Assembly: GCF_900182705.1 (NCBI RefSeq)
Contig: NZ_FXTP01000004.1
Span: forward strand, 62,001-126,000
Source: Gracilimonas mengyeensis
Lineage (GTDB): Bacteria; Bacteroidota; Rhodothermia; Balneolales; Balneolaceae
Reading direction: 5' to 3'
Length of the DNA: 64,000 nucleotides
Shown here: piece by piece, positions 1-64,000 of the stretch
Layout of the letters: every line of letters starts with the position of its first letter
Numbering within the stretch: position 1 is the stretch's first letter
Translations under genes and position numbers: made by a program
The notes under the pieces: model-generated
What the model was told of the DNA's origin: nothing
Seen by the model: only the letters and a program-made list of their open reading frames with translations
The model's database searches: none

Positions 1-30
1 TCGGGGCTATACCAGGCGACCTCCCCCTTT

Positions 31-106
31 GGACGGATAGATTTATCCGTCCATACCCGAAATAGGTTACTTGAATGGTGGCAAACGGGGCGGGCAAATC
101 TGCCCG
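31..106. repeat. Two intergenic palindromes
   Basis: A 9-bp perfect stem (GGACGGATA / TATCCGTCC, loop GATT, 31-52) and a 6-bp stem (CGGGCA / TGCCCG, 91-106) lie in the gene-free left edge. I see no gene in the first 400 bases. The palindromes resemble the hairpin-rich intergenic repeats elsewhere in the window but match none closely. Confidence 0.5.
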
Positions 107-185
107 ATCTATGTACTCGTTTATAGGCACTCATACAAGGTAAAAACCCAAATAATTAGAAAGTGATTATTAATAATTTAGGATA

Positions 186-218
186 AAACCTCCAAGGATT
201 TAAAATCCTTGGAGGTTT
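186..218. repeat. Perfect 15-bp inverted repeat
   Basis: Arms 186-200 and 204-218 are exact reverse complements around a 3-nt loop, beginning AAACCTCC and ending GGAGGTTT. The outer AACCTCC/GGAGGTT pair resembles the closing hairpin of the elements at 22913 and 39003, so it may be a decayed member of that family. Neither side carries a convincing T-run, so I do not call it a terminator. Confidence 0.5.
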
Positions 219-346
219 GGCCAATAGAGAACAAGTTTTCCTAAAATACTTACCCGAATTCCATGGATAAATTTTTTTAACGCAGGCTTTCCCAAATACT
301 AAATGGAGGCTCTGCTCCAATACGGTAATCCACTCCAAGTCATCCA

Positions 347-382
347 ATAAAAAAGCCCGCTTGCAGGTTGTTGCAAACGGGC
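347..382 (-). terminator. Intrinsic terminator of the GH3 gene
   Basis: Read on the minus strand, an 11-bp stem (GCCCG-T-TTGCA with TGCAA-G-CGGGC, one T-G wobble) is followed by TTTTTTATT. It lies 27 bases past the stop codon of the beta-glucosidase gene, as expected for rho-independent termination. Confidence 0.85.
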
Positions 383-408
383 TCAAAACCAAGCGCATTC
401 TACGCTAC

Positions 409-2715
409 TTATTTTTCGTTGAGTGAGAAACTTTCGGTGAGCACATCTGTAGCGTTGCCACCTACCATAATTTTGAATTCGCCGGGTTCTGCCTTAAAGG
501 TTTCATCGGCACCATAAAAGCCCAGCACTTCTTCGTTCAGTTCAAAGGTGATGGTTTTGGTTTCGCCAGCTTCAAACATGAGTTTTTCAAAACCTTTTAG
601 CTCCCTTACAGGACGAATGGTACTGGCCGCTACATCCTGTATATAAAGCTGGACCACTTCTTCGCCGGCTCGATCACCGGTATTGGTAACCTCCACAGAA
701 ACAGTGGCTGCTTCGCCCATTTTCATGGAATCTTTGCTCAGCTTCAGGTTGTCGTATTCAAAGGTGGTATAGCTGAGCCCGTGGCCGAAGTAATATTGAG
801 GAGTTTTTTCTTCATCGGTATAGTGGCTCCAGAATACCATCTCGGGTTGCCCCGGAGTTGCATTGGGCCGGCCGGTGCTCACGTGGTTGTAATAGATGGG
901 AACTTGTCCCACAGACCGGGGAATGGACACTGGTAATTTTCCGGCTGGATTATAATCCCCAAAAATAACATCGGCGATGCCGTTGCCGGCTTCGGTTCCA
1001 AGGTGCCATGTTTCCAGGATAGAGGGCATATTTTCGTACATCCAAGGCTCGGCAATGGGGCGGCCATTCATCAGCACAACCACTACATTATCATTCACTT
1101 TCTTGAGTTCTTGCAACAATTCCAATTGTTTGCCTTTCAGGCTGATATCGGTTTGGCTGCGGCCTTCACCACTTTGGAATGCCTCTTCGCCCACGGCTAC
1201 AATTACCGCATCTGAGTTTTGAGCGAGTCGCACCGCTTCGGGAATATCAGAACCATCATCATCGGCAAAGGTTAGTTCGTTAACAAAGGCACGGTCACCA
1301 ATTGCCAGCGTATAGCCTTGGGCAAAATGAACTTCGGTACCATCATTTACGGCAGCTTTAACACCCTCTAAAAGAGAAACTGCAGAGTTTGCCGTAGCCT
1401 GTGCTCTCCAGCTTCCGATAGGGGTATCTTTGTCATCCGCTAAATCACCAATTACAGCAATAGAGCCAAGGTCTTTGGACAGTGGCAGTACATCATTTTT
1501 ATTTTTCAATAACACGATAGATTTACGTGCCGCTTCACGGGCTACCGCTCGATTTTCTTCTGTGTAAGTATTTTGGTTTTCACGTAAAGAATCAGAGTAG
1601 CGATACGGATCTTCAAAAAGTCCCAGTTGAAACTTAACACGCAGGATGCGTCGAACAGCATCATCAATAAGGGCTTCGTCTACTTTCCCTTCTTCAACTA
1701 ACTCCACCAAATGTTGCTCGTAGCCGCGGGTTTCCATATCCATATCGGTTCCGCCGGTGGCTGCTTTGTATGCGGCATCTTTTAAATCGGCTGCATATCC
1801 GTTGATCGTCATTTCACCAATAGTATTCCAGTCAGAAAGAATGGGACCTTTGAATCCCCAATCGCCTTTCAAAATATCACGTTGCAAAAAAGCATTGCCG
1901 GTCACGGGAATTCCATTTACATCGTTAAAGGAGTTCATAACGGTAGCTACCCCGGCATCAACGGCTGCCTTAAAGGGGGGGAGTACCATGTTTAAAAGGG
2001 TGTTTCGATTGATTTCGGTAGTATTATAGTCCAGTCCTGCTACCACAAAACCATAACCTGCAAAGTGCTTGGCGGTGGCTGCAACCGTGTTGAGGTCGGA
2101 GAGGTCTTCACCTTGAAGTCCCTGAACACGGGCAACTGCAACTTTGGAAGCCAGGTATGGATCTTCTCCGGCTCCTTCCATTACTCGTCCCCAGCGGGCG
2201 TCGCGACTAACATCCATCATAGGCGAAAATGCCCAGTGGATGCCGGCTGATGCTGCTTCTTTAGCAGCTATCGTATTATTCTTTTTGATGGCTTCCAGAT
2301 CCCAGCTGGCAGCTTCACCGAGGGGAATGGGAAAAATTGTCTTATATCCATGGATTACATCGTAGCCAAAAATAAGGGGAATACCCAAGCGGGTTTCCTC
2401 AACAGCAATCTCCTGGGCTTCGCGGGTGGCTTCGGCGCCCAGCACATTTAGCATAGAGCCTACTTTACCTGAAGCAAGTGCTTCGTATTTGTTGGCATTA
2501 TCGCCCGTTGTTGGAGGCGGCCCAGTGACATCCCAGGTACCATTATATTGGTTCATCTGACCCACCTTCTCTTCCAGTGTCATTCTTGACAGCAGGTCTT
2601 CAACTTTTTGTTCAATTTCAGGCTCGATGAGGGTTGTTTGTTGTGCCACGGCAGTATCGGTTTTACATGATAACAGCAACACAGAGAATGTGATGCAGGC
2701 AAGAATTGTCTTCAT
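409..2715 (-). CDS. bglX: Periplasmic/lipoprotein beta-glucosidase, GH3 family (BglX-like)
   Basis: Hydrolyses terminal beta-D-glucosyl residues from oligosaccharides, probably at the outer membrane or in the periplasm. The N-terminus is a lipoprotein signal with lipobox LLSC (Cys17). The GH3 (alpha/beta)8 domain follows, with KHF at 216-218 and the catalytic nucleophile Asp295 in ILSDW. The GH3 C-terminal sandwich carries GEEAFQSGEGRSQ, where the acid/base is expected. A fibronectin-III-like domain (VTNTGDRAGEEVVQLY) occupies about residues 655-760. The 768-residue length is normal for BglX. It is transcribed alone with its own terminator. I see no SusCD partner, so it is not an obvious polysaccharide utilisation locus. 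The GH3 family is certain; substrate linkage is inferred from BglX similarity. Confidence 0.93.
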   Translation of the reverse strand: MKTILACITFSVLLLSCKTDTAVAQQTTLIEPEIEQKVEDLLSRMTLEEKVGQMNQYNGTWDVTGPPPTTGDNANKYEALASGKVGSMLNVLGAEATREAQEIAVEETRLGIPLIFGYDVIHGYKTIFPIPLGEAASWDLEAIKKNNTIAAKEAASAGIHWAFSPMMDVSRDARWGRVMEGAGEDPYLASKVAVARVQGLQGEDLSDLNTVAATAKHFAGYGFVVAGLDYNTTEINRNTLLNMVLPPFKAAVDAGVATVMNSFNDVNGIPVTGNAFLQRDILKGDWGFKGPILSDWNTIGEMTINGYAADLKDAAYKAATGGTDMDMETRGYEQHLVELVEEGKVDEALIDDAVRRILRVKFQLGLFEDPYRYSDSLRENQNTYTEENRAVAREAARKSIVLLKNKNDVLPLSKDLGSIAVIGDLADDKDTPIGSWRAQATANSAVSLLEGVKAAVNDGTEVHFAQGYTLAIGDRAFVNELTFADDDGSDIPEAVRLAQNSDAVIVAVGEEAFQSGEGRSQTDISLKGKQLELLQELKKVNDNVVVVLMNGRPIAEPWMYENMPSILETWHLGTEAGNGIADVIFGDYNPAGKLPVSIPRSVGQVPIYYNHVSTGRPNATPGQPEMVFWSHYTDEEKTPQYYFGHGLSYTTFEYDNLKLSKDSMKMGEAATVSVEVTNTGDRAGEEVVQLYIQDVAASTIRPVRELKGFEKLMFEAGETKTITFELNEEVLGFYGADETFKAEPGEFKIMVGGNATDVLTESFSLNEK

Positions 2716-3035
2716 GTTGTTTACGGTTAGGCTATAATTAGTTGGTTGCCGAATATTAAGTAAATTTATTTTAATAAATAAATGAAACTTACTGTTCCTT
2801 ATTGAACTTAAGTGAAGGGAAAACCTGATTTTTGATAAATATTAGAAGAATTAGCGAGTTAAAGGAGAAGAATAAAAGACCAGATTATGCTTATTTACTA
2901 AATTAGATTGATTAAATGGATAAAATATCTGCCCATTTAGTGCTCAATTGTTCATAAACCACACGTGCTCAGGTTGCTGATTCTTCAGATGGAAGAGGCT
3001 AAAATTCTGTTAGTGATCTAGCTTTTTGTGTGATA
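2716..3035. other. Intergenic, no gene seen
   Basis: This AT-rich stretch lies between two minus-strand genes. It should carry the bglX promoter, but I find no clear TAnnTTTG element, hairpin or conserved ORF. Confidence 0.6.
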
Positions 3036-3884
3036 CTATTTTCCCGAAGAAATAGAGAACTCAATAATGACCGGCAAGTGATCTGAAGGGGTGCGGGAGT
3101 AACTGATTTCATGGTCCACCGCATAGTTATCAACTTGTACTTCATCGCTTACAAAAATGTAATCAATTCTTCGGTCCAGGGGATTAGAAATGTCAAACCC
3201 ATTGAAAGTACCAAGGGGACCTTCCGGTTCACTTTGAGTAATACTTCGTGCATCATTCATTTTCTCAGAGAGGTAGCTTATTGGTTCGGAGTCAGGCAGG
3301 GCATTTAGATCTCCCATTAAAATGACCGGGTAATCCGCTGTATTCAGTTGCTCAATTTTTTGGTGGATGAGTTTTAGCGATTCTAATCTGGCCTCCTCAC
3401 CCTGGTGGTCAAGATGCGTATTGAATACCCATAGGTGTTGATCATTGGATTCATCCCGCAGAAGAACGTAGGTGCATATACGGGGCAGAGCGGCATCCCA
3501 ACCGGTGGAAACTTCATCAGGAGTATCAGAAAGCCAAAAAGTGCCGGATTTCTCTTTATTAAACCTGGTATCATCGTAAAAAATAGCTGTGTATTCACCG
3601 GAGATTTCTCCGTCATCACGCCCAACCCCTACATAGCTAAAATCAGGGAATTTTTGATCCAGATAACGGATCTGTTCCTCAAGGCCTTCCTGTGTACCAA
3701 AGATATCCAAAGTAAGGCGTGCCAGCTGGTTAGCTACTCTCTGCCTGCGAAATTCCCAGTAATCGCCGCCGTCACTTTGCATGCTCACCCGGATGTTATA
3801 CGTGGCGGCAGAATAAGATTGCCCATACGTTCCGGTAGTAAATAGTAAAAGAGCAAGTAAGGATAAAAGATATTTCATGAACAT
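3036..3884 (-). CDS. Secreted endonuclease/exonuclease/phosphatase family protein
   Basis: The protein has a cleavable signal peptide (MKYLLSLLALLLF, likely cut after TYGQ) and then a full EEP fold of about 255 residues. Family motifs are present in order: TQEG with the metal-binding Glu, FNTHLDHQG with the catalytic His, MGDLNA with the catalytic Asp/Asn pair, RRIDYIF, and the terminal SDHLPV. Such proteins cleave phosphodiester or phosphomonoester bonds using Mg2+; substrates range from DNA to sphingomyelin and phosphoinositides, and the sequence does not say which. Two in-frame ATGs lie two codons apart (3884 and 3878) and either could be used. It is divergent from the Fur-family gene, and the shared intergenic region holds two palindromes. 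Confidence 0.85.
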   Translation of the reverse strand: MFMKYLLSLLALLLFTTGTYGQSYSAATYNIRVSMQSDGGDYWEFRRQRVANQLARLTLDIFGTQEGLEEQIRYLDQKFPDFSYVGVGRDDGEISGEYTAIFYDDTRFNKEKSGTFWLSDTPDEVSTGWDAALPRICTYVLLRDESNDQHLWVFNTHLDHQGEEARLESLKLIHQKIEQLNTADYPVILMGDLNALPDSEPISYLSEKMNDARSITQSEPEGPLGTFNGFDISNPLDRRIDYIFVSDEVQVDNYAVDHEISYSRTPSDHLPVIIEFSISSGK

Positions 3885-3977
3885 AGTGGTGATTTTGAGG
3901 TTTGAGCTGAGTATTGGTGTGTGAATATCTTACCAAAATAAAAGAACTGCCACCAAAAATTTCATGACTGTATCTAT

Positions 3978-4023
3978 TGTTTGCAAACAGGATAATTCTT
4001 ATTATTGCAACACAGTCGCAATA
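3978..4023. promoter_or_regulatory. Two palindromes upstream of the Fur-family gene (candidate operators)
   Basis: TGTTTGCAAACA (3978-3989) is a perfect 12-bp palindrome. TATTGC at 4003-4008 and GCAATA at 4018-4023 form an inverted repeat spaced like a Fur-family site and ending three bases before the ATG of the regulator. Autoregulation of the Fur/MerC pair, perhaps with control of the divergent EEP gene, is inferred from position only. Confidence 0.45.
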
Positions 4024-4025
4024 GT

Positions 4026-4400
4026 ATGGCAAGAAGAAAAACAGAATCTACAACGCAAATCCTTTCTACCCTGAAAGCAGCCAGTTCGGCAATGAGTCAT
4101 CAGATGATTCAGGAGGAGCTGGACATCGAGGTGGACCGGGCTACCATATACCGGGTTTTGAACCGCTTCTGTGAAGATGGCATGGTGCATCGGGTAATTG
4201 GCGAAAATGGAAAGCAATATTTTGCCCTTTGTGAAGGGTGTGAAAAAGAAAATCACAGTCACAATCACTTTCATTTTCGATGTAAAAATTGTGGTAAAGT
4301 GGAATGCTTATCCCGTGAAATAGAAATTAAGCTGCCCGCAGGGTACGTAGCTCAAAACTTTAATGGCCTTATCTCCGGGGTATGTGCACAGTGTGCCTGA
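4026..4400 (+). CDS. Fur-family metal-dependent transcriptional repressor
   Basis: A 124-residue Fur/Zur-type regulator. The N-terminal winged helix contains SHQMIQEELDIEVDRATIYR, the usual recognition-helix region. The dimerisation half carries metal-binding His/Cys clusters: CEGC, an HSHNHFHF stretch, CKNC and a terminal CAQC. The two structural-zinc CxxC pairs are therefore intact. I start at the ATG at 4026; a TTG 21 bases upstream would add seven residues overlapping the palindrome. The next gene encodes a MerC-domain protein only four bases after the stop, suggesting one transcript and a metal (zinc or iron) role. Which metal it senses cannot be read from the sequence. Confidence 0.88.
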   Translation: MARRKTESTTQILSTLKAASSAMSHQMIQEELDIEVDRATIYRVLNRFCEDGMVHRVIGENGKQYFALCEGCEKENHSHNHFHFRCKNCGKVECLSREIEIKLPAGYVAQNFNGLISGVCAQCA

Positions 4401-4404
4401 AACC

Positions 4405-4824
4405 ATGAAGGGCTTATCATCTCTTATGAATAAACAACAAAAAGAAACCGAACAAGGATTTTGGGACCGCCTGGGCATTGGCTTGTCTGGCTTATGTGCC
4501 GTACACTGTTTGCTGGTTCCTGTATTTGTATCATTGATCCCTCTATGGCCGGCTTTAGAAGAATTTCACGAGTACACGCACCTGGTATTTTTCCTGGCTA
4601 TCGCTCCTGCCGTGATTTTGTCTATTAAGAACCGTGATCACCTCAAAGCAGTCTCCAACTACTTATTTGCAGGACTGATTGTCATTTTCCTGGCTTGGTT
4701 CTTTAACCATCAGCTGGGTGAATATGGCGAGGCAGGTGTTACGCTTGTGGGCAGTATGTTATTAATTCGGGGACATTGGCTGAATTATAAAAGCAAAAGT
4801 CACCCGGTACCACAGGCTAGCTAA
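4405..4824 (+). CDS. MerC-domain inner-membrane protein
   Basis: A protein of about 139 residues with four hydrophobic segments. It has the MerC signature GLSGLCAVHCLL, whose Cys and His-Cys residues sit at the start of the first membrane helix. MerC was named for mercury uptake. In Bacteroidota, MerC-like proteins commonly sit beside Fur-family repressors and have no mer operon, as here, so zinc or another divalent metal is a more likely substrate (inference). The gene follows the Fur stop directly. An alternative ATG at 4426 would remove seven residues. Its end overlaps the convergent oxidoreductase gene by eight bases. Confidence 0.8.
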   Translation: MKGLSSLMNKQQKETEQGFWDRLGIGLSGLCAVHCLLVPVFVSLIPLWPALEEFHEYTHLVFFLAIAPAVILSIKNRDHLKAVSNYLFAGLIVIFLAWFFNHQLGEYGEAGVTLVGSMLLIRGHWLNYKSKSHPVPQAS

Positions 4825-5929
4825 TAGCCTCTTCTAATAGCTCCACAACTCTTTGGGCACATCCCCAGCTCAGGGTCACCCCCGCGCCACCATGTCCGTA
4901 ATTGTGGATTACAAGTTTGGAGTGCAGATGTTCACTCTCCAGCCGAAGACCATTTTCTTCTTTACGCAGGTACCGATATCCCTTTTTGACACTCCAGTTG
5001 GCAAACTCTTCAAGCTCTACCCCAAAAGTGTGACCAAGTATTTTGCTGTGAAGTTCAGGAATTTGAGCAGGCACAAGGCTGCCATCAATTTCTCTGTAAG
5101 GAGCTACCACTTGTTCCCCTTCCCATTCCCCAAGTGGACCCAAAAATCCCTTTTGCCGGCTGCCACCTAAAACCCATCCGTCGCTACGGGGGTAAAAATA
5201 CACATCTTGAGGATTGCCGTATTCTGACGCATAGATCTCTGTTCCGGGAGAGAAATTGTAGGAGATAGTTTCATCTTCCGGGCTTTTAAGGGCCGGTGCA
5301 TTTCGAACATGGATCAGGTGACCTCTGTAAATGAGTCCATGTTCGTCACCAAATAGTTTGCGGGCTCCCATCTCTGAACAGTTGATTATGATATCAAAGG
5401 GAAGATGGGGCAGGTCCTCAGGCAAAAGATGAACTATTTTCAGCGTTCCTTTTTGCTCTTCAAACAGGTTAATGAGGGCGGGGTAGTAGAGACTCCAGTC
5501 CGCAAAGTAACAATTGAATTTCCATCCATCTGTAATTTCCATATCCGGATGTTTGGGATAAAAACCTTTATTGAAGTCATGAAAGGCTTCGGTGTTATCC
5601 ATCAATTCCAAATAATCGGGTTTGGGATGAGTATTCACAAAAAGTTCAAAATGAGTATGAATATTAAGCCCGGGAAATTGTTGATCATATAGTTTGCTGA
5701 ACTGTTGAAGGCTGCTTTCAAAAAGAGCAAGCGTATGTTCGGAACTAATCGAATGCGGGATTATGGAAGCGGCCGGGTAAATGCTTGAAAAGGCGGGATT
5801 CCCGGAAGTTTTTCGTGGATTTTCGTCGGTGAAAATGGTCACATTATATCCCTGTTTTTGCAATAATATCGCGCAGCTTAACCCGCTAACTCCGCCGCCG
5901 ATAACGCAAAGGTTTTTCTGTGATTTCAT
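4817..5929 (-). CDS. FAD-dependent D-amino-acid oxidase-like oxidoreductase
   Basis: A DAO-family flavoenzyme expected to oxidise D-amino acids, or a similar amine, to the imino acid with FAD. An N-terminal Rossmann motif VIGGGVSGLS binds FAD. Near the C-terminus, HNYGHGGAGVTLSWGCA fits the D-amino-acid oxidase signature closely (HNYG-hGG-x-G-5x-G-x-A). Length (about 370 residues) suits D-amino-acid or D-aspartate oxidase better than glycine oxidase. The ATG at 5929 is preferred; a TTG two codons upstream is possible. It stands alone, convergent with and overlapping the MerC gene. Substrate specificity cannot be fixed from sequence. Confidence 0.85.
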   Translation of the reverse strand: MKSQKNLCVIGGGVSGLSCAILLQKQGYNVTIFTDENPRKTSGNPAFSSIYPAASIIPHSISSEHTLALFESSLQQFSKLYDQQFPGLNIHTHFELFVNTHPKPDYLELMDNTEAFHDFNKGFYPKHPDMEITDGWKFNCYFADWSLYYPALINLFEEQKGTLKIVHLLPEDLPHLPFDIIINCSEMGARKLFGDEHGLIYRGHLIHVRNAPALKSPEDETISYNFSPGTEIYASEYGNPQDVYFYPRSDGWVLGGSRQKGFLGPLGEWEGEQVVAPYREIDGSLVPAQIPELHSKILGHTFGVELEEFANWSVKKGYRYLRKEENGLRLESEHLHSKLVIHNYGHGGAGVTLSWGCAQRVVELLEEAIS

Positions 5930-6033
5930 GTACAAATAATAACTTTATCCGGTGATGATTCTAGTTGAAGACTTCCGTTGTATCCAAAAAGCAATTATAG
6001 TAATTTCTGCCCGCAATGGAAGGAAGTAATATC

Positions 6034-6912
6034 ATGCAGATAAGAAAAATAAGTACTGCATTTTTATTGTTGATGATGGTAGCCGGGGGATTGATATCCT
6101 GTGATTTGCTGGTGCTGGATGAAGACACCGAATATCCTACCCGAATTCCTGCACTGAAACTGGGTGAATTGGAGAGTTTGAATCAAGAATATCATGCGCT
6201 CAACGATAGTACTTTATGTTCTACTTTAAATGAGTTTGGCTATACGGGTTATAGCACGGTGCTATTTGGTGAGGAAGGAAATCCTTGTGACCGTCAAAAC
6301 AGAGAGGTTGTTCGCATTGAGATGTCAGAACTTGATACACTCGAGTCGGCAGCAAAAAAGGCGTTATGGAAAAACCGGGACTTTACAGGCGTACAAGATA
6401 CTACTGCTTTGGAATTAACTGCCATTATACCTTTGCCCGGATGCACTCAAAATTGCGGCGGTCCCGACGAAAACAGCGTAAACATTGAATGGAAACTGAC
6501 CTTTGCTGAGCAGGTTGTCGACTCTGCTAAAGTTATTGGCACTGAAATTATTGTGGTAATGGATGCCCGCGGTGTCAACCGGATTTGGGGAAATTGGTAC
6601 CCCGAGTTTAATGTGCCTGAGTTTATTAATTATGGTTATCAGGATGTGCAGGAAGGCATGGTTGGCTGGGAAATTGATATGCGTTCATTCACCGGTGAAG
6701 AAAAGATTTACACGATAAAGGAAGAAGATGTGGGCACAGAACCAGAGATGGTGCACCTGCCGATAATCTCAGACACAGATACTGAACTGCGTACCTGCTG
6801 GGCGGTTTCGGTACGCTATGGTGCCCAAGACTTTGCAGGTTGGTATGCCTTTATTGATATTGAGGAGGGATTTTTGGTTAAATTAGTACCAATGGGTGAA
6901 ATTATACCCTAA
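6034..6912 (+). CDS. Hypothetical lipoprotein
   Basis: I do not recognise the family. The protein has a lipoprotein signal with lipobox LISC, followed by an acidic, beta-rich region of about 265 residues containing a CTQNCGG cysteine cluster near the middle. GGAAGG lies ten bases before the ATG at 6034, which is why I prefer it to the ATG at 6016. It is probably anchored in the outer or inner membrane facing the periplasm. It is followed by the receiver-domain gene in the same direction, but a 16-bp inverted repeat sits between them, so co-transcription is uncertain. Confidence 0.75.
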   Translation: MQIRKISTAFLLLMMVAGGLISCDLLVLDEDTEYPTRIPALKLGELESLNQEYHALNDSTLCSTLNEFGYTGYSTVLFGEEGNPCDRQNREVVRIEMSELDTLESAAKKALWKNRDFTGVQDTTALELTAIIPLPGCTQNCGGPDENSVNIEWKLTFAEQVVDSAKVIGTEIIVVMDARGVNRIWGNWYPEFNVPEFINYGYQDVQEGMVGWEIDMRSFTGEEKIYTIKEEDVGTEPEMVHLPIISDTDTELRTCWAVSVRYGAQDFAGWYAFIDIEEGFLVKLVPMGEIIP

Positions 6913-6938
6913 CAAATTGATTGATTAATATTTGTTTA

Positions 6939-6954
6939 CACCAAATTTTTGGTG
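6939..6954. repeat. Inverted repeat between lipoprotein and receiver genes
   Basis: CACCAAA and TTTGGTG are exact complements separated by TT. The loop is too tight, and the downstream sequence not T-rich enough, for a standard terminator. It could be a protein-binding site for the downstream gene. Confidence 0.35.
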
Positions 6955-7018
6955 GTTGACAAAGGTTTTACTTTATAATAGTATATTCCACTGTTTATTA
7001 ATCAGAACCGACAGAGCA

Positions 7019-7387
7019 TTGGCTAAGAATAAAAGTAAAATACTGATAGTTGAAGATGACATGATCATATCCTTGGTCGTAGAGAATATGATCAAAAAAT
7101 TGGGACATTCCCTGGTTGGCAAAACCGCATCTGGTGAAGAAGCTGTAGAAATGGCCAAGGAGCATAAACCCGATATTATTTTGATGGATATTCGCTTAAA
7201 AGGGGAAATGGATGGTATTGAAGCTGTTTCCATCATCCGTGAGCATATCGATACCAACGTCATTTACTTGACAGGAAACTCAGATAAAGCAAATTATGAC
7301 CGTGCCAGGGCAACCGACTGTGTGGACTTAATCTCCAAGCCGTTCACCATTGGTGAACTCAGCCGTTCTCTTGATCTGGTACCGTAA
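7019..7387 (+). CDS. Stand-alone response-regulator receiver protein
   Basis: A single REC domain of about 122 residues with no output domain. The acidic pair is in VEDD, the phospho-acceptor Asp in ILMDIRL, the switch Thr/Ser region in YLTGNSDKA, and the conserved Lys in LISKPF. All catalytic positions are intact. There is no in-frame ATG before the fold, so I choose the TTG at 7019, which directly precedes AKNKSKILIVEDD; an upstream TTG at 6932 would add 29 residues unlike any REC domain. No kinase is adjacent. The HisKA_2-type kinase at 51.5 kb belongs to a class often paired with single REC proteins, but a link is speculative. Confidence 0.85.
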   Translation: MAKNKSKILIVEDDMIISLVVENMIKKLGHSLVGKTASGEEAVEMAKEHKPDIILMDIRLKGEMDGIEAVSIIREHIDTNVIYLTGNSDKANYDRARATDCVDLISKPFTIGELSRSLDLVP

Positions 7388-7451
7388 ATTCAGGATGCAT
7401 CTTTAAGGCTTTTCGCTCGTACGTGTTTGCAAACTAAACGCACAGCATGTT

Positions 7452-8150
7452 ATGAGTACAAAATTTAAGAATCTAAAAAACGATTTACGAGATCTCGAAG
7501 AAGAAGGACATCTATACTCCGGTAGTTCAGGAAATAGCTCTAAGGTAACCAGTTCTAAAATAGCCAGTTACATTTTACTTTTAGCCTTTATTGCAACGCT
7601 TACCTTTTATGCTGGCTCTCGCTTTGATGAGTCTGCCGACTTTAACCCAATTGAAGGAGTAGTTCAGAATTTCAATCAGCCCAGTGAAGATTTACTGAAC
7701 CGCATGGGCGACTGGATGCAAGAAATGGGCTACGGGGAATTAAGCAGAGAACAACTCATAGATTTGCGTGAAGAAGGAGTTACAGCTACTTATACCTCAC
7801 AGATGCGCGAAGCCGGATATACGGATTTAACGCTTGAGCAATTGGTAGAACTTCAAAATGCGGATGTGAGTGCTACTTTCACGCGCATGATGAAAGAATT
7901 GGGTTACGAACTGAGTGTGCAAGATCTCATTGACCTAAGAAGAGGAAGTGTGACCGCCTTTTTTACCAGTAATATGATGGATTTGGGATATACCCTGGAA
8001 GAGCTTAGCAAAGAAAATCTGATCAGAATGCGGAGTGTAAACGTAACTCACCAATTGGCGGAGAGACTAATAGAAGAACAAAGTGTAGAAGAAACAGGAA
8101 CTCGTCCTTCTGTAGATGAACTTATTCGTTACCGGATCAGCAACCAATAG
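7452..8150 (+). CDS. Single-pass membrane protein with about 29-residue tandem repeats
   Basis: No named family recognised. Residues 1-35 are a polar cytoplasmic segment and one membrane helix follows (SYILLLAFIATLTFYAG). The rest is built of roughly three and a half repeats with the pattern L-x2-L-x4-V-x3-(Y/F)-x3-M-x3-GY-x3-L, clear in EEGVTATYTSQMREAGY, NADVSATFTRMMKELGY and GSVTAFFTSNMMDLGY. Similar L..L...GV...GY repeats are known next to peptidase M56/BlaR1-like proteins in other bacteria, where their role is unclear. A helical solenoid is likely. It lies between a receiver gene and a small porin-like gene, all in one direction. Confidence 0.75.
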   Translation: MSTKFKNLKNDLRDLEEEGHLYSGSSGNSSKVTSSKIASYILLLAFIATLTFYAGSRFDESADFNPIEGVVQNFNQPSEDLLNRMGDWMQEMGYGELSREQLIDLREEGVTATYTSQMREAGYTDLTLEQLVELQNADVSATFTRMMKELGYELSVQDLIDLRRGSVTAFFTSNMMDLGYTLEELSKENLIRMRSVNVTHQLAERLIEEQSVEETGTRPSVDELIRYRISNQ

Positions 8151-8216
8151 ATTATTCGGAACAAAACCTTTCGAATTAGCTAACAATCATTGAACTACGA
8201 ATAAAAAATAATTTCT

Positions 8217-8783
8217 ATGAAAAAGCTATTTACATTGTTATCCGTTGGATTACTCACAGCTTTTGCCAGCCAAGCTATGGCGCAAGAGTATTTAATCGAA
8301 AACTCTTCAGGTATAGGGCCTAAAATTGGTTATTACAAAGCCCCTGATGCGGAAGATGGTACAATGTTTATTGGAGTTCAATCCAGAACAAAAGGAAAAT
8401 ATTTTGGCGCAGAATTTTCTGCAGAATATAGAGGTGAACAAGGATATACAACCACCGGTGGAGACGTTACAGTGCGACAAATTCCTGTAACAGGCTCTCT
8501 CATGGTTTTTGCTCCTATAGCAAAAAATCTATCCCCTTATGGCTTAGCTGGACTGGGAGCCTACTACACCATCTATGATTATGATGATGACTTTCTGAAC
8601 CCTGATGATGATACTGAAGTAAACCTTGGATATCATCTTGGTTTCGGTGCTGATATTGCTCTTTCAGAATCAGCCGCACTTAATGTAGATTACCGCTACT
8701 TGTTCCTAAACGGTGATGATGACATCACAGAAAAAGAATTTAGCGGGAATGTGATATCGGCCGGTTTAACATTTTATTTCTAA
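8217..8783 (+). CDS. Small outer-membrane beta-barrel protein
   Basis: A signal peptide (MKKLFTLLSVGLLTAF, cut after AMAQ) precedes about 165 residues of alternating hydrophobic strands. It ends in GLTFYF, with the terminal aromatic typical of BAM substrates. The pattern (porin/OmpX-like, eight strands) fits the 'outer membrane protein beta-barrel' group of Bacteroidota. Acidic loops (DYDDDFLNPDDD, NGDDDITE) could bind cations. A strong terminator follows. Function unknown. Confidence 0.8.
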   Translation: MKKLFTLLSVGLLTAFASQAMAQEYLIENSSGIGPKIGYYKAPDAEDGTMFIGVQSRTKGKYFGAEFSAEYRGEQGYTTTGGDVTVRQIPVTGSLMVFAPIAKNLSPYGLAGLGAYYTIYDYDDDFLNPDDDTEVNLGYHLGFGADIALSESAALNVDYRYLFLNGDDDITEKEFSGNVISAGLTFYF

Positions 8784-8810
8784 GCATATACGCTAAGAAC
8801 TAAGTCCCCG

Positions 8811-8842
8811 AATCCTGCTCCGTAAAACGGGCAGGATTTTTT
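8811..8842 (+). terminator. Intrinsic terminator of the beta-barrel gene
   Basis: A stem pairs AATCCTGC with GCAGGATT (plus two inner pairs) around CGTAAAAC and is followed by seven T residues. Confidence 0.85.
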
Positions 8843-8887
8843 TATTTTGAGTGATCTTGTTCTATGGATTCACAAATGTATTAGTTC

Positions 8888-9451
8888 ATGAAAGAGTATT
8901 TGAAGGCACTCGATATTCTCACCAATAAGGAGATTGGCCAGTTATGGTCTTTAACTAAACACCGGCGACTGGAAAAGGGCGAGTATTTTATCCGGGAAAA
9001 ACAGGTATGCCGGGAAGTGGTATTTGTTGAAAAGGGAATACTGCGTTCATATTACACCGATAGTGAAGGAGAAGAGATTACCTATTGTATCACTTTTTCA
9101 AAACGGTTTATGACAGCTTATTCCTCACTGATCACCGGCAGTCCGACCCCGGAAAACATACAAGCTGTGACAGACGCCAAATTGAGGGTGATACAAAAGA
9201 AGGAATTTGAGAAACTTGAAAATGAGAGCGCGAACTGGATCAGGTTGCAAAAGTTTTTTGCCGAACAGGAATACTTGGCGATGGAAGAGCGGGTGTTTTC
9301 GTATCAAAAAACTGACGCACGCCAGCGCTATCAGAAGCTGGTAAAAGAACACCCGGATTATTTGCAGGAGATACCCTTGCAATATCTTGCCTCATATTTG
9401 GGGATAACACCCCGTCACCTCAGCCGAATACGCAGTGAAGTGGTTTTATAG
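8888..9451 (+). CDS. Crp/Fnr-family transcriptional regulator
   Basis: The protein has an N-terminal cyclic-nucleotide-binding-like beta roll (about residues 15-120, with FIREKQVCREVVFVEKG) and a short C-terminal helix-turn-helix (LQYLASYLGITPRHLSRIRSE). At 187 residues it belongs to the compact Bacteroidota Crp subgroup that lacks the canonical cAMP-contact residues. The NAD(P)H:quinone-oxidoreductase-like gene begins about 80 bases downstream in the same direction. Such regulator/oxidoreductase pairs usually respond to redox or electrophile stress (inference). Confidence 0.85.
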   Translation: MKEYLKALDILTNKEIGQLWSLTKHRRLEKGEYFIREKQVCREVVFVEKGILRSYYTDSEGEEITYCITFSKRFMTAYSSLITGSPTPENIQAVTDAKLRVIQKKEFEKLENESANWIRLQKFFAEQEYLAMEERVFSYQKTDARQRYQKLVKEHPDYLQEIPLQYLASYLGITPRHLSRIRSEVVL

Positions 9452-9533
9452 ACATATGTCCTGTGGGAATTAAGATGGTCGCACTAAGTTGCTGATGAAC
9501 GTAAAGAAAGCAACCAAAAGAAGACATCAATCC

Positions 9534-10112
9534 ATGAAAAACATTCTCATTATCAACGGTCATCCCTCTCCGGATAGTTATAATCATGCTCTTGCAGAAG
9601 CTTATAAAACAGGAGCTTTAGAGGCCGGCGCAGGCATTCAACAAATCGAAGTGGGAAAGCTGGATTTTGACCCCAATTTAAAATTCGGATACAAGAAACG
9701 AATGGAACTTGAACCAGATCTACAAGAAGCTCGTGAGAAGATCAAACAGGCCGATCATTTGGTTTGGGTGCATCCGGTTTGGTGGGGTGGATTACCGGCA
9801 CTGCTAAAAGGCTTTATAGACCGGATATTTTTACCTGGCTTTGCATTTAAGTATCGGGAAGATTCTCCCTGGTGGGATAAATACCTGAAAGGGAAAACAG
9901 CGCGCATAATTACTACCATGGATCAGCCCGGATGGTTTTACCGTTTGTTTTTTGGAAGCCCCAGCATAAAAGCGCTAAAAAAAAGTACGTTACAATTTTG
10001 CGGGATAAAACCGGTGAGGGTGAGTTATGTGGGGAGTATTAAAGCATCCGACGAAAAGCAAAGAGAGAAGTGGTTGAGCAAAATGTACCGCTTGGGAAAG
10101 AAACAAAAGTAG
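9534..10112 (+). CDS. NAD(P)H-dependent flavin oxidoreductase, flavodoxin-2 fold (quinone reductase-like)
   Basis: A reductase of about 192 residues in the NQO1/KefF group. It has the FMN/FAD-binding start ILIINGHPSPDSYNHAL, the signature WVHPVWWGGLPALLKGFIDR and the later GF-FKY segment. These enzymes make two-electron reductions of quinones or nitro compounds using NAD(P)H. The ATG at 9534 is preferred because the extra upstream 15 residues are basic and precede the fold. It is probably controlled by the upstream Crp-like gene. An alternative role as a KefF-type ancillary subunit is unlikely because no K+ efflux gene is nearby. Confidence 0.85.
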   Translation: MKNILIINGHPSPDSYNHALAEAYKTGALEAGAGIQQIEVGKLDFDPNLKFGYKKRMELEPDLQEAREKIKQADHLVWVHPVWWGGLPALLKGFIDRIFLPGFAFKYREDSPWWDKYLKGKTARIITTMDQPGWFYRLFFGSPSIKALKKSTLQFCGIKPVRVSYVGSIKASDEKQREKWLSKMYRLGKKQK

Positions 10113-10324
10113 GATATAATGAAACCGAGTGATAGGAAAAGGAAGAAGCAATGGAAACAGCTCCCCAAACTAAATGGGAGGGATATATCCGGGATTGGCT
10201 TTTAGTTTTAATCCTATAATTATTCTATTTTAGTTAGCCGTTCAGTAATGGACGGTGTTGCTTTGTTGTTGAGACTGGTACTTAATTAAATCTCATTCTC
10301 ACCATTATAAAAATTCAAAAATAG

Positions 10325-11254
10325 ATGTCAGAAATTGTACTTCCTGAAGTTGAATTAAATATTTATTCACCTAAGGATCCCACCGAAGTCACCGTAGTAG
10401 AAAACTATATTTGTACACAGGAAAGCAGCCCCAATTTTGTACGCCATGTAACCTTTGATGTATCCGGCACCGATCTGGAAGGCCGGGTACGGGTAGGTCA
10501 GTCGATAGGTATATTGCCGCCTGGACAAAATGAAAAGGGGCGGCCTCACAAACTTAGATTGTATTCTGTGTCCTCGCCTACCAAAGGAGAGGATGGAAAA
10601 TCTCATCTTATTTCCACCACGGTAAAGCGTACTATTGAAGAACTTGAAGATGGCAGTTTGTATACCGGCATTTGCTCAAATTATCTGGCAGATCTCAAAC
10701 CCGGAGAAAAAGTACAAGCCACAGGGCCCAGTGGTAAGCGGTTTTTGATGCCGGAAAATGCCAAAGATTTCAATTATGTGTTTTTTGCCACGGGTACCGG
10801 AATCGCTCCCTTTCGCGGAATGATTAAGGAATTGTTTGAAGATGATGATTTTGAAGGGCAGGTAGCCTTGGTTTTTGGCTGTCCATATCGCACAGATTTA
10901 ATCTATCCGGATTATTTCAGGGAGATGGAAGCCAAACACGAGAATTTCCAGTATATCACCTGTGTCTCAAGGGAAGACCGCCGGGCTGACGGTTCCAAAA
11001 AATATGTGCAAACTTCTATTGAAGATTGCCAGGATCAGCTCAATCCCATTTTTGAGCAGGAGAATACGCTCATTTATATTTGTGGGTTGAAAGGGATGGA
11101 AACCGGTATTTATCAAAATCTGGCCCGGGGCGGTTTTAAAGAATACCTGGTTATCAAAGGGGATTTTGCCAAGCTGCATCCAGACGATTGGGATTGGGAA
11201 GAAATGCGGCGCAACGTTAAACCCGGCGCCCGTACGTTTGAAGAGGTGTATTAA
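10325..11254 (+). CDS. Plant-type ferredoxin-NADP(H) reductase
   Basis: A 309-residue FAD enzyme moving electrons between NADP(H) and ferredoxin or flavodoxin. The FAD-binding barrel carries RLYSVSSP and the GICSNYLADLKPG segment. The NADP domain has GTGIAPFRGM, VFGCPYRTDLIY and the YICGLKGME motif. The C-terminus ends in an aromatic (EEVY), as in plastid-type FNRs where the terminal Tyr stacks on the flavin. It resembles FNRs of cyanobacteria and plants more than bacterial thioredoxin-reductase-like ones. It is monocistronic, with a bidirectional terminator after it. Confidence 0.9.
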   Translation: MSEIVLPEVELNIYSPKDPTEVTVVENYICTQESSPNFVRHVTFDVSGTDLEGRVRVGQSIGILPPGQNEKGRPHKLRLYSVSSPTKGEDGKSHLISTTVKRTIEELEDGSLYTGICSNYLADLKPGEKVQATGPSGKRFLMPENAKDFNYVFFATGTGIAPFRGMIKELFEDDDFEGQVALVFGCPYRTDLIYPDYFREMEAKHENFQYITCVSREDRRADGSKKYVQTSIEDCQDQLNPIFEQENTLIYICGLKGMETGIYQNLARGGFKEYLVIKGDFAKLHPDDWDWEEMRRNVKPGARTFEEVY

Positions 11255-11280
11255 TTTCTTCAAATTAGAGTATAGAATAA

Positions 11281-11312
11281 AAGGAGCAATGATTAATCAT
11301 TGCTCCTTTTTT
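11281..11312. terminator. Bidirectional intrinsic terminator
   Basis: AAGGAGCAATGAT and its complement form a near-perfect stem followed by T6 on the plus strand and preceded by an A-run. It serves the convergent FNR and DUF502 genes. Confidence 0.85.
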
Positions 11313-11336
11313 GTTTAGGGATATCAGAATCAGGCT

Positions 11337-11915
11337 TTACGATTGAATCCGGGTAACTCCGCCGGAAACTACAAACCGCATAAAGTTGGTTGGATCGGTT
11401 TTAATGCGCGTTACCTTTTCACGGGGTACGATGTATAAATTTCCTGAAAAGTTGTAGGAATGTGGACAGTACACGGCCACTTCATCTTTAAGACCAAAGT
11501 GTTCCAGCGATTCCTCGGTGATAAAACCAAACCGTTTCATGCCTGCAGGCTCACTGAATTCTACATATACGGGTTTGTTGAACTTCTTTCGGTCTCCCAC
11601 AAAAGCCTCCGTCAAATCTTTGAGGGAAGAATACACAATGTTGAAAATGGGCGTTTTGGTCAGCAGCTTTTCAAAAAAGTACACTACGGGTTTAACGAAT
11701 GTACGAGTGATCAAAAAGCCGAAAAAAGTAATCAGTATAAAACCTGCTACGATGCCCAGGCCGGGTATTTGGTATTCATACTCAAACCAGCTGAATAATA
11801 ATTCATTGAAGAAGTCATTCATCCAAATAACAGTTACATACATGAAATAAGCTGTTACTGTAAATGGAAGGATGAGAAGCATCCCCCGCAGAAAATAATT
11901 CAACAGTGTTTTCAT
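11337..11915 (-). CDS. DUF502 family inner-membrane protein
   Basis: A 192-residue protein with two N-terminal membrane helices (LRGMLLILPFTVTAYFMYV and IPGLGIVAGFILITFFGFLIT), followed by the conserved DUF502 soluble part with TPIFNIVYSSLKDL and the terminal GG. The family is widespread and uncharacterised; it is often annotated as a LIV-type or COR-like membrane protein. It is single here and ends against the terminator shared with the FNR gene. Confidence 0.85.
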   Translation of the reverse strand: MKTLLNYFLRGMLLILPFTVTAYFMYVTVIWMNDFFNELLFSWFEYEYQIPGLGIVAGFILITFFGFLITRTFVKPVVYFFEKLLTKTPIFNIVYSSLKDLTEAFVGDRKKFNKPVYVEFSEPAGMKRFGFITEESLEHFGLKDEVAVYCPHSYNFSGNLYIVPREKVTRIKTDPTNFMRFVVSGGVTRIQS

Positions 11916-12054
11916 AGGAAAAATTGGTTTTTGCTTAGGAGGGATGAATCTAACAGATAATGGTCATAAATGTCTAAAAAGAAAGAAAATTAGACGGCAA
12001 TTGAACTCATTACACCCGGCCTGAACAATGTACATCTCCTAAGAAGACACTTGG

Positions 12055-12615
12055 TTATGTTGATTGCTCTTTCTTCTCTGCGTATCTAAATAATAATGCG
12101 GCTGTAGTAAACAGAAAGATAAACATACCATTCACTCCAAAAATCTCCAGAACTGAACTACTCGGCACCGATTGCATATTAGTGAGCAAAGCGGCTACCA
12201 AAAGTATTACATGTGCAAAAGACATCGCAATAAGTACGAACATCATCCCATATGCTTTAAAGCGGGTAAAAAGTGATCCCAGAATGCCAATTCCAATCAC
12301 CCCAAAATACAACAGATTAAAAGCATGGTCCTCCGGACCGATAATTCCAACAGCAAGATTGGCCCAAATCAGGAAAAGTGAAGAGCCCAGAGCAAGGCCC
12401 ATAGCAAACCGATACATTTTGTTTTCGGATGTTTTGGTGGCAAGAATAAAGGTGAGTCCTGTGCCAAATAGAAGGGAACCGGCAATAACAAAATCACTGA
12501 GCGTCCATACAACCTCGTTGGTAAATTGCATGGCTACCAAAGGAATGAGTAGTACAATGCCTGTGATGAAGGCGAGATAGATAACAGGTCGGGATATGCT
12601 TTGAGATGTATTCAT
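12055..12615 (-). CDS. Hypothetical multi-pass membrane protein
   Basis: Unrecognised. The 186 residues form about six membrane helices; a conserved-looking NLAVGIIGPEDHAFN loop lies between helices three and four. It is the last gene of a co-directional membrane-protein cluster and has its own copy of the paired AAAGTACTTT operator upstream, so it is probably controlled by the winged-helix protein encoded at 12887-13186. Confidence 0.7.
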   Translation of the reverse strand: MNTSQSISRPVIYLAFITGIVLLIPLVAMQFTNEVVWTLSDFVIAGSLLFGTGLTFILATKTSENKMYRFAMGLALGSSLFLIWANLAVGIIGPEDHAFNLLYFGVIGIGILGSLFTRFKAYGMMFVLIAMSFAHVILLVAALLTNMQSVPSSSVLEIFGVNGMFIFLFTTAALLFRYAEKKEQST

Positions 12616-12645
12616 GGCTAATATTAAGTTAGGGGTTGTTTATTG

Positions 12646-12669
12646 AAAGTACTTTTAATTGCAAAGTAG
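12646..12669. promoter_or_regulatory. Paired GTAC operator, copy 1
   Basis: AAAGTACTTTT (GTAC core at 12649) is followed 17 bases later by AAAGTAG (core at 12666). The same 17-base core spacing occurs at 13801/13818 before the other transcription unit of this cluster. The site lies about 30 bases before the ATG at 12615. Confidence 0.6.
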
Positions 12670-12689
12670 TTAGGTAAATTTTTTTGGGA

Positions 12690-12884
12690 TTATTCTATTT
12701 CAGAACGGTGGCTTCTTTTACGGAAGTACATCCAGCAGATACCGGTCAGTATCAATAGCAAAGGAAGGGCACCCGGTTCGCTTTCGGTTAATATCATATA
12801 GGTCAAAAGTAAAAAGCCTGTTAAAGTGGTTAAGAATGCTGGTACCCAGCGTATATTTCTTCTCAAAGAGGTCAGATATTTCAT
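12690..12884 (-). CDS. Small two-helix membrane protein
   Basis: A 64-residue protein with two hydrophobic segments (VPAFLTTLTGFLLLTYMIL and GALPLLLILTGICWMYF) and basic ends. Its start lies two bases after the stop of the winged-helix regulator, so it is translationally coupled to it. Unrecognised; probably an accessory of the cluster's membrane protein. Confidence 0.65.
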   Translation of the reverse strand: MKYLTSLRRNIRWVPAFLTTLTGFLLLTYMILTESEPGALPLLLILTGICWMYFRKRSHRSEIE

Positions 12885-12886
12885 GT

Positions 12887-13186
12887 TTATTTTCGTGCGT
12901 TAATGATGGTTTCGAGTACTTTTAAGTGATCATCGAAGGCTTTTTTGCCTTCTTTAGTCATGGAGTATTTGGTGTTGGGCTTGTTGTCGATAAAGGATTT
13001 CTCTACTTCGATAAACCCTTCCTTTTCCAGCTTTTTAATGTGGGTAGCCAGGTTGCCGTCGGTTACATCCAGGAATTCCTTCAGGGCGGTAAAATCAAGG
13101 GTATCGTTTACCGCCAGGGCCGACATAATGCCTAGCCTGACCCGGCTTTCAAATGCTTTATGTAAATCATCAAAGGATACTTTCAT
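12887..13186 (-). CDS. Winged-helix transcriptional regulator (HTH_34 / MarR-ArsR-like)
   Basis: A 99-residue single-domain regulator. The family hallmarks are DLHKAFESRVRLGIMSAL at the start, the recognition region EFLDVTDGNLATHIKKLEKEG, and the wing IDNKPNTKYSMTKEGKKAF. Members of this family usually sit in operons with small multi-pass membrane proteins, as here. Upstream and downstream spacings are 3 and 2 bases, so it is one operon unit. The two paired GTAC sites bordering the cluster are the natural candidates for its binding sites. Confidence 0.88.
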   Translation of the reverse strand: MKVSFDDLHKAFESRVRLGIMSALAVNDTLDFTALKEFLDVTDGNLATHIKKLEKEGFIEVEKSFIDNKPNTKYSMTKEGKKAFDDHLKVLETIINARK

Positions 13187-13189
13187 GCG

Positions 13190-13795
13190 TCACCGCTCGT
13201 ATCTGAAATGCATATAAATTCCATACAAAACATGAACTACTCCGAATCCAATAGCCCAAAACAGAAGTCCATATCCAACAAAAAATGCGTTCAACAATCC
13301 AAGCAACATCTGAACAAAACCCATCACTCTCACTTCTTTGATCGTAAAGTGTCCTGCATTGTATAATGCCAATCCATAAAAGAGGAGGGTGAGTGGGGCA
13401 GCGAGTCCGATTAGTCCATTTGATATCAGGATGAAGATTAAAATTCCGCCCGCAAAAAGAGGTACGGCCATACTAACCAATAGCCGTCTTGATGTAGCAT
13501 TCCAGGCGCTTTCTTCTCTTTTATTGGCTTTTCTACGGGAATCCAGAAGGGCGCTGACTAAGGCAAGCCCCAACACACCTGCAGCTGTCAAAAGTACATT
13601 TATCAAATTAGAGTATGAATAAAAGAATTCATCCGGTCGAAACTTCAAAAGGCTATGAGCAATCCACGCCCCAACCAAAGCGTACGTTCCGGCCAATATC
13701 CCAGCCCAGCCGGAGAGCGACAAAAATTTTGACGAGCGTTCCATCATGGAACGGATCTCGGCGATGTCTTTTAGATAATCCTGTTCTTCTTTCAT
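13190..13795 (-). CDS. Hypothetical four-helix membrane protein of the regulator operon
   Basis: A 201-residue protein with a charged N-terminus (KDIAEIRSMMERSSKF) and four to five membrane helices. The layout is typical of the uncharacterised protein paired with HTH_34 regulators in Bacteroidota. It is the first gene of the operon. The paired operator directly touches its start codon, so binding there would block initiation. Function unknown. Confidence 0.72.
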   Translation of the reverse strand: MKEEQDYLKDIAEIRSMMERSSKFLSLSGWAGILAGTYALVGAWIAHSLLKFRPDEFFYSYSNLINVLLTAAGVLGLALVSALLDSRRKANKREESAWNATSRRLLVSMAVPLFAGGILIFILISNGLIGLAAPLTLLFYGLALYNAGHFTIKEVRVMGFVQMLLGLLNAFFVGYGLLFWAIGFGVVHVLYGIYMHFRYER

Positions 13796-13824
13796 AAAAA
13801 GTACTTTTTATTTAAAAGTACATT
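13796..13824. promoter_or_regulatory. Paired GTAC operator, copy 2
   Basis: AAAAAGTACTTTTT (13796-13809) is a perfect 14-bp palindrome adjoining the start codon. AAAAGTACATT follows, with its GTAC core 17 bases from the first, the same spacing as copy 1. Confidence 0.65.
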
Positions 13825-13855
13825 GAGAAAATGATTAATACAACATGTCTAAAAA

Positions 13856-14051
13856 ATTTTATGAACATTGAACACTGAGTGCAGAAGTTCTAAGGTCTTT
13901 CCTGCGGATTCAGGAATCTAAATGGTTGAATCACGGATTAGGTGGATTTATGGATTGCACGGATTTACTTCTACTCAAAATCTAAAAAAACATGCTAAGA
14001 TCGGCATGTTCATTTTGTCTTGATACAAAACGAACCAAAAGATCAAGGCGG
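13856..14051. repeat. Intergenic dispersed-repeat tract (GGATT series and TTTTGTCTTGATAC element)
   Basis: No gene is visible. At 13921-13970 a run of CGGATT/GGATT words at 8-9 base spacing matches similar tracts at 14448, 17855 and 18160. Around 14010-14048 lies a CATTTTGTCTTGATACAAAA-type sequence that I recall as common between genes in Bacteroidota (recollection, not checked). Confidence 0.5.
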
Positions 14052-14198
14052 TAGAATTTTGTCAGGCGTTCGCAGTGATTTGCTGTATAATTCCAATGGT
14101 CCATCTCTTTTCGTAATTATTTTGAACTCCGGGCCGGTATGGAATTATACCCCTTCGGGACGCTGCATCACTGCTCACTTAATCCTGTCAAAATTCTA
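14052..14198. repeat. Long imperfect fold-back repeat
   Basis: TAGAATTTTGTCAGG..GCAGTGAT..TATAATTCCA on the left (14052-14095) is matched in inverted order by TGGAATTATA..ATCACTGC..CCTGTCAAAATTCTA on the right (14140-14198). The element spans about 147 bases and has no coding capacity. It could be a small non-autonomous mobile element or a structured transcript. Confidence 0.5.
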
Positions 14199-14230
14199 AG
14201 GCCAGAGCATGGATATAGTTGAAGCTTCCC

Positions 14231-14390
14231 GACTCCGTAGGAGTCAAATGTAGGTAGCACCGGGTAAGCCCGAAAGATGTTTTATTAGCCCCGATGTATG
14301 CCGGGCGCAACCCGGGGTAAATAATGCAAAAGTAGAACAATTTTTGCCCGGATTGTTTATGGGCGAAGGGTGGGTATCAAAAATTGGGCT
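14231..14390. repeat. 160-nt multi-hairpin element, copy A
   Basis: It starts with a GACTCC..GGAGTC hairpin, contains CCGGGTAAGCCCG and GCCGGGCGCAACCCGGGG, and closes with CAATTTTTG..CAAAAATTG in inverted arrangement. Two further copies of almost identical length lie at 17901 and 18208. The rest of this stretch up to 14520 holds only a GGATT-type tract. Confidence 0.7.
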
Positions 14391-14520
14391 CGTATTATGA
14401 TATCATCACAAAAGTCATTCCTGCGAAGACAGGAACCTTATTGTTCGAACCGCTGATTAAGCGGATTATAAGATTACACGGATTTTTTGCAATCAGCTAA
14501 TTATAAAATCAAAGTTGAGC

Positions 14521-16173
14521 TTACAAAGAAACTCCCCGTTTCCATGGAATAAAGTCATCCTGATTAAGCAGCTGGGCTTTGGTTTTGATACGACCACTGG
14601 CCAACTCAATAATGTAATCCAAAATCTCTTCACCCATTTCTTCAATGGTTTTTTCTCCTTTGATGACCGGACCGGTATCAATGTCGATTATATCAGGCAT
14701 GCGCTCGGCAAGCTGACTGTTGGAAGACACTTTACCAACAGGAGCCACGGGATTACCGGTAGGCGTTCCCAGTCCGGTGGTAAACAAGATGATGTTGGCG
14801 CCCGATCCCGCCATGGCCGTGGTACTTTCCACATCGTTGCCGGGTGTACAGAGGAGGTTTAAACCGGGCTCGCGTACCTGTTCGGTATAATCCAGGACGG
14901 CTTTGACAGGGGAGGTGCCTCCTTTTTTGGCAGCACCAGCAGATTTCATGGCATCGGTGATGAGCCCGTCTTTGATATTGCCCGGAGAAGGATTCATATC
15001 AAAACCGGAACCGGAGGCTTCGGCGGCATCAGAATAACGTTGCATAAGATCCACAAACTTTTCGGCCATCTCTTTGCTGGTGGTGCGGTCGATGAGTTCT
15101 TGCTCCACCCCACACAATTCAGGGAATTCTGAAAGAATAACCGATCCACCCAGCGCCGTTATCAAATCGCCGGCATGACCTACCGCGGGGTTGGCTGAAA
15201 TACCGGAGAATCCATCCGAACCGCCGCACTCCATACCAATGGTGAGTTTGGAAAGAGGAGCAGGTTTACGTTCATTCTTGTTGGCTTCAACCAATCCCAA
15301 AAAAGTATCACGGATGGCAGAGGTCAGCATTTCATATTCGGTACCACTTTGTTGCTGCTCGTAAATGTAAAGTGGTTTCTGAAGATCGGAAGTCAGGTCG
15401 GCAATTTTCTCTTCCAGGATTTCAATCTGGGCATTTTGGCAGCCGAGACTTAATACCGTTGCGCCCGCCACGTTGGGGTGATAAATATAACCGGCCAGCA
15501 GAGCACATAGCGCTTCAGAATCCTGCCGGATGCCACCACAGCCACCTTCATGGGTCAAAAACTTGATGCCATCTACATTGGGAAACAGCGGATCAGGATC
15601 ACTTAGCTCACTTTTTGCCGGCGGTTCTGTCATGTTTTTGATGACATCCGTTTTGCCATCCTTATACAGCTGTACCAGGTCGGCCACATACTTTTCATAC
15701 ACATCGCTGGTGGCGTATCCCAACTCCTTCATAAAAGCATTTTTGATGGTGTTCACATTACGGTTCTCGCAAAACACCAGCGGAACTACCAGCCAGTAAT
15801 TGGCTGTCCCTACTTGTCCGTCTGGGCGATGATAACCCATAAATTCCTTGTCTTTCCAGCGACTTACATCCGGTGCCTGCCATTCACTTCCGGAGGTTTC
15901 CAAAGAGTAAGAAGACACTTCGTGTCGGGTATTTTCCGTAGTTAGTACGCCCCCGGCAGGTATTTCCTCGGTGACAGTTCCCACCAAAGATCCGTACATG
16001 TACACCTTATCTTCAGCCTTGAGGTCTTTGAGTGCCAGTTTGTGCTTAGCGGGGACGTCTTTCCGGATGATAATATCCGACCCATTGTGCTGCACCACAT
16101 CCCCGGCTTGAAGGTCAGTAAGTGCTACCAGCAGGTTATCATTCGGATGAATTTGTAAGGTCTTGTTAGCCAT
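14521..16173 (-). CDS. uxaA: Altronate dehydratase (UxaA family)
   Basis: Converts D-altronate to 2-keto-3-deoxygluconate in galacturonate breakdown. The 550 residues give an N-terminal SAF domain (about 1-95) followed by the large dehydratase domain with GYHRPDGQVGTANYW, THEGGCGG, LSLGCQNAQ, GMECGGSDGFSG and FTTGLGTPTG; the conserved cysteines are expected metal ligands. Length and domain order suit full-length UxaA, not the split galactarate dehydratase form. The gene starts 48 bases after the stop of uxaB in the same direction, so the two form one operon. Other pathway genes (uxaC, kdgK, eda) are not in this window. Confidence 0.92.
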   Translation of the reverse strand: MANKTLQIHPNDNLLVALTDLQAGDVVQHNGSDIIIRKDVPAKHKLALKDLKAEDKVYMYGSLVGTVTEEIPAGGVLTTENTRHEVSSYSLETSGSEWQAPDVSRWKDKEFMGYHRPDGQVGTANYWLVVPLVFCENRNVNTIKNAFMKELGYATSDVYEKYVADLVQLYKDGKTDVIKNMTEPPAKSELSDPDPLFPNVDGIKFLTHEGGCGGIRQDSEALCALLAGYIYHPNVAGATVLSLGCQNAQIEILEEKIADLTSDLQKPLYIYEQQQSGTEYEMLTSAIRDTFLGLVEANKNERKPAPLSKLTIGMECGGSDGFSGISANPAVGHAGDLITALGGSVILSEFPELCGVEQELIDRTTSKEMAEKFVDLMQRYSDAAEASGSGFDMNPSPGNIKDGLITDAMKSAGAAKKGGTSPVKAVLDYTEQVREPGLNLLCTPGNDVESTTAMAGSGANIILFTTGLGTPTGNPVAPVGKVSSNSQLAERMPDIIDIDTGPVIKGEKTIEEMGEEILDYIIELASGRIKTKAQLLNQDDFIPWKRGVSL

Positions 16174-16221
16174 GATTGTTAGCTATCTGTCTGATAAAGT
16201 TTAAATTCTAATGTGAGGATG

Positions 16222-17670
16222 TTATTGCACATCTTCGCTAAGGGTACTATTGACGCCTTTCTCGTCAATCAGCTGCAAGTAGTTGGTAACCATATCGTTT
16301 AGTCCGTCAATTTCGGTAAGATCTTGATCCCAAAATGCCGTATGACTAAGAACGGTTTGCGCTACCTTGCTGTGATCGCCGCTTTCCCAGGCTTTCTGGA
16401 CGAAAGAAACCACATCTTCACCATCATTAATAGGCGTATCTTCTCCTTCCCAGCTTCCTTTATAAAAGCGAATGAGGGCGGCTAAAGCAAAAGTGAGTCG
16501 CTTCGGAATCTCTCCTTTCTGGGCATGATATTGCAGCAAGGAGGGAAGCACTCTTACTTTGTATTTAGAAACAGAATTCAAGGCAATGGCACTGAGCTCA
16601 TGCTTGATATATGGATTCTCAAATCGCTCTAAAATATCTTTAGCAAAGCTTTCCAGCTCCTCTACCGACATATCCATATCAAGGGAAGGGATGATTTCTT
16701 CAAATAATTCCTTTTCCAAATAGGGGCCCACTTGTTCATGATCCATGGCTTCTTTAACCGTTCTCGCTCCGGCAAGATATCCCACCGGAACCATGCTGGT
16801 GTGCAGGCCATTCAGGATGCGCACTTTTCGGGTGCGATAAACCGACAGGTCATCCACAAATTTTACATTCAGGCCTGCTTTGTCAAAAGGGAGTTTTTGC
16901 TGGATTGATTCTGGCCCCTCAATCACCCACAGGTGGAAAAATTCCCCATTCACTACCAATTGATCATCGTAGCCAATCTCGGCATGGATTTCCTCCAGGT
17001 TGTCTTTCGGAAAGCCCGGTACAATACGATCAACCAGTGTGTTGCAGAACGTGATATCATTATTAATCCAATCTTTAAAAGCCGCTTCGGTCTCCCATAG
17101 ATCAGCGTATTGAAGCACATATTTTTTAAGATTATCGCCGTTTTTATCAATTAGCTCACATGGAATGATAACCGGTGCTTTGTCGGAGGCCCCATCAAAA
17201 TGCTTGTACCGGTGATGAAGCAAAGCCGTAAGCTTGGCGGGAAAGCTGTTGGGGATGGTTTCATAATCGGTGTCGTTTTCATCAAAAGCAATGCCCGCTT
17301 CGGTAGTATTGGAAACAATAAATTCCAGGTCGGGATTTTCTCCCAGTTCCAGAAACCCTTTGTAATCTTCATAGGGATTCATCCCGCCTTCCACACATTT
17401 AACCAGTTCAATGCTGGAAATAGGTTCGCCATCTTTCATGCCCTGCAGCTGCACATGATACAGCCCGTCCTGCTTGTTTAGCAAATCCACCAATCCTTTA
17501 GGAATCGGCTGTACAACCTTGACGGAACCGTTAAAATCAGTCTTTTCATTTACCTTGTCGATCATCCAGTCCACAAAAGCCCTCAGGAAGTTCCCTTCTC
17601 CAAATTGAAGGATCTTTGTTTTCAGATTTTCTGGTCTTGATACCGTTGCGTTATTTAAAGGGTTAGGCAT
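16222..17670 (-). CDS. uxaB: Tagaturonate reductase (altronate oxidoreductase)
   Basis: An NADH-dependent reductase that turns D-tagaturonate into D-altronate, the step before UxaA. It belongs to the long-chain mannitol dehydrogenase family: an N-terminal Rossmann segment LQFGEGNFLRAFVDWMID, and the catalytic region VRILNGLHTSMVPVGYLAG carrying the family's NxxH and preceding basic residues. I start at the ATG at 17670 (MPNPLNN), giving 482 residues, close to the usual ~485; a TTG eleven codons upstream is possible. It is the first gene of the uxaB-uxaA operon. UxaB, not mannonate reductase UxuB, is favoured by the neighbouring UxaA. Confidence 0.9.
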   Translation of the reverse strand: MPNPLNNATVSRPENLKTKILQFGEGNFLRAFVDWMIDKVNEKTDFNGSVKVVQPIPKGLVDLLNKQDGLYHVQLQGMKDGEPISSIELVKCVEGGMNPYEDYKGFLELGENPDLEFIVSNTTEAGIAFDENDTDYETIPNSFPAKLTALLHHRYKHFDGASDKAPVIIPCELIDKNGDNLKKYVLQYADLWETEAAFKDWINNDITFCNTLVDRIVPGFPKDNLEEIHAEIGYDDQLVVNGEFFHLWVIEGPESIQQKLPFDKAGLNVKFVDDLSVYRTRKVRILNGLHTSMVPVGYLAGARTVKEAMDHEQVGPYLEKELFEEIIPSLDMDMSVEELESFAKDILERFENPYIKHELSAIALNSVSKYKVRVLPSLLQYHAQKGEIPKRLTFALAALIRFYKGSWEGEDTPINDGEDVVSFVQKAWESGDHSKVAQTVLSHTAFWDQDLTEIDGLNDMVTNYLQLIDEKGVNSTLSEDVQ

Positions 17671-17844
17671 GATCGTATGATGAGTTAAAAAGACAGTTTC
17701 CAACTTTACTTAATCGGTAACTTAAAGTAAGGTTTTTAAAAATTCTCTCGAAATAAAATTTTCAGGCACTTGTTTTTTGGGTAAGGTGAAAGCTTTAATC
17801 AACTGTGTACTGCCACTCAGAACTTGAATGGTGATGGACATTTC

Positions 17845-18140
17845 GGCTATGAACCGCGGATTGAATGGATTATAGGATTGCATGGATTATTCTGTCCAAC
17901 GACTCCAGAGGAGTCAAGCATGGGTAGCCCCGGGTAAGCCCGATAAAATGTTTAATTAGGACAACCATCTACGCCGGGCGCAACCCGGGGATTAAAGAAA
18001 AAGGAAAGAACAATTTTTGCCGGTTTTTTTTTGGAAGAGGATCTCCATCAAAAATTGGGCGGGTTGTTCGGTTGGTTACATTCGGACCAGGGGTCCGGGC
18101 AGGCATTCCCAACGAGACGTTGGGAACGAAGTCAACGCTG
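17845..18140. repeat. Composite repeat unit 1 (GGATT tract, 160-nt element, GGACC hairpin, REP)
   Basis: In order: GGCTATGAACC plus GGATT words (17845-17893), 160-nt element copy B (17901-18060), a GGACC/GGTCC hairpin (18084-18096) and a REP palindrome (18101-18129). Unit 2 repeats the same order about 307 bases later. There is no gene between 17704 and 18520; the remainder up to 17844 is plain sequence that should hold the uxaB promoter. Confidence 0.75.
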
Positions 18141-18151
18141 AGGATCATTCT

Positions 18152-18445
18152 GGCTATGAACCACGGATTGAATGGATTAGAGGATTACACGGATTACTTA
18201 GTCTTCTGACTCCGTAGGAGTCAAACGTGGGTAGCCCTGGGTAAGCCCGATAAAATGTTTAATTAAGACAACCATCTAAGCCGGGCGCAACCCGGGGATT
18301 AAAGAAAAAGAAAGAACAATTTTTGCCCGGTTGGATTTTTTGGGAAAGCTGCTAGTCAAAAATTGGGCTGGGTGTTTGTTTGGCTGCAATCGGACCAGAG
18401 GTCCGGCCAGGCATTCCTAAACGGACGTTGGGAACGAGTTCAATA
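18152..18445. repeat. Composite repeat unit 2
   Basis: A tandem copy of unit 1 with the same four parts: GGCTATGAACC/GGATT tract, 160-nt element copy C (18208-18368), GGACC-AGA-GGTCC hairpin (18391-18406) and a REP (18409-18438). Divergence is spread along the unit, but paired arms stay complementary. Confidence 0.75.
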
Positions 18446-18520
18446 TTTGTCAAAAAAGACTCTACTCAATATGTTCTTAATTCCTAACTGATTTGTTAGG
18501 AATTAAGAATACTAATAAAT

Positions 18521-19821
18521 CTATTTTTTAAATAAATCAGTTAATCTGATTGAGTAACCAAACTGGAGCTCAAAAAAACTGTCTTTGGTCTTCATGTCAA
18601 TAGTATGTGATAATGCCCCATAAATTCTGCTATTACGGTCACCTAAAGGATTCCAAAACAGTTCAAACTGTGTATTTAAAAACCTTCTGCGTTTATCTTC
18701 ATTGTTAAAACTGGTTTCGGGGCTATAATGCAGAAAGCGTCTAATTGATAAATCAGTTCCAAAATTATCAGCTAATTCTAAATTAAGTCCTGGTTCTAAG
18801 AAAAAGGCGTATGAAATTGTTGTTTTAGAGTTGTCTTGTTCCTTCAAATCTGATAAAAATAATCCTGCTCCAAAATCGAGATAAAAGGAGCTCAAAGATT
18901 TATTTTCTACCCATCCATTTATTAAGCTGAAAGAAATATCAGTTGAAAGCCAACTTTTTTGTAAGTAACTACTTCGTGTAAAATTTGACGTATCAATCGA
19001 CGCAAATTTACTATCAAATTTCCTCAGGTTTAGGTTCGTCTTAGTATAATGGAAAGGTACAATTAAACCTTTATTTGGATAATTTATGCGATGAATAATA
19101 TGCTTAAAAGATGCAGTAGTCTGTATCAGACCATTAGACTCATCTCCGAGAGTTGCCAAACCATCTGTATATAATCTAAGATCAAAAATGTTATTAATAC
19201 CCACACCTCTAGTCAAAATAATTCCATCTTTATATTTGCTATCATTCAAATAATCTTTCTTTTCAATGATGTAAAGTCCGTCGTCAGGAGCATAGTTACC
19301 TAAGCTTTCGTATTCCCAGAAGTTATTTGTGAATAAGTAATACTCTGTACTATCTGAGCTTCTGTATAATAATTTGTCTCCTTTATCTAAGCGATAACTA
19401 GTTACTCCAATTGGAGCTTGGGCATTGCTAAATTTCACAGGAAAGTCATTTGGTCTACTAGCGAAGATTTGAAGTTCATTTATAAAGCCATCTTTAATTC
19501 TAAAGCTAATTTTGTCAATATCTGCAGTAGGTTCTTCTCCTTCTAGTATATTTTGTTGGTTCTTCTTTATACTGCTTATTTCGAATGGAACATCGTCTTT
19601 TTGATGCGAATGATTCCTACAGCTAATGTAGTATCTTCCTGATTTTCTTCAATTACACTAGTCAGGTTTTGAAGTTTTTGCTCTATCTTTTTTAAGCTAT
19701 CATTGATTTCTTCTGTACCCGTTGTGTCTGTAGTAGAAGATGAATCAGACTGTCCGTTTTGACTAAGTACTGGTTTGGTAATAACTATAAAGCATAGAAT
19801 GAGTAGATATAAATATTTCAT
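18521..19821 (-). pseudogene. Secreted, barrel-ending protein gene split by a one-base frameshift
   Basis: Two reading frames look like one gene of about 433 codons. The upstream frame (19821-19576) has an ATG, a signal peptide (MKYLYLLILCFIVITKPVLS) and a short Ser/Thr linker plus coiled coil (INDSLKKIEQKLQNLTSVIEE). It then meets a stop. The downstream frame (18521-19438 and further upstream to about 19655) has no signal peptide and ends in beta-strand-rich sequence (FELQFGYSIRL). Adding one T to the T5 run at 19599-19603 joins the frames as ..GIIRIKKDDVPFEISSIKK.., which reads naturally. It may be a real loss of function or a sequencing error. No family recognised; an outer-membrane location is likely. 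Confidence 0.6.
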
Positions 19822-20152
19822 TTGAACACCCCATAATCTTTTATTATTTATTAGTGTCTCCCCAAAACTTCCCCTAATTATATAAAGAGACTAATTTAAT
19901 TCATTGGAATTAAATTATAAAAATCTTAAAAAGAAACTGTAAAAAAGCCCTCTTCATAAAATAAAAGTTAAAACAAATTTTTATTTATGAGTGTACTCAC
20001 ATTCATGTTTACGTGATATTTCTTATTGATTAATACTTCATTTGCAAGGCATTCATCATCCCTATTTATGGTTAAAAACCACACATGAGTTCCAACCATA
20101 TTTTTCCTATCTTCCATGCCCTTAAAAATCCAACACTCACACATTACCTTTG
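19822..20152. other. Intergenic between split gene and alaS
   Basis: This AT-rich divergent region is expected to hold both promoters. I see no hairpin repeat or ORF. TACCTTTG immediately before the alaS ATG resembles a -7 box but is too close to serve that start. Confidence 0.5.
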
Positions 20153-22825
20153 ATGTCGTACAAGACTTCCGCCCAGATTCGTCAGGAATTTTTTGATTTC
20201 TTCGCCGAAAAAGAACACGCTATTGTTGACAGCGCTCCCGTAGTTCCCAAGAACGATCCCACCTTATTATTTACCAATGCGGGTATGAACCAGTTTAAAG
20301 CCATTTTCCTGGGAGAGGAAGACGCTCTTAAGCACGATGGTAAACTTTGGAACCGCGCGGCCGACACCCAAAAATGTATTCGCGTAAGCGGCAAGCACAA
20401 CGATTTGGAAGAAGTTGGCCACGATACCTACCATCACACCTTATTTGAGATGCTGGGCAACTGGTCTTTTGGTGATTATTTCAAAAAAGAAGCCATTGGT
20501 TGGGCCTGGGAATTGTTGGTTGACAAATGGGGACTGGAGCCCGACCGCCTGTATGCCACGGTATTTGAAGGCGATGAAGAGGATGGGCTGCCCGTGGATG
20601 ATGAAGCCATTGCACTTTGGAAAAGTGAGACGTCCATCGACCACGACCATATTCTAAAGTGCAGCAAAAAAGACAATTTTTGGGAGATGGGCGAAACCGG
20701 TCCATGCGGACCCTGTTCGGAAGTACACATTGATTTACGCCCCGATGAAGACCGCAAAAAGAAACCCGGTCGCGATTTGGTGAATATGGACGATCCCCGG
20801 GTTATGGAGATCTGGAACCTGGTATTCATTCAGTTCAATCGTAAGCCAGACAGCAGTCTTGAAAAACTACCTGCCCAACACGTAGATACTGGTATGGGCT
20901 TTGAGCGTATCTGCGCCGTGCTGCAAGACAAAACCTCGAATTACGACACCGATGTGTTCACCCCGCTGTTAAATGAAATTGCCGATATGGCCGGGCTGAC
21001 TTATGGCGAAGATGAAGAAAAAGACATCGCCATGCGCGTGATTGCCGATCACATCCGTGCGGTAACCTTTTCTATTGCGGATGGTGCTTCGCCGGGCAAC
21101 GACGGTCGTGGTTATGTGATTCGCCGCATTTTGCGTCGCGCTATACGCTATGGTTGGGATGTGCTTGATTTCAAAGAGCCGTTTTTCCACAAGCTGGTAG
21201 ACGTGCTGGCCGAGCAATTCAAAGAGGTCTTTCCCGAGATCAAAGCCCAGCGCGATTACATTGTAAACGTGATCCGATCCGAAGAAAAGAGTTTCCTGAA
21301 AACACTGGGGCAGGGCATTGAGCTGTTTAATGAGATGGTGGAAGGCGAGAAGAAGCTTTCCGGCGCGGATGCCTTCAAACTGCATGATACCTACGGATTC
21401 CCCATTGACCTGACCGAACTGATGGCCCGGGAACGTGGGGTGGAAGTGGATACGGAAGGCTTCAATAAACACATGAAGGAACAGAAGGATCGAGCCCGTG
21501 CTGCCGGTAAGTTTTCGGTAGATCAGAGTGATTCCAAATCCTGGACGGTGGTGAAGGAATCTGATGAATTTGAATTTACAGGATACGATGATGCCGAGAC
21601 GGAAGTAGAAATTCTGGCTTACCGAAAAGAAGACGATCGTTATGCTATTCAGCTGAACCGTACGCCGTTTTATGCGGAAAGTGGTGGTCAGGTAGCTGAT
21701 ACCGGCATGATCACAAACGGTGACGAATATATTAAGGTACTGGATGTACAGAAGTCCAACGGGCAGTTCATCCATTATGTAGATCAGTTGCCGGAGGATT
21801 TGTCTGGAACATGGACGGCTACTATTGATCTGAACCGCCGCATTGAAATTCAAAAACATCACTCCGCTACTCACTTGGTTCATGCAGCACTACGTGGAAT
21901 TTTAGGTGATCACGTGGGGCAGAAAGGCTCACTGGTAGATGAACATCATCTGCGTTTTGACTTCTCGCATTTTGAGGCCATGACTGATGAGCAGTTGGAT
22001 GAAGTAGAAGAGCTGGTAAATGAAAAAATCCAGGAAAACATCCCGCTGCAGGAAGAACGAAACATGCCGATTGATGAAGCTAAAGAGCGTGGTGCGATGA
22101 TGTTGTTTGGTGAGAAATACGGGGAGAAAGTCCGTGTAATCACCTTTGATAAAGACTATTCCATGGAGCTGTGTGGTGGTACCCATGTAGGTGCTACAGG
22201 CGAAATCGGTTATTTCCGATTTACACAAGAAACCTCGGTCGCGGCCGGTATCCGGCGTATTGAAGCCGTGTGTGGGGCTCAAGCCGATAAACTGTTGCGA
22301 GATGAAAAGAAATTATTGCAACAGGTGAAGGGAACGATTGGTCAAACCGAAGATTTGGCTGCTGACATTCAGAAGCTGATTGATGAGAAGAAAGCTCTGG
22401 AGAAAGAATTAGAGAAAGTTCAGTTGCAAAATACCGGCGCCAAATTGGAGGAGTTTATCCAGAATGCCGGTGAATTGGATTCAGGCATTCAATTGGTAAA
22501 AGGAGAAATCTCCGGCGCCAACATGGACACGCTAAAGCAGCTGGGCTATGATGGCATCCAGAAAACCAAAGAAAACACTGCTATTGTGCTGGGCTCCAAA
22601 GATGAGGAAGAAGGCAAGGTGTACCTGATGGTAGCCTTGACCGAAGACCTCATCAAAGAAAAAGGATTGAAAGCCGGCGGATTGGTCGGTCAATTGGGCC
22701 GACTTGTAGGCGGTGGTGGAGGCGGACAGCCAAACCTGGCTACAGCCGGTGGACGTCAGCCCGAAAAACTCTCCGAAGCCCTTGAGAAAGTGAATGATTT
22801 GATTGAAGAATCGATTTCGTCATAA
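20153..22825 (+). CDS. alaS: Alanyl-tRNA synthetase
   Basis: Charges tRNA-Ala and edits mischarged Ser/Gly-tRNA. All domains are present in the 890 residues: class II aminoacylation core (SAQIRQEFFDFF, TNAGMNQFK, GRGYVIRRILRRAIRYG), tRNA-recognition helices, the editing domain with zinc-site motifs HHSATHLVH and CGGTHV, and the C-terminal DHHA1/glycine-rich domain (GGLVGQLGRLVGGGGGGQP). The ATG at 20153 is preferred over the adjoining TTG. It is monocistronic and in the normal size range. Confidence 0.97.
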   Translation: MSYKTSAQIRQEFFDFFAEKEHAIVDSAPVVPKNDPTLLFTNAGMNQFKAIFLGEEDALKHDGKLWNRAADTQKCIRVSGKHNDLEEVGHDTYHHTLFEMLGNWSFGDYFKKEAIGWAWELLVDKWGLEPDRLYATVFEGDEEDGLPVDDEAIALWKSETSIDHDHILKCSKKDNFWEMGETGPCGPCSEVHIDLRPDEDRKKKPGRDLVNMDDPRVMEIWNLVFIQFNRKPDSSLEKLPAQHVDTGMGFERICAVLQDKTSNYDTDVFTPLLNEIADMAGLTYGEDEEKDIAMRVIADHIRAVTFSIADGASPGNDGRGYVIRRILRRAIRYGWDVLDFKEPFFHKLVDVLAEQFKEVFPEIKAQRDYIVNVIRSEEKSFLKTLGQGIELFNEMVEGEKKLSGADAFKLHDTYGFPIDLTELMARERGVEVDTEGFNKHMKEQKDRARAAGKFSVDQSDSKSWTVVKESDEFEFTGYDDAETEVEILAYRKEDDRYAIQLNRTPFYAESGGQVADTGMITNGDEYIKVLDVQKSNGQFIHYVDQLPEDLSGTWTATIDLNRRIEIQKHHSATHLVHAALRGILGDHVGQKGSLVDEHHLRFDFSHFEAMTDEQLDEVEELVNEKIQENIPLQEERNMPIDEAKERGAMMLFGEKYGEKVRVITFDKDYSMELCGGTHVGATGEIGYFRFTQETSVAAGIRRIEAVCGAQADKLLRDEKKLLQQVKGTIGQTEDLAADIQKLIDEKKALEKELEKVQLQNTGAKLEEFIQNAGELDSGIQLVKGEISGANMDTLKQLGYDGIQKTKENTAIVLGSKDEEEGKVYLMVALTEDLIKEKGLKAGGLVGQLGRLVGGGGGGQPNLATAGGRQPEKLSEALEKVNDLIEESISS

Positions 22826-22912
22826 TCGGAGGACAACTCAGGAATAGAACGCGGATAACGCAGATTGCGCAGATTATCGCGGAAAGATTAGATGTTTGAT
22901 GTGGCTAAGAAA
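22826..22912. other. Intergenic tract after alaS
   Basis: It holds GAACGCGGATAACGCAGATT-type words that also occur at about 31786, followed by the three-hairpin element. No gene is seen between alaS and pdhA. Confidence 0.45.
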
Positions 22913-23027
22913 AACCCCGAATGGGGTTGAATATGAATAGCCCCGGGTGCAACCCGGGGAGAAAGTATCCAAGTAACGAACCTCCGCCCGAATAGGGTTT
23001 ATGATGAAGATATTTACCGGAGGTTGG
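22913..23027. repeat. Three-hairpin element, copy 1
   Basis: CCCCGAATGGGG, then CCCCGGGTGCAACCCGGGG, then a long-range pair AACCTCCG..CGGAGGTT. A second copy of similar length (117 versus 115 bases) lies at 39003, with the same order but changed first and second stems. Confidence 0.7.
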
Positions 23028-23070
23028 ATGATCATTTTGTAAAAGAAAAACTGAGATACCTGTGATTTAT

Positions 23071-23195
23071 ATGATAAGCTGTGATGGTAGTATTTAAAAT
23101 TATCACAGTGTATCTATACCATCACAACTATCACAGTTAAAAACGGGAAGCAGGAGCTTCCCATGTGCGTTCCCAACGAGGACGTTGGGAACGAG
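23071..23195. repeat. ATCACAG/CTGTGAT cluster and REP palindrome
   Basis: Words CTGTGAT and ATCACAG recur four times at 23079-23138 and can pair. GGGAAG/CTTCCC follows (23144-23162), then a REP with CGTTCCCAACG / CGTTGGGAACGAG at 23168-23195. The rest up to the pdhA promoter shows nothing. Confidence 0.55.
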
Positions 23196-23383
23196 TCTCA
23201 ATTAGTGACTATCCGCAAGATCAGCGTACTCCGTGTTCTATTCTGCTATCATGAAAGAACTGAACACCTTGAAGCTGGCATTAAAAACGGCTTTTATGAA
23301 TCTAATCCGGATGATCGTAAATCATCTTGGATGAAATCACGAAATCTTCATAAAAAATGGATATATTTCTAACCTTTTAAAGA

Positions 23384-23391
23384 TAATTTTG
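23384..23391 (+). promoter_or_regulatory. Candidate -7 promoter element for pdhA
   Basis: TAATTTTG matches the Bacteroidota TAnnTTTG consensus 17 bases before the pdhA start codon. A clear TTG -33 box at the right distance is not evident, so support is partial. Confidence 0.4.
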
Positions 23392-23407
23392 GCACTAAAT
23401 AATACCT

Positions 23408-24508
23408 ATGGCTAAGAAGAAAACAGACGAAGTACGATTTGCCCCTACGGGAATCGGAGATGAGAAAGACGGCGCCATTCAAAAAGGCGTAGATCTGCCG
23501 GCTCCCACCAGAAAAAAACATAAATCCCTGGGTCTTAGTGAAGATGACCTGAAAGACATGTATGAGCAGATGTTTCTGCAGCGTCGTTTTGAAGAACGTG
23601 CCATGCAGCAGTATCAGAAGGGGAAATTTGGAGGATTTCTCCATTTATATATTGGGCAGGAAGCTGTTTCGACCGGCACCGTGTATGCATTGAATGATGA
23701 CGACGATATTATAACAGCTTATCGCGATCACGGCTGGGGACTTTGCCGGGGCATCACCCCAAATGAAGGTATGGCCGAACTGTTTGGCAAGAAAACCGGA
23801 TGCTCCAAAGGAAAGGGCGGTTCCATGCACTTTGCCAAAACCGAAAACCATTTCTGGGGCGGTTACGGTATTGTAGGCGGGCACATTCCTATTGGCGGAG
23901 GGCTTGCTTTTGCCAACAAATACAATCAAAATAACCGAATCTCTGCGACTTTCTTTGGAGACGGAGCGGTTGATCAGGGCTCTTTACACGAGACGCTGAA
24001 TATTGCCAAGTTGTGGGGACTTCCTGCAATCTTTGTGGTAGAAAATAACGGTTACTCCATGGGTACGGCCGCCAAGCGTCACACAGTGGCAGAGATTGTT
24101 GACCGTGCCAAAGGCTACGACATCAAGAGCAAAGTGGTTAACGGCATGGATGTATTTTCCGTGTTTGAGGCCATGAAAGAAATTGCCGAATGGGTTCGTG
24201 AAAACTCTGAGCCATACTTTGTTGAAATCCGCACTTATCGTTACCGCGGACACTCTATGTCGGATCCTCAAAAATATCGCACTAAAGAGGAGCTGAAGGA
24301 ATATCAGGAAAACGATCCCATCGAGCGGTTGAAGAGTTATTTACTGGATGAGGGAATCCTGGATGAGGACGGAATAGAGGAAATAGAAGAAAAAGTAGAG
24401 CAGGAAGTATTGGACGCCGTTGAATTTGCTGACGAATCCGACTTCCCCGATGAAGAGGCGCTCTATGATGACATGTTCGCTGAAGACGAACCCTATTTCC
24501 ACAACTAA
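23408..24508 (+). CDS. pdhA: Pyruvate dehydrogenase E1 component, alpha subunit
   Basis: The thiamine-diphosphate half of the E1 heterotetramer that decarboxylates pyruvate. The ThDP/Mg motif runs GDGAVDQGSLHETLNIAKLW..ENN, and the phosphorylation-loop equivalent YRYRGHSMSDP is present. A lysine- and proline-rich N-terminal extension of about 35 residues precedes the core, and the C-terminus is acidic. pdhB starts 25 bases downstream, and the E2 gene follows, making a pdhABC cluster. E3 (lpdA) is not in this window. A branched-chain oxo-acid E1 is less likely given the context and the GTAAKRHT substrate-loop region. Confidence 0.93.
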   Translation: MAKKKTDEVRFAPTGIGDEKDGAIQKGVDLPAPTRKKHKSLGLSEDDLKDMYEQMFLQRRFEERAMQQYQKGKFGGFLHLYIGQEAVSTGTVYALNDDDDIITAYRDHGWGLCRGITPNEGMAELFGKKTGCSKGKGGSMHFAKTENHFWGGYGIVGGHIPIGGGLAFANKYNQNNRISATFFGDGAVDQGSLHETLNIAKLWGLPAIFVVENNGYSMGTAAKRHTVAEIVDRAKGYDIKSKVVNGMDVFSVFEAMKEIAEWVRENSEPYFVEIRTYRYRGHSMSDPQKYRTKEELKEYQENDPIERLKSYLLDEGILDEDGIEEIEEKVEQEVLDAVEFADESDFPDEEALYDDMFAEDEPYFHN

Positions 24509-24533
24509 TTTATAACGATCAGACTACAGATTA

Positions 24534-25517
24534 ATGGCAGAATTACAATTTAGAGAAGCAATTAAAGCGGCAATTGATGAGGAAATGGACCGTGAGGAAA
24601 AGGTTTTCATCATGGGCGAGGAAGTTGCCGAGTACGACGGAGCATACAAATCAACCGAAGGCTTATTGAAAAAATATGGGTTCAAGCGTGTGATTGATAC
24701 GCCTATTTCCGAGCTGGGTTTTTCCGGCATCGGGGTAGGGGCTGCGATGAACGGCCTGCGTCCCATTGTGGAATTCATGACCTTCAACTTTGCCGTATTG
24801 GCGCTTGACCAGATCATTAACCATGCTTCAAAGGCTGGCTACATGACTGGTGGACAGATTTCGATGCCTATCGTATTCCGTGGGCCTAATGCCTCAGCCG
24901 GACAGTTGGGGGCAACCCACTCGGTGGCTTACGATTCCATGTACGCACATTTCCCCGGCCTAAAAGTGATTTACACCTCAGAGCCGGATGATGCCAAAGG
25001 GCTGTTGAAATCCGCTATCCGCGACGACAACCCGGTTATCTTCATGGAGTCGGAGCAGATGTACGGCATGAAAGGGGAAGTGTCAGATGAAGACGATTAC
25101 ATTATCCCCATTGGAAAAGGAAAAATTAAGCGTGAAGGAAGTGATGTGACCGTTGTAGCCCACGGTAAAATGTATCACGTAGCCAAGCAAGCTGCCGCCC
25201 AGCTCGAGAAAGACGGCGTGGAAGTGGAACTTATTGATCCGCGTACGGTTAAGCCGCTGGACCTGCCGCTGATTGTGGAATCCATCAAAAAAACCAACCG
25301 CTGTGTTGTAGTTGATGAAGCCCATCCGTTTGGAGGATTTGCATCTGAAGTTGGCTTCTTAATTCAGCGTGAAGCATTTGATTATTTGGATGCACCCGTA
25401 CAGCGTGTAACCCTTCCGGATGTAAACGCACCATTTTCAAAACCTTTGTTTGATGCATGGTTGCCGGATGCAAAGCAAGTAATTGATGCTGTAAATCAGG
25501 TTACTTACAGAAACTAA
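24534..25517 (+). CDS. pdhB: Pyruvate dehydrogenase E1 component, beta subunit
   Basis: A partner of PdhA: 327 residues, the standard length. The pyrimidine-binding domain carries MGEEVAEYDGAYKST and FMTFNFAVLALDQI; the transketolase C domain carries VELIDPRTVKPLD and VVDEAHPFGGFASE. Together with the alpha subunit it transfers the acetyl group to the E2 lipoyl arm. A long heptamer-built hairpin separates it from the E2 gene. Confidence 0.95.
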   Translation: MAELQFREAIKAAIDEEMDREEKVFIMGEEVAEYDGAYKSTEGLLKKYGFKRVIDTPISELGFSGIGVGAAMNGLRPIVEFMTFNFAVLALDQIINHASKAGYMTGGQISMPIVFRGPNASAGQLGATHSVAYDSMYAHFPGLKVIYTSEPDDAKGLLKSAIRDDNPVIFMESEQMYGMKGEVSDEDDYIIPIGKGKIKREGSDVTVVAHGKMYHVAKQAAAQLEKDGVEVELIDPRTVKPLDLPLIVESIKKTNRCVVVDEAHPFGGFASEVGFLIQREAFDYLDAPVQRVTLPDVNAPFSKPLFDAWLPDAKQVIDAVNQVTYRN

Positions 25518-25524
25518 GGTCAAA

Positions 25525-25592
25525 GTGAAAAGCGAAAGGTGAAAAGAACTTTAGATAGTCAATCTTTTCACCTTTCACTTTTGCCTTTTCAC
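25525..25592. repeat. Heptamer-built hairpin between pdhB and pdhC
   Basis: Three heptamers (GTGAAAA GCGAAAG GTGAAAA, 25525-25545) face four inverted ones (TTTTCAC CTTTCAC TTTTGCC TTTTCAC, 25565-25592). Arms 25528-25547 and 25563-25582 pair over 20 positions with a single mismatch. T-rich sequence follows, so the hairpin could attenuate transcription into pdhC. Confidence 0.65.
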
Positions 25593-25678
25593 TTTTTATT
25601 TATGCCAGTGCCTGTTTACATTGAAAAGCAGCGCTGACACCAACAAATTAACTTACTCAACCGAACAGATTAGATATT

Positions 25679-26938
25679 ATGGCCATTAAGATTGAAATGC
25701 CGAAGCTCAGCGACACCATGGAAGAAGGGGTGATCGCGTCGTGGAATGTTAAAGAAGGAGACCAGGTTTCAGCCGGCGATATTATTGCTGAGGTAGAAAC
25801 CGATAAAGCCACTATGGAGGTAGAGGCCTTTGACGAAGGTACTGTGCTTAAAATTCTGGTGGATGAAGGCGATGCTGTTCCCCTGGGAGGCTTGATGGCC
25901 GTGCTGGGTGAAGAAGGCGAAGATATTTCTGATATTCTTGAAGGTGCCGGTGACGGCGGTTCAAGCTCTTCCGACGATTCCGGTGATCAGGAAAAAGCTG
26001 AGGAAGATGACAAGGAGAAAAACGCTGAAGAAAAAGAAGAGAAGGAAGAAAGTTCATCATCCGATTCTTCTACTTCCGATGACGGCCGCATTAAAGCTTC
26101 TCCATTGGCTCGTAACATGGCGGAAGATAAAGGCATTGATCTTGCCAAAGTAGACGGTTCAGGGCCTGGTGGACGTATCATCAAAGCCGATATTGAAAAT
26201 TATAAAGAAGAAGCTGCGCCTGCTGCCGCTGCTCCATCTCAACAATTTGAGAGCCTGGAGAGCAAAGAAGTTAAGGTATCGCAAATGCGCAAGACCATTG
26301 CTCGTCGTCTCTCCGAAAGCAAGTTTACAAATCCGCACTTCTATGAGACCATTGATATTGATATGAAGCCGGCTATTGCAGCCCGCAAGCAAATCAATGA
26401 CGCAAATGAGGATGTGAAAATCAGCTTTAATGATATTGTAGTGAAAGCTTGTGCTATCGCACTCACCCGTCATCAATATGTAAACAGCTCCTGGAGTGAC
26501 GATGTAATCAAACAGCATGGCGATGTGCACGTAGCCGTAGCCGTTGCTATTGAAGAAGGACTGATGACTCCGGTTATTCGTCATGCCGACAAGAAAGGCC
26601 TGGCTCAAATTTCATCCGAAACACGAGAATTAGCGGGACTGGCACGCGATCGCAAGCTGCAGCCCGAACAGATGGAAGGGAGTACCTTCACCATCAGTAA
26701 TCTGGGCATGTTTGGCATCGAAGAATTTACCGCCATCATCAACCCGCCAAACGCATGTATTATGGCCGTTGGTGCCATCCGTGACGTGCCGGTAGTAGAA
26801 AATGGAGAAGTGGTACCAGGTAAACGTATGAAAGTGACCCTTTCCAGCGATCACCGTATTGTGGACGGCGCCAAAGCTGCCGAATTCCTGAATACAGTGC
26901 GTCAGTTACTGGAAAATCCATTAGCTATGTTGCTGTAA
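25679..26938 (+). CDS. pdhC: Dihydrolipoamide acetyltransferase (PDH E2)
   Basis: The core of the pyruvate dehydrogenase complex. One lipoyl domain (about 1-78) carries the lipoylated Lys43 in ETDKATMEVE. A long acidic Ser/Asp/Glu linker (about 85-140) follows, then the peripheral subunit-binding domain (SPLARNMAEDKGID..GSGPGGRI), and the catalytic domain ending with SSDHRIVDG, where His392 and Asp396 are the expected active-site residues. One lipoyl domain and 419 residues are typical for Bacteroidota E2. A strong terminator follows. Confidence 0.95.
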   Translation: MAIKIEMPKLSDTMEEGVIASWNVKEGDQVSAGDIIAEVETDKATMEVEAFDEGTVLKILVDEGDAVPLGGLMAVLGEEGEDISDILEGAGDGGSSSSDDSGDQEKAEEDDKEKNAEEKEEKEESSSSDSSTSDDGRIKASPLARNMAEDKGIDLAKVDGSGPGGRIIKADIENYKEEAAPAAAAPSQQFESLESKEVKVSQMRKTIARRLSESKFTNPHFYETIDIDMKPAIAARKQINDANEDVKISFNDIVVKACAIALTRHQYVNSSWSDDVIKQHGDVHVAVAVAIEEGLMTPVIRHADKKGLAQISSETRELAGLARDRKLQPEQMEGSTFTISNLGMFGIEEFTAIINPPNACIMAVGAIRDVPVVENGEVVPGKRMKVTLSSDHRIVDGAKAAEFLNTVRQLLENPLAMLL

Positions 26939-26972
26939 GCATTTTAAACATTGTTGCTTAATGCGAAATCAG

Positions 26973-27007
26973 AGCCGTGTCTTTTTTAAAGGCGCGGCTT
27001 TTTTTAT
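26973..27007 (+). terminator. Intrinsic terminator of the pdh cluster
   Basis: A 12-pair stem (AGCCG..TCTTT with AAAGG..CGGCT, including two G-T wobbles) with a 3-nt loop is followed by TTTTTTT. Confidence 0.88.
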
Positions 27008-27077
27008 TGGTTGATGTTATTCCATTCTCAATGTTGTTTTGTTGTCTCTTACTCATCACAAGGCTGCAGCTAATATC

Positions 27078-27292
27078 CATCAAAACAGCTTTTCCAGTTT
27101 TGATGTTTAGAGCTAAATGTTGATGCTCATCCTTTCCCATTTTTGCCCTGATTTAAGTTATGGATAGCCGATTAACGGCTTATTTTAGATGGAAACGCTT
27201 TTATATGGAATTATTCTAAATAAGGGTTGAGTCTGGTTGGTGTTACCCTTATCATTGCATCGCTATTTAAAATAAATCTAAATTAAAATAAC
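27078..27292. promoter_or_regulatory. Upstream region of the TonB receptor: hairpin and possible Fur-like sites
   Basis: CATCAAAAC/GTTTTGATG form a 9-bp hairpin at 27078-27105. Words TTATTCTAAATAA (27209-27221) and AAATAAATCTAAATT (27270-27284) look like TTTAGA/TCTAAA-type iron-repressor half-sites. This would fit the iron-related operon but is only suggestive. Nothing else is evident in this gap. Confidence 0.3.
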
Positions 27293-27314
27293 CAACTAAC
27301 CCAGTATTTAAGCG

Positions 27315-29705
27315 ATGCAATCTGTACAAAAAACGCTCTTAACCTTATTAACGCTGATGTTGAGTCTATCAGCAAGCCTACAGGCTAATCCTGCTATTTC
27401 CGGGAAAATTACCGGAAAAGTTGTGGATGAAAATAATGAACCACTAACCGGTATTAATCTTCGCCTGGAAGGAACCACATTTGGCGCTGCTTCGGGTATT
27501 GACGGAAACTATGAGATTAACAATGTGCCGGCAGGGCGCTATACCTTTGTTGCATCGGGAGTAGGTTTTGAAACAGAAGAGAAGTCGATCAGCATCACCG
27601 ACGGGGAGACGCTGACTATTGATGTGATTCTGTCGGTAGCCAACGAAGAACTGCAGGATATCATCGTTCGCAGCTCAAAAGTAAACAAGTTTTCTCGCGA
27701 ACGTACTGAATATGTGGCCAAGATGCCTATCGAGAATATTGAAAATCCACAGGTATACAACACCATCAGTTCCGAGCTGCTGGCAGAACAAGTGGTTACC
27801 AGTTTTGATGATGCCCTTACCAATGCACCCGGTGTATTTAAATTATGGGAATCTACCGGCCGTGGCGGTGATGGTGCCGGTTATTATTCCCTGCGCGGCT
27901 TCTCTGCACAGCCAACTATGATTAACGGACTTCCTGCCCTTACGAACGGTTCGCTGGATCCATCTAATATTGAACGCATTGAAGTCATCAAAGGGCCTTC
28001 AGGCACACTTTATGGCAGCAGCCTGATTTCCTATGGCGGGCTGATCAACGTAGTGACTAAAAAGCCTTACAACTATTTTGGCGGCGAGATAGACTACACC
28101 ACCGGGAGCTTTGGTCTAAACCGTGTGACTGCCGATGTAAACACTCCCATCAGCAGCGAGCACGAAATTGCCCTGCGGGTTAACACAGCGTATCACATCC
28201 AAAACAGTTTCCAGGATGCCGGGGAGAATGAATCTTTCTTTATCGCTCCTTCACTTTCTTATACTGTAAATGATCGTATTTCTTTCCTGATCAATACAGA
28301 GTTTCAGCACGCTGAACAGACCAATCCAACCATGCTATTCCTTAATCGCAGCAATCCTTTATTCGCTACCAACCTGGATGAGCTGAGTTATAACTACGAG
28401 AATTCGTACACCAGCAATGATCTGACCATCAAAAATCCAACGCTTAGCTTCCAGGGACAAATGGAGTACAAGCTGTCTGAAAACTGGACTTCTCAAACCA
28501 GTATCTCACGAAGCTCCGCCGAAAGTGATGGCTATTATACTTACCTGTGGGATATTGCAGATGGCAACGGGACCTTTGCACGTTACCTGAGTAAACAACA
28601 AGCCACCCGTTTGGGAACGGATATCCAGCAAAACTTCACCGGTACTTTTGAAATCTCCGGCATTGAGAATACGCTCGTAGCTGGTTTGGATTACTTCGAA
28701 GAAGAAACTATCGGCAACAGCACCGGTTATGTAGGTTTTGGTACTATTACGGTTGGTGAAGAAAACTCAGGTGCCGGTATCTCCAAACCAGCGGCTGATC
28801 AAGCCTTGGCTTCCGCTTCGGTTACCAACAGTCGTACCGAGCAGCGGGTGTATAGTGCTTATGTATCAGATGTGATCAACTTTACACCCGCCTTGTCAGT
28901 GATGGCCAGCTTGCGATTGGATCGCTTTGATAACATTGGTGATACATCAACTGATGATGACAACTACGACCAAACCGCACTTTCTCCCAAATTTGGTATT
29001 GTATTCCAGCCCATTGTGGATAAAGTGTCGCTGTTTGCCAACTACATGAATGGATTCAGTAATGTAGCGCCTCGTGTTCAGGATGATGGTTCTACCAAAA
29101 CATTTGCACCCGAGCAAGCTAACCAATGGGAGGCGGGGGTGAAGACCAACCTGCTTAACGGCCGAATTTCTACGACTCTAAGTTACTATGATATCACCGT
29201 TTCGGATGTGGTTCGCCAGGATCCAAATCGAGCCAATTATTACGTACAGGATGGCGAAAATTATAGCCGCGGTTTTGAAGCCAGTGTAACAGCTGCTCCA
29301 GTGGATGGATTGAACCTGGTAGCCGGTTATAGCTACAACGATAGCGAAGTTACAAAAACCGATAACGCCAATTACCTGGGACGTCGGCCGGAGTCTGCTG
29401 GTCCCAAGAACCTCTTTAATTTCTGGGCAAGCTATAGAGTAAGTACAGGTGCTCTTAACGGATTAGGTGTGGGTGCCGGAGCGAATTACATCGGCGAGAA
29501 CAAGATCATGAATCGTGCTTCAACCGGAGTATTTGCACTGCCTTCTTACACCATTGTGAATGCCTCTGTTTTTTATGATACCGATGCTTACCGTATCGAC
29601 TTCAAGGTGGATAACCTAACCGATCAGGAATACTACAAAGGCTGGAGCACTATCAACCCGCAAATGCCGCGCGTCATCAAAGCCGGATTTACCTACAAAT
29701 TTTAA
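27315..29705 (+). CDS. TonB-dependent siderophore-type receptor
   Basis: An outer-membrane gated channel for ferric siderophores or a similar metal chelate. It has a signal peptide (about 1-24), a carboxypeptidase-regulatory-like domain (about 30-110, GKVVDENNEPLTGINL..GIDGNYEINNVPAG), a plug domain (about 150-250, RGFSAQPTMINGLP and IERIEVIKGPSGTLYG), then a 22-strand barrel ending GFTYKF with the terminal Phe. The barrel motifs (LSPKFGIVFQP, GFEASVTAAP, LNLVAGYSYND) are those of siderophore receptors in the FhuA/FpvA group. A hairpin follows directly, then a DUF4198 and a PepSY gene, an order common in iron-uptake loci. Confidence 0.9.
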   Translation: MQSVQKTLLTLLTLMLSLSASLQANPAISGKITGKVVDENNEPLTGINLRLEGTTFGAASGIDGNYEINNVPAGRYTFVASGVGFETEEKSISITDGETLTIDVILSVANEELQDIIVRSSKVNKFSRERTEYVAKMPIENIENPQVYNTISSELLAEQVVTSFDDALTNAPGVFKLWESTGRGGDGAGYYSLRGFSAQPTMINGLPALTNGSLDPSNIERIEVIKGPSGTLYGSSLISYGGLINVVTKKPYNYFGGEIDYTTGSFGLNRVTADVNTPISSEHEIALRVNTAYHIQNSFQDAGENESFFIAPSLSYTVNDRISFLINTEFQHAEQTNPTMLFLNRSNPLFATNLDELSYNYENSYTSNDLTIKNPTLSFQGQMEYKLSENWTSQTSISRSSAESDGYYTYLWDIADGNGTFARYLSKQQATRLGTDIQQNFTGTFEISGIENTLVAGLDYFEEETIGNSTGYVGFGTITVGEENSGAGISKPAADQALASASVTNSRTEQRVYSAYVSDVINFTPALSVMASLRLDRFDNIGDTSTDDDNYDQTALSPKFGIVFQPIVDKVSLFANYMNGFSNVAPRVQDDGSTKTFAPEQANQWEAGVKTNLLNGRISTTLSYYDITVSDVVRQDPNRANYYVQDGENYSRGFEASVTAAPVDGLNLVAGYSYNDSEVTKTDNANYLGRRPESAGPKNLFNFWASYRVSTGALNGLGVGAGANYIGENKIMNRASTGVFALPSYTIVNASVFYDTDAYRIDFKVDNLTDQEYYKGWSTINPQMPRVIKAGFTYKF

Positions 29706-29711
29706 TTTAAT

Positions 29712-29747
29712 CTCCCCGCATTATAAATAGTGTGGGGAATTTTTTTG
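29712..29747 (+). terminator. Terminator-like hairpin abutting the DUF4198 start codon
   Basis: TCCCCGCA pairs with TGTGGGGA (one G-T) around a 10-nt loop and is followed by ATTTTTTT, ending two bases before the next ATG. It should lower transcription into the downstream genes and could also cover their ribosome-binding region. Confidence 0.7.
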
Positions 29748-29749
29748 CT

Positions 29750-30481
29750 ATGAAGAAACTACTACTTGTTTTAGTACTGATATTTTGCGGCCTGAAAACT
29801 ACCATTGCCCACAATCTCTGGATTGAAACCGGAAGCGAGGCGCAAATCGGAGAAGCACATGAAGTACGTATTTATTACGGTGAATACACCTACGATTATT
29901 ATGAAACGGTTTCCGGGAATTTTGCAGATGTAGCCGATTTCACATTGTGGCTGGTCAAGCCGGGAGGAGAAAAAGTGGAATTAGAAGCCAAACCAGAAGG
30001 GGAGACTTTCTATTCCGCTTCTTTCACTCCCAAAGAGAGAGGAAGCTACCGGGTGCAACTGGTGAGCAATAAAACCACCGTTGTAGACTGGACGGAATAC
30101 GGCTTAGGGGTTCTTAAGCCTGATTTTTATGCCACGGCCGATGTACTTGTTGGAGAGGAAACCGACCTGAAAGCTTCTTTAGAAAATGCGCCACTGCAGA
30201 TTACACCGGATAAGACGGGAGCTTCTGCAGGGGACCATCTTCGCCTGACTATCACCTTTAAAGAAAAGCCACTGGCGGAGCAGGAAGTGATGCTTTCCGT
30301 AGCCGATCAATGGACCAAAACCGTGCAGACGGATGAAAACGGTGAAGTGGTTTTTGAGCTGCCCTGGGAAGGACAATATGTGATTGAAACGGTGCATACC
30401 GAAGAAGCTCCCGGAAGTTATCAAGGCGATGAGTATGAAGCCATTCGTCATACGGCCACTTACACATTTACAGCTAAATAA
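29750..30481 (+). CDS. DUF4198 domain periplasmic protein
   Basis: The protein is about 243 residues with a signal peptide (MKKLLLVLVLIFCGL, cut near TIAH). The mature part starts with HNLWIETG, the family's HxxW-type hallmark, and comprises two Ig-like beta-sandwich domains (about 25-140 and 145-240). DUF4198 proteins are regularly found beside TonB receptors and PepSY proteins and are proposed to bind metals in the periplasm; direct evidence is thin. I start at the ATG at 29750 because the upstream in-frame start lies inside the hairpin. PepSY follows after 15 bases. Confidence 0.83.
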   Translation: MKKLLLVLVLIFCGLKTTIAHNLWIETGSEAQIGEAHEVRIYYGEYTYDYYETVSGNFADVADFTLWLVKPGGEKVELEAKPEGETFYSASFTPKERGSYRVQLVSNKTTVVDWTEYGLGVLKPDFYATADVLVGEETDLKASLENAPLQITPDKTGASAGDHLRLTITFKEKPLAEQEVMLSVADQWTKTVQTDENGEVVFELPWEGQYVIETVHTEEAPGSYQGDEYEAIRHTATYTFTAK

Positions 30482-30496
30482 GCGCAACAGTATTTT

Positions 30497-31735
30497 ATGT
30501 TTAAGAAGATCATATTATTCCTACATCGCTGGCTCGGGTTGATCTCCGGGCTGGTGGTGTTGGTTCTAAGCATCAGCGGCGCACTTTTTGTATTCCAAAA
30601 GGAGTTTACGCATTGGCTTCGTAAGGATGTGATGTACGTAGAGCAAACCCAGCGGCAGCGCCTTTCGATGGAAGAGATGTATGCCCGTACAGCTGATGCT
30701 TTGGAAGTTCCCGCTCTTTACTATGGATTGGTAACCTATAAGGATGAAAATCAGGCTTGGAGCGCCTTTAGCTACATTCCTAACCCTGAACCTTCCTGGA
30801 CATACTTTGGGGCTATCAAAGAATATAAGACGGCTTATGTAAATCCTTATACCGGGGAGACCCAGGCCGTTATTGACGAGGAAAAGGATTTTTTCCAGAT
30901 CATGAAAGGGATACACTGGAGCCTGTTGTTGTCCACGCCTATTGGGCAGCCAATTGTAGTCTGGAGTACGGTAATTTTTATCGTACTGCTGATATCAGGT
31001 TTGGTTTTATGGTGGCCGAAGAAATGGAATAAAGCGGGCAAACAAAAGAGTTTTAAAGTGAAATGGGGCTCTACCTGGAGGCGCGTTAATTACGACTTGC
31101 ACAATGTGGTAGGCTTCTATGCCTTACTGCTTGCCTTGATTGTTGGTTTTACCGGTTTATACTGGGCCTTTCCATTTGCCAAAAAGACACTGCATTTCCT
31201 GGGAACCGGGGAGTTTAAATTGCCGGATACCCAAACCACAAAGGTGCAATCGACACCGCCGGCAGCTCCCCGGGATGCAGCAGAGAGTCCGTTGGAAGTA
31301 GCTTACAAAAATGGATGGGAAGAATTCCCAGATGCATACAGCATCGCTTTCATCACCCCAAGGGATTCGGCAGGAACCATCAACGCCATTGTTCGCGGTT
31401 CCGGAAAAACCTACTACGAGCGCAGCGAAATGAAATTTGATCAATACACAGGTGAAGTGTTACAGATCGATGCGTATGAAGATAAAAACGCCGGCGAGAA
31501 GCTGCTGGCCATGAACTACGATATCCATGTGGGTGCCATAGGTGGCATTCCCGGAAAAATTCTGGCTCTGCTAATTTGTATTGTTTCGGGAAGCTTGCCC
31601 ATAACAGGTTTCATCATTTGGTTTGATAAGAAACGGAGGGGTAAAAGACAGAAATCCAGGCCATCTTTTTATAAAGGAATAAGTGGTAACGGCCGCAAGA
31701 AAAAGTGCAAACCATCTGAGTTAGCAGAAGCCTAA
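30497..31735 (+). CDS. PepSY-associated membrane protein (possible ferric-siderophore reductase)
   Basis: A 412-residue PepSY_TM protein with four membrane helices (about 13-34, 153-175, 205-226 and 352-375). Histidines lie at helix ends (LHRWLGL, GIHWSLL, YDLHNVVGF, YDIHVGAIGG), as expected of heme-binding family members such as FoxB/PiuB that reduce siderophore-bound iron. The large periplasmic loop (about 228-350) carries the PepSY fold with YYERSEMKFDQYTGEVLQ. The C-terminal tail is short and very basic. It ends the receptor-DUF4198-PepSY cluster. The role in iron release is inferred from family and context. Confidence 0.85.
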   Translation: MFKKIILFLHRWLGLISGLVVLVLSISGALFVFQKEFTHWLRKDVMYVEQTQRQRLSMEEMYARTADALEVPALYYGLVTYKDENQAWSAFSYIPNPEPSWTYFGAIKEYKTAYVNPYTGETQAVIDEEKDFFQIMKGIHWSLLLSTPIGQPIVVWSTVIFIVLLISGLVLWWPKKWNKAGKQKSFKVKWGSTWRRVNYDLHNVVGFYALLLALIVGFTGLYWAFPFAKKTLHFLGTGEFKLPDTQTTKVQSTPPAAPRDAAESPLEVAYKNGWEEFPDAYSIAFITPRDSAGTINAIVRGSGKTYYERSEMKFDQYTGEVLQIDAYEDKNAGEKLLAMNYDIHVGAIGGIPGKILALLICIVSGSLPITGFIIWFDKKRRGKRQKSRPSFYKGISGNGRKKKCKPSELAEA

Positions 31736-32251
31736 GTTGTACCACTGCTCGCCCGAGACGTGATTGTTCAACAGGCCATCGGAATGGAACGCGGATAACA
31801 CTGATTTTGCGGATAATCACGGGTTTATATTTTAAGGGCTCGTTCCAAAGCTCCTGCTTGGGACGCCAATGTGAAGCTGGAGCTTCAGTGCTTAATGGGA
31901 TGGGTAGATAGCATTACAACCAATACTCCCCTGGTACGAACACCCTCCGCCAGTTTTGGCGAACCAAAACTGGGCACCTTCCTCAAGGAAGGACTTTGTC
32001 GGAATGACATTCAACCACTGAATCTTGTCAGGCTAACACTCTTGAAAATGCCTCATAAAGTCTCTCCTTGAGGAGAGATCAATCAAAACAGTTGTTCCTG
32101 TTTTGGTTGTGAGAGGTGTTGGTACCAAGGAATCATAAGGTTTTGCAATTTCCAAGAGAACCAGAGGTTCAGGCAGGCATTCCCGACCAGAGGTTGGGAA
32201 CGAGGGTAAAGCGTAGTCGTTATTCTTTTTTGTGTACAGAGAAGAGTTATA
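31736..32251. repeat. Gene-free tract with several palindromes and one REP
   Basis: The tract contains a GAACGCGGATAACACTGATT word tract (31783-31822), a degenerate REP (31838-31868), CTCTCCTTGAGGAGAG (32062-32077), paired AAAACAG/CTGTTTT words and a clear REP (GGCATTCCCGACC..GGTTGGGAACGAG, 32176-32204). No gene is supported. Confidence 0.55.
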
Positions 32252-32280
32252 TAAAAAAAGCCCCGTTTTATAACGGGGCT
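32252..32280 (-). terminator. Intrinsic terminator of the helical protein gene
   Basis: AGCCCCGT/ACGGGGCT with loop TTTATA; on the minus strand it is followed by seven T residues, 29 bases past the stop at 32310. Confidence 0.88.
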
Positions 32281-32309
32281 TATCCTTAACTATCTCGAAG
32301 ATTTACCAA

Positions 32310-32861
32310 TTAGGCTTCTTCAAGAAAATTCTCTGGTTTCCAGCATTCCTGGGTGTTTTTTTCAGCCTGTTCAGCTACTCCGCCAATTTCAAGCTCATCT
32401 GCTACGGCGTGTGGAATAACCTCACTGGTTTGGGTGATTAGAGCAGCGATCTGTGTGAGGCTTTCTTTGGTAAAGTCGGCCAGTTCCTGATGATCTGCGC
32501 CCAAAGCAGCAGTGTGCAACATGGTATAACCGGTTGCGATCATGCTGAGTGCCGTGTAATCATCGCGTAGCATCTTGGACACGGCATCTTTACGCTGTGT
32601 ATCGAGGGCACCTGCTATTGCACCTGTGAAAGCTGCAAACGTTTCTTTGATGGAACTTTTGGTGCTGTCATTAAGCAGATCGTCCATGCCTTCCAGCTTC
32701 TTCAGCTGACCTGAAAGTGCCAGGTCGATATCGTGCAGCAAATTACTGGCTTTATTATTGGTCAGCTTACTGGATGTTTGCTGTGTCTTGACCGCTTTAT
32801 GCGTGTGTTTAATAAGTGTGAATAAATCTGTCGTGTAATTATTAAGCGTCTCTTCTTGCAT
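32310..32861 (-). CDS. Hypothetical all-helical protein
   Basis: A 183-residue soluble protein with no signal peptide, predicted to be nearly all helix. The later half (DDYTALSMIATGYTMLHTAALGADHQELADFTKES) has the spacing of a four-helix bundle and loosely recalls YciE/YciF (DUF892) ferritin-like proteins. The usual ferritin Glu/His ligand pattern is not clear, so this is a weak suggestion. It is transcribed alone between a terminator and the next minus-strand gene. Confidence 0.65.
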   Translation of the reverse strand: MQEETLNNYTTDLFTLIKHTHKAVKTQQTSSKLTNNKASNLLHDIDLALSGQLKKLEGMDDLLNDSTKSSIKETFAAFTGAIAGALDTQRKDAVSKMLRDDYTALSMIATGYTMLHTAALGADHQELADFTKESLTQIAALITQTSEVIPHAVADELEIGGVAEQAEKNTQECWKPENFLEEA

Positions 32862-32959
32862 TGTTTGATGAATTTTTATTCAAATTCACTTACTACAATG
32901 GGTGATAGGGGGATATCGTTTCGAATAAAAGTGAGACGTTTTAAAAGGTGTAATAATCG

Positions 32960-33862
32960 CTATGAATTCTTCTTTAACATCAGCAGTCGTCTCATTTTTG
33001 AGATAATAGCCTCCCGTATGGGGCAACCTTTCTCGAAAATCATTTCCTGCTTTTGTTTGTATACACGTCGCCCTTCCTCGGTTTCTATTTTGATAGGCTC
33101 CATTCCAAATTCACGCATGTCATAGGGGCTGGCCTGCATATCGATATAGCGTGCTTCCAGGGCTAATTCAAAAGCTTCAAGCACCAAATCACTGGAAATC
33201 CAGGGATAAATCTTGAATGCCCATTTGTAGAGATCCATGTTGGAATGAATACATCCGGGCTGCTCGGTATTATGGAATTCCTCCCGCGACAGCTCATATT
33301 TGTTCATTGGCTTAGCAGGCTTGGTAAAAAAGCGGAAGGCGTCAAAATGTGTGCAAAGCAGGGGGCGCGATTCCACGAACTCAGCTAACGGTTCAGGTTC
33401 CATTCGCAAAGGGAGTTGGTTATGGCGGGGGCGGTCGGTTTTGTACACCATCGCCCATTCATGCATCCCAAAGCATCCAAAAGAAGGTCGGCTGTTTTGG
33501 GTGTTTTCCAGCATCATCAACATCCACTCTAAAGCAGAGAGACGCTTGTCCGGGAAAAACTCCGGGTTGATGAACGCCTGTCCATCATTCATGCTAAACT
33601 CACTGAGTTCTGGCAGTTGTTCGGGATCAGAATATTCCAGGTTTACATCAATCCCCGGCGACCACCGGCGCAAGCTGGCCGGACGGAAGGCATAATATTC
33701 AAACAGGAAATCCACTACGGGATTTTTCTCTTGCCGTGAACGGGCTTCGAGGTAATCGTCCAGCAATTCATCCACGCGCTGTTCGTGGGAAGTTTTCTTG
33801 ATGATCCACTCAGCCTGGGGAATGGTTTCTTGGGTCTCTTTGTCTTGAATCTCAGATAACAT
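32960..33862 (-). CDS. Conserved protein annotated in relatives as '3-methyladenine DNA glycosylase'
   Basis: A 300-residue soluble protein. Family-like motifs are HEQRVDELLDDYLEARSR near the start, FLFEYYAFRPASLRRWSPG, SFGCFGMHEWAMVY, HFDAFRFFT and EQPGCIHSNMDLYKWA. I recall this family being labelled 3-methyladenine DNA glycosylase in many genomes, but it lacks the AAG or helix-hairpin-helix glycosylase signatures, so enzymatic function is unproven. The His/Cys-rich central motifs suggest a metal or catalytic site. The ATG at 33862 fits the conserved start; the upstream frame extension is repeat sequence. Divergent from ubiA across a heptamer array. Confidence 0.7.
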   Translation of the reverse strand: MLSEIQDKETQETIPQAEWIIKKTSHEQRVDELLDDYLEARSRQEKNPVVDFLFEYYAFRPASLRRWSPGIDVNLEYSDPEQLPELSEFSMNDGQAFINPEFFPDKRLSALEWMLMMLENTQNSRPSFGCFGMHEWAMVYKTDRPRHNQLPLRMEPEPLAEFVESRPLLCTHFDAFRFFTKPAKPMNKYELSREEFHNTEQPGCIHSNMDLYKWAFKIYPWISSDLVLEAFELALEARYIDMQASPYDMREFGMEPIKIETEEGRRVYKQKQEMIFEKGCPIREAIISKMRRLLMLKKNS

Positions 33863-33891
33863 GTAGCAAAGATACGGAATAGAATCCGTGG

Positions 33892-33974
33892 AATTAAAAA
33901 TTGAAGATTGAAAATTAAAGATTAGATTTTGCATCCATAACAAATTTTCAATCTTGAATTTTTAATCTTGAATT
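33892..33974. repeat. AT-rich heptamer arrays in inverted arrangement
   Basis: Five heptamers (AATTAAA AATTGAA GATTGAA AATTAAA GATTAGA, 33892-33926) face four inverted ones (TTTTCAA TCTTGAA TTTTTAA TCTTGAA, 33945-33972). They fill the whole promoter space between two divergent genes. Confidence 0.7.
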
Positions 33975-33984
33975 AACCAAGTTG

Positions 33985-34851
33985 ATGCTTCGCCAGATTG
34001 TAAACTTCCTCATCCACCTGCGGCTGCACTACCAGTTCCTGATTCTGTCTGGTGGATACCTGTTGGCTGCTCTGTTTGTGACTGAACCGGACTGGGAGAC
34101 TTTTTGGATTCAGTTTCTGAATGTGCATATGTTGTTATTTGGTGGGGCAACGGCGTACAATTCCTGGTGGGATAAGGATGAAGGGCCAATTGGTGGTTTA
34201 AAATCACCCCCAAAAATGCAGCGCTGGATGTGGCCGGTTTCTATGGTGATGCAATACTTCGGTTTACTTTGGGGATGGTGGGCTCTGGGCTGGAACTTTG
34301 CTCTGATTTATGCTTTGAGTATGCTTTTCTTTTGGCTCTATTCCACACCGATTGCCCGATGGAAAGGAAAGCCAGTTTTAAGTCTGGTGGCCATTGGCGT
34401 GAGCACTGGAACCAACTCATTCTTCTTAGGATTTTTGGCAGCCGGCGGCTACCCCATTACTTTTTTGGAAGATGTAGTAGCTATCGGCGTAGCTTTGATA
34501 TTGTTGAGTTTATACCCGGTTTCGCAAATTTTTCAGATGGAAGAAGACAACGCCCGAGGAGATCATACCTTTGCATTACAATTTGGGTTGAAGGGCGTTC
34601 GATGGTGGTACACTTGTTCATTTTTGGCGGGAGCTGGGTTAATTAGTATCGGTCTTCATCAGCAACAACCGCTGACAGGCTGGCTTTTCGGGGGCGTGAG
34701 TTTACTGGCATATGCTGGAATCGGTTATGTGATGTGGGCGTTGAGGGGGGAAGAATCAGCATATCCTCAGGTAATGCGCATTAAGTTTTTGGCTTCATTC
34801 AGTTTTGTCTTGTTTATAGGAGCGACTCTTTTGATAAGATTTTTCGTTTGA
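33985..34851 (+). CDS. UbiA-family prenyltransferase
   Basis: An integral membrane transferase of about 288 residues with eight to nine helices. Both aspartate-rich prenyl-diphosphate/Mg motifs are present: NSWWDKDEGPIGG (first, NxxxDxxxD-like) and MEEDNARGDHTFA (second, ExDxxxGD). UbiA proteins attach prenyl chains to aromatic rings in quinone, heme or tocopherol synthesis. No quinone or heme gene adjoins, so the acceptor is unknown. The ATG at 33985 is preferred to the TTG before it. Confidence 0.85.
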   Translation: MLRQIVNFLIHLRLHYQFLILSGGYLLAALFVTEPDWETFWIQFLNVHMLLFGGATAYNSWWDKDEGPIGGLKSPPKMQRWMWPVSMVMQYFGLLWGWWALGWNFALIYALSMLFFWLYSTPIARWKGKPVLSLVAIGVSTGTNSFFLGFLAAGGYPITFLEDVVAIGVALILLSLYPVSQIFQMEEDNARGDHTFALQFGLKGVRWWYTCSFLAGAGLISIGLHQQQPLTGWLFGGVSLLAYAGIGYVMWALRGEESAYPQVMRIKFLASFSFVLFIGATLLIRFFV

Positions 34852-34930
34852 AGTCTTCGATGACAATTAGCATTAGAAATTAGATTCATTTACAAAACCT
34901 TCACGAACTTTTTTTAGTTTTACCGCCACT

Positions 34931-35548
34931 ATGAATACATCAACAGAGACGACTATTACCCGCGAACTTATCGAAGACGCCATGGATTACGAAGCGTATT
35001 CCGGGCTTACAAACACTCTTTTAGAAGAGGGAAAAACCACAAACGGTGACAACCGTGACGTGATGCTGGAATACACCAAAATGAACCTGCATCGTTCCTC
35101 GCGCTGGGATCGGCGTGCGAAAATCAGTGAAGAACTGCAGGAGAAACTGGCCGGTTTTTCTCGTCCCATCACCTGGTTAGTAATTACGGAAGGTTGGTGC
35201 GGGGATGCGGCTCAATTGCTTCCTTTCATCAATAAGATGGCTGAAGCTTCGCCTAATATCACTCTAAAAATGATTTTGCGTGATGAGTACCCCGAGGTGA
35301 TGGATGAATTCCTAACCAATGGCTCGCGCTCTATTCCTAAGCTCATTGCGTTGGATGATGAATCCCTTGATGTGATAGGAACCTGGGGACCACGCCCGGC
35401 CATTGCCCACGAAAAATACATGGACGAACGAGCCAATCCTGACATTGAAAACGCCAAAGCGGCCGAGAATCTCCATCTTTGGTACGCCAAGGACAAAGGT
35501 AAAACCCTCCAGGCCGAGTTTATGGAGCTGTTAGAAGAGTGGGAGTAA
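34931..35548 (+). CDS. Thioredoxin-family protein with a modified active site
   Basis: A 205-residue cytoplasmic protein whose C-terminal two-thirds is a thioredoxin fold: ITWLVITEGWCGDAAQLLPFI for the first strand and active site, and SIPKLIAL with the cis-Pro. The usual CxxC is replaced by C-G-D-A, leaving one cysteine, so it cannot act as a dithiol oxidoreductase and may be a monothiol or binding protein. The GWCGDAA-type family is common and uncharacterised in Bacteroidota. Confidence 0.8.
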   Translation: MNTSTETTITRELIEDAMDYEAYSGLTNTLLEEGKTTNGDNRDVMLEYTKMNLHRSSRWDRRAKISEELQEKLAGFSRPITWLVITEGWCGDAAQLLPFINKMAEASPNITLKMILRDEYPEVMDEFLTNGSRSIPKLIALDDESLDVIGTWGPRPAIAHEKYMDERANPDIENAKAAENLHLWYAKDKGKTLQAEFMELLEEWE

Positions 35549-35580
35549 GGTTTTTAGGTGCGAGGTTTTAGGTATTAGTT

Positions 35581-35615
35581 GTGCTATGTGCTATGTGCTA
35601 TGTGCTATGTGCTAT
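35581..35615. repeat. Heptamer array, five exact GTGCTAT units
   Basis: Five perfect 7-base units start 33 bases after the stop of the thioredoxin-like gene. The rest of this 520-base gene-free stretch holds a TGGAAGATGAGGAGTGATG-type repeat tract (35740-35880), a T-rich heptamer array (35901-35928) and an octamer array (35954-35985); I see no gene in it. Confidence 0.9.
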
Positions 35616-35900
35616 GTGCTATGGTTGGGCTGGAAAAATCATGACAATCTTGAGAATCCTTTAAATCATGATTCACATGTGAAGATGTCATCTCATTGAT
35701 AATATTCCATCGGAACATTTGGTGCGGGGATGCCACTCAATTGTGGGCTACACCACACCAAGCGTACCTACGGCACGCCAGCTCGATGGCTTGAATTATT
35801 CTACCCACCAAATCTTCCTCTGGAAGATGAGGAGTGATGAAACCAGCATCGGATAGATCAAAAAAGATGTGTTGAGGATGCTTCTGCCACCAGGACAAAC

Positions 35901-35928
35901 TTTTTACTTTTTCCCTTTCCCTTTTCAC
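35901..35928. repeat. T-rich heptamer array
   Basis: TTTTTAC TTTTTCC CTTTCCC TTTTCAC: four units related to the complement of the GTGAAAA heptamers at 25525 and 38830. Confidence 0.55.
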
Positions 35929-35953
35929 TCCTAAAAACCATCAACCCCAAAAA

Positions 35954-35985
35954 CACCATATCACCATATCACCATATCACTATAT
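35954..35985. repeat. Octamer array CACCATAT x4
   Basis: Three exact units and one with a single change. The same octamer in the opposite orientation (GGTGATAT) occurs at 44658. Confidence 0.85.
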
Positions 35986-36068
35986 CCCCCAAAAATCCCC
36001 ATTCGTAATTAGAGCCAAAAAAATTTAGTTTCCAGTGCTAATTCAAAGGCTCAAACCAAACCAATTAC

Positions 36069-38822
36069 ATGGCCAAGAAACTACTCTATTTACTGGATGG
36101 AATGGCACTGGCGTATCGTGCCCATTTCGCGTTTATTAACAGTCGGTTAAAGAATTCTGAAGGCATTCCTACCGGACCCATCCTTGGGTTTGCCAATACC
36201 CTCGAAAAGATGCTGGATGAGAAAGAACCCACGCACATTGCCGTGGCCTGGGATACGCACGCACCTACTTTCCGCCACGAAAAAGACGAAGAGTACAAAG
36301 CCAACCGTCCTCCGCAGCCCGAAGAGCTGAAAGTGGGAATCCCATTGATTAAAGAGATGGTGAAGGCCTGGGGCATACAAAATGTAGAGCAGGATGGCTA
36401 TGAAGCGGACGATATCATCGGTACCATCGCCAACGGGGCCAATGCCGACGATGTGGACGTGATGATGGTGACACCCGACAAAGACTTTATGCAGCTGGTG
36501 CACGATCACATCCACATGATGAAGCCGGATAACAACAACGGTGGGTTCAACATCATTGACCGCGAAGGCGTGAAGGATTATTTCGGCGTATATCCTGAAC
36601 AGGTAATCGATGTGCTGGCCATGATTGGCGATACTTCAGATAACATCCCCGGCGTGCCCGGCATTGGGAAGAAAGGAGCACCCAAGCTCATCAAAAAATA
36701 CGGATCGCTGGAAGCGGCTATTGAGGATGCCCCCAATATCAAAGGAAAGCGGGCCCGTGAAGGCCTGACGGAATATGGCGAGCAAGCAATGCATGCCAAG
36801 GAAATGGTCACCATAAAAACGGATGTGCCGAATACAAAAGACTGGAAAGAGCTGGAATGGGAAGGTCCCGACAAGAAAGAGCTTGGATTGTTTTTCAAGC
36901 GGATGGAATTCCGTACGCTCACCAAGAAATACCTGGGAGCGGAAGGTCCGGTGGCCGAGAAAGAAGGCGACCAAGTGGACTTATTTGGTTCTTTCAAGGA
37001 AGAGTCTGATCAGCAGGAGCTGGACGAAGAGAAAGTGAATTATGCCCTGCTTGACACCATCGAGAAGGTGAAAGACATGGTGGATGAATACAAAGATGAG
37101 GAGCGCTTTTGTTTTGATACCGAAACTGATAGCGCTGATCCGGTGACCGCTTCTCTGGTGGGAATTTCGCTGACTGCTACGCCCGGAACGGCGTATTATA
37201 TTCCGGTAAATGTGGAAGGTGGCCTGGATGAAGTGGCGGTAATTGATGCTTTGCGTCCTTTGTTTGAAGACGATCACATCTTGAAGATCGCTCACAACTA
37301 TAAATTCGACTTCATGATGCTGCGGCGTGCCGGACTCGTTCTCAAGGGCAATGCCTTTGACACCATGATTGCGGCTTACCTGATTGATGCCAATCAAAAA
37401 CTGAAGATGGACGAGCTTTCCAAGAGTCTGTTAAACTATAAACCTGTGCCCATCGAGGATTTGATTGGAAAAGGCAGGAAGCAGAAGTCAATGGCCGACC
37501 TGGATATTGAAGATGTGTACCTCTATGCCTGTGAAGATGCCGACATCACCCTTCGTCTCTATGAGATTTTGAACGACCGTCTGAAAGATGATGAATTGCT
37601 GGAAATTGCCTACAAGGTTGACTTTCCCCTGATGGAAGTATTGGGCGAGATGGAACTGAAAGGTGTGAAGCTGGATACAGATATGCTTTCAGAATTCTCC
37701 GAAGAACTAGACAAAGATCTGAAAGAGTTGGAAGCAGAGATTTATGAGAAAGCCGGGGAGGAATTCAATATCAATTCCCCGCAACAGTTGGGTACTATTT
37801 TGTTTGAGAAGATGGGATTACCGGCCGGCAAGAAAACCAAAACGGGACAGTATTCCACGGCCGAATCGGTGCTTACCAAACTGGCGCCCAAGTACGAGAT
37901 GCCCAGCCTGATTTTGGATTATAGACAACTTACCAAACTAAAATCCACCTATGTGGATGCGCTGCCGGACCTGGTAGTAGAAGAAACCGGTCGGATACAC
38001 ACTGAGTTTAACCAGAGCGTGGCCGCTACGGGACGGTTGAGTTCTTCCAATCCCAACCTGCAAAACATCCCTATCCGAACCAAGCGGGGACGGGAAATTC
38101 GGAAAGCATTTATTGCTGAAGATGGGTTTGAGTTGATGTCGGCCGATTACTCACAAGTTGAATTGCGTGTGATTGCGCATATTTCTCAGGATGAAGCCAT
38201 GATCGAAGCCTTCAAAAATGACGAAGACATCCACGCCCGCACGGCCAAGGAAATCTTTGGACTGGATTCGATTGACGATGTAGACGGCGACCAGCGTAGA
38301 AAAGCCAAGGAAGTGAATTTTGGTATTCCCTACGGTGTAAGTGCTTATGGACTGGCCTCTCGCCTAGGAATAGATAATGAGGAAGGCAAGGAAATGATCG
38401 ATCAATATTTTGAGCGATTTCCCAAGATTTTGGATTACATCAATGATACCAAGGAATTTGCCCGGGAACACGGCTATGTGAAAACCATGCTGGGTCGTCG
38501 TCGCTACATCCCGGACATTAAAGCAGGCAACTGGAACGTGCGGAGCTTTGCTGAACGTACGGCCATCAACATGCCCATACAGGGCACGGCTGCTGATATC
38601 ATCAAGCTGGCGATGATTGAAATCCATCACTGGCTGAAGGAAAACAACAAAAACAGCCGCATGCTGCTACAGGTGCATGATGAATTGATTTTCGAAATTC
38701 ATGAAAGTGAAAAGGATGAAGTGGCTGCTAAAATCGAAGAACTCATGGAAAATGCTGTGGATTTGGATGTGCCGCTGAAGGTGGAGTCCGGGATAGCGAA
38801 GAATTGGCTGGAAGCGCATTAA
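36069..38822 (+). CDS. polA: DNA polymerase I
   Basis: A replication and repair polymerase of 917 residues. It has a 5'-3' exonuclease domain (about 1-290, with YEADDIIGTIA and GDTSDNIPGVPGIG), then a 3'-5' exonuclease domain beginning near 340 with an intact DTET motif (FCFDTETDS) and the later NYKFD and YACEDADIT, so proofreading should be active. The family A polymerase domain contains SADYSQVELRVIAH, KEVNFGIPYGVSAYGLA and QVHDELIFE. It is transcribed alone. Confidence 0.97.
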   Translation: MAKKLLYLLDGMALAYRAHFAFINSRLKNSEGIPTGPILGFANTLEKMLDEKEPTHIAVAWDTHAPTFRHEKDEEYKANRPPQPEELKVGIPLIKEMVKAWGIQNVEQDGYEADDIIGTIANGANADDVDVMMVTPDKDFMQLVHDHIHMMKPDNNNGGFNIIDREGVKDYFGVYPEQVIDVLAMIGDTSDNIPGVPGIGKKGAPKLIKKYGSLEAAIEDAPNIKGKRAREGLTEYGEQAMHAKEMVTIKTDVPNTKDWKELEWEGPDKKELGLFFKRMEFRTLTKKYLGAEGPVAEKEGDQVDLFGSFKEESDQQELDEEKVNYALLDTIEKVKDMVDEYKDEERFCFDTETDSADPVTASLVGISLTATPGTAYYIPVNVEGGLDEVAVIDALRPLFEDDHILKIAHNYKFDFMMLRRAGLVLKGNAFDTMIAAYLIDANQKLKMDELSKSLLNYKPVPIEDLIGKGRKQKSMADLDIEDVYLYACEDADITLRLYEILNDRLKDDELLEIAYKVDFPLMEVLGEMELKGVKLDTDMLSEFSEELDKDLKELEAEIYEKAGEEFNINSPQQLGTILFEKMGLPAGKKTKTGQYSTAESVLTKLAPKYEMPSLILDYRQLTKLKSTYVDALPDLVVEETGRIHTEFNQSVAATGRLSSSNPNLQNIPIRTKRGREIRKAFIAEDGFELMSADYSQVELRVIAHISQDEAMIEAFKNDEDIHARTAKEIFGLDSIDDVDGDQRRKAKEVNFGIPYGVSAYGLASRLGIDNEEGKEMIDQYFERFPKILDYINDTKEFAREHGYVKTMLGRRRYIPDIKAGNWNVRSFAERTAINMPIQGTAADIIKLAMIEIHHWLKENNKNSRMLLQVHDELIFEIHESEKDEVAAKIEELMENAVDLDVPLKVESGIAKNWLEAH

Positions 38823-38829
38823 GGCAAAA

Positions 38830-38974
38830 GTGAAAAGGGAAAGGTGAAAAGTCAAAAGGCCTCGCTCCACACGCTCTGCGTTGGAGCGTATGGTTTTTTT
38901 ATGACCCAATGACTGAAATCGGGAGGTTCCGGAAGGCATTCCTCCCGATTAATTCGGGAGACGTTGGGAACGAG
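38830..38974. repeat. Heptamer array plus REP downstream of polA
   Basis: GTGAAAA GGGAAAG GTGAAAA GTCAAAA (38830-38857) starts seven bases after the polA stop. A REP variant at 38935-38974 has GGCATTCC and GGAACGAG flanks around a CTCCCGATTAATTCGGGAG stem. Confidence 0.65.
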
Positions 38975-39002
38975 ACAAAACCCAGAAAGCTAATCCTGAG
39001 AA

Positions 39003-39119
39003 ATTCCGAAGGGATGCAAACATGAATAGCCCCGGGATTTATCCCGGGGATAAACAGTAAACAAGAAAAAACCTCCGCCTCATATCTAATAAAGATGATA
39101 CTGGTTATCGGAGGTTGGG
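39003..39119. repeat. Three-hairpin element, copy 2
   Basis: ATTCCGAAGGGAT, CCCCGGGATTTATCCCGGGG and the long-range pair AACCTCCG..CGGAGGTT, in the same order as the copy at 22913. No gene lies between 38823 and 39193. Confidence 0.7.
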
Positions 39120-39193
39120 CAATATTTGTTGCCAAAGAGAAGTATGAAGCAGAGCCTCACCCCATCATTTCATAGCGGATAGTGTACTTATTG

Positions 39194-39682
39194 TTAATCC
39201 AGTTTCTTTTTTAAAGACTCGTATTTTATTTGGATAGAAGTTCGCAAAGTCGATATCAACTTTTGATAATCTATCATTTTGCTTTTTTCAATACCAAAGT
39301 GGATAAAACTGGGGGAATTAATCTTTGGAAATTCTTCATTATTAATTTGCCCGAGTGAGAATTTAGTATGTGTTGAATCGACATGGGCAATTACTTTTTT
39401 TCTCATTTCTTTTAGTTCATCATGCAATACAATTTGATGAGAATTTAATTCTCTCAGCAGTTCCTCTGGAAAATCATTATATCCATAATTGTTGAAGAAA
39501 GGCCGTGCGTAAGTAACAATAAACGAAGTAGTATATGCTAGGCAATCATATCCTTCTTTGATTTCTCCTGTATGATATAAATTCCTCTCTAGTATTAGGT
39601 TGGCTAAATTACTTGCAAGTGATAAACTATCTTCAGCCAAAACTAATATTTCTATTTCAGCATGTATTAGTTCATTGTCCAT
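39194..39682 (-). CDS. Hypothetical helical protein with a HEPN-like motif
   Basis: A 162-residue, nearly all-helical protein. ELKEMRKKVIAHVDSTH contains R-x5-H in the HxxL..R-N/K-K-xxAH context seen in HEPN and AbiU2-like domains, which in defence and toxin systems are RNases. The preceding helix pairs (about 10-90) fit the bundle. AT-rich composition and an island-like position between repeats suggest recent acquisition. There is no neighbouring MNT nucleotidyltransferase or other antitoxin, so a toxin role is unproven. Could equally be an uncharacterised cytoplasmic protein. Confidence 0.55.
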   Translation of the reverse strand: MDNELIHAEIEILVLAEDSLSLASNLANLILERNLYHTGEIKEGYDCLAYTTSFIVTYARPFFNNYGYNDFPEELLRELNSHQIVLHDELKEMRKKVIAHVDSTHTKFSLGQINNEEFPKINSPSFIHFGIEKSKMIDYQKLISTLRTSIQIKYESLKKKLD

Positions 39683-39848
39683 AATTAAAACATCTTTTAA
39701 ACTGTATTTGAAATACTAGTTTTAACTCTTTCCCCAAAATCTGTACGCAGTTAGAAAAAAGAAATCCTGCCCATCAAGAAAATCCTTTAAATCCTGGTTC
39801 AAAAGGAAAGTGTATTTTCCCAACATTGTGTTCACTAACTAAAAAATG

Positions 39849-39894
39849 AGGCAGAGCCTCAATTGGGCATTCCGCAGCAGAGCAGCGGAACGAG
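39849..39894. repeat. GAGGC hairpin and REP variant
   Basis: GAGGC-AGA-GCCTC is followed by GGCATTCCGC..GCGGAACGAG. The REP flanks are preserved although the stem changed from CCCAAC to CCGC. Confidence 0.6.
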
Positions 39895-39924
39895 AATGAA
39901 TGAGTTCTCTTCTCCAAAGGCCTC

Positions 39925-40161
39925 TTAATGGCAGTGATTATGTGCATCAGACCAAACTGTACCGGCCGGACAATCCTGGGCAACACCACCGGATGAAATG
40001 TTGGAGAATAACAGCCAGATGCCAAATATGGCTATAACAATAAGCCCGATCATCCCAAGGTTTGAAGAGAGTGTGGACTGATCTTTTTCGAGACAGCAAT
40101 TCTTGTACTTTTTCCCACTTCCGCAATGGCAGGGGGCGTTCCGTTTGGGAGTATCAGCCAT
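39925..40161 (-). CDS. Small membrane protein with an N-terminal SEC-C zinc motif
   Basis: A 78-residue protein. Residues 8-30 form a SEC-C zinc-binding motif (PCHCGSGKKYKNCC), as at the C-terminus of SecA and YchJ. One membrane helix follows (LGMIGLIVIAIFGIWLLF). The last 20 residues (ending CPAGTVWSDAHNHCH) carry two Cys and three His and would face the periplasm if the SEC-C end is cytoplasmic. A free-standing SEC-C tethered to the membrane might meet SecB or ribosomes at the translocon, but that is inference. Monocistronic. Confidence 0.75.
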   Translation of the reverse strand: MADTPKRNAPCHCGSGKKYKNCCLEKDQSTLSSNLGMIGLIVIAIFGIWLLFSNISSGGVAQDCPAGTVWSDAHNHCH

Positions 40162-40388
40162 AGTATTCTATTTTTAAGGATGCGATTGAAAGTGAGTGAG
40201 TTGGTCTTACATCTTATATTTTCTTTCCCGGATTTCAAAATGAATAATGAATTTATTTTCTTTAAGTAAAGCCCAAAAAACAGATTTGCAGAACGAAGAA
40301 GAACAGCAATATCACATTGATATGTAATAATTTAAATACCTCTATATGCTATTTTCAAATCGTGTGTCAATTTTAAAAAGGGTTACTT

Positions 40389-40982
40389 ATGAGAAAATTG
40401 TTTTTGCTTTTCGTGCCATTCGTGATACTTACCGGGTGCATCCAATCTTCCCAGATCATTGAACCTTTCTCCGTTACAGCCGAGTTAGATTACAAGGGGC
40501 CTCTCATCGGGGAAAACTTACAAATCGTTTTGCATCAGGAAATTCCTGATACTCTTAGCATGATTGAAGAATATTCGGAAGTGACCTTCAGAGTAGCGGA
40601 CTATAGAAATTCGTTGGGCCAAAGCCTGAAGAAGACCTTCGCTAAGTCATTTAAGGAGGTAAAACTTGGGGATTCATCAACAAAAGATGGATATGTATTA
40701 ATGATTAATAAAGCAGAACTTAGTCCGGTTTCCTCTCTTCTTACTTTTAACAGCAACCGGCAGCATTATATGTTTCTGTCCTATACTTACAATTTTGTTT
40801 TGATGAAAGACGGAACCCTTCTTAAAAAGGGGCAGGCATCGGGAAAGAGTAAAAGTCATGCACTATCTACTATCTATTACCCTAATTTGGTTAGAAGTAC
40901 GGTAAAGGAAGCATGCGGGTTTATTGCCGGGGATATGATGGGACAGTTCGAAAATAAGCCATTGATTTCAGAACGTAATTAA
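40389..40982 (+). CDS. Hypothetical lipoprotein
   Basis: A 197-residue protein with a lipoprotein signal (lipobox LTGC, Cys17). The mature protein has mixed strands and helices (YVLMINKAELSPVSS, YMFLSYTYNFVLMKDGTLLKKG) reminiscent of uncharacterised lipoproteins that assist outer-membrane assembly or transport, without a match I can name. Convergent with the pentapeptide-repeat gene. Confidence 0.72.
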   Translation: MRKLFLLFVPFVILTGCIQSSQIIEPFSVTAELDYKGPLIGENLQIVLHQEIPDTLSMIEEYSEVTFRVADYRNSLGQSLKKTFAKSFKEVKLGDSSTKDGYVLMINKAELSPVSSLLTFNSNRQHYMFLSYTYNFVLMKDGTLLKKGQASGKSKSHALSTIYYPNLVRSTVKEACGFIAGDMMGQFENKPLISERN

Positions 40983-41146
40983 TGTGAATTCGGCAAAAAG
41001 TTTAGAAAAGGGATATTTGTAAAATTGGAGTCATACCTGTGCAGGCAGGGACCTGATAGTTGCTATAAAGTCAGCGGTTGATATTAAAGGTAAAATAAGA
41101 TTCCGGGCCTGCTTCCTGGAATAACCACTAATCAGATTGATTCGAC

Positions 41147-41719
41147 TTAGTTCACTTCAATCCCATACTTATCCAACAAACCCGGCAGACCTTGCAGTGA
41201 AAATTTGGCTCCTTCAATTTGATTGGTTTCCGGATCTATAATAAAATTATAAGAATGGCGAAAATCTGCTTTTTGCAATTGAGTGGATGAGAAGGTGGCA
41301 TTGGCTAAATCACATTCTTCAAAAACAGCATCTTTCAATATGGCCTGGCTGAATTCCACTTCCTGCAAACTGCATTGTTTGAAAGATGGGTTCTTAACTT
41401 TGGCCTGAAAGAAGGAGGCGAGGTTAAGGTTGCATGCCTCAAATTCGGCAGAAAAGAGAAAATCATTACAGCTATCAAACTGAACACCGATGAGTTTGCA
41501 CTCGCTAAAACGGCAATCACGGATGGAAGTGCCGTACACTTTGGCCATACTCAGATCGCACCCCTCAAATTCACATTCAATAAAAGCGATCTCTGACAAA
41601 TCACATTTGGGAAACTGGCAGTTTACAAAGCGGCAGATTTCGTAATCTCCGGTTTCAAGGGGTTCTTTAGTAAAATCGATATTGGAAAAGGTTTCTTCGG
41701 CAAAATAAGCTTTGGACAT
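41147..41719 (-). CDS. Pentapeptide-repeat protein (Qnr-like fold)
   Basis: A 190-residue cytoplasmic protein. From about residue 25 to 170 it consists of A(D/N)LxF-type five-residue units (CRFVNCQF, CDLSEIAF, CDLSMAKV, CNLNLASF, CDLANATF), predicting a right-handed quadrilateral beta-helix. Qnr and MfpA members mimic DNA and protect gyrase from quinolones, but most pentapeptide proteins have unknown roles, so resistance should not be assumed. I start at the ATG at 41719; the upstream in-frame extension lacks repeats. Divergent from pheA. Confidence 0.85.
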   Translation of the reverse strand: MSKAYFAEETFSNIDFTKEPLETGDYEICRFVNCQFPKCDLSEIAFIECEFEGCDLSMAKVYGTSIRDCRFSECKLIGVQFDSCNDFLFSAEFEACNLNLASFFQAKVKNPSFKQCSLQEVEFSQAILKDAVFEECDLANATFSSTQLQKADFRHSYNFIIDPETNQIEGAKFSLQGLPGLLDKYGIEVN

Positions 41720-41795
41720 GGTGGAAATTATATTTTTAAAAAGTAGAATATAGGCAGCTGGTGTAAGAGAAAAATGGGAAATCATGTTTAAAAAA

Positions 41796-41823
41796 TTGGG
41801 TCTTCAAATTCCCAATACTTTTG
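41796..41823 (+). promoter_or_regulatory. Candidate promoter of pheA
   Basis: TTG at 41796-41798 and TACTTTTG at 41816-41823 are separated by 17 bases, matching the Bacteroidota TTG-N17-23-TAnnTTTG layout. Transcription would start about 30 bases before the ATG. Confidence 0.55.
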
Positions 41824-41861
41824 GTACTTTCTGGTACTCACTCACTTACAAATAAATATTT

Positions 41862-43013
41862 ATGTCTGATAATTTAGATTCCATCCGCAAAAAGCTGGAT
41901 GAAATTGACCGTACCATATTGCAGGCCCTGGCCCAGCGGCAGGGACTGGTAAAAGAAGTTTCCGAATTTAAACTTAAAAATGAGAAGGGTATCCGTGATC
42001 TCGAGCGGGAAGAGCAGTTGCTGAACCGTATTCGAGACCTGGCTCATGAAGTTGGCTTGGATCGCTATTATGCCGAGCATCTTTTCCGAGAGATCATCAC
42101 AAACTCGGTTCGATTCCAAACGCATTCTCTGGTTGATCACCAGAATGAGCAAGTAAACGGTGACCGTATCCGTGTTTCCTATCAGGGAACGGATGGAGCT
42201 TACAGCCACCTTGCTGCGACCCGGCATTTCAGTGAACGTTTCTCCCAAGTAGATGCTATTGGATACAATACCTTTCAGAAGGCCGCAGAAGCCCTGATGG
42301 ATGAAAAGGTGGATTATGCCATCCTGCCCATTGAGAATACTACGGCCGGCGCTATTAATGATACCTATGATATCGTGGGGAATGAAAATATCCACATCGT
42401 GGGAGAAGAAATCCTGAAAGTAGTACACTGCTTGCTGGCTATCGAGCCCGTAGATATTTCTAAAATACGTCGCATTCTTTCGCATCCGCAAGCAATCGCT
42501 CAGAGCTCAGAGTTTTTATCGAGGGTACCGCGCGCCCGGGTTGAATCATATATTGATACGGCTATTTCCGCCAAGAAAATATTGGAGGATGGCGATATCA
42601 CACAGGCCGCTATAGCCGGCGCTCATACGGCTGATTTATACGGCTTACACGTAATTGAGCACGACATTGCCAACCAACGGGAAAACTATACCCGGTTTGT
42701 GATTGCCTCAAAAACCCCGGTAAAAGTAGATCCCCAGATTCCGGCAAAAACTTCACTAATGATGGTGACGTCCAACGATGAGGGGTCTCTCATTGAATGC
42801 CTGAATGTGCTGCACAAGCATAAGATCAATATGTCAAAGCTGGAATCACGTCCACGCCTGAATGAGCCCTGGCGCTATTCTTTTTACCTGGATATTCTGG
42901 GTAATGTAGACGATGAAGAGGTAGCCCGTGGCTTGGAAGAACTCAAGGATAAGGCTGAAGAGTTGAAGATTCTGGGTTGCTATCCTAAAGAGGAAACCGG
43001 AAATGACCGGTAG
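41862..43013 (+). CDS. pheA: Bifunctional chorismate mutase / prephenate dehydratase
   Basis: Makes phenylpyruvate from chorismate in phenylalanine synthesis. An AroQ chorismate mutase domain (about 1-85; SIRKKLDEIDRTILQALAQR) is fused to prephenate dehydratase (about 98-280; VSYQGTDGAYSHLAA, ENTTAGAINDTYD, NYTRFVIAS) and a C-terminal ACT domain (about 290-375; NDEGSLIECLNVLH, KLESRP), which normally gives feedback inhibition by Phe. All expected motifs are intact. Monocistronic, with a good promoter match. Confidence 0.95.
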   Translation: MSDNLDSIRKKLDEIDRTILQALAQRQGLVKEVSEFKLKNEKGIRDLEREEQLLNRIRDLAHEVGLDRYYAEHLFREIITNSVRFQTHSLVDHQNEQVNGDRIRVSYQGTDGAYSHLAATRHFSERFSQVDAIGYNTFQKAAEALMDEKVDYAILPIENTTAGAINDTYDIVGNENIHIVGEEILKVVHCLLAIEPVDISKIRRILSHPQAIAQSSEFLSRVPRARVESYIDTAISAKKILEDGDITQAAIAGAHTADLYGLHVIEHDIANQRENYTRFVIASKTPVKVDPQIPAKTSLMMVTSNDEGSLIECLNVLHKHKINMSKLESRPRLNEPWRYSFYLDILGNVDDEEVARGLEELKDKAEELKILGCYPKEETGNDR

Positions 43014-43354
43014 GGAGTTATTAGGGAATAGGTTAATAAGGCGATAAGGAAGAAGGGTAACAGCTTTTAGAAAAGGCTGTTTTATAGCTTGATTTCAGTT
43101 ACTTAGCCATTTGCAAGGCATAGCCTTGCAGGGCTATTTCTTTTGAGGTGCAATCTCAAAAGATCCAAGACGGAGAAAACTTATTTGCTTCATTTTAAAA
43201 ATAGCAATTGGTTCAAGCGTCCGCTTGGACCAACCAGTTACCCGTTAACTATTATCAAAATAAGACTAAAAAACATTGATAAGCCACAAGCGAGACGCTT
43301 GCGGCAGGCGAAAACTTAAATTAGTCTTTCGATTTTCTGATTTGATTCACATCT
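43014..43354. other. Intergenic between pheA and xseA (convergent)
   Basis: Several short palindromes are present (TTTTGAG..CTCAAAA at 43142-43160; GCTTG/CAAGC words at 43215-43310) plus degenerate TAAGG-type 8-base periodicity directly after the pheA stop. No gene seen. Confidence 0.45.
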
Positions 43355-43389
43355 CTCAGAACTCAGAACTCAGAACTCAGAACTCAGAA
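43355..43389. repeat. Heptamer array, five exact CTCAGAA units, abutting the xseA stop codon
   Basis: Five perfect 7-base units end one base before the TAG of xseA (minus strand). The same heptamer forms the array at 56001-56042, which also ends at the stop of a minus-strand gene. Confidence 0.92.
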
Positions 43390-44589
43390 CTATTCCATCT
43401 CGACTTTCCCGTCTTCCCACTCCAGTTCAAAAGCCGATTGCTTTGCGAACTGGTCCGATTTTCGAATCCATTTTCCATCTTGCCAGAGGCGGACAAAGCC
43501 TTTTTCAAGGGGCTCATTGGGATTTTTCTTGTCGAGTATATGATGGAGCTCGGTCAGTTGTTCTTTATGATTTCGGATGAGTGACTCAGTACGATGCTTC
43601 ATCTGTTGCTCAAGGTTTCGCACGTTGTTTCGGGCCGATTCCATCTTTTGTTTTACTACCTGAAGCGCATATGATTTTGCGAGATTGGATACGCGGTCTT
43701 TGTACAACTCGATTGCTCCCGAAGTATGGGTTTCCAGTTTGCGTGTGTAATCTTCTACCTGGAAACGGATTTCGTTGATATCGGGCGTGCCTACAACAGC
43801 AGCATGTGTGGGAGTGGCGGCCCGGGCATCGGCTACAAAATCAGAGATGGAGAAATCAACTTCGTGTCCTACCGCACTTATGACCGGTACGGTGCAGTCA
43901 AATACGGCCCGTGCAACGGCTTCCTCGTTAAAAGGCCAGAGGTCTTCCAGCGAACCACCACCGCGACCGATAAAAACCACATCCACATTTTGTTCGCGTG
44001 AGAAATATTCGATGCCTTTTACGATTTCAGGCGCTGCATTAATACCCTGCACACTTGCATGATACAGCTTTACCTGTGCCAGTGGCCATCGTTTTTCAAG
44101 GGTGGATCGAATATCCTGAAAAGCGGCACTGGTGGCTGAAGTCACCAAGCCTATCTTCTGCGGGAATTTGGGGAGGGGCTTCTTGTGAACATCATCAAAC
44201 AAACCTTCCTCTTTCAGTTTAGTTTTCAGCTTTTCAAAGGCTTGTTGCAGTTTACCAATGCCAGCTTGCTGCACCAGGCTTACGATCATCTGGTAGCGAC
44301 CGTGCGGGGGATACACCTGCAGGTCGCCACCGACTACGATATGCTGTCCGTCAGTGAGATCGATATCCAGCCGCTGGGCCATACTTCGCCAGATCACACA
44401 GGGTAAGGAGGCCTCAGCATCCTTCAGCGTAAAATAATAGTGTCCGTTACGGCTTTGCTTTACGTTGCTGGTTTCACCTTCCACCAGGATATCCACAAAA
44501 TTCTGCTCCAACAGTGATTTGATCTTATCGGTGAGCTCGGAGACCGTAGGGATATCAAACAAAAAAGGAATTTGGTTGTCTTCAGACAT
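43390..44589 (-). CDS. xseA: Exodeoxyribonuclease VII large subunit
   Basis: The catalytic subunit of a single-strand exonuclease that degrades DNA bidirectionally to oligonucleotides. An N-terminal OB fold (about 20-105; EGETSNVKQSRNGHYYFTLKD) and the conserved core (VTSATSAAFQDI, FIGRGGGSLEDLWPFN, SAVGHEVDFSISDFVADARAATPTHAA) are intact, followed by the coiled-coil tail. The 399 residues make it slightly short. The small subunit gene xseB, often adjacent, is not visible here. The first gene beyond it is divergent, so xseA is transcribed alone. Confidence 0.95.
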   Translation of the reverse strand: MSEDNQIPFLFDIPTVSELTDKIKSLLEQNFVDILVEGETSNVKQSRNGHYYFTLKDAEASLPCVIWRSMAQRLDIDLTDGQHIVVGGDLQVYPPHGRYQMIVSLVQQAGIGKLQQAFEKLKTKLKEEGLFDDVHKKPLPKFPQKIGLVTSATSAAFQDIRSTLEKRWPLAQVKLYHASVQGINAAPEIVKGIEYFSREQNVDVVFIGRGGGSLEDLWPFNEEAVARAVFDCTVPVISAVGHEVDFSISDFVADARAATPTHAAVVGTPDINEIRFQVEDYTRKLETHTSGAIELYKDRVSNLAKSYALQVVKQKMESARNNVRNLEQQMKHRTESLIRNHKEQLTELHHILDKKNPNEPLEKGFVRLWQDGKWIRKSDQFAKQSAFELEWEDGKVEME

Positions 44590-44657
44590 GGATCGTATTA
44601 CTTCTGCAAGATGAACTGAATTTTATGCGAGCCCAAATATAAGGGATGAGGCGGTAA

Positions 44658-44685
44658 GGTGATATGGTGATATAGTGATCTGGTG
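44658..44685. repeat. Octamer array GGTGATAT
   Basis: Two exact units, a third with two changes and a half unit. It is the inverse of the octamer at 35954 and lies in the divergent region between xseA and the thioesterase gene. Confidence 0.7.
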
Positions 44686-44817
44686 CCTTTGAACCGTGAC
44701 TTCAAACCGGCTGTATAGTCTGAGCATCGCATAAATTGGCAAACAGTTCTATATTATTCGCATCAAAATTCTGATACTCTTTACTAAATTAAGGATTCAC
44801 GATCTTTCAAGACCAAA

Positions 44818-45276
44818 ATGACGAAGCAAGAAATTCAGAATTATTTATACGAAAATATCCCTGTGACTAAGGCTTTGGGTGTGGAGGCAGTGGCTTTTAG
44901 CCGGGAGGAAGTGAAGTTTAAAGCACCTCTGGCGGTCAATATCAACCATCGGTCTACGGCCTTTGGAGGCAGCATCAGCAGCTTGTTGATTACCACGGGG
45001 TGGTCGTACCTGCGGTTGTTGTTTGATGAACACGGTCCAGTGCCCAGAATTGTAATTGGTAAAAGCTCTACAAATTACCTGCAACCCGTGTCGGACGATT
45101 TTACCTCAGAGCTCATCATCCCCAAAAAGGAAACGCTGGAGCGATTTTGGGAGATGTATAACCGGTTCGGGAAAACCCGGATTACACTACAGGCTAAAAT
45201 TGTATATCAAGGTGTGGTGCAGGCTGAGTTTGAAGGGGAGTTTGTGGTTTTTGAGAAGGAGGAGGTAAGGGAATAA
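44818..45276 (+). CDS. Thioesterase domain protein (YiiD C-terminal family)
   Basis: A 152-residue single hot-dog domain: LGVEAVAFSREEVKFKAPL, then NINHRSTAFGGSISSLLITTGW with the HxxxAFGGS region where the active site lies, and SSTNYLQPVSDDF. The family is annotated as a putative thioesterase acting on acyl-CoA or acyl-ACP; the substrate is unknown. TAAG words at 8-base period run through the last codons and stop codon (45266-45293). Confidence 0.85.
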   Translation: MTKQEIQNYLYENIPVTKALGVEAVAFSREEVKFKAPLAVNINHRSTAFGGSISSLLITTGWSYLRLLFDEHGPVPRIVIGKSSTNYLQPVSDDFTSELIIPKKETLERFWEMYNRFGKTRITLQAKIVYQGVVQAEFEGEFVVFEKEEVRE

Positions 45277-45693
45277 GGAAATAAGTGGATAAGGGAGCCA
45301 GGGATTATTTTGCTTTCGATAATGGGTTAGAGAATCTTGATAATCAATAAAATCCTAAAAATCCTGGTTCAAAAAATGGGCAACTGAACCAGGATTAACT
45401 GGATTTAGGGATTTGCCGGATTAAAACCTTGCCCCTTATTGATTGAACGACTTATTGACATAAAATCCCGGAGGGATAACTGAATGTAGCCACGGGATTC
45501 ATCCCGTGGAAGAAAACAATAAAGTTTCGAGTCCCGGAAGGGACGATTCGACTCAATTTCTATCGATCAATACTACGTGGGCCATCCATCCCTCCGGAAT
45601 TTGATTCATTTGGATACTGTTAACCCCGGAGTAAACTCCGGTGCTACATTAGGTCGTCCCTGCCGGCACTTTTAACCAATTAACCAATTCCTT
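45277..45693. repeat. Gene-free tract with hairpin repeats
   Basis: ATCCCGGAGGGAT, CCACGGGATTCATCCCGTGG, CCCGGAAGGGACG and CCGGAGTAAACTCCGG lie in a row at 45466-45646, resembling the first two hairpins of the three-hairpin element. TTAACCAA repeats twice at 45672-45687, just before the tex stop. Confidence 0.55.
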
Positions 45694-47874
45694 TTACCCG
45701 CCAACCAAACCCAGCCCAATTCGGCCGCGCTCCAGGTCCAGCTTCAGGATTTCCACTTTGATGATATCGCCTACACTGATCACATCGTGTGGATCTTCGA
45801 TCTTTTTCTTGTCGCTCATGTTGGAAATATGCAGCAGGCCATCTTGCTTCACGCCGATATCCACGAAAGCCCCAAAATCGACCACGTTACGGACGGTGCC
45901 TTCTAATTTCTGGCCTTCCTTCAGGTCTTCCATCTTCATCACGTCCGTACGCAGTAGGGGTTTGGGCAGCGACTCCCGCGGGTCACGACCGGGTTTTTGC
46001 AGGTTTTCGATAATGAGTTCCAGCGTAGGCACGCCGACACCCACCTTTTCAGCGGTTTCTTTAAGATTCACATTCTCAAATTTAGCTCCAATCTTGTCTT
46101 TTTCTTCCGAAAGCTTATCCAAATTGATACCAAACAGGTTACACAGCTTCTCGGCGGCCTCGTAACTTTCCGGGTGAATGGCTGTGTTATCCAGTGGGTT
46201 TTTGGATTCGGGGATGCGCATAAAACCGGCAGCTTGCTGGAAACGGAAATCGCCGACGCCTGAAATACTCCGGATCTGCTCACGATCAATAAAAATACCT
46301 TCCTCTTCGCGGTGCTTCACAATGTTTTGGGCCACACGTTTGCTGAGTCCCGAAATGTGAGACAATAGCGGGGCAGAGGCCGTGTTCAGGTTCACGCCCA
46401 CTTCGTTTACACAGCTTTCCACTACGTCATCAAGTTTACCGGAGAGCTGATTCTGGTTTACGTCATGCTGATACAAGCCCACGCCAATCGACTTCGGATT
46501 TATTTTTACCAGCTCGGCCAGCGGATCCTGAACACGCCGTGCAATGGAGATGTTGCCACGCTGGGCAGCATCCAGCTCAGGAAATTCCTCCCGCGCCACT
46601 TTGGACGCGGAATACACGGATGCACCCGCCTCATTTACAATCAGGTAATGCAGTTCTTCATCGGGGTGTTTTTCCTTTCGCTTTTGCAGGAAATCAGCCA
46701 CAATCTGCTCGGTCTCCCGGCTGGCGGTTCCATTTCCAATGGCAATGAGCTCTACTCCATATTTGTCAATTAGCGTCTCAAAAACCACTTCCGCTTCTGC
46801 TACTTTTTTCTGAGGCGGAGTCGGGTAGGTGGTGGTGCCTTCCAGGTATTTCCCGTGCTTATCCACAACGGCTACTTTACAGCCGCTTCGGAAAGCGGGG
46901 TCGATGCCCATCACTACTTTTTTATCCAGCGGGGGCTGCATCAGCAAATTGCCGAGGTTCGTGGCAAAAGTCTCAATGGCATGAGCATCCGCTTTATCGG
47001 TGAGCTCGCTGCGGAGTTCGCGTTCCAGTGAAGGAAACAGCAGGCGTTTGTAGGCATCTTCTACCGCATCCTGCAAATAGGGGGTAAATATGCTGAGGTC
47101 GTTGGAAATCACTTTGTCGTCAATATTCTCGAGCGTGCGTTCTTCCCAAAGGTCCACATTCACAAACAGAATGTTTTCCCGTTCGCCACGATTAATAGCC
47201 AGAATTTGATGGGGCTTCAGGTGTTTGGACTTTTGAGAGAAATCATAATAATCTTCAAAATTGGTGCGCTCTTTTACCGTTGGGTTTTTCTTGGTGACGA
47301 TATTGGAGTGATTTGCGAATACATCCCGCAGCATCTCCCGCACTTCCAGGTTTTCGTTAATCCATTCTGCCACGATGTCGGTGGCGCCGTCAAAGGCATC
47401 TTCCACGGTTTCTACTTCTTTTTCCGGGTTGATGTATTCTTTGGCGTATTCCACCGGGTCGCCAGAAGTAATCTCCTGTTCCCATATGAGCTTAGCCAGC
47501 GGCTCTAAGCCTTTCTCTTTGGCTTTATCGCCCCGGGTTTTGCGCTTCTGCTTATAGGGCAGGTAGAGGTCTTCCAGCGTCTTCAGGTCGGTGCAGTTGA
47601 TGATCTGCTCTTCCAGCTCTGGCGTCAGTTTGTCCTGCTCTTTGATGGATTTCAGGATGGTTTCCTTGCGGGATTCCAGTGTGCGTTGTGTTTCCAATCC
47701 GTCACGTATGGCCCGGATTTGTTCCTCATCAAGCCCGCCGGTGGCCTCTTTACGGTAACGGGCCAGGAAAGGCACAGTGGCGCCGTCATCCAAAAATTCG
47801 GCTACGGTGCTGATTTGTTTTTGGGAAAAGTTCAGGTCTTTCGCTAAAAAGCTAAAAATCTTGGTATCGCTCAT
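45694..47874 (-). CDS. tex: Tex family RNA-binding transcription accessory protein
   Basis: A 726-residue nucleic-acid-binding protein homologous to Spt6. Domain order is as in other Tex proteins: an N-terminal helical region (GATVPFLARYRKEATGGLDEEQIR), a YqgF/RNase H-like domain (MGIDPAFRSGCKVAVVD), helix-hairpin-helix motifs (PLLSHISGLSKRVAQNIVKHR and IRSISGVGDFRFQQ), and a C-terminal S1 domain (GTVRNVVDFGAFVDIGVKQD). Its mechanism in transcription or RNA handling is only partly understood. Stand-alone gene next to the REP-flanked RAYT locus. Confidence 0.95.
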   Translation of the reverse strand: MSDTKIFSFLAKDLNFSQKQISTVAEFLDDGATVPFLARYRKEATGGLDEEQIRAIRDGLETQRTLESRKETILKSIKEQDKLTPELEEQIINCTDLKTLEDLYLPYKQKRKTRGDKAKEKGLEPLAKLIWEQEITSGDPVEYAKEYINPEKEVETVEDAFDGATDIVAEWINENLEVREMLRDVFANHSNIVTKKNPTVKERTNFEDYYDFSQKSKHLKPHQILAINRGERENILFVNVDLWEERTLENIDDKVISNDLSIFTPYLQDAVEDAYKRLLFPSLERELRSELTDKADAHAIETFATNLGNLLMQPPLDKKVVMGIDPAFRSGCKVAVVDKHGKYLEGTTTYPTPPQKKVAEAEVVFETLIDKYGVELIAIGNGTASRETEQIVADFLQKRKEKHPDEELHYLIVNEAGASVYSASKVAREEFPELDAAQRGNISIARRVQDPLAELVKINPKSIGVGLYQHDVNQNQLSGKLDDVVESCVNEVGVNLNTASAPLLSHISGLSKRVAQNIVKHREEEGIFIDREQIRSISGVGDFRFQQAAGFMRIPESKNPLDNTAIHPESYEAAEKLCNLFGINLDKLSEEKDKIGAKFENVNLKETAEKVGVGVPTLELIIENLQKPGRDPRESLPKPLLRTDVMKMEDLKEGQKLEGTVRNVVDFGAFVDIGVKQDGLLHISNMSDKKKIEDPHDVISVGDIIKVEILKLDLERGRIGLGLVGG

Positions 47875-47982
47875 AGGTGCAATTCAGGTTCAAAAAATTA
47901 AGGGCGGGAAAATAAGAAGAGCGAGGAGAAATGTTGAATGTTAAATGAGGAAATTTTTAGTGATATACTGATGAGGGTGAGG

Positions 47983-48032
47983 CTCGTTCCCAACCACTCG
48001 GTTGGGAATGCTGCCCGGGACCACCCGGTCCC
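47983..48032. repeat. Left REP pair flanking the RAYT gene
   Basis: CTCGTTCCCAACC/GGTTGGGAATGC (47983-48012) followed by GGGACC-ACCC-GGTCCC (48017-48032). It mirrors the right pair, so the two enclose the gene in inverted orientation. Confidence 0.85.
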
Positions 48033-48057
48033 CCTGCGTAAAGCAGGATTACACATG

Positions 48058-48594
48058 CTAACTACTAAACAACGTAACTGGAATCAACCCGTCCAACCCC
48101 AAATAATCCCTTGCCGAAGAATACCTCTAGTCTGCCGGTTCATCCACAAATCCACTACTAACCGGATTTGCATGCAGATATTCCATTTTCTGATGTACCA
48201 TGTCACTCGAATTAAGCTGTACCGGATGTGATCCTTCCTGCCATAGCTGGTAGGTTCGTCCGGCTTTATGTGACTTTTTATTCCATTTTAGTTTATTAAG
48301 CCAGCGAGTATGTTCATTTTGCTTTAGGTACTCCAGGGTTTTCCGGGCTATATATGATTTTGTGAGTCGGAGGCTGTTTCCAAGATTTTCTCCCTGAACG
48401 ATAGCGTGGAAATGGTTCGGCATGATTACATAAGCATAGAGTGTGACCTGTTTTTCTTTTTGCATGAAGATAAATTGATCCAAAAGGATTTGAGCTATTT
48501 GTGGTTTAGATAGCAGTGGAAGTTCTTCAAGTATGGTGCTGGTTATAAAGTAAGGATAGTATTCTTCGTGAAATTTGTAGCGGCTGCGTCCCAT
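48058..48594 (-). pseudogene. REP-associated tyrosine transposase (RAYT) with an in-frame amber codon
   Basis: A Y1-transposase (HUH) of the IS200-like RAYT group: RSRYKFHEEYYPYFITST start, the HUH motif MPNHFHAIV (His61, His63), a likely catalytic Tyr81 in KSYIARK, and the RAYT-type YLHANPVSSGFVDEPAD. The frame hits TAG (48127-48129) exactly where the family has an aromatic residue (W/Y) before RYSSARDY, and the same frame continues RYSSARDYLGLDG to a stop at 48058-48060. Full length would be 178 codons. A TGG-to-TAG change is the simplest explanation; the truncated 155-residue product keeps all catalytic residues. REP pairs flank the gene on both sides. Confidence 0.85.
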
Positions 48595-48647
48595 GGTCTT
48601 TTTTCTTTGTAAGAGCTATAGTATTGGCATTCCTTACAAAATATTTT

Positions 48648-48700
48648 AGTCGGACCGGGTGGTCCGACTTGGCATTCCCAACCGGGTGGTTGGGAACGAG
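48648..48700. repeat. Right REP pair flanking the RAYT gene
   Basis: AGTCGGACC-GGGT-GGTCCGACT (48648-48669) then GGCATTCCCAACC-GGGT-GGTTGGGAACGAG (48672-48700). It lies in the 5' region of the RAYT gene and is the inverse of the pair at 47983. Confidence 0.88.
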
Positions 48701-48792
48701 TGCTACGAGTACTAAATGCGTATGCATTATGCCAAGCGAGTAGCCAAAAACCGTGAGTAAAATTTCAACCCACTTTTTTGTGATGTGCTTAT

Positions 48793-49635
48793 TTAATTAT
48801 CGAAGCTATATGTGACGCCAAAATTGATTCCAATGGATGAATACGGGGCATCAGAGGATGGCAGCCCATTTTCTCCCCATTTTACTTCTGATTCGGAATA
48901 TAAAGGGATTAATCGATTCAAATCGGTTGTAGACAAAATACTAGTTAAAGTAGCTCTATCTATGGCATCTCCTGCTAAACTGGCCGAGAAGTCTGATGAG
49001 TTAGAAACGTCTCTCGTTACACTAATTCCCATATATTCAACTTCAGCAAAGAAATTAAACTTGTCGGTGACGGGTATTTTATAACCAATGGCCCCAACAA
49101 TTCCAGCAGGAATTTTTCCATTGAAATCGGTAGTAAAATCGGCCATTAATGGGACAGTAGCTCCATCAGGTGCGTCAGGATTTACCATTTGTGCAGGAAC
49201 CTCTAATGCTAATTCAGCATTGGCTTCTGTTCTGCCTCCAATTTTAGTTAATATGCCGGCTTTAACATAAAATTTATCAGTAACGTTATAAACTCCAGCT
49301 AAGAAAGCTCCATAAGCTCTGCCTCTTGCATCTAAATCTGCACTTGCTCCAGGAATATTTAATGATTGTACATCTTGATCAGAACCGTGCAAATACCCTA
49401 ATCCTAATTCTATTGCCCACTTTTCATGAATATGGTAACCTCCTCGTAAAGAAACTTCAATTCCTTCACCGTAACTTCCTTCCAGATCAGTTACTCCAGA
49501 GGCTGTAGTACTGCTTCCCAAGGTCTTTTCATTTGCAGCGAAGGAATATCCTCCGGTACCAGAAATGTAAAATTGAGCTTCAGCATAGTTTATTGCAAAT
49601 ACGACTATTATAGAGATCAGTAATATTTTTTTCAT
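48793..49635 (-). CDS. Outer-membrane beta-barrel protein (OmpA/OprF barrel-like)
   Basis: A 280-residue protein with a signal peptide (MKKILLISIIVVFAI, cut near YAEA) and an eight-strand-type barrel: GGYSFAANEKTLGSS, LGLGYLHGSDQDV, FYVKAGILTKIGGR, FNFFAEVEYMGISV, and the terminal SIGINFGVTYSFDN. It does not end in an OmpA peptidoglycan-binding domain. Function unknown; such proteins are structural or small-solute pores. A -7-like promoter box lies close upstream. Confidence 0.82.
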   Translation of the reverse strand: MKKILLISIIVVFAINYAEAQFYISGTGGYSFAANEKTLGSSTTASGVTDLEGSYGEGIEVSLRGGYHIHEKWAIELGLGYLHGSDQDVQSLNIPGASADLDARGRAYGAFLAGVYNVTDKFYVKAGILTKIGGRTEANAELALEVPAQMVNPDAPDGATVPLMADFTTDFNGKIPAGIVGAIGYKIPVTDKFNFFAEVEYMGISVTRDVSNSSDFSASLAGDAIDRATLTSILSTTDLNRLIPLYSESEVKWGENGLPSSDAPYSSIGINFGVTYSFDN

Positions 49636-49663
49636 AAAAAAGTGTTTAGTATTGGCCTATCAC

Positions 49664-49671
49664 CAAAGCTA
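49664..49671 (-). promoter_or_regulatory. Candidate -7 promoter element of the beta-barrel gene
   Basis: On the minus strand this reads TAGCTTTG, matching TAnnTTTG, 28 bases before the start codon. A TTG lies 24 bases upstream, one base beyond the usual spacing. Confidence 0.4.
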
Positions 49672-49845
49672 TTCATGTTATGCTTGCTTTATAAACAAGT
49701 TTTGTTCACGTCAATACTTAATAAGCAGTTTAAATGTGAATAAATGTTGAATTTAATACCCAAGTTCAAACATCGTTTTACCTTAAAGAATCATGGTAAA
49801 AAGAGATGGATAGACAGGTGTTTTTTGTGATTAGAATTTGAGCCT

Positions 49846-49872
49846 TGTTCCCAACCGGGTGGTTGGGAATGA
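49846..49872. repeat. Solitary REP palindrome
   Basis: TTGTTCCCAACC-GGGT-GGTTGGGAATGAG is nearly identical to the right RAYT-flanking REP but in opposite orientation. The rest of the 327-base gap before the esterase gene holds only the beta-barrel promoter region. Confidence 0.8.
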
Positions 49873-49962
49873 GTACGAAGTTTCCAAGAGAGCTAAAACT
49901 ATCCTTCATATATCTTCTCAAAATTTCCATATTCCGGGAAAAATGAATCACTTATCAATTTT

Positions 49963-50898
49963 ATGAACTCATCATTGAAAATCCTGGCCGGTATTTTGTT
50001 GTTCAGCTTTGCCTGTCACCCGGCTCTAACCCAAGCCCAAACTAAACAAATGCTCTGGCCGGAAGGTGAGCTGCCCAATTCCAAAGGACTGGCTATTGAA
50101 GACAGCATACAGAACGATCGCTTTTATCAGCTGAAATATCCCCATATGTATGGTTTTCATCCCGCCAAAGAAGAAAACTCCGGGGCGGCGGTGGTAATCT
50201 TTCCGGGAGGTGGCTATCACCATGTGACCTACGATTACAGTGGTTTCCAGCTGGCCAAGTGGTTTAATACGCTGGGGGTACATGCATTTGTGGTAAACTA
50301 TCGGTTGCCCCTGTCGCCTGATTTGATTCAGCGGGAAATCGCGCCATTGCAGGATGCCCAGCGGGCCATGCGGCTGGTTCGGTCCCAGACTGCAGCATTG
50401 GGAATCAACCCGGAGAAAATAGGCGTTTTAGGTACTTCTGCCGGCGGGCACCTGGCCACTTCTATAGCTACCTATACCAAGGATGAAGCAGCGATTGGAG
50501 ATTCATTAGACCAGCTTTCATTTATACCGGATTTTATGATCCTGATCTCACCGGTTATCACTTTTGGCGAATATGCCCATGAAGGCAGCAAGTTAAATCT
50601 CCTGGGTGAAAACCCCTTAGAGGATTTAGTAAACCGGTTTTCCAACGAGCGCTGGGTGACCGGAGAAACCTCGCCTGCTTTTTTGGTACACGCTGCCAAC
50701 GATCCATCGGTTCACCCCATGAACAGCATACAATTTTATAAGGCGTTGCTGGAGCAGGGAAGCACCGAATCCAGCCTGCATATTTTTCCGCAGGGCGGGC
50801 ATAATATTGACATCGTTCAAAATCCCGGTTCTACTGAATACTGGAAAGCATTATGTGAGGAGTGGCTGAAAGAAACAGGCTTCATTTCATCTGATTAA
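49963..50898 (+). CDS. Secreted alpha/beta hydrolase (acetyl-xylan-esterase-like)
   Basis: A 311-residue protein with a signal peptide (ILAGILLFSFA, cut after QAQA-like residues). The core is an esterase/lipase fold: oxyanion-hole region VVIFPGGGYHHVTYDYSG, nucleophile elbow GTSAGGHLA (Ser), acidic residue near HAANDPSVHP, and catalytic His in FPQGGHNID. This HGGG-like, GxSxG group includes many carbohydrate esterases from polysaccharide degraders, so deacetylation of xylan-type sugars is plausible but not shown. No other glycan gene adjoins. Confidence 0.85.
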   Translation: MNSSLKILAGILLFSFACHPALTQAQTKQMLWPEGELPNSKGLAIEDSIQNDRFYQLKYPHMYGFHPAKEENSGAAVVIFPGGGYHHVTYDYSGFQLAKWFNTLGVHAFVVNYRLPLSPDLIQREIAPLQDAQRAMRLVRSQTAALGINPEKIGVLGTSAGGHLATSIATYTKDEAAIGDSLDQLSFIPDFMILISPVITFGEYAHEGSKLNLLGENPLEDLVNRFSNERWVTGETSPAFLVHAANDPSVHPMNSIQFYKALLEQGSTESSLHIFPQGGHNIDIVQNPGSTEYWKALCEEWLKETGFISSD

Positions 50899-50951
50899 TG
50901 GATATAATAAGTAGGTTATAATCTCAACAGCAGCAATTTTTTTGAATAATC

Positions 50952-51341
50952 ATGGGCTTTTTTGATACACTTTTCGGTGGAGAAGGAGAGGATAATGCTT
51001 CAAGTACCATCAACTGGGAAAACATTCACAGCGAGGAAGAACTTGATGACATCCTGATGGCATCAAACCAAAAACCGCAAGTGATTTATAAACACAGTCC
51101 CCGCTGTGCTACCAGTTTTTTTGCGCTAAAAAATCTGAAAGCGTTAAGTGCTGAAGATGCAAGGAAAGCAGATTTTTACCTGGTTGATGTGATTGCCGAA
51201 CGATCAATTTCTAATTTGGTGGCAGAGAAACTTGGAATTCGGCATGAGTCACCACAGCTTTTCATCATTAAGAATGGGGACGTTCAATGGCATGGTTCTC
51301 ATCACCAGGTAAATTCCGATGTTGTTGAAGGTCAGTTATAA
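50952..51341 (+). CDS. Monothiol bacilliredoxin (YtxJ/BrxC family)
   Basis: A 129-residue thioredoxin-fold protein with IYKHSPRCATSFFALKNL, the family's KHS-x-RC active site with one cysteine, and the cis-Pro region RHESPQLFIIKNG. BrxC reduces bacillithiol-mixed disulfides on proteins, so its presence implies bacillithiol as the low-molecular-weight thiol in this organism. It begins about 50 bases after the esterase gene and is probably independent of it. Confidence 0.88.
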   Translation: MGFFDTLFGGEGEDNASSTINWENIHSEEELDDILMASNQKPQVIYKHSPRCATSFFALKNLKALSAEDARKADFYLVDVIAERSISNLVAEKLGIRHESPQLFIIKNGDVQWHGSHHQVNSDVVEGQL

Positions 51342-51380
51342 GAAATAAGAGCCTTGAGTCGCAATTTTATCAAATTATGG

Positions 51381-51422
51381 TATATTTGAAGCGACCTAAG
51401 CTAATAGGTTGCATACGTATGC
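51381..51422 (+). promoter_or_regulatory. Candidate promoter and palindrome of the histidine kinase gene
   Basis: TATATTTG (51381-51388) fits TAnnTTTG. About 22 bases downstream lies GCATACGTATGC (51411-51422), a perfect 12-bp palindrome within the presumed leader and so a possible operator. Confidence 0.45.
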
Positions 51423-51469
51423 GTTGATTTTGCTTTTGTTTGAGATAAAATATCGGTTGCAAAAAACCT

Positions 51470-53068
51470 ATGAAGGACTCTAAAGTTAGCACTAATTTCC
51501 AGCCGTTTACCCTAGACTATGCCCTGGCTAGTATGGGCATCTTAAACATCCGGTTTATCTTGTTATTGACTGGTTGGCTGGCAGTTATTGCCTTAAGTAT
51601 TGGATCGGTATTGATTGTTGGACAAGCAGTAGACTTTTCGGATCAGTTTGGCAGTACTAATATTGCAAAGGTCTTTTTGATTCAAATACCGATGCTACTG
51701 GGGCTCTTACTCATGTTTTGGCTGGGATTTGAATGGGGATTTATTCCCGTCTTTATTTCTACCTTTGTGTATGCATTTTCAGCTTCAATGAGCTGGCCGT
51801 GGGCGCTTTTATATGCTTTTTCTTTTACGCTTGGGCTGGCTGTATATGCCCTTTCGTATTATAGTTTTTCGTTTGATCTTTCTCTTCGCTCTCTAAAAAG
51901 TGTTGCCTTCTACGTAGTGGTTTCGGTATTTGCGGCACTGGCTTGTTCGTTAGGTGCTTTGGTGTGGAGCCGGTTTTTTAATTTGCCGTTGCTTGAAACA
52001 CTCACGATCTGGAAAAGCTGGTGGGTGACTCTTTTTCTGATTTCCGTATTGTTAACGGCTCCTTTGCTCTATTTCTTTACCCCAATGTTTTATACCTACC
52101 GCACCCGGTGGTTTGGTTCTCCCGAAAAGAAAGAAGTGTCTTTATCCTGGATCTACTCTACCATCTCCGTGATAGTGTTGGTGTTGGCCTTATTTATTGT
52201 ATCGGCAAAGTTGCTGGGCTCTTATTCGGTTGAACAGGAGATAGCAGGGCAGGGGATCTCTATGCAGGTATTTAATAGCATGGCAAGTTTAAATGAATCC
52301 TTCGCTATCGTAACCGGGATTTCGATCAGTTTGTTGTTTTTTATGGGATCGGGAAGCATTTACCTGCTGGGAAGCTGGAACCGGAAACTTCAGGAAGAGG
52401 TAGATGCTCAAACGGTAGACCTTCGGGGAAAAGAGCTCAAGTTGCAGACTACCTTAAGCGAACGAAATCAGCTCTTGAACGAGATTCATGACCGCGTACG
52501 AAGTAACCTTACCATGGTATTGGCTATCCTGGAAATGCAGCTCAAAGGTTCAGGACATAAAAGCAATGAAGAGATTCTCAAGGATTCCCATTCGCTAATT
52601 CGTTCACTTACCATCGTGCATGAGTCTATGTCACAGACGGGACGGACCAACCGGGTAGATCTAAGAAATTATGCCATTAAGTTAAGCAACCGGATTGAGC
52701 AAGCGTTGCGCAAAGAGCATAAAAAAGTGGTTCTGAAAGTAAATGCAACAGAAGGCCTTATGATGGACATGGACCACGCGATTCCTTTTGCTTTAATCAT
52801 CAATGAGCTGGTGATGAATTCCTGTAATCATGGGTTTGATGAAGGAGACGAAGGGCAGGTTGTGATTGAGATTTTGAGGGATGAAAATAGCATTCACCTT
52901 AAAGTGACAGACAATGGGAAAGGGCTGCCTCCGAATTTTGCACGGAATCAACATGCGGGTATTGGGATGAGAGTCGTTCACGCGTTCAGTAAACAGTTAA
53001 AAACTAACCTCGATATCCAAACGGGCGAGCTCACTACCTTTAGCCTGTCAGTGCCACTGGAGGCTTAG
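51470..53068 (+). CDS. Membrane sensor histidine kinase, HisKA_2 type
   Basis: A 532-residue kinase. The N-terminal 300 residues contain eight predicted membrane helices with a periplasmic loop of about 40 residues between helices 7 and 8, resembling MASE-type integral-membrane sensors without a clear family match. A short coiled coil precedes the dimerisation/phosphotransfer region LLNEIHDRVRSNLTMVLAILEMQ, typical of HisKA_2. The ATPase shows N box INELVMNSCNHGF, G1 DNGKGLP and G2 GIGMRVV. No response regulator is adjacent, so the partner is unknown. HisKA_2 kinases often act in light, stress or general-stress signalling. Confidence 0.87.
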   Translation: MKDSKVSTNFQPFTLDYALASMGILNIRFILLLTGWLAVIALSIGSVLIVGQAVDFSDQFGSTNIAKVFLIQIPMLLGLLLMFWLGFEWGFIPVFISTFVYAFSASMSWPWALLYAFSFTLGLAVYALSYYSFSFDLSLRSLKSVAFYVVVSVFAALACSLGALVWSRFFNLPLLETLTIWKSWWVTLFLISVLLTAPLLYFFTPMFYTYRTRWFGSPEKKEVSLSWIYSTISVIVLVLALFIVSAKLLGSYSVEQEIAGQGISMQVFNSMASLNESFAIVTGISISLLFFMGSGSIYLLGSWNRKLQEEVDAQTVDLRGKELKLQTTLSERNQLLNEIHDRVRSNLTMVLAILEMQLKGSGHKSNEEILKDSHSLIRSLTIVHESMSQTGRTNRVDLRNYAIKLSNRIEQALRKEHKKVVLKVNATEGLMMDMDHAIPFALIINELVMNSCNHGFDEGDEGQVVIEILRDENSIHLKVTDNGKGLPPNFARNQHAGIGMRVVHAFSKQLKTNLDIQTGELTTFSLSVPLEA

Positions 53069-53099
53069 TTATTCCCTTTTTCAAATCAGTGCTTTACAA

Positions 53100-54260
53100 T
53101 CACCCCAAGGCTTGCTCAATATCTTCCCAAATGTCTTCCACATCTTCCAATCCAATGGACAGGCGAATGAGCCCCTGCGTGATGCCCACTTTCTGACGTT
53201 CTTCTTCACTTAACTTTGAGTGCGTGGTAGAGGCCGGGTGCGTGGCGATGGTTCGCGAATCCCCAAGATTTGCGGTGAGTGAGAGCATTTCCAATGCATC
53301 CAGGAAATTACGCCCGGCATCCAGTCCTCCTTTAATTCCAAAAGTGACGATACCTCCGCCCATCGTCATCTGTTTTTGAGCCGTTTCGTAACCGGGATGA
53401 GTTTCCAGGAAAGGATATTTCACCCACTCAGCGGAAGGATGCTCTTGCAGGCGTTTTGCTATTTCCAATGCACTGCTGGAATGTCGTTCCATACGCAGTT
53501 CCAGCGTTTCCAGGCTTTTGGAGAGCATCCATGCGTTAAAAGGTGATAAACAAGGGCCGGAGTGACGCGCAAAAGCTTCAATTTCATCAATAAGCTCTTG
53601 CTTGCCTGCCATCGCACCGCCCAGTCCGCGGCCCTGACCGTCAATGTACTTTGTGGCTGAATGGATGACTAAGTCGGCCCCAAAATCAATAGGGTTTTGG
53701 ATGATTGGCGTAGTGAAGCAATTATCAACCACGTAAATCAAATCGTGTTTTTTAGCCAGTTCGCCCGCTTTTTCCAGATCTACAATATCCAGAGCGGGAT
53801 TGGAGGGGGTTTCCAGGTATAAAATTTTCGTATTTGGGGTGATGGCTTCTTCCCACTCGTCAAAATCATTTACAGAAACATAATTGGTATGGATGTTCCA
53901 TTTGGGGAAAATCTGGGTAAACAGCTTGTGGGTAGACCCAAACACCGAGCGTGATGACAGCACTTCATCCCCGGCATCCAAAAGGGCGGCAAAAGTGGTG
54001 AATACGGCGGCCATACCGGAGGCGGTGGCCCAGCCTGCTTCCGCGTTTTCAAGCAGACAGATTTTGTCAATAAATTCATCTACGGTAGGATTGGAATAGC
54101 GGCTGTATACGTTGCCGTCTTCCTCGCCTGCAAACATGGCCCGCATGTGCTCGGCATTTTCGAAGACATAGCTGGAGGTCATGTAGATGGGAGAGGCATG
54201 CTCCCCGAATTTACTGCGTTCGGTTTGAGTGCGAATGGCTTGTGTGGCTTTACGCTTCAT
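53100..54260 (-). CDS. metZ: O-succinylhomoserine sulfhydrylase (PLP enzyme)
   Basis: A Cys/Met-metabolism PLP transferase of 386 residues that makes homocysteine from O-succinylhomoserine (or the acetyl ester) and sulfide. PLP Lys204 lies in HSATKYIDGQGRGLGG; the IDGQGR sequence is characteristic of MetZ and less so of cystathionine synthases/lyases. Other family motifs: YSRYSNPTVDEF, SGMAAV, ETPSNP and the C-terminal PASTTHSKL. The acyl donor cannot be fixed by eye. The upstream region shows no SAM-I or SAM-II riboswitch consensus. mtnA, another methionine gene, follows upstream on the same strand. Confidence 0.9.
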   Translation of the reverse strand: MKRKATQAIRTQTERSKFGEHASPIYMTSSYVFENAEHMRAMFAGEEDGNVYSRYSNPTVDEFIDKICLLENAEAGWATASGMAAVFTTFAALLDAGDEVLSSRSVFGSTHKLFTQIFPKWNIHTNYVSVNDFDEWEEAITPNTKILYLETPSNPALDIVDLEKAGELAKKHDLIYVVDNCFTTPIIQNPIDFGADLVIHSATKYIDGQGRGLGGAMAGKQELIDEIEAFARHSGPCLSPFNAWMLSKSLETLELRMERHSSSALEIAKRLQEHPSAEWVKYPFLETHPGYETAQKQMTMGGGIVTFGIKGGLDAGRNFLDALEMLSLTANLGDSRTIATHPASTTHSKLSEEERQKVGITQGLIRLSIGLEDVEDIWEDIEQALG

Positions 54261-54806
54261 GAGTGTGGATGCATTGAGTGAGTGAACATTTTCATTTCAT
54301 GAGTGGCCAATAAAATAGGATAAGCCAACGGGCTATAAAAATGCTTTTGTGGGATAGTTACCAAATATCAGGGTATAACGGTTAGCAACCAATTACGTCT
54401 TTATGGACACGTTGGTTTTTCATGCCCATATCCTGTGTCTCTTTTGAGAGACCGGTTTATAAGCAGCGTCCTTGCTGCTGAAAAACCAGAGAGGGTAATG
54501 CCAGTGGCAATTTCGTATTTTACGGCATGGTCCGAGGCCTTGGCTTCCCTCTCCCTCGCTCCATGAGCAAGCTCATTCCGCATGCCCTCTCCAAAGAGGG
54601 ACAATTTCCTGGCCTGTATCCATCTTTCCGTTTCCAGTAAACTTGGTTTGGGTAGTCATTAAAGTGAGAAATGGGGGCTGGATGGTGTGTCCCTAATCAC
54701 TCTTTTCGCTTCTTTCAAGGAGGTATTAAAGCTGTTTGCTGCTATCTAGCTACAAAGTGGATTTGACAATCTGCCAATCCTATATTAAACGCACCTCAAA
54801 AAGATA
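54261..54806. repeat. Gene-free tract between metZ and mtnA with several hairpins
   Basis: The tract has GCAGCG-TCCTT-GCTGC (54462-54477), CTCTTTTGAGAG (54439-54450) and a CCCTCTCC..GGAGAGGG-type long pair around 54547-54598. An in-frame stretch is open but looks like repeat sequence, not a gene. It may include the metZ leader. Nothing resembles a known SAM riboswitch. Confidence 0.45.
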
Positions 54807-55850
54807 TCACTTAAAAAGTGCCGCAATGTTCTCCTTGAAATCCGGTTCAACAATGCCTTTTTCTGTGATGAAGCCGGTAATGTACTTGTTGGGTGTCACA
54901 TCAAAAGCCGGGTTGTAGGCATCGGTTTTTTTTGGGGTGATGGGAGATTTGGCTATATGTGTTACCTCTTCCGGTTCACGTTCTTCAATCTCAATTTCTT
55001 CCCCGGTTTCGGTTTCCAAATCGAAAGTGGAAAGTGGCAGGGCTACATAGAATGGGATGTCGTTTTCTTTAGCCAGCACGGCCAGGGAATAGGTGCCGAT
55101 TTTGTTGGCAGTGTCGCCATTGGCTGCTACGCGGTCGGCACCCACAATCACCATGTCGACCTTACCGGTGTTCATCAACGCCCCAGCTGAAGAGTCGGTG
55201 ATAAGATGAAAAGGGATTTCAGCTTTTTTGAGCTCCCAGCTGGTCAGGCGTGCACCCTGTAATAGCGGGCGGGTTTCATCTGCCCAAACATGAATGTCTT
55301 TCTCTTGCTGATGAGCATGCAAAATCACCGAAAAGGCCGTGCCGTAAGCGCCTGTAGCAAGTGCCCCGGTATTGCAATGGGTAAGGATGTTAGCTTCTTT
55401 TTCTACCAGTTCAGCCCCGTTTTCCCCAATTTGTTTGCATACGCGCTTATCTTCATCGTGGATGGTTTTAGCGGTTTGCAGCATGATCTTTTTTACTTCA
55501 TCCAGCGGCTTGTCTTTATTGGCGTATACGGTTTGATTGATACGCTCTAAAGCCCAGCTCAGGTTTACGGCCGTGGGGCGAGATGTCTTCAGATATTCAA
55601 TCCAGCGGTTCAACTCTACATTAAAACTGGTGAAATTTTTGGATTCCAGTTCCCGAACGCCCAAATACAATCCATAAGCTCCGGCAATGCCAATGGCTGG
55701 CGCGCCGCGTACTTTCAGTTTTTTGATGGCATCCCAAACCTGACCGATCGTATGTATATCCGAATAAATTTCCCGGAGGGGAAGTTGGGTTTGATCAAGT
55801 ATTACGAGGTGATCTTCTTGCCAGGAAATAGATTCGTACGACTGTTCCAT
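54807..55850 (-). CDS. mtnA: S-methyl-5-thioribose-1-phosphate isomerase
   Basis: Isomerises 5-methylthioribose-1-phosphate to the ribulose form in methionine salvage. Signatures include KVRGAPAIGIAGAYGLYLG, RPTAVNLSWAL, NILTHCNTGALATGAYGTA with the catalytic Cys, ETRPLLQGARLTSWEL and VGADRVAANGDTANKIGTY with the catalytic Asp, as in eIF2B-like MtnA. The 347 residues are standard. Other mtn genes are not in this window. Separated from ggt by a heptamer array. Confidence 0.95.
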   Translation of the reverse strand: MEQSYESISWQEDHLVILDQTQLPLREIYSDIHTIGQVWDAIKKLKVRGAPAIGIAGAYGLYLGVRELESKNFTSFNVELNRWIEYLKTSRPTAVNLSWALERINQTVYANKDKPLDEVKKIMLQTAKTIHDEDKRVCKQIGENGAELVEKEANILTHCNTGALATGAYGTAFSVILHAHQQEKDIHVWADETRPLLQGARLTSWELKKAEIPFHLITDSSAGALMNTGKVDMVIVGADRVAANGDTANKIGTYSLAVLAKENDIPFYVALPLSTFDLETETGEEIEIEEREPEEVTHIAKSPITPKKTDAYNPAFDVTPNKYITGFITEKGIVEPDFKENIAALFK

Positions 55851-56000
55851 ATTCTAAAAATGTATTGTCTTATAATTTAAGCCAAATTAAATATTTAATT
55901 GAAGATGTAGGATGATAACGATAAATCAAAATTTGTTTCACGGCATTGACGTGGTTAAACAAGCAAAGATTTGGAAGTAATTTTGAAATCTACAATTTAC

Positions 56001-56042
56001 TCAGAACTCAGAACTCAGAACTCAGAACTCAGAACTCAGAAC
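56001..56042. repeat. Heptamer array, six exact TCAGAAC units, abutting the ggt stop codon
   Basis: Six perfect units of the same heptamer as at 43355 (a rotation of CTCAGAA). The array ends four bases before the TAG of the ggt gene (minus strand). Confidence 0.92.
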
Positions 56043-56046
56043 TCAA

Positions 56047-57732
56047 CTAATATCCTTCTGCACTTCCGTCTGCACGCGGATCGGGGGCTCCGGTCCACAG
56101 GCCGTCATCATTTCGGTAAATATTATGGGCACGGCCAATTCCGGGCATGGGGAATAGCCGGTGTCCTTTGGCTTCAAGCAAAGCCCGGGTGTCAGGACTT
56201 AGTCCAAAATCACCAAAAAACAAAACCTCGGGCAGCCATTGGTGATGGAAACGTGCAGCAGCCGTAGCTTGCATCGGCCGCATATCAAATACCGCACGGT
56301 TCAAGAAACTTTGGAGGGTAGCGGTGATAATGCGGGGACCTCCTGCTGCGCCCAGTATCATATCAACCTTGTCATCTTTAGTAACTATTGCCGGAGTCAT
56401 ACTGCTTAACATGCGCTTACCAGGTTCAATGGCATTAGCTTCAGCCCCAATCAACCCATACTGATTAGGCTCTCCGGGTTGGGCAGAGAAGTCGTCCATT
56501 TCATTATTCAGCAGAAAACCGGCGCCACTAACCGATACGTGGCTGCCAAAAGAACCATTTAGTGTGGTTGTTACAGAAACGGCATTACCATCAGCATCTA
56601 CTACCGAATAATGGGTGGTCTGGGAAGATTCACTGTAACCGGGAATATCTCCATGCGAAAGAGAAGAGGATGGGGTTACGGTATCCGCGCTGAAACTCTC
56701 CATACGTTGGTTATTATAGGATTCACTGACTAATTGTTCCATGGGGATGTCCACAAAATCGGGATCGCCAAGGTAATAGGCACGATCCGCAAAGGCACGG
56801 CGCATGGCTTCGGCTACCACATGTACATATTCAGCAGAATTGTGCCCCATTTCTTTAAGCGGATAGTCTTCTATCATTTCCAGTATTTGAGCAATGGCCA
56901 CGCTACCACTGCTGGGTGGCGGCATGATGTGCAGTTCATAGCCCATGAATTCAGTGGTAACTGCGTCCCGCCAAACGCTTTCGTATTCTCGCAGATCTTT
57001 ATACTCAATAATACCGCGGTAGCGTTTCATCTCACGAACGATGGCATCGGCAACGGGACCGGAATAGAAACCTTCTCGCCCGAAGCGGGCAATGCGTTCC
57101 AGGGTGGTGGCCAGGTCTGTTTGTACAAAAAGGTCGCCTTCTTTAAATAAGGTGGTATCCCCGGTAGTAAAATATTTGGCAGAAGCCTGGTACTTTTTAA
57201 AAGTGTCGCGATGATTGTTCAGATCGTTGGCTTGGGTATAGCTCAAGCGATAGCCTTCACGTGCCAGACGTATGGCCGGCTCCATGACCACATCGAGGGG
57301 CATACGGCCGTAGCGTTCCAGGGCTTTCACCATGCCATCCACGGTGCCCGGCACACCCACAGCCAGGATGCCTTCCCAACTGAGATCCGAATCGACTTCA
57401 CCATTGCGCACATACATATCGCGGTAAGATTGCAGGGGGGCTTTTTCGCGGAAATCAAGGGTGGTAGTTTCGCCGTCGGCCAGGCGAATTACCATAAAAC
57501 CACCGCCGCCAATATTACCGGCGCGGGGCAGGGTTACGGCCAGAGCAAATTGAACGGCTACGGCCGCGTCCACAGCATTTCCGCCTTGTTTCAGAATATC
57601 ACGCCCGATTTCGGAAGCATGTTTCTCTGCAGAAACAACCAGGCCATTTTCATAGGATTTTGAGGTAAGTACCTGGGCGGAAAGAGTATGGGAGGTAAAA
57701 ACAAAGGTGAGCAGTAAAAGGAGTACGCGCAT
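56047..57732 (-). CDS. ggt: Gamma-glutamyltranspeptidase
   Basis: A periplasmic N-terminal-nucleophile hydrolase cleaving gamma-glutamyl bonds of glutathione and relatives. A signal peptide (MRVLLLLLTFVF, cut near LSAQ) precedes the large-subunit motifs GGNAVDAAVAV and NIGGGGFM. The autocleavage site is intact: the small subunit should begin at Thr372 in QTTHYSVVD. Small-subunit motifs GSHVSVSGAGFLLNNEMDDFS and GAAGGPRI are present. The 561 residues match the family. In an organism likely to use bacillithiol, its physiological substrate may be other gamma-glutamyl peptides. Monocistronic. Confidence 0.94.
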   Translation of the reverse strand: MRVLLLLLTFVFTSHTLSAQVLTSKSYENGLVVSAEKHASEIGRDILKQGGNAVDAAVAVQFALAVTLPRAGNIGGGGFMVIRLADGETTTLDFREKAPLQSYRDMYVRNGEVDSDLSWEGILAVGVPGTVDGMVKALERYGRMPLDVVMEPAIRLAREGYRLSYTQANDLNNHRDTFKKYQASAKYFTTGDTTLFKEGDLFVQTDLATTLERIARFGREGFYSGPVADAIVREMKRYRGIIEYKDLREYESVWRDAVTTEFMGYELHIMPPPSSGSVAIAQILEMIEDYPLKEMGHNSAEYVHVVAEAMRRAFADRAYYLGDPDFVDIPMEQLVSESYNNQRMESFSADTVTPSSSLSHGDIPGYSESSQTTHYSVVDADGNAVSVTTTLNGSFGSHVSVSGAGFLLNNEMDDFSAQPGEPNQYGLIGAEANAIEPGKRMLSSMTPAIVTKDDKVDMILGAAGGPRIITATLQSFLNRAVFDMRPMQATAAARFHHQWLPEVLFFGDFGLSPDTRALLEAKGHRLFPMPGIGRAHNIYRNDDGLWTGAPDPRADGSAEGY

Positions 57733-57823
57733 GAAACTGTAGATAATTGCTGTTTAATTTGACGTTAAAATAAACTTTTGAAGGTTTAATGCGGAACGGA
57801 AGATGTAAAGAAAAATTTCAGGC

Positions 57824-58735
57824 TCAGGCCCGGGGATGGAATTCTTTGTGTACCTGGTGTAAAAAAGAGCGATCTACATGGGTATAGATTTCGGTAGTGA
57901 GAATGGAAGAGTGCCCGAGCATTTCCTGTACGGCCCGGAGGTCAGCCCCGCCTTCAAGTAAATGGGTGGCAAAAGAGTGGCGAAATATATGTGGATATAC
58001 ATTCTTTTTGATTTCTGCTTTACCGGCTGCTTTTTGCACGATGTTCCAGATGCTCATGCGAGATAACGCACTTCCGCGTACGCTCAGGAATACTTTATTT
58101 TTTGCTTTATGTGCTTTCTCGGGGTTGAAGAACTGTGGGCGCACGTGCTCCGTGTAATGGGATATGGCATCCTGGGCCACTTCTCCTACCGGAACCAGAC
58201 GTTCCTTGTTTCCTTTACCGATCACCCGAATGAAACCTATTTCAAAAATCAGACGGTCTTGTTCCAGTCCGGTAAGTTCACTTACCCGCATACCCGTACC
58301 ATAAAGAGTTTCCAGAATGGCTTTATCGCGGATGCCGGTGTTGGTGGTTAAATCCGGGGTTGAGAGGATGGCTTCAACCTCATCACGGTCTAACACTTCA
58401 GGAAGCTTAGAGGCTTTCTTAGGCAATTCAACAAGTTCAGCCGGATTAGCTTTAGTAATGCCTTCCACTACGGCAAATTCATGAAAGCCGCGAATGCTGG
58501 AAATATTCCTGGCCAGGGAACTGGTAGAAAGCAGTTGCTCATCCACCAGGTAATTTAGAAAATCTTCTATGTGCTGAAGAGTAACCCCTCCCAGGTCAGT
58601 AATCTTCTTCTGAGAAATGAGGAACTGGAAGTAACGCTCTAAATCATTTTTGTAAGATATAACAGAGTTTTCCGTTAATCCCTTCTCCAGTTTTACGAAC
58701 TGCAGGTATAGATCGAGCTCTTGCTTAAAAGCCAC
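57824..58735 (-). CDS. xerD: Site-specific tyrosine recombinase XerD
   Basis: Resolves chromosome dimers at dif with XerC. The N-terminal SAM-like DNA-binding domain (1-90) carries LYLQFVKLEKGLTENSVISY. The catalytic domain has all residues: Arg150 (GTGMRVSEL), Lys174 (GKGNKERLVP), His249 and Arg252 (HIFRHSFATHLL), His275 (MLGHSSI) and nucleophile Tyr284. Length 303 is typical, and there is no phage or integron gene nearby, so it is the housekeeping XerD. It starts two bases after the stop of the PgpH-like gene and probably shares its transcript. Confidence 0.94.
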   Translation of the reverse strand: MAFKQELDLYLQFVKLEKGLTENSVISYKNDLERYFQFLISQKKITDLGGVTLQHIEDFLNYLVDEQLLSTSSLARNISSIRGFHEFAVVEGITKANPAELVELPKKASKLPEVLDRDEVEAILSTPDLTTNTGIRDKAILETLYGTGMRVSELTGLEQDRLIFEIGFIRVIGKGNKERLVPVGEVAQDAISHYTEHVRPQFFNPEKAHKAKNKVFLSVRGSALSRMSIWNIVQKAAGKAEIKKNVYPHIFRHSFATHLLEGGADLRAVQEMLGHSSILTTEIYTHVDRSFLHQVHKEFHPRA

Positions 58736-58737
58736 GG

Positions 58738-61161
58738 TTACTCGCGGTTTTGATCTTCTTGTTCCTGATATTGATCACTCTCACTTGTATCCTGTCCGTC
58801 TTCCTGAGGAGGGCTGTTGTTTTCCTGAGACTGATCTTGCTCCATCTCTTTCTCTCTTTCTTTGTCTTCAGGATATTCAACCCGGCTATGATAAACACCA
58901 ACCAGGATATTTAAGAAGGTTTCCTTAATCACCTGCAGATGGCGGAAAGTGAGTGGAGAATGGCTGAGTTGCCCTTCGGACACCCGATCATCTACCATAC
59001 GGTTTACAAGATTCTCGAGCTTGCTGTAAGTCGGATTTTTCATAGCACGGGAGGCCGCCTCAATTCCGTCGGCGAGTAACAGAATGCCGGTTTCTTTGGT
59101 TGAAGGCAGGGGGCCATCATAGCGGAATTGATCTTCTTCCAGCCGGCTTTTCATTTCTTCATCTTCTTTGGCTTTTTCAAAGAAATATCGAATCACAGAG
59201 GTGCCGTGATGCGTTTTGATGAAGTCGATGATCACCTGTGGCAAATCATATTCCTGGGCCATTTTTACGCCTTCACTCACATGCGCCTTAATCACCATGG
59301 CACTCATTTGTGGCTTCAGCTTATCGTGTTCGTTGCTGCCTTTGCTTTGGTTTTCAACGAAATATTCTGGTTTTACCATTTTTCCAATATCATGGTAGAG
59401 TGCACCTACGCGACAGAGCAAAGAGTTGGCTCCAATAGCAGCAGCAGCCGTTTCTGATAGGTTGGCAACCTGCAAGCTATGGTGAAAAGTACCGGGAGCT
59501 TTGTTCATGAGTTCTTTAAGCAACGGCTGGTTGGTATCGCCCAGTTCGATTAAGGTAAAGTCGGTGGTGATGCCAAAAGCCTTCTCAAAAAGAAGAATCA
59601 GCGGGTAGGTGAACAAGATAAATACACTGCTGATAGCGATGTACATCAGGTCAGAGGCGAAAGCTTCCCATCCACTCATGGTGGCCAGCGTAAACGAGCC
59701 GACTACAAGGATGTAAGTGATGAAAACGATACCCGGAGTGGTAAAGAAAAATTGGGAGCGGTCTTTGATATCCCTCACAGAAAAAACACCGAGGCTACAA
59801 GCCGCAAAAGTGGCCACTACGAATTCAAAGCTGCTGCCATTAACAAGCCCCAAGAGGGCCGCCAGCGTTATGGAGGAGACGAGCCCTACACGGGAATCAA
59901 AGATGATAGTGAGTACAATAGGGGCAATGGCCACCGGAATTATATAAGGGTCTGCAATATCAAAATAGTTGATCAGGCCGGCGCCAAGTGATACCAATCC
60001 CATAATCAGGAAGACCAGCAAAAACATGGAATTGTTTGAGGTAATAGATCTACGGTACAGGTAAATGTACATGAAGAAGACAAAGGTGACGGCAATGATG
60101 ATGACAATCTGGCCACCAAAACGTACCCATCGTTCAATATCGCTCGCGTTTTCTGCACGGGCCTCAGCCAGGCTGGCTAATACATTTGCTTTCTCCTCGG
60201 TAACAATATCACCCCGCCTAATGATAACCTGGCCTTGGGCAATGGCTCCTTTGGTTTCAGAGATAGAGGAAAGGGCATCCTGCAGGCGGTTTTGGGTGTC
60301 CTCCTCACTGAACAGATAATTTGGGCTAATCACTTTGTTGTAAAGCTCCATGGCAAGGCGCGCCTGCTCTTCATTCAACAGCCGGTTAAGGCGGAATTGT
60401 ACAAATTCATTGGCTTCCCGGAGGTCCCTCACACGGCTGAGATTGACTGAGCGTTCGGTACTTTGCCGTGGATTTCGAACCGTAATTTTATCGTACTCAA
60501 GATTGTTCTTATTTCGGTCGATGATGCCTTGTTGCATCAGTTGGTCTATCAGCATTTCAAGCTGTTGTTTTACGCTTACGCCCACAAACTGGCCGGGCGC
60601 AAGGTTCTCACGCTGCACGCGGTCATAGCTTTCCAAAAGCAGTGTCCAGGACGATTCGGTTAAGTCGATACTGGATGAACTGATGTTCATTGCAAACTGC
60701 GTACTGTCCTCGGAAACGCTATCTGTACTTGTCCGTTTTGAAGATTGCCAGGTATGATAAGAGTCTAACACAGGACGGATTTCCCGGTAAATAGAATCCA
60801 GCCGGGTTTGGACGGTGATGGGAACGTTCGGATCAACCCGAAAAATAGGAGGAGTTTTCCCCCGAATTTCTTGTCGTTCCTGCTCAAGCTCATCTGCGGT
60901 TTTATTGATGGCAAAAGTAAAAGGAGCCGTCAGGTCGGCATCTCGCCAGGGCTGACCAGTGCTGTAACTAAAGCCGGATTTAACGGGATTTCGTGGTAAA
61001 GAAAAAGAACTGATAATAATGAAGATAAGCAGTATTAGTAACCGAATATACGGGTTACGCTTCAAGGCATAACGCTCTTGCTCCTTTTTCTTTTTATCAC
61101 CAATCAGCGGGGCCAGTTCTTTTTTCTTTTGCCCCAATCCAAGTTTTTCGAGTAAGCTCAT
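58738..61161 (-). CDS. 7TMR-HDED/HD membrane phosphodiesterase (PgpH-like c-di-AMP hydrolase)
   Basis: An 807-residue membrane protein. A short cytoplasmic N-terminus and first helix (LLILLIFIIISSFS) are followed by a large extracytoplasmic 7TMR-HDED domain (about 55-340; FRVDPNVPITVQTRLD, QGQVIIRRGDIVTEE), about seven membrane helices (345-540) and a cytoplasmic HD domain with HHS, ALYHDIGKM and IIDFIKTHHGTSVIRYF. The metal-binding HD pair is intact. PgpH proteins degrade c-di-AMP to 5'-pApA. The last 50 residues are acidic and Gln-rich. It heads the pgpH-xerD pair. The function is inferred from domain order. Confidence 0.9.
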   Translation of the reverse strand: MSLLEKLGLGQKKKELAPLIGDKKKKEQERYALKRNPYIRLLILLIFIIISSFSLPRNPVKSGFSYSTGQPWRDADLTAPFTFAINKTADELEQERQEIRGKTPPIFRVDPNVPITVQTRLDSIYREIRPVLDSYHTWQSSKRTSTDSVSEDSTQFAMNISSSSIDLTESSWTLLLESYDRVQRENLAPGQFVGVSVKQQLEMLIDQLMQQGIIDRNKNNLEYDKITVRNPRQSTERSVNLSRVRDLREANEFVQFRLNRLLNEEQARLAMELYNKVISPNYLFSEEDTQNRLQDALSSISETKGAIAQGQVIIRRGDIVTEEKANVLASLAEARAENASDIERWVRFGGQIVIIIAVTFVFFMYIYLYRRSITSNNSMFLLVFLIMGLVSLGAGLINYFDIADPYIIPVAIAPIVLTIIFDSRVGLVSSITLAALLGLVNGSSFEFVVATFAACSLGVFSVRDIKDRSQFFFTTPGIVFITYILVVGSFTLATMSGWEAFASDLMYIAISSVFILFTYPLILLFEKAFGITTDFTLIELGDTNQPLLKELMNKAPGTFHHSLQVANLSETAAAAIGANSLLCRVGALYHDIGKMVKPEYFVENQSKGSNEHDKLKPQMSAMVIKAHVSEGVKMAQEYDLPQVIIDFIKTHHGTSVIRYFFEKAKEDEEMKSRLEEDQFRYDGPLPSTKETGILLLADGIEAASRAMKNPTYSKLENLVNRMVDDRVSEGQLSHSPLTFRHLQVIKETFLNILVGVYHSRVEYPEDKEREKEMEQDQSQENNSPPQEDGQDTSESDQYQEQEDQNRE

Positions 61162-61246
61162 TAAGTAATTAAGTATGAGAATTCACTATGAGGATAATTA
61201 ATCCGGAACTAATTTACAGTTATGAAGGCAGAATAGATAATGTGCA

Positions 61247-61309
61247 ATTCAAGATTCAAAATTTAAAATGATAGATCAATTTTGAATGATAAATGCTAAA
61301 TGTTGAATT
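61247..61309. repeat. AT-rich heptamer array between pgpH-like gene and rsmA
   Basis: Units ATTCAAG ATTCAAA ATTTAAA ATGATAG (61247-61274) and TTGAATG ATAAATG CTAAATG TTGAATT (61282-61309): degenerate 7-base period, similar to the array at 33892. Confidence 0.6.
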
Positions 61310-61350
61310 AAGGTTGCCTTTGGCAAAATGGGTGCCAATCTTCTACATCT

Positions 61351-61413
61351 GCTAACTGCTAACTGCTAACTGCTAACTGCTAACTGCTAACTGCTAACTG
61401 CTAACTGCTAACT
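61351..61413. repeat. Heptamer array, nine exact GCTAACT units, abutting the rsmA start codon
   Basis: Nine perfect 7-base units end six bases before the ATG of rsmA, so the array fills the leader and ribosome-binding region. Copy-number change would alter promoter-to-start spacing. Confidence 0.95.
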
Positions 61414-61419
61414 GTATAT

Positions 61420-62196
61420 ATGTCCTTCAAAACTAAAAAAAGTCTGGGCCAACACTTCCTTAACGACAAACTGGTCATCTACCAAATTATGGATGCCATC
61501 GGAGCTGAGGAAGCAGACCGTGTTATAGAAATAGGTCCGGGTACCGGAGCTTTAACGAAGTGGCTGGCAGAAAAGTTTAGTGATGTGCATGCTATTGAAT
61601 TAGACGAACGAGCCATAAAGGTACTGGAGCAGGAAGTAGAGAATGTGGTCATCCACAAAAATGATGTCCTGAAGGTAAAATGGCCTGAAATGATAGCTCC
61701 GGATAAAAAGAATATCGTTGTGGGGAACCTGCCTTATTATATCACCTCACAAATTCTTTTTGATCTGCTTGAAAACCGTGAGTTGTTTTCAGAAGCGATC
61801 CTGATGATGCAGAAGGAAGTGGCCGAGCGTTTGGTAGCCGAACCCGCTACTAAAGAATATGGAATCTTAAGTGTGCAAACCCAGCTTTTCTGTTCTCCTG
61901 AAATTTTGTTTGATGTAGCTCCAAGATCATTTACTCCTCCTCCCAAAGTAACCAGTGCCGTCGTAAAACTGCACTTTGACAAGCCCGACTATCCTTTTGC
62001 TGACAAGAAACTAAAATCCATTGTACGCACGGCCTTCAATCAGCGCAGAAAAAAACTAAGCAATTCCCTGAAGCCGGTTTTGGGAGACGATGACTTACCC
62101 GAGGGTTTTAACTTTGATGACAGAGCGGAGCATTGGGCGCCTGACATTTATGCAAAGTTGGCAGAGCAGTTGAACCAGTCTGACAGCCTTTCCTGA
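61420..62196 (+). CDS. rsmA: 16S rRNA adenine(1518/1519)-N6 dimethyltransferase (KsgA)
   Basis: Dimethylates two adjacent adenines at the 3' end of 16S rRNA during small-subunit maturation. The 258 residues carry KSLGQHFLND at the start, SAM motif EIGPGTGALT, acidic AIELDERAIKVLE, catalytic VVGNLPYYITSQI and the C-terminal VTSAVVKLHF and FNQRRKKLSNSL. No Shine-Dalgarno is visible because the heptamer array occupies that space. Not in an operon with pdxA or apaH, as it is in enterobacteria. Confidence 0.96.
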   Translation: MSFKTKKSLGQHFLNDKLVIYQIMDAIGAEEADRVIEIGPGTGALTKWLAEKFSDVHAIELDERAIKVLEQEVENVVIHKNDVLKVKWPEMIAPDKKNIVVGNLPYYITSQILFDLLENRELFSEAILMMQKEVAERLVAEPATKEYGILSVQTQLFCSPEILFDVAPRSFTPPPKVTSAVVKLHFDKPDYPFADKKLKSIVRTAFNQRRKKLSNSLKPVLGDDDLPEGFNFDDRAEHWAPDIYAKLAEQLNQSDSLS

Positions 62197-62366
62197 AAAC
62201 GATAGACTCTATTGCGTAAATAGTATTTATTTGGCTGATTTAAGCCCTTCCAAAAATTGGTTAACAGGTTTGGTACGGATGTTGCACTACGCATGGCGGA
62301 ACAATGAAAGGGCAAAAGCCCGACAAAATTTAACTATTAACTTAAAAACGAACAGGAGTCATACAC

Positions 62367-62654
62367 ATGGCTAAATTCAAACCTTTAGGCGACCGCGTGT
62401 TGGTTCAGCCAGAACCTGCTGAAGAAAAAACCAGCTCCGGAATTATCATTCCTGATACGGCTAAAGAAAAACCGCAACAAGGTACAGTAGTAGCGGTAGG
62501 TGCCGGAAAAGTTGAGAACGGTAACAAGATTGAAATGAGTGTAAGCAACGGCGACAAAGTATTGTATGGAAAGTATGCCGGTACCGAGATCACTTTAGAA
62601 GGGGAAGAGTACCTGATTATGCGCGAATCTGATATCCTGGGAGTTGTCGCGTAA
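62367..62654 (+). CDS. groES: Co-chaperonin GroES
   Basis: A 95-residue GroES forming the heptameric lid of Gro[22 protein letters not shown], the mobile loop [16 protein letters not shown] with the hydrophobic III contact, [26 protein letters not shown] and the C-terminal [15 protein letters not shown]. An AGGAG ribosome-binding site lies 10 bases before the ATG, one of the few strong ones in this window. The 170-base leader contains no CIRCE (TTAGCACTC-N9-GAGTGCTAA) element, so HrcA control is not evident; GGGC-AAAA-GCCC at 62310 is the only palindrome seen. Confidence 0.98.
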
Positions 62655-62710
62655 GCCCCTTTTAAATCACTTCAAGAAATTTAAATCTAAACTAAAAAGT
62701 ATAAATAATT

Positions 62711-64000
62711 ATGTCTGCTAAGTTAGTTCACTATGATGTTGAAGCGCGCGATGCCCTGAAAAAGGGTGTTGATAAGCTGGCCAACGCGGTTAAAGTTACC
62801 CTTGGCCCCCGTGGACGCAATGTTGTTATTGAGAAATCTTTCGGAGCCCCTACGGTAACCAAAGACGGTGTGACCGTAGCCAAAGAAATTGAGCTGTCCG
62901 ACAAGATTCAAAACATGGGCGCTCAGATGGTAAAAGAAGTAGCTTCCAAAACCAGCGATAACGCCGGTGATGGTACCACTACTGCAACCGTATTGGCCCA
63001 GGCAATCCTGAGCGAAGGCCTGAAAAATGTTACTGCCGGCGCCAACCCAATGGAGCTCAAGTCAGGTATTGAAAAAGCGGTTAACACCATTATTGAAGAC
63101 CTGAAGAAAATGAGCCGTGATATTGACGATCGTAAAGAGATCGCTCAGATCGGTACCATTTCTGCAAATAATGATGAAACCATTGGTAACCTGATTGCCG
63201 ACGCTATGGAAAAAGTTGGCAAAGACGGTGTAATTACGGTTGAAGAAGCCAAAGGAACAGAAACCTACCTGGAAACAGTAGAAGGTATGCAGTTCGATCG
63301 CGGTTATCTCTCTCCTTATTTCGTAACCGATTCTGAGAAAATGGTTACCGAACTGGATGATCCGTATATCCTGATCTTCGACAAGAAGATTTCCAATATG
63401 AAGGATCTGCTTCCAATTCTGGAAAAAGTAGTTCAAAATGGCAATCCGCTGCTGATTATCGCTGAAGATATTGAAGGCGAAGCACTGGCTACGCTGGTAG
63501 TTAACAAGCTGCGCGGATCGCTGAAAATTGCTGCGGTTAAAGCTCCTGGCTTTGGCGACCGACGTAAGCAAATGCTTGAAGATATCGCCATCCTGACCGG
63601 CGGTACCGTGATCTCTGAAGAGCGCGGATACAAGCTTGAAAATGCTACGCTTGATTTCCTTGGACGTGCTTCTCGTGTAAGCATCACTAAGGACGATACC
63701 ACTATTGTAGATGGTAACGGAAAAGATGATGACATCCAGGCGCGCGTTAACCAAATTAGAACTCAAATTGATAACACTACTTCTGACTACGACCGTGAGA
63801 AGCTGCAAGAACGTCTTGCCAAGCTGAGCGGTGGTGTTGCGGTACTGTATATTGGTGCTGCCTCTGAAGTAGAAATGAAAGAGAAGAAAGCCCGCGTTGA
63901 AGATGCCCTTCACGCTACCCGTGCTGCCGTTGAAGAAGGTATTGTACCCGGTGGTGGTGTAGCGCTGCTACGCGCATCTGCTGCCCTCGACAAACTCGAA
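62711..64000 (+). CDS. groEL: Chaperonin GroEL, 5' part (runs off the window)
   Basis: The first 430 codons of GroEL (the full protein is usually about 545). The equatorial and ATP-binding residues are present: [20 protein letters not shown], catalytic Asp87 in [12 protein letters not shown], then the apical domain with [19 protein letters not shown], and VPGGGVALL before the edge. No frame break is seen. It starts 57 bases after groES and forms the usual groESL operon. The 3' end, including any GGM tail, is outside the window. Confidence 0.97.

Follow-up and report, generated by a model that had tools for sequence, protein, structure and literature searches.

A putative phylum-wide operator of an HTH_34 autoregulator at two membrane-protein transcription units of Gracilimonas mengyeensis

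Introduction

The closest described counterpart of the regulator considered here is PH1061 of Pyrococcus horikoshii (PDB 1UB9), an HTH_34/MarR-like protein of the same fold and size, which is the top match of the regulator both in sequence (E 5e-8) and in structure (TM 0.84). PH1061 is archaeal whereas the present regulator is bacterial, and the likeness was established at the level of the protein. Members of MarR proper have about 140 residues, long flanking dimer helices, and a ligand pocket; the regulator contains a match to the MarR domain (PF01047, 30.1 bits against a cut-off of 24.6) that is confined to residues 18-64, but with 99 residues and a short N-terminal part it has neither the size nor the architecture of MarR proper. 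Small PadR-family proteins usually repress their own genes through a palindrome lying over the promoter, and the PadR operator is of the ATGT-N-ACAT type. The small winged helices of PadR-family Rv3488 (5ZHC/5ZI8) and of B. subtilis PadR (5X11) have a fold similar to that of the regulator, but its score for the PadR family (PF03551, 21.1 bits) falls below the cut-off of 27, and the operator proposed for it, ACTTTG-N5-CAAAGT, differs from the PadR type.

Two other known systems bear on the locus. The protein CreD is controlled in Proteobacteria by CreBC, and the likeness is that creD follows the second operator in some relatives; CreBC is a two-component system, however, whereas the linked regulator here is a one-domain winged helix and this genome (97.5% complete) has no match to PF06123 (creD). 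The sigma-A promoter of Bacteroidota consists of the boxes TTG and TAnnTTTG, and in Flavobacterium the latter sits at -12 to -5, as given in an excerpt of PMC9723704. Site A of the present locus lies on such a promoter, whereas site B seldom fits it and has an A/T tract.

Among top-ranked titles and the openings of abstracts, no description of an HTH_34 regulon or of its operator was found, and two papers containing the letters CAAAGTACTTT concern human genes, judging by their titles; as far as these titles and openings show, the regulator family is so far without a described target. The window analysed here is a stretch of 64,000 nucleotides of Gracilimonas mengyeensis, for which a preliminary description had proposed paired AAAGTACTTT operators, bound by two cooperating dimers of the regulator. 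Sequence comparison points instead to a well-supported regulon of a kind already known, with an element of a different shape, in all likelihood an operator that an autoregulating HTH_34 protein uses across the phylum.

Materials and methods

Forty-nine relative loci were gathered by protein similarity alone and together with the window gave 50 sequences; they come from Balneolaceae and many other Bacteroidota (e.g., Gracilimonas, Gillisia, Parapedobacter, Spirosoma, Saprospiraceae, Bacteroidales, and one Ignavibacteriales bin). Sites were scored on the 17 fixed letters of the consensus ACTTTG-N5-CAAAGTACTTT, which is read on the minus strand in the window. Counts given over 47 B sites include two relatives (L056 and L057) whose B scores of 12 are at chance level. 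For the scan of the phylum, 296 genomes were searched for the consensus with at most one mismatch and for a reversed-pattern control; 155 of them have a regulator match at E 1e-15, and in 91 of these genomes the match is close (E < 1e-35). Distances between motif and regulator were counted for 150 of the 218 matches, minus 6 in weak-regulator genomes, using the 91 close regulators and those of G140, G263, and G066. The AF2 model of the regulator was built from 23 of the 50 regulators (relatives and window), and that of the membrane protein from 44 of 48 sequences (47 relatives and the window).

The locus and its proteins

The operon encodes, in order, a 201-residue membrane protein, the 99-residue regulator, and a 64-residue protein, and is followed by a separate gene for a 186-residue membrane protein (Table 1). 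Operator A stands directly before the start codon of the membrane protein co-transcribed with the regulator, and operator B lies 5' of the second membrane-protein gene. Open reading frames of 64-67 residues occupy the place of the third operon gene in several Balneolaceae relatives. A Pfam search assigned no family to the 201-, 64-, or 186-residue proteins, and a search of NCBIfam with the membrane proteins of the cluster gave nothing above cut-off, one match at E 0.04 lying below its own.

Table 1. Features of the HTH_34 locus in the window.
Feature	Position	Strand	Basis or remark
Operator A (putative)	13798..13819	-	half-site 1 ACTTTT 13819-13814, N5, half-site 2 AAAAGT 13808-13803, half-site 3 ACTTT 13802-13798
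Operator B (putative)	12646..12667	-	half-site 1 ACTTTG 12667-12662, N5, half-site 2 AAAAGT 12656-12651, half-site 3 ACTTT 12650-12646
-7-box position of sigma-A promoter, overlapping half-site 1	13814..13821	-	GTACTTTT here; family majority TAACTTTG
-33 TTG	13841..13843	-	lies upstream of the -7 position by 19 bases
A/T tract AAAAAAATTTA, preceding operator B at a constant distance	12675..12685	-	TTT at fixed place
201-aa membrane protein, operon gene 1	13190..13795	-	ORF reading and predicted structure
99-aa HTH_34 winged-helix regulator, operon gene 2	12887..13186	-	PF13601 and AF2 model
64-aa protein, operon gene 3	12690..12884	-	ORF; membrane protein by eye
186-aa membrane protein of family F1, gene after operator B	12055..12615	-	ORF and family grouping
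Third AGTACTTTTAA word, outside the system	12913..12922	-	coding coincidence; GTAC in 2/49 relatives

The regulator matches HTH_34 (PF13601) over positions 1-80 of 80 with 100.7 bits against a cut-off of 27 and is the sole protein of the genome above this cut-off, three further matches falling below it. Its AF2 model (pLDDT 89.7) has helices at residues 15-27, 32-39, and 43-55, wing strands at 59-76, and a helix at 78-97, i.e., a winged-helix fold with an additional C-terminal helix, as the structural match to 1UB9 also indicates. This C-terminal helix (78-97) looks, in the model, fit for dimer contact. The recognition helix is formed by residues 43-55. In 23 regulators compared, D43, G44, L46, and A47 show no variation and N45, H49, and K51 almost none; a recognition helix this constant fits a constant operator. 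A chain of 99 residues leaves no room for a ligand domain. In two other loci (L098:1042-2022 and L099:1408-2388), weak relatives of the regulator form the end of 326-residue proteins whose N-terminal half looks PAS-like by eye.

The gene of the 201-residue membrane protein is found in 90 of the 91 close-regulator genomes (G107 has no match) and within 1.5 kb of the regulator in 89 of these 90, G289 having it farther away. The model of this protein (pLDDT 87.6, with about 60 over the first 30 residues) contains an N-terminal helix, well conserved in sequence but modelled with low confidence, followed by six long helices that are taken as membrane-spanning, and a PDB fold search with it returned no match at E 0.001. 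No fusion of membrane protein and regulator was found in the loci read: a candidate in L065 turned out, on translation, to be an accidental frame, and the long open frames at other regulators in those loci look accidental by eye, with the exception of L098 and L099.

Shape of the conserved element

Alignment with the 49 relatives resolves the core element into an inverted repeat, ACTTTG-N5-CAAAGT, followed by a third half, ACTTT. The majority sequence of site A, aligned on the operator, is TTG-N19/20-TAACTTTGnAATnCAAAGTACTTTnnATG, in which the invariant or nearly invariant columns are ACTTTG, five bases, and (C/A)AAAGTACTTT. A site A of at least 15 of the 17 letters occurs in the expected stretch in 49 of the 50 sequences (0/980 in first-order Markov controls), the exception being a relative whose sequence stops at a contig edge (L057). 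Site B, after the regulator gene, reaches the same score in 37/50 (controls 0/1000), and no B site was found in L052, L053, and L062. In the window, operator A agrees with the family consensus at 15 of 17 letters and operator B at 16 of 17, with one and no mismatches, respectively, in the genome pattern scan. The half-sites of operator A (ACTTTT/AAAAGT) carry a change that is matched on both sides, giving a T-A pair found in 3/49 A sites.

At least 11 of the 12 letters of the inverted repeat are present in 44/49 A sites and 45/47 B sites. Its five outer base pairs are complementary in 92-100% of A sites and the inner pair in 47%; the corresponding values for B sites are 85-98% and 79%. The third half is carried by every site A examined and is missing from some B sites. 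Half-sites 1 and 2 are centred 11 bp apart, which is one helical turn, and such a separation is the usual geometry for a single winged-helix dimer. The alignment yields an inverted repeat whose half-sites are spaced by roughly one helical turn and which sits on the promoter driving the regulator itself, the arrangement of a single inverted-repeat operator.

Position on the promoter

As a family, site A coincides with a sigma-A promoter of the Bacteroidota type. The pattern TTG-N17..22-TAnnTTTG is matched strictly in 31 of 49 A sites and has its best fit at that place in 39; TTG itself occurs within the matching 8-base stretch in 42/49, against 2 within a stretch of the same length lying farther upstream. 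The copy in the window has the TTG and a -7 box that matches TAnnTTTG poorly. With TAnnTTTG at -12 to -5, as in the excerpt of PMC9723704, site A would span about -10 to +12. Of the 47 loci in which the first gene could be read, 46 have its start codon 2-6 nt behind the operator (44 of them at 2-4 nt). The end of this gene lies no more than 25 nt from the regulator, with a 4-nt overlap in 26/47.

At site B, the promoter pattern is matched strictly in 1 of 47 loci and has its best fit there in 17. A TTT ending the A/T tract stands at a fixed place in 44/47 B sites against 13/49 A sites. The tract resembles an UP element, and it may be an UP-like element or an aid to a roadblock. An intrinsic terminator was also considered at this place and rejected, the mean hairpin z over the preceding 60 bases being -0.03 and falling below -2 in 6 of 47. 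An A/T tract before operator B is also visible in the loci L096, L102, L110, L113, and L115.

Distribution over the phylum

Across the 296 genomes, the pattern gave 218 matches in 109 genomes and the reversed control 41 in 37. The motif is present in 89 of the 91 close-regulator genomes (control 20/91) and in 1 of the 141 genomes without a regulator match at 1e-15 (Fisher p 6e-61, a value that ignores kinship among genomes); counted per genus, the regulator occurs in 70/139 and the motif in 57/139. The two close-regulator genomes missed by the scan (G159 and G211) nonetheless have A sites of 15/17. The sole motif-bearing genome among the 141 is G112. Of the 144 listed matches in the 94 genomes with a placed regulator, 105 stand no farther than 2.5 kb from it, and 39 (in 25 genomes) lie beyond that distance.

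Mid-range regulators (E 1.5e-29 to 3.9e-20) are accompanied by the motif in 13 of 33 genomes (control 0/33; 20/33 without a match) and weaker regulators in 6 of 31. Fifteen mid-range or weak-regulator loci, of 19 read, were scored, and 12 of them have a site of at least 14/17 around the regulator, these scores being without a control set; the best site of L103 lies over 1.2 kb upstream of the regulator, and those of L105, L098, and L099 reach 11, 12, and 13 of 17, respectively. In L113 and L115 the operator shows the coordinated change ACTTTA...TAAAGT. The regulator matches of G025 and G170 hold one in-frame TAG stop each and are possibly decayed copies, or the stop is close to an end.

For a regulator family spread over Bacteroidota (155/296 genomes at E 1e-15), the exact pattern thus offers a putative operator that can be searched for directly. 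The preliminary description had announced a searchable regulon motif, and one does exist, as the 89/91 against 1/141 genomes attest; the form given for it, GTAC-N13-GTAC, recovers one operator of the window, overlooks the other, and is replaced by the corrected motif.

Target genes

In the genome of G. mengyeensis, a scan at no more than one mismatch returns the two sites of the window only. Five other matches have three mismatches each, one of them being site A on the other strand, and the reversed control likewise gives five. The predicted regulon in this genome is accordingly sites A and B.

In the 50 loci, a few recurrent families supply genes that follow site B, with members among the next four open reading frames, namely F1 (24 loci, mostly ~190 aa), F2 (19 loci, mostly ~414 aa), F3 (12 loci, ~110 aa), and F4 (8 loci). 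The last is CreD, PF06123 being found in all three members tested, and of the 36 genomes that have both CreD and a close regulator, 27 place the two no more than 5 kb apart. Twenty-two of the 39 distant matches were read in 20 stretches, and of 20 nearby proteins scanned, six have a Pfam family above cut-off: DUF4153, DUF2809 (two), Peptidase_C92, VIT domain, and OmdA. In relatives, CreD and other envelope proteins appear to stand under the operator. Loss of CreD damages envelope integrity in Stenotrophomonas, where the creD deletion was reported in the excerpted text of PMC4689548, and on this ground an envelope role of the regulon is a fair guess.

In genomes of the genus g44, a distant operator precedes a gene for a 223-224-residue protein (L077 1420, 3407; L078 2739, 1979; L090 3009), and the one product tested, that of L077, is a Peptidase_C92 (YiiX-like amidase); in L077 and L078 a second site follows ~2.0 and 0.8 kb further on. 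Similarly, a distant operator precedes an 832-residue protein at L079:1699-4197, which has a VIT domain, and at L091:1277-3775.

Proposed mechanism and alternative readings

The comparison of loci and genomes establishes the element, its linkage to the regulator, its specificity, and its position on the promoter; from these we infer that the regulator binds the operator, the sign of regulation, the geometry of the dimer, and signalling at the membrane. Since the motif is present in nearly all close-regulator genomes and in a single genome lacking the regulator, the HTH_34 regulator is very probably the protein that binds the element, and it is most likely an autorepressor. With good confidence we take sites A and B to be operators of this regulator, each repeat occupied by one dimer, and the operon to be autorepressed, with the membrane partner as the most likely origin of the signal. 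One dimer would sit on ACTTTG-N5-CAAAGT with its recognition helices one DNA turn apart, and because site A overlies the -7 box together with the start of transcription, the bound regulator would block RNA polymerase and thereby repress its own operon. Site B would play the same role for the next gene, which encodes a membrane protein, and the third half, ACTTT, could add affinity or provide a second, overlapping register. With a regulator that has no ligand domain and a membrane neighbour that is nearly constant, the 201-residue protein is the best candidate for giving the signal, which it might do, for example, by tethering the regulator to the membrane; it is from gene pairing alone that we infer this signalling.

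A broader version of this scheme extends over the phylum and is offered tentatively, as something that could be so but probably is not. The six-helix protein would sense the state of the envelope and hold or free the one-domain repressor, so that a set of swappable membrane proteins (CreD, DUF4153-like, F1, and F3 families) is released. Site B would then represent a second type of control, either a promoter of unusual type or a roadblock against transcription that reads through from the operon.

It is unlikely that the regulator is an activator, or that it acts in a mixed manner as a repressor at A and an activator or roadblock at B. The argument for it comes from site B, which is mostly without TTG/TA boxes and yet has a conserved A/T tract at a fixed distance, a feature with which a simple repressor site could dispense. 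Proteins bound at about -10 to +12 normally block polymerase, and this is the span of site A, which counts against activation there.

Cooperation of two dimers on two AAAGTACTTT palindromes 17 bp apart, the model of the preliminary description, has become very improbable. Exact copies of AAAGTACTTT do stand at 12646-12655 and 13798-13807, the latter ending 2 nt short of the start codon at 13795, which bears out the remark that one palindrome touches the start codon. The distal partners fare differently. At site A the pair of GTAC cores at 13801 and 13818 is present (13815-13824 reads AAAGTACATT), whereas the pair claimed for site B at 12649 and 12666 has GTAG as its second core, 12663-12672 reading AAAGTAGTTA. 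Among relatives, the distal GTAC is not conserved, being found in 5/49 A and 4/47 B sites against 44/49 and 25/47 for the proximal one, and the pairs of the distal palindrome match in just 4-51% of A sites, far below the 92-100% of the five outer pairs of the ACTTTG/CAAAGT repeat. Within A sites, the proximal AAAGTACTTT is preserved no less well than that repeat, with complementary pairs in 90-100% of them, so that it is the B sites that decide for the repeat: there the same pairs are complementary in 55-85%, and six relatives (L020, L022, L029, L032, L037, and L041) keep the inverted repeat at site B without the third half. Moreover, the halves of AAAGTACTTT are centred just 5 bp apart, too close for a single winged-helix dimer. 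The 17-base spacing corresponds, in the inverted-repeat reading, to the distance between half-site 1 (ACTTTG) and half-site 3 (ACTTT), which are direct repeats. The statement that both transcription units carry an operator tied to the HTH_34 regulator holds for sites A and B, as far as sequence can tell.

A reading of the element as chiefly a promoter motif (TAnnTTTG with start-site sequence) rather than an operator can almost be dismissed. ACTTTG does overlap the -7 consensus in site A, but the CAAAGTACTTT part falls outside known promoter boxes, the motif follows the regulator (89/91 against 1/141) and not the phylum, and most B sites retain it in the absence of such boxes (1/47 strict).

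Other GTAC-containing words

Taken alone, AAAGTACTTT occurs at the level of chance: with up to two mismatches, 43 copies are found across the window against 44.7 expected, and the exact word has 15 sites genome-wide against 16 for the reversed control, so that there is no enrichment. The third word noted earlier inside the regulator gene, at 12915, belongs to a stretch (12913-12922) that reads CGAGTACTTT within the regulator codons for H-L-K-V-L; with GTAC at that place in so few relatives, it is explained as a coincidence of coding and drops out of the system. The spaced pair GTAC-N13-GTAC is found twice in the window (13801 and 30966), where 0.21 is expected. The copy at 30966-30986 is without AAA/TTT flanks and lies off the operator consensus.
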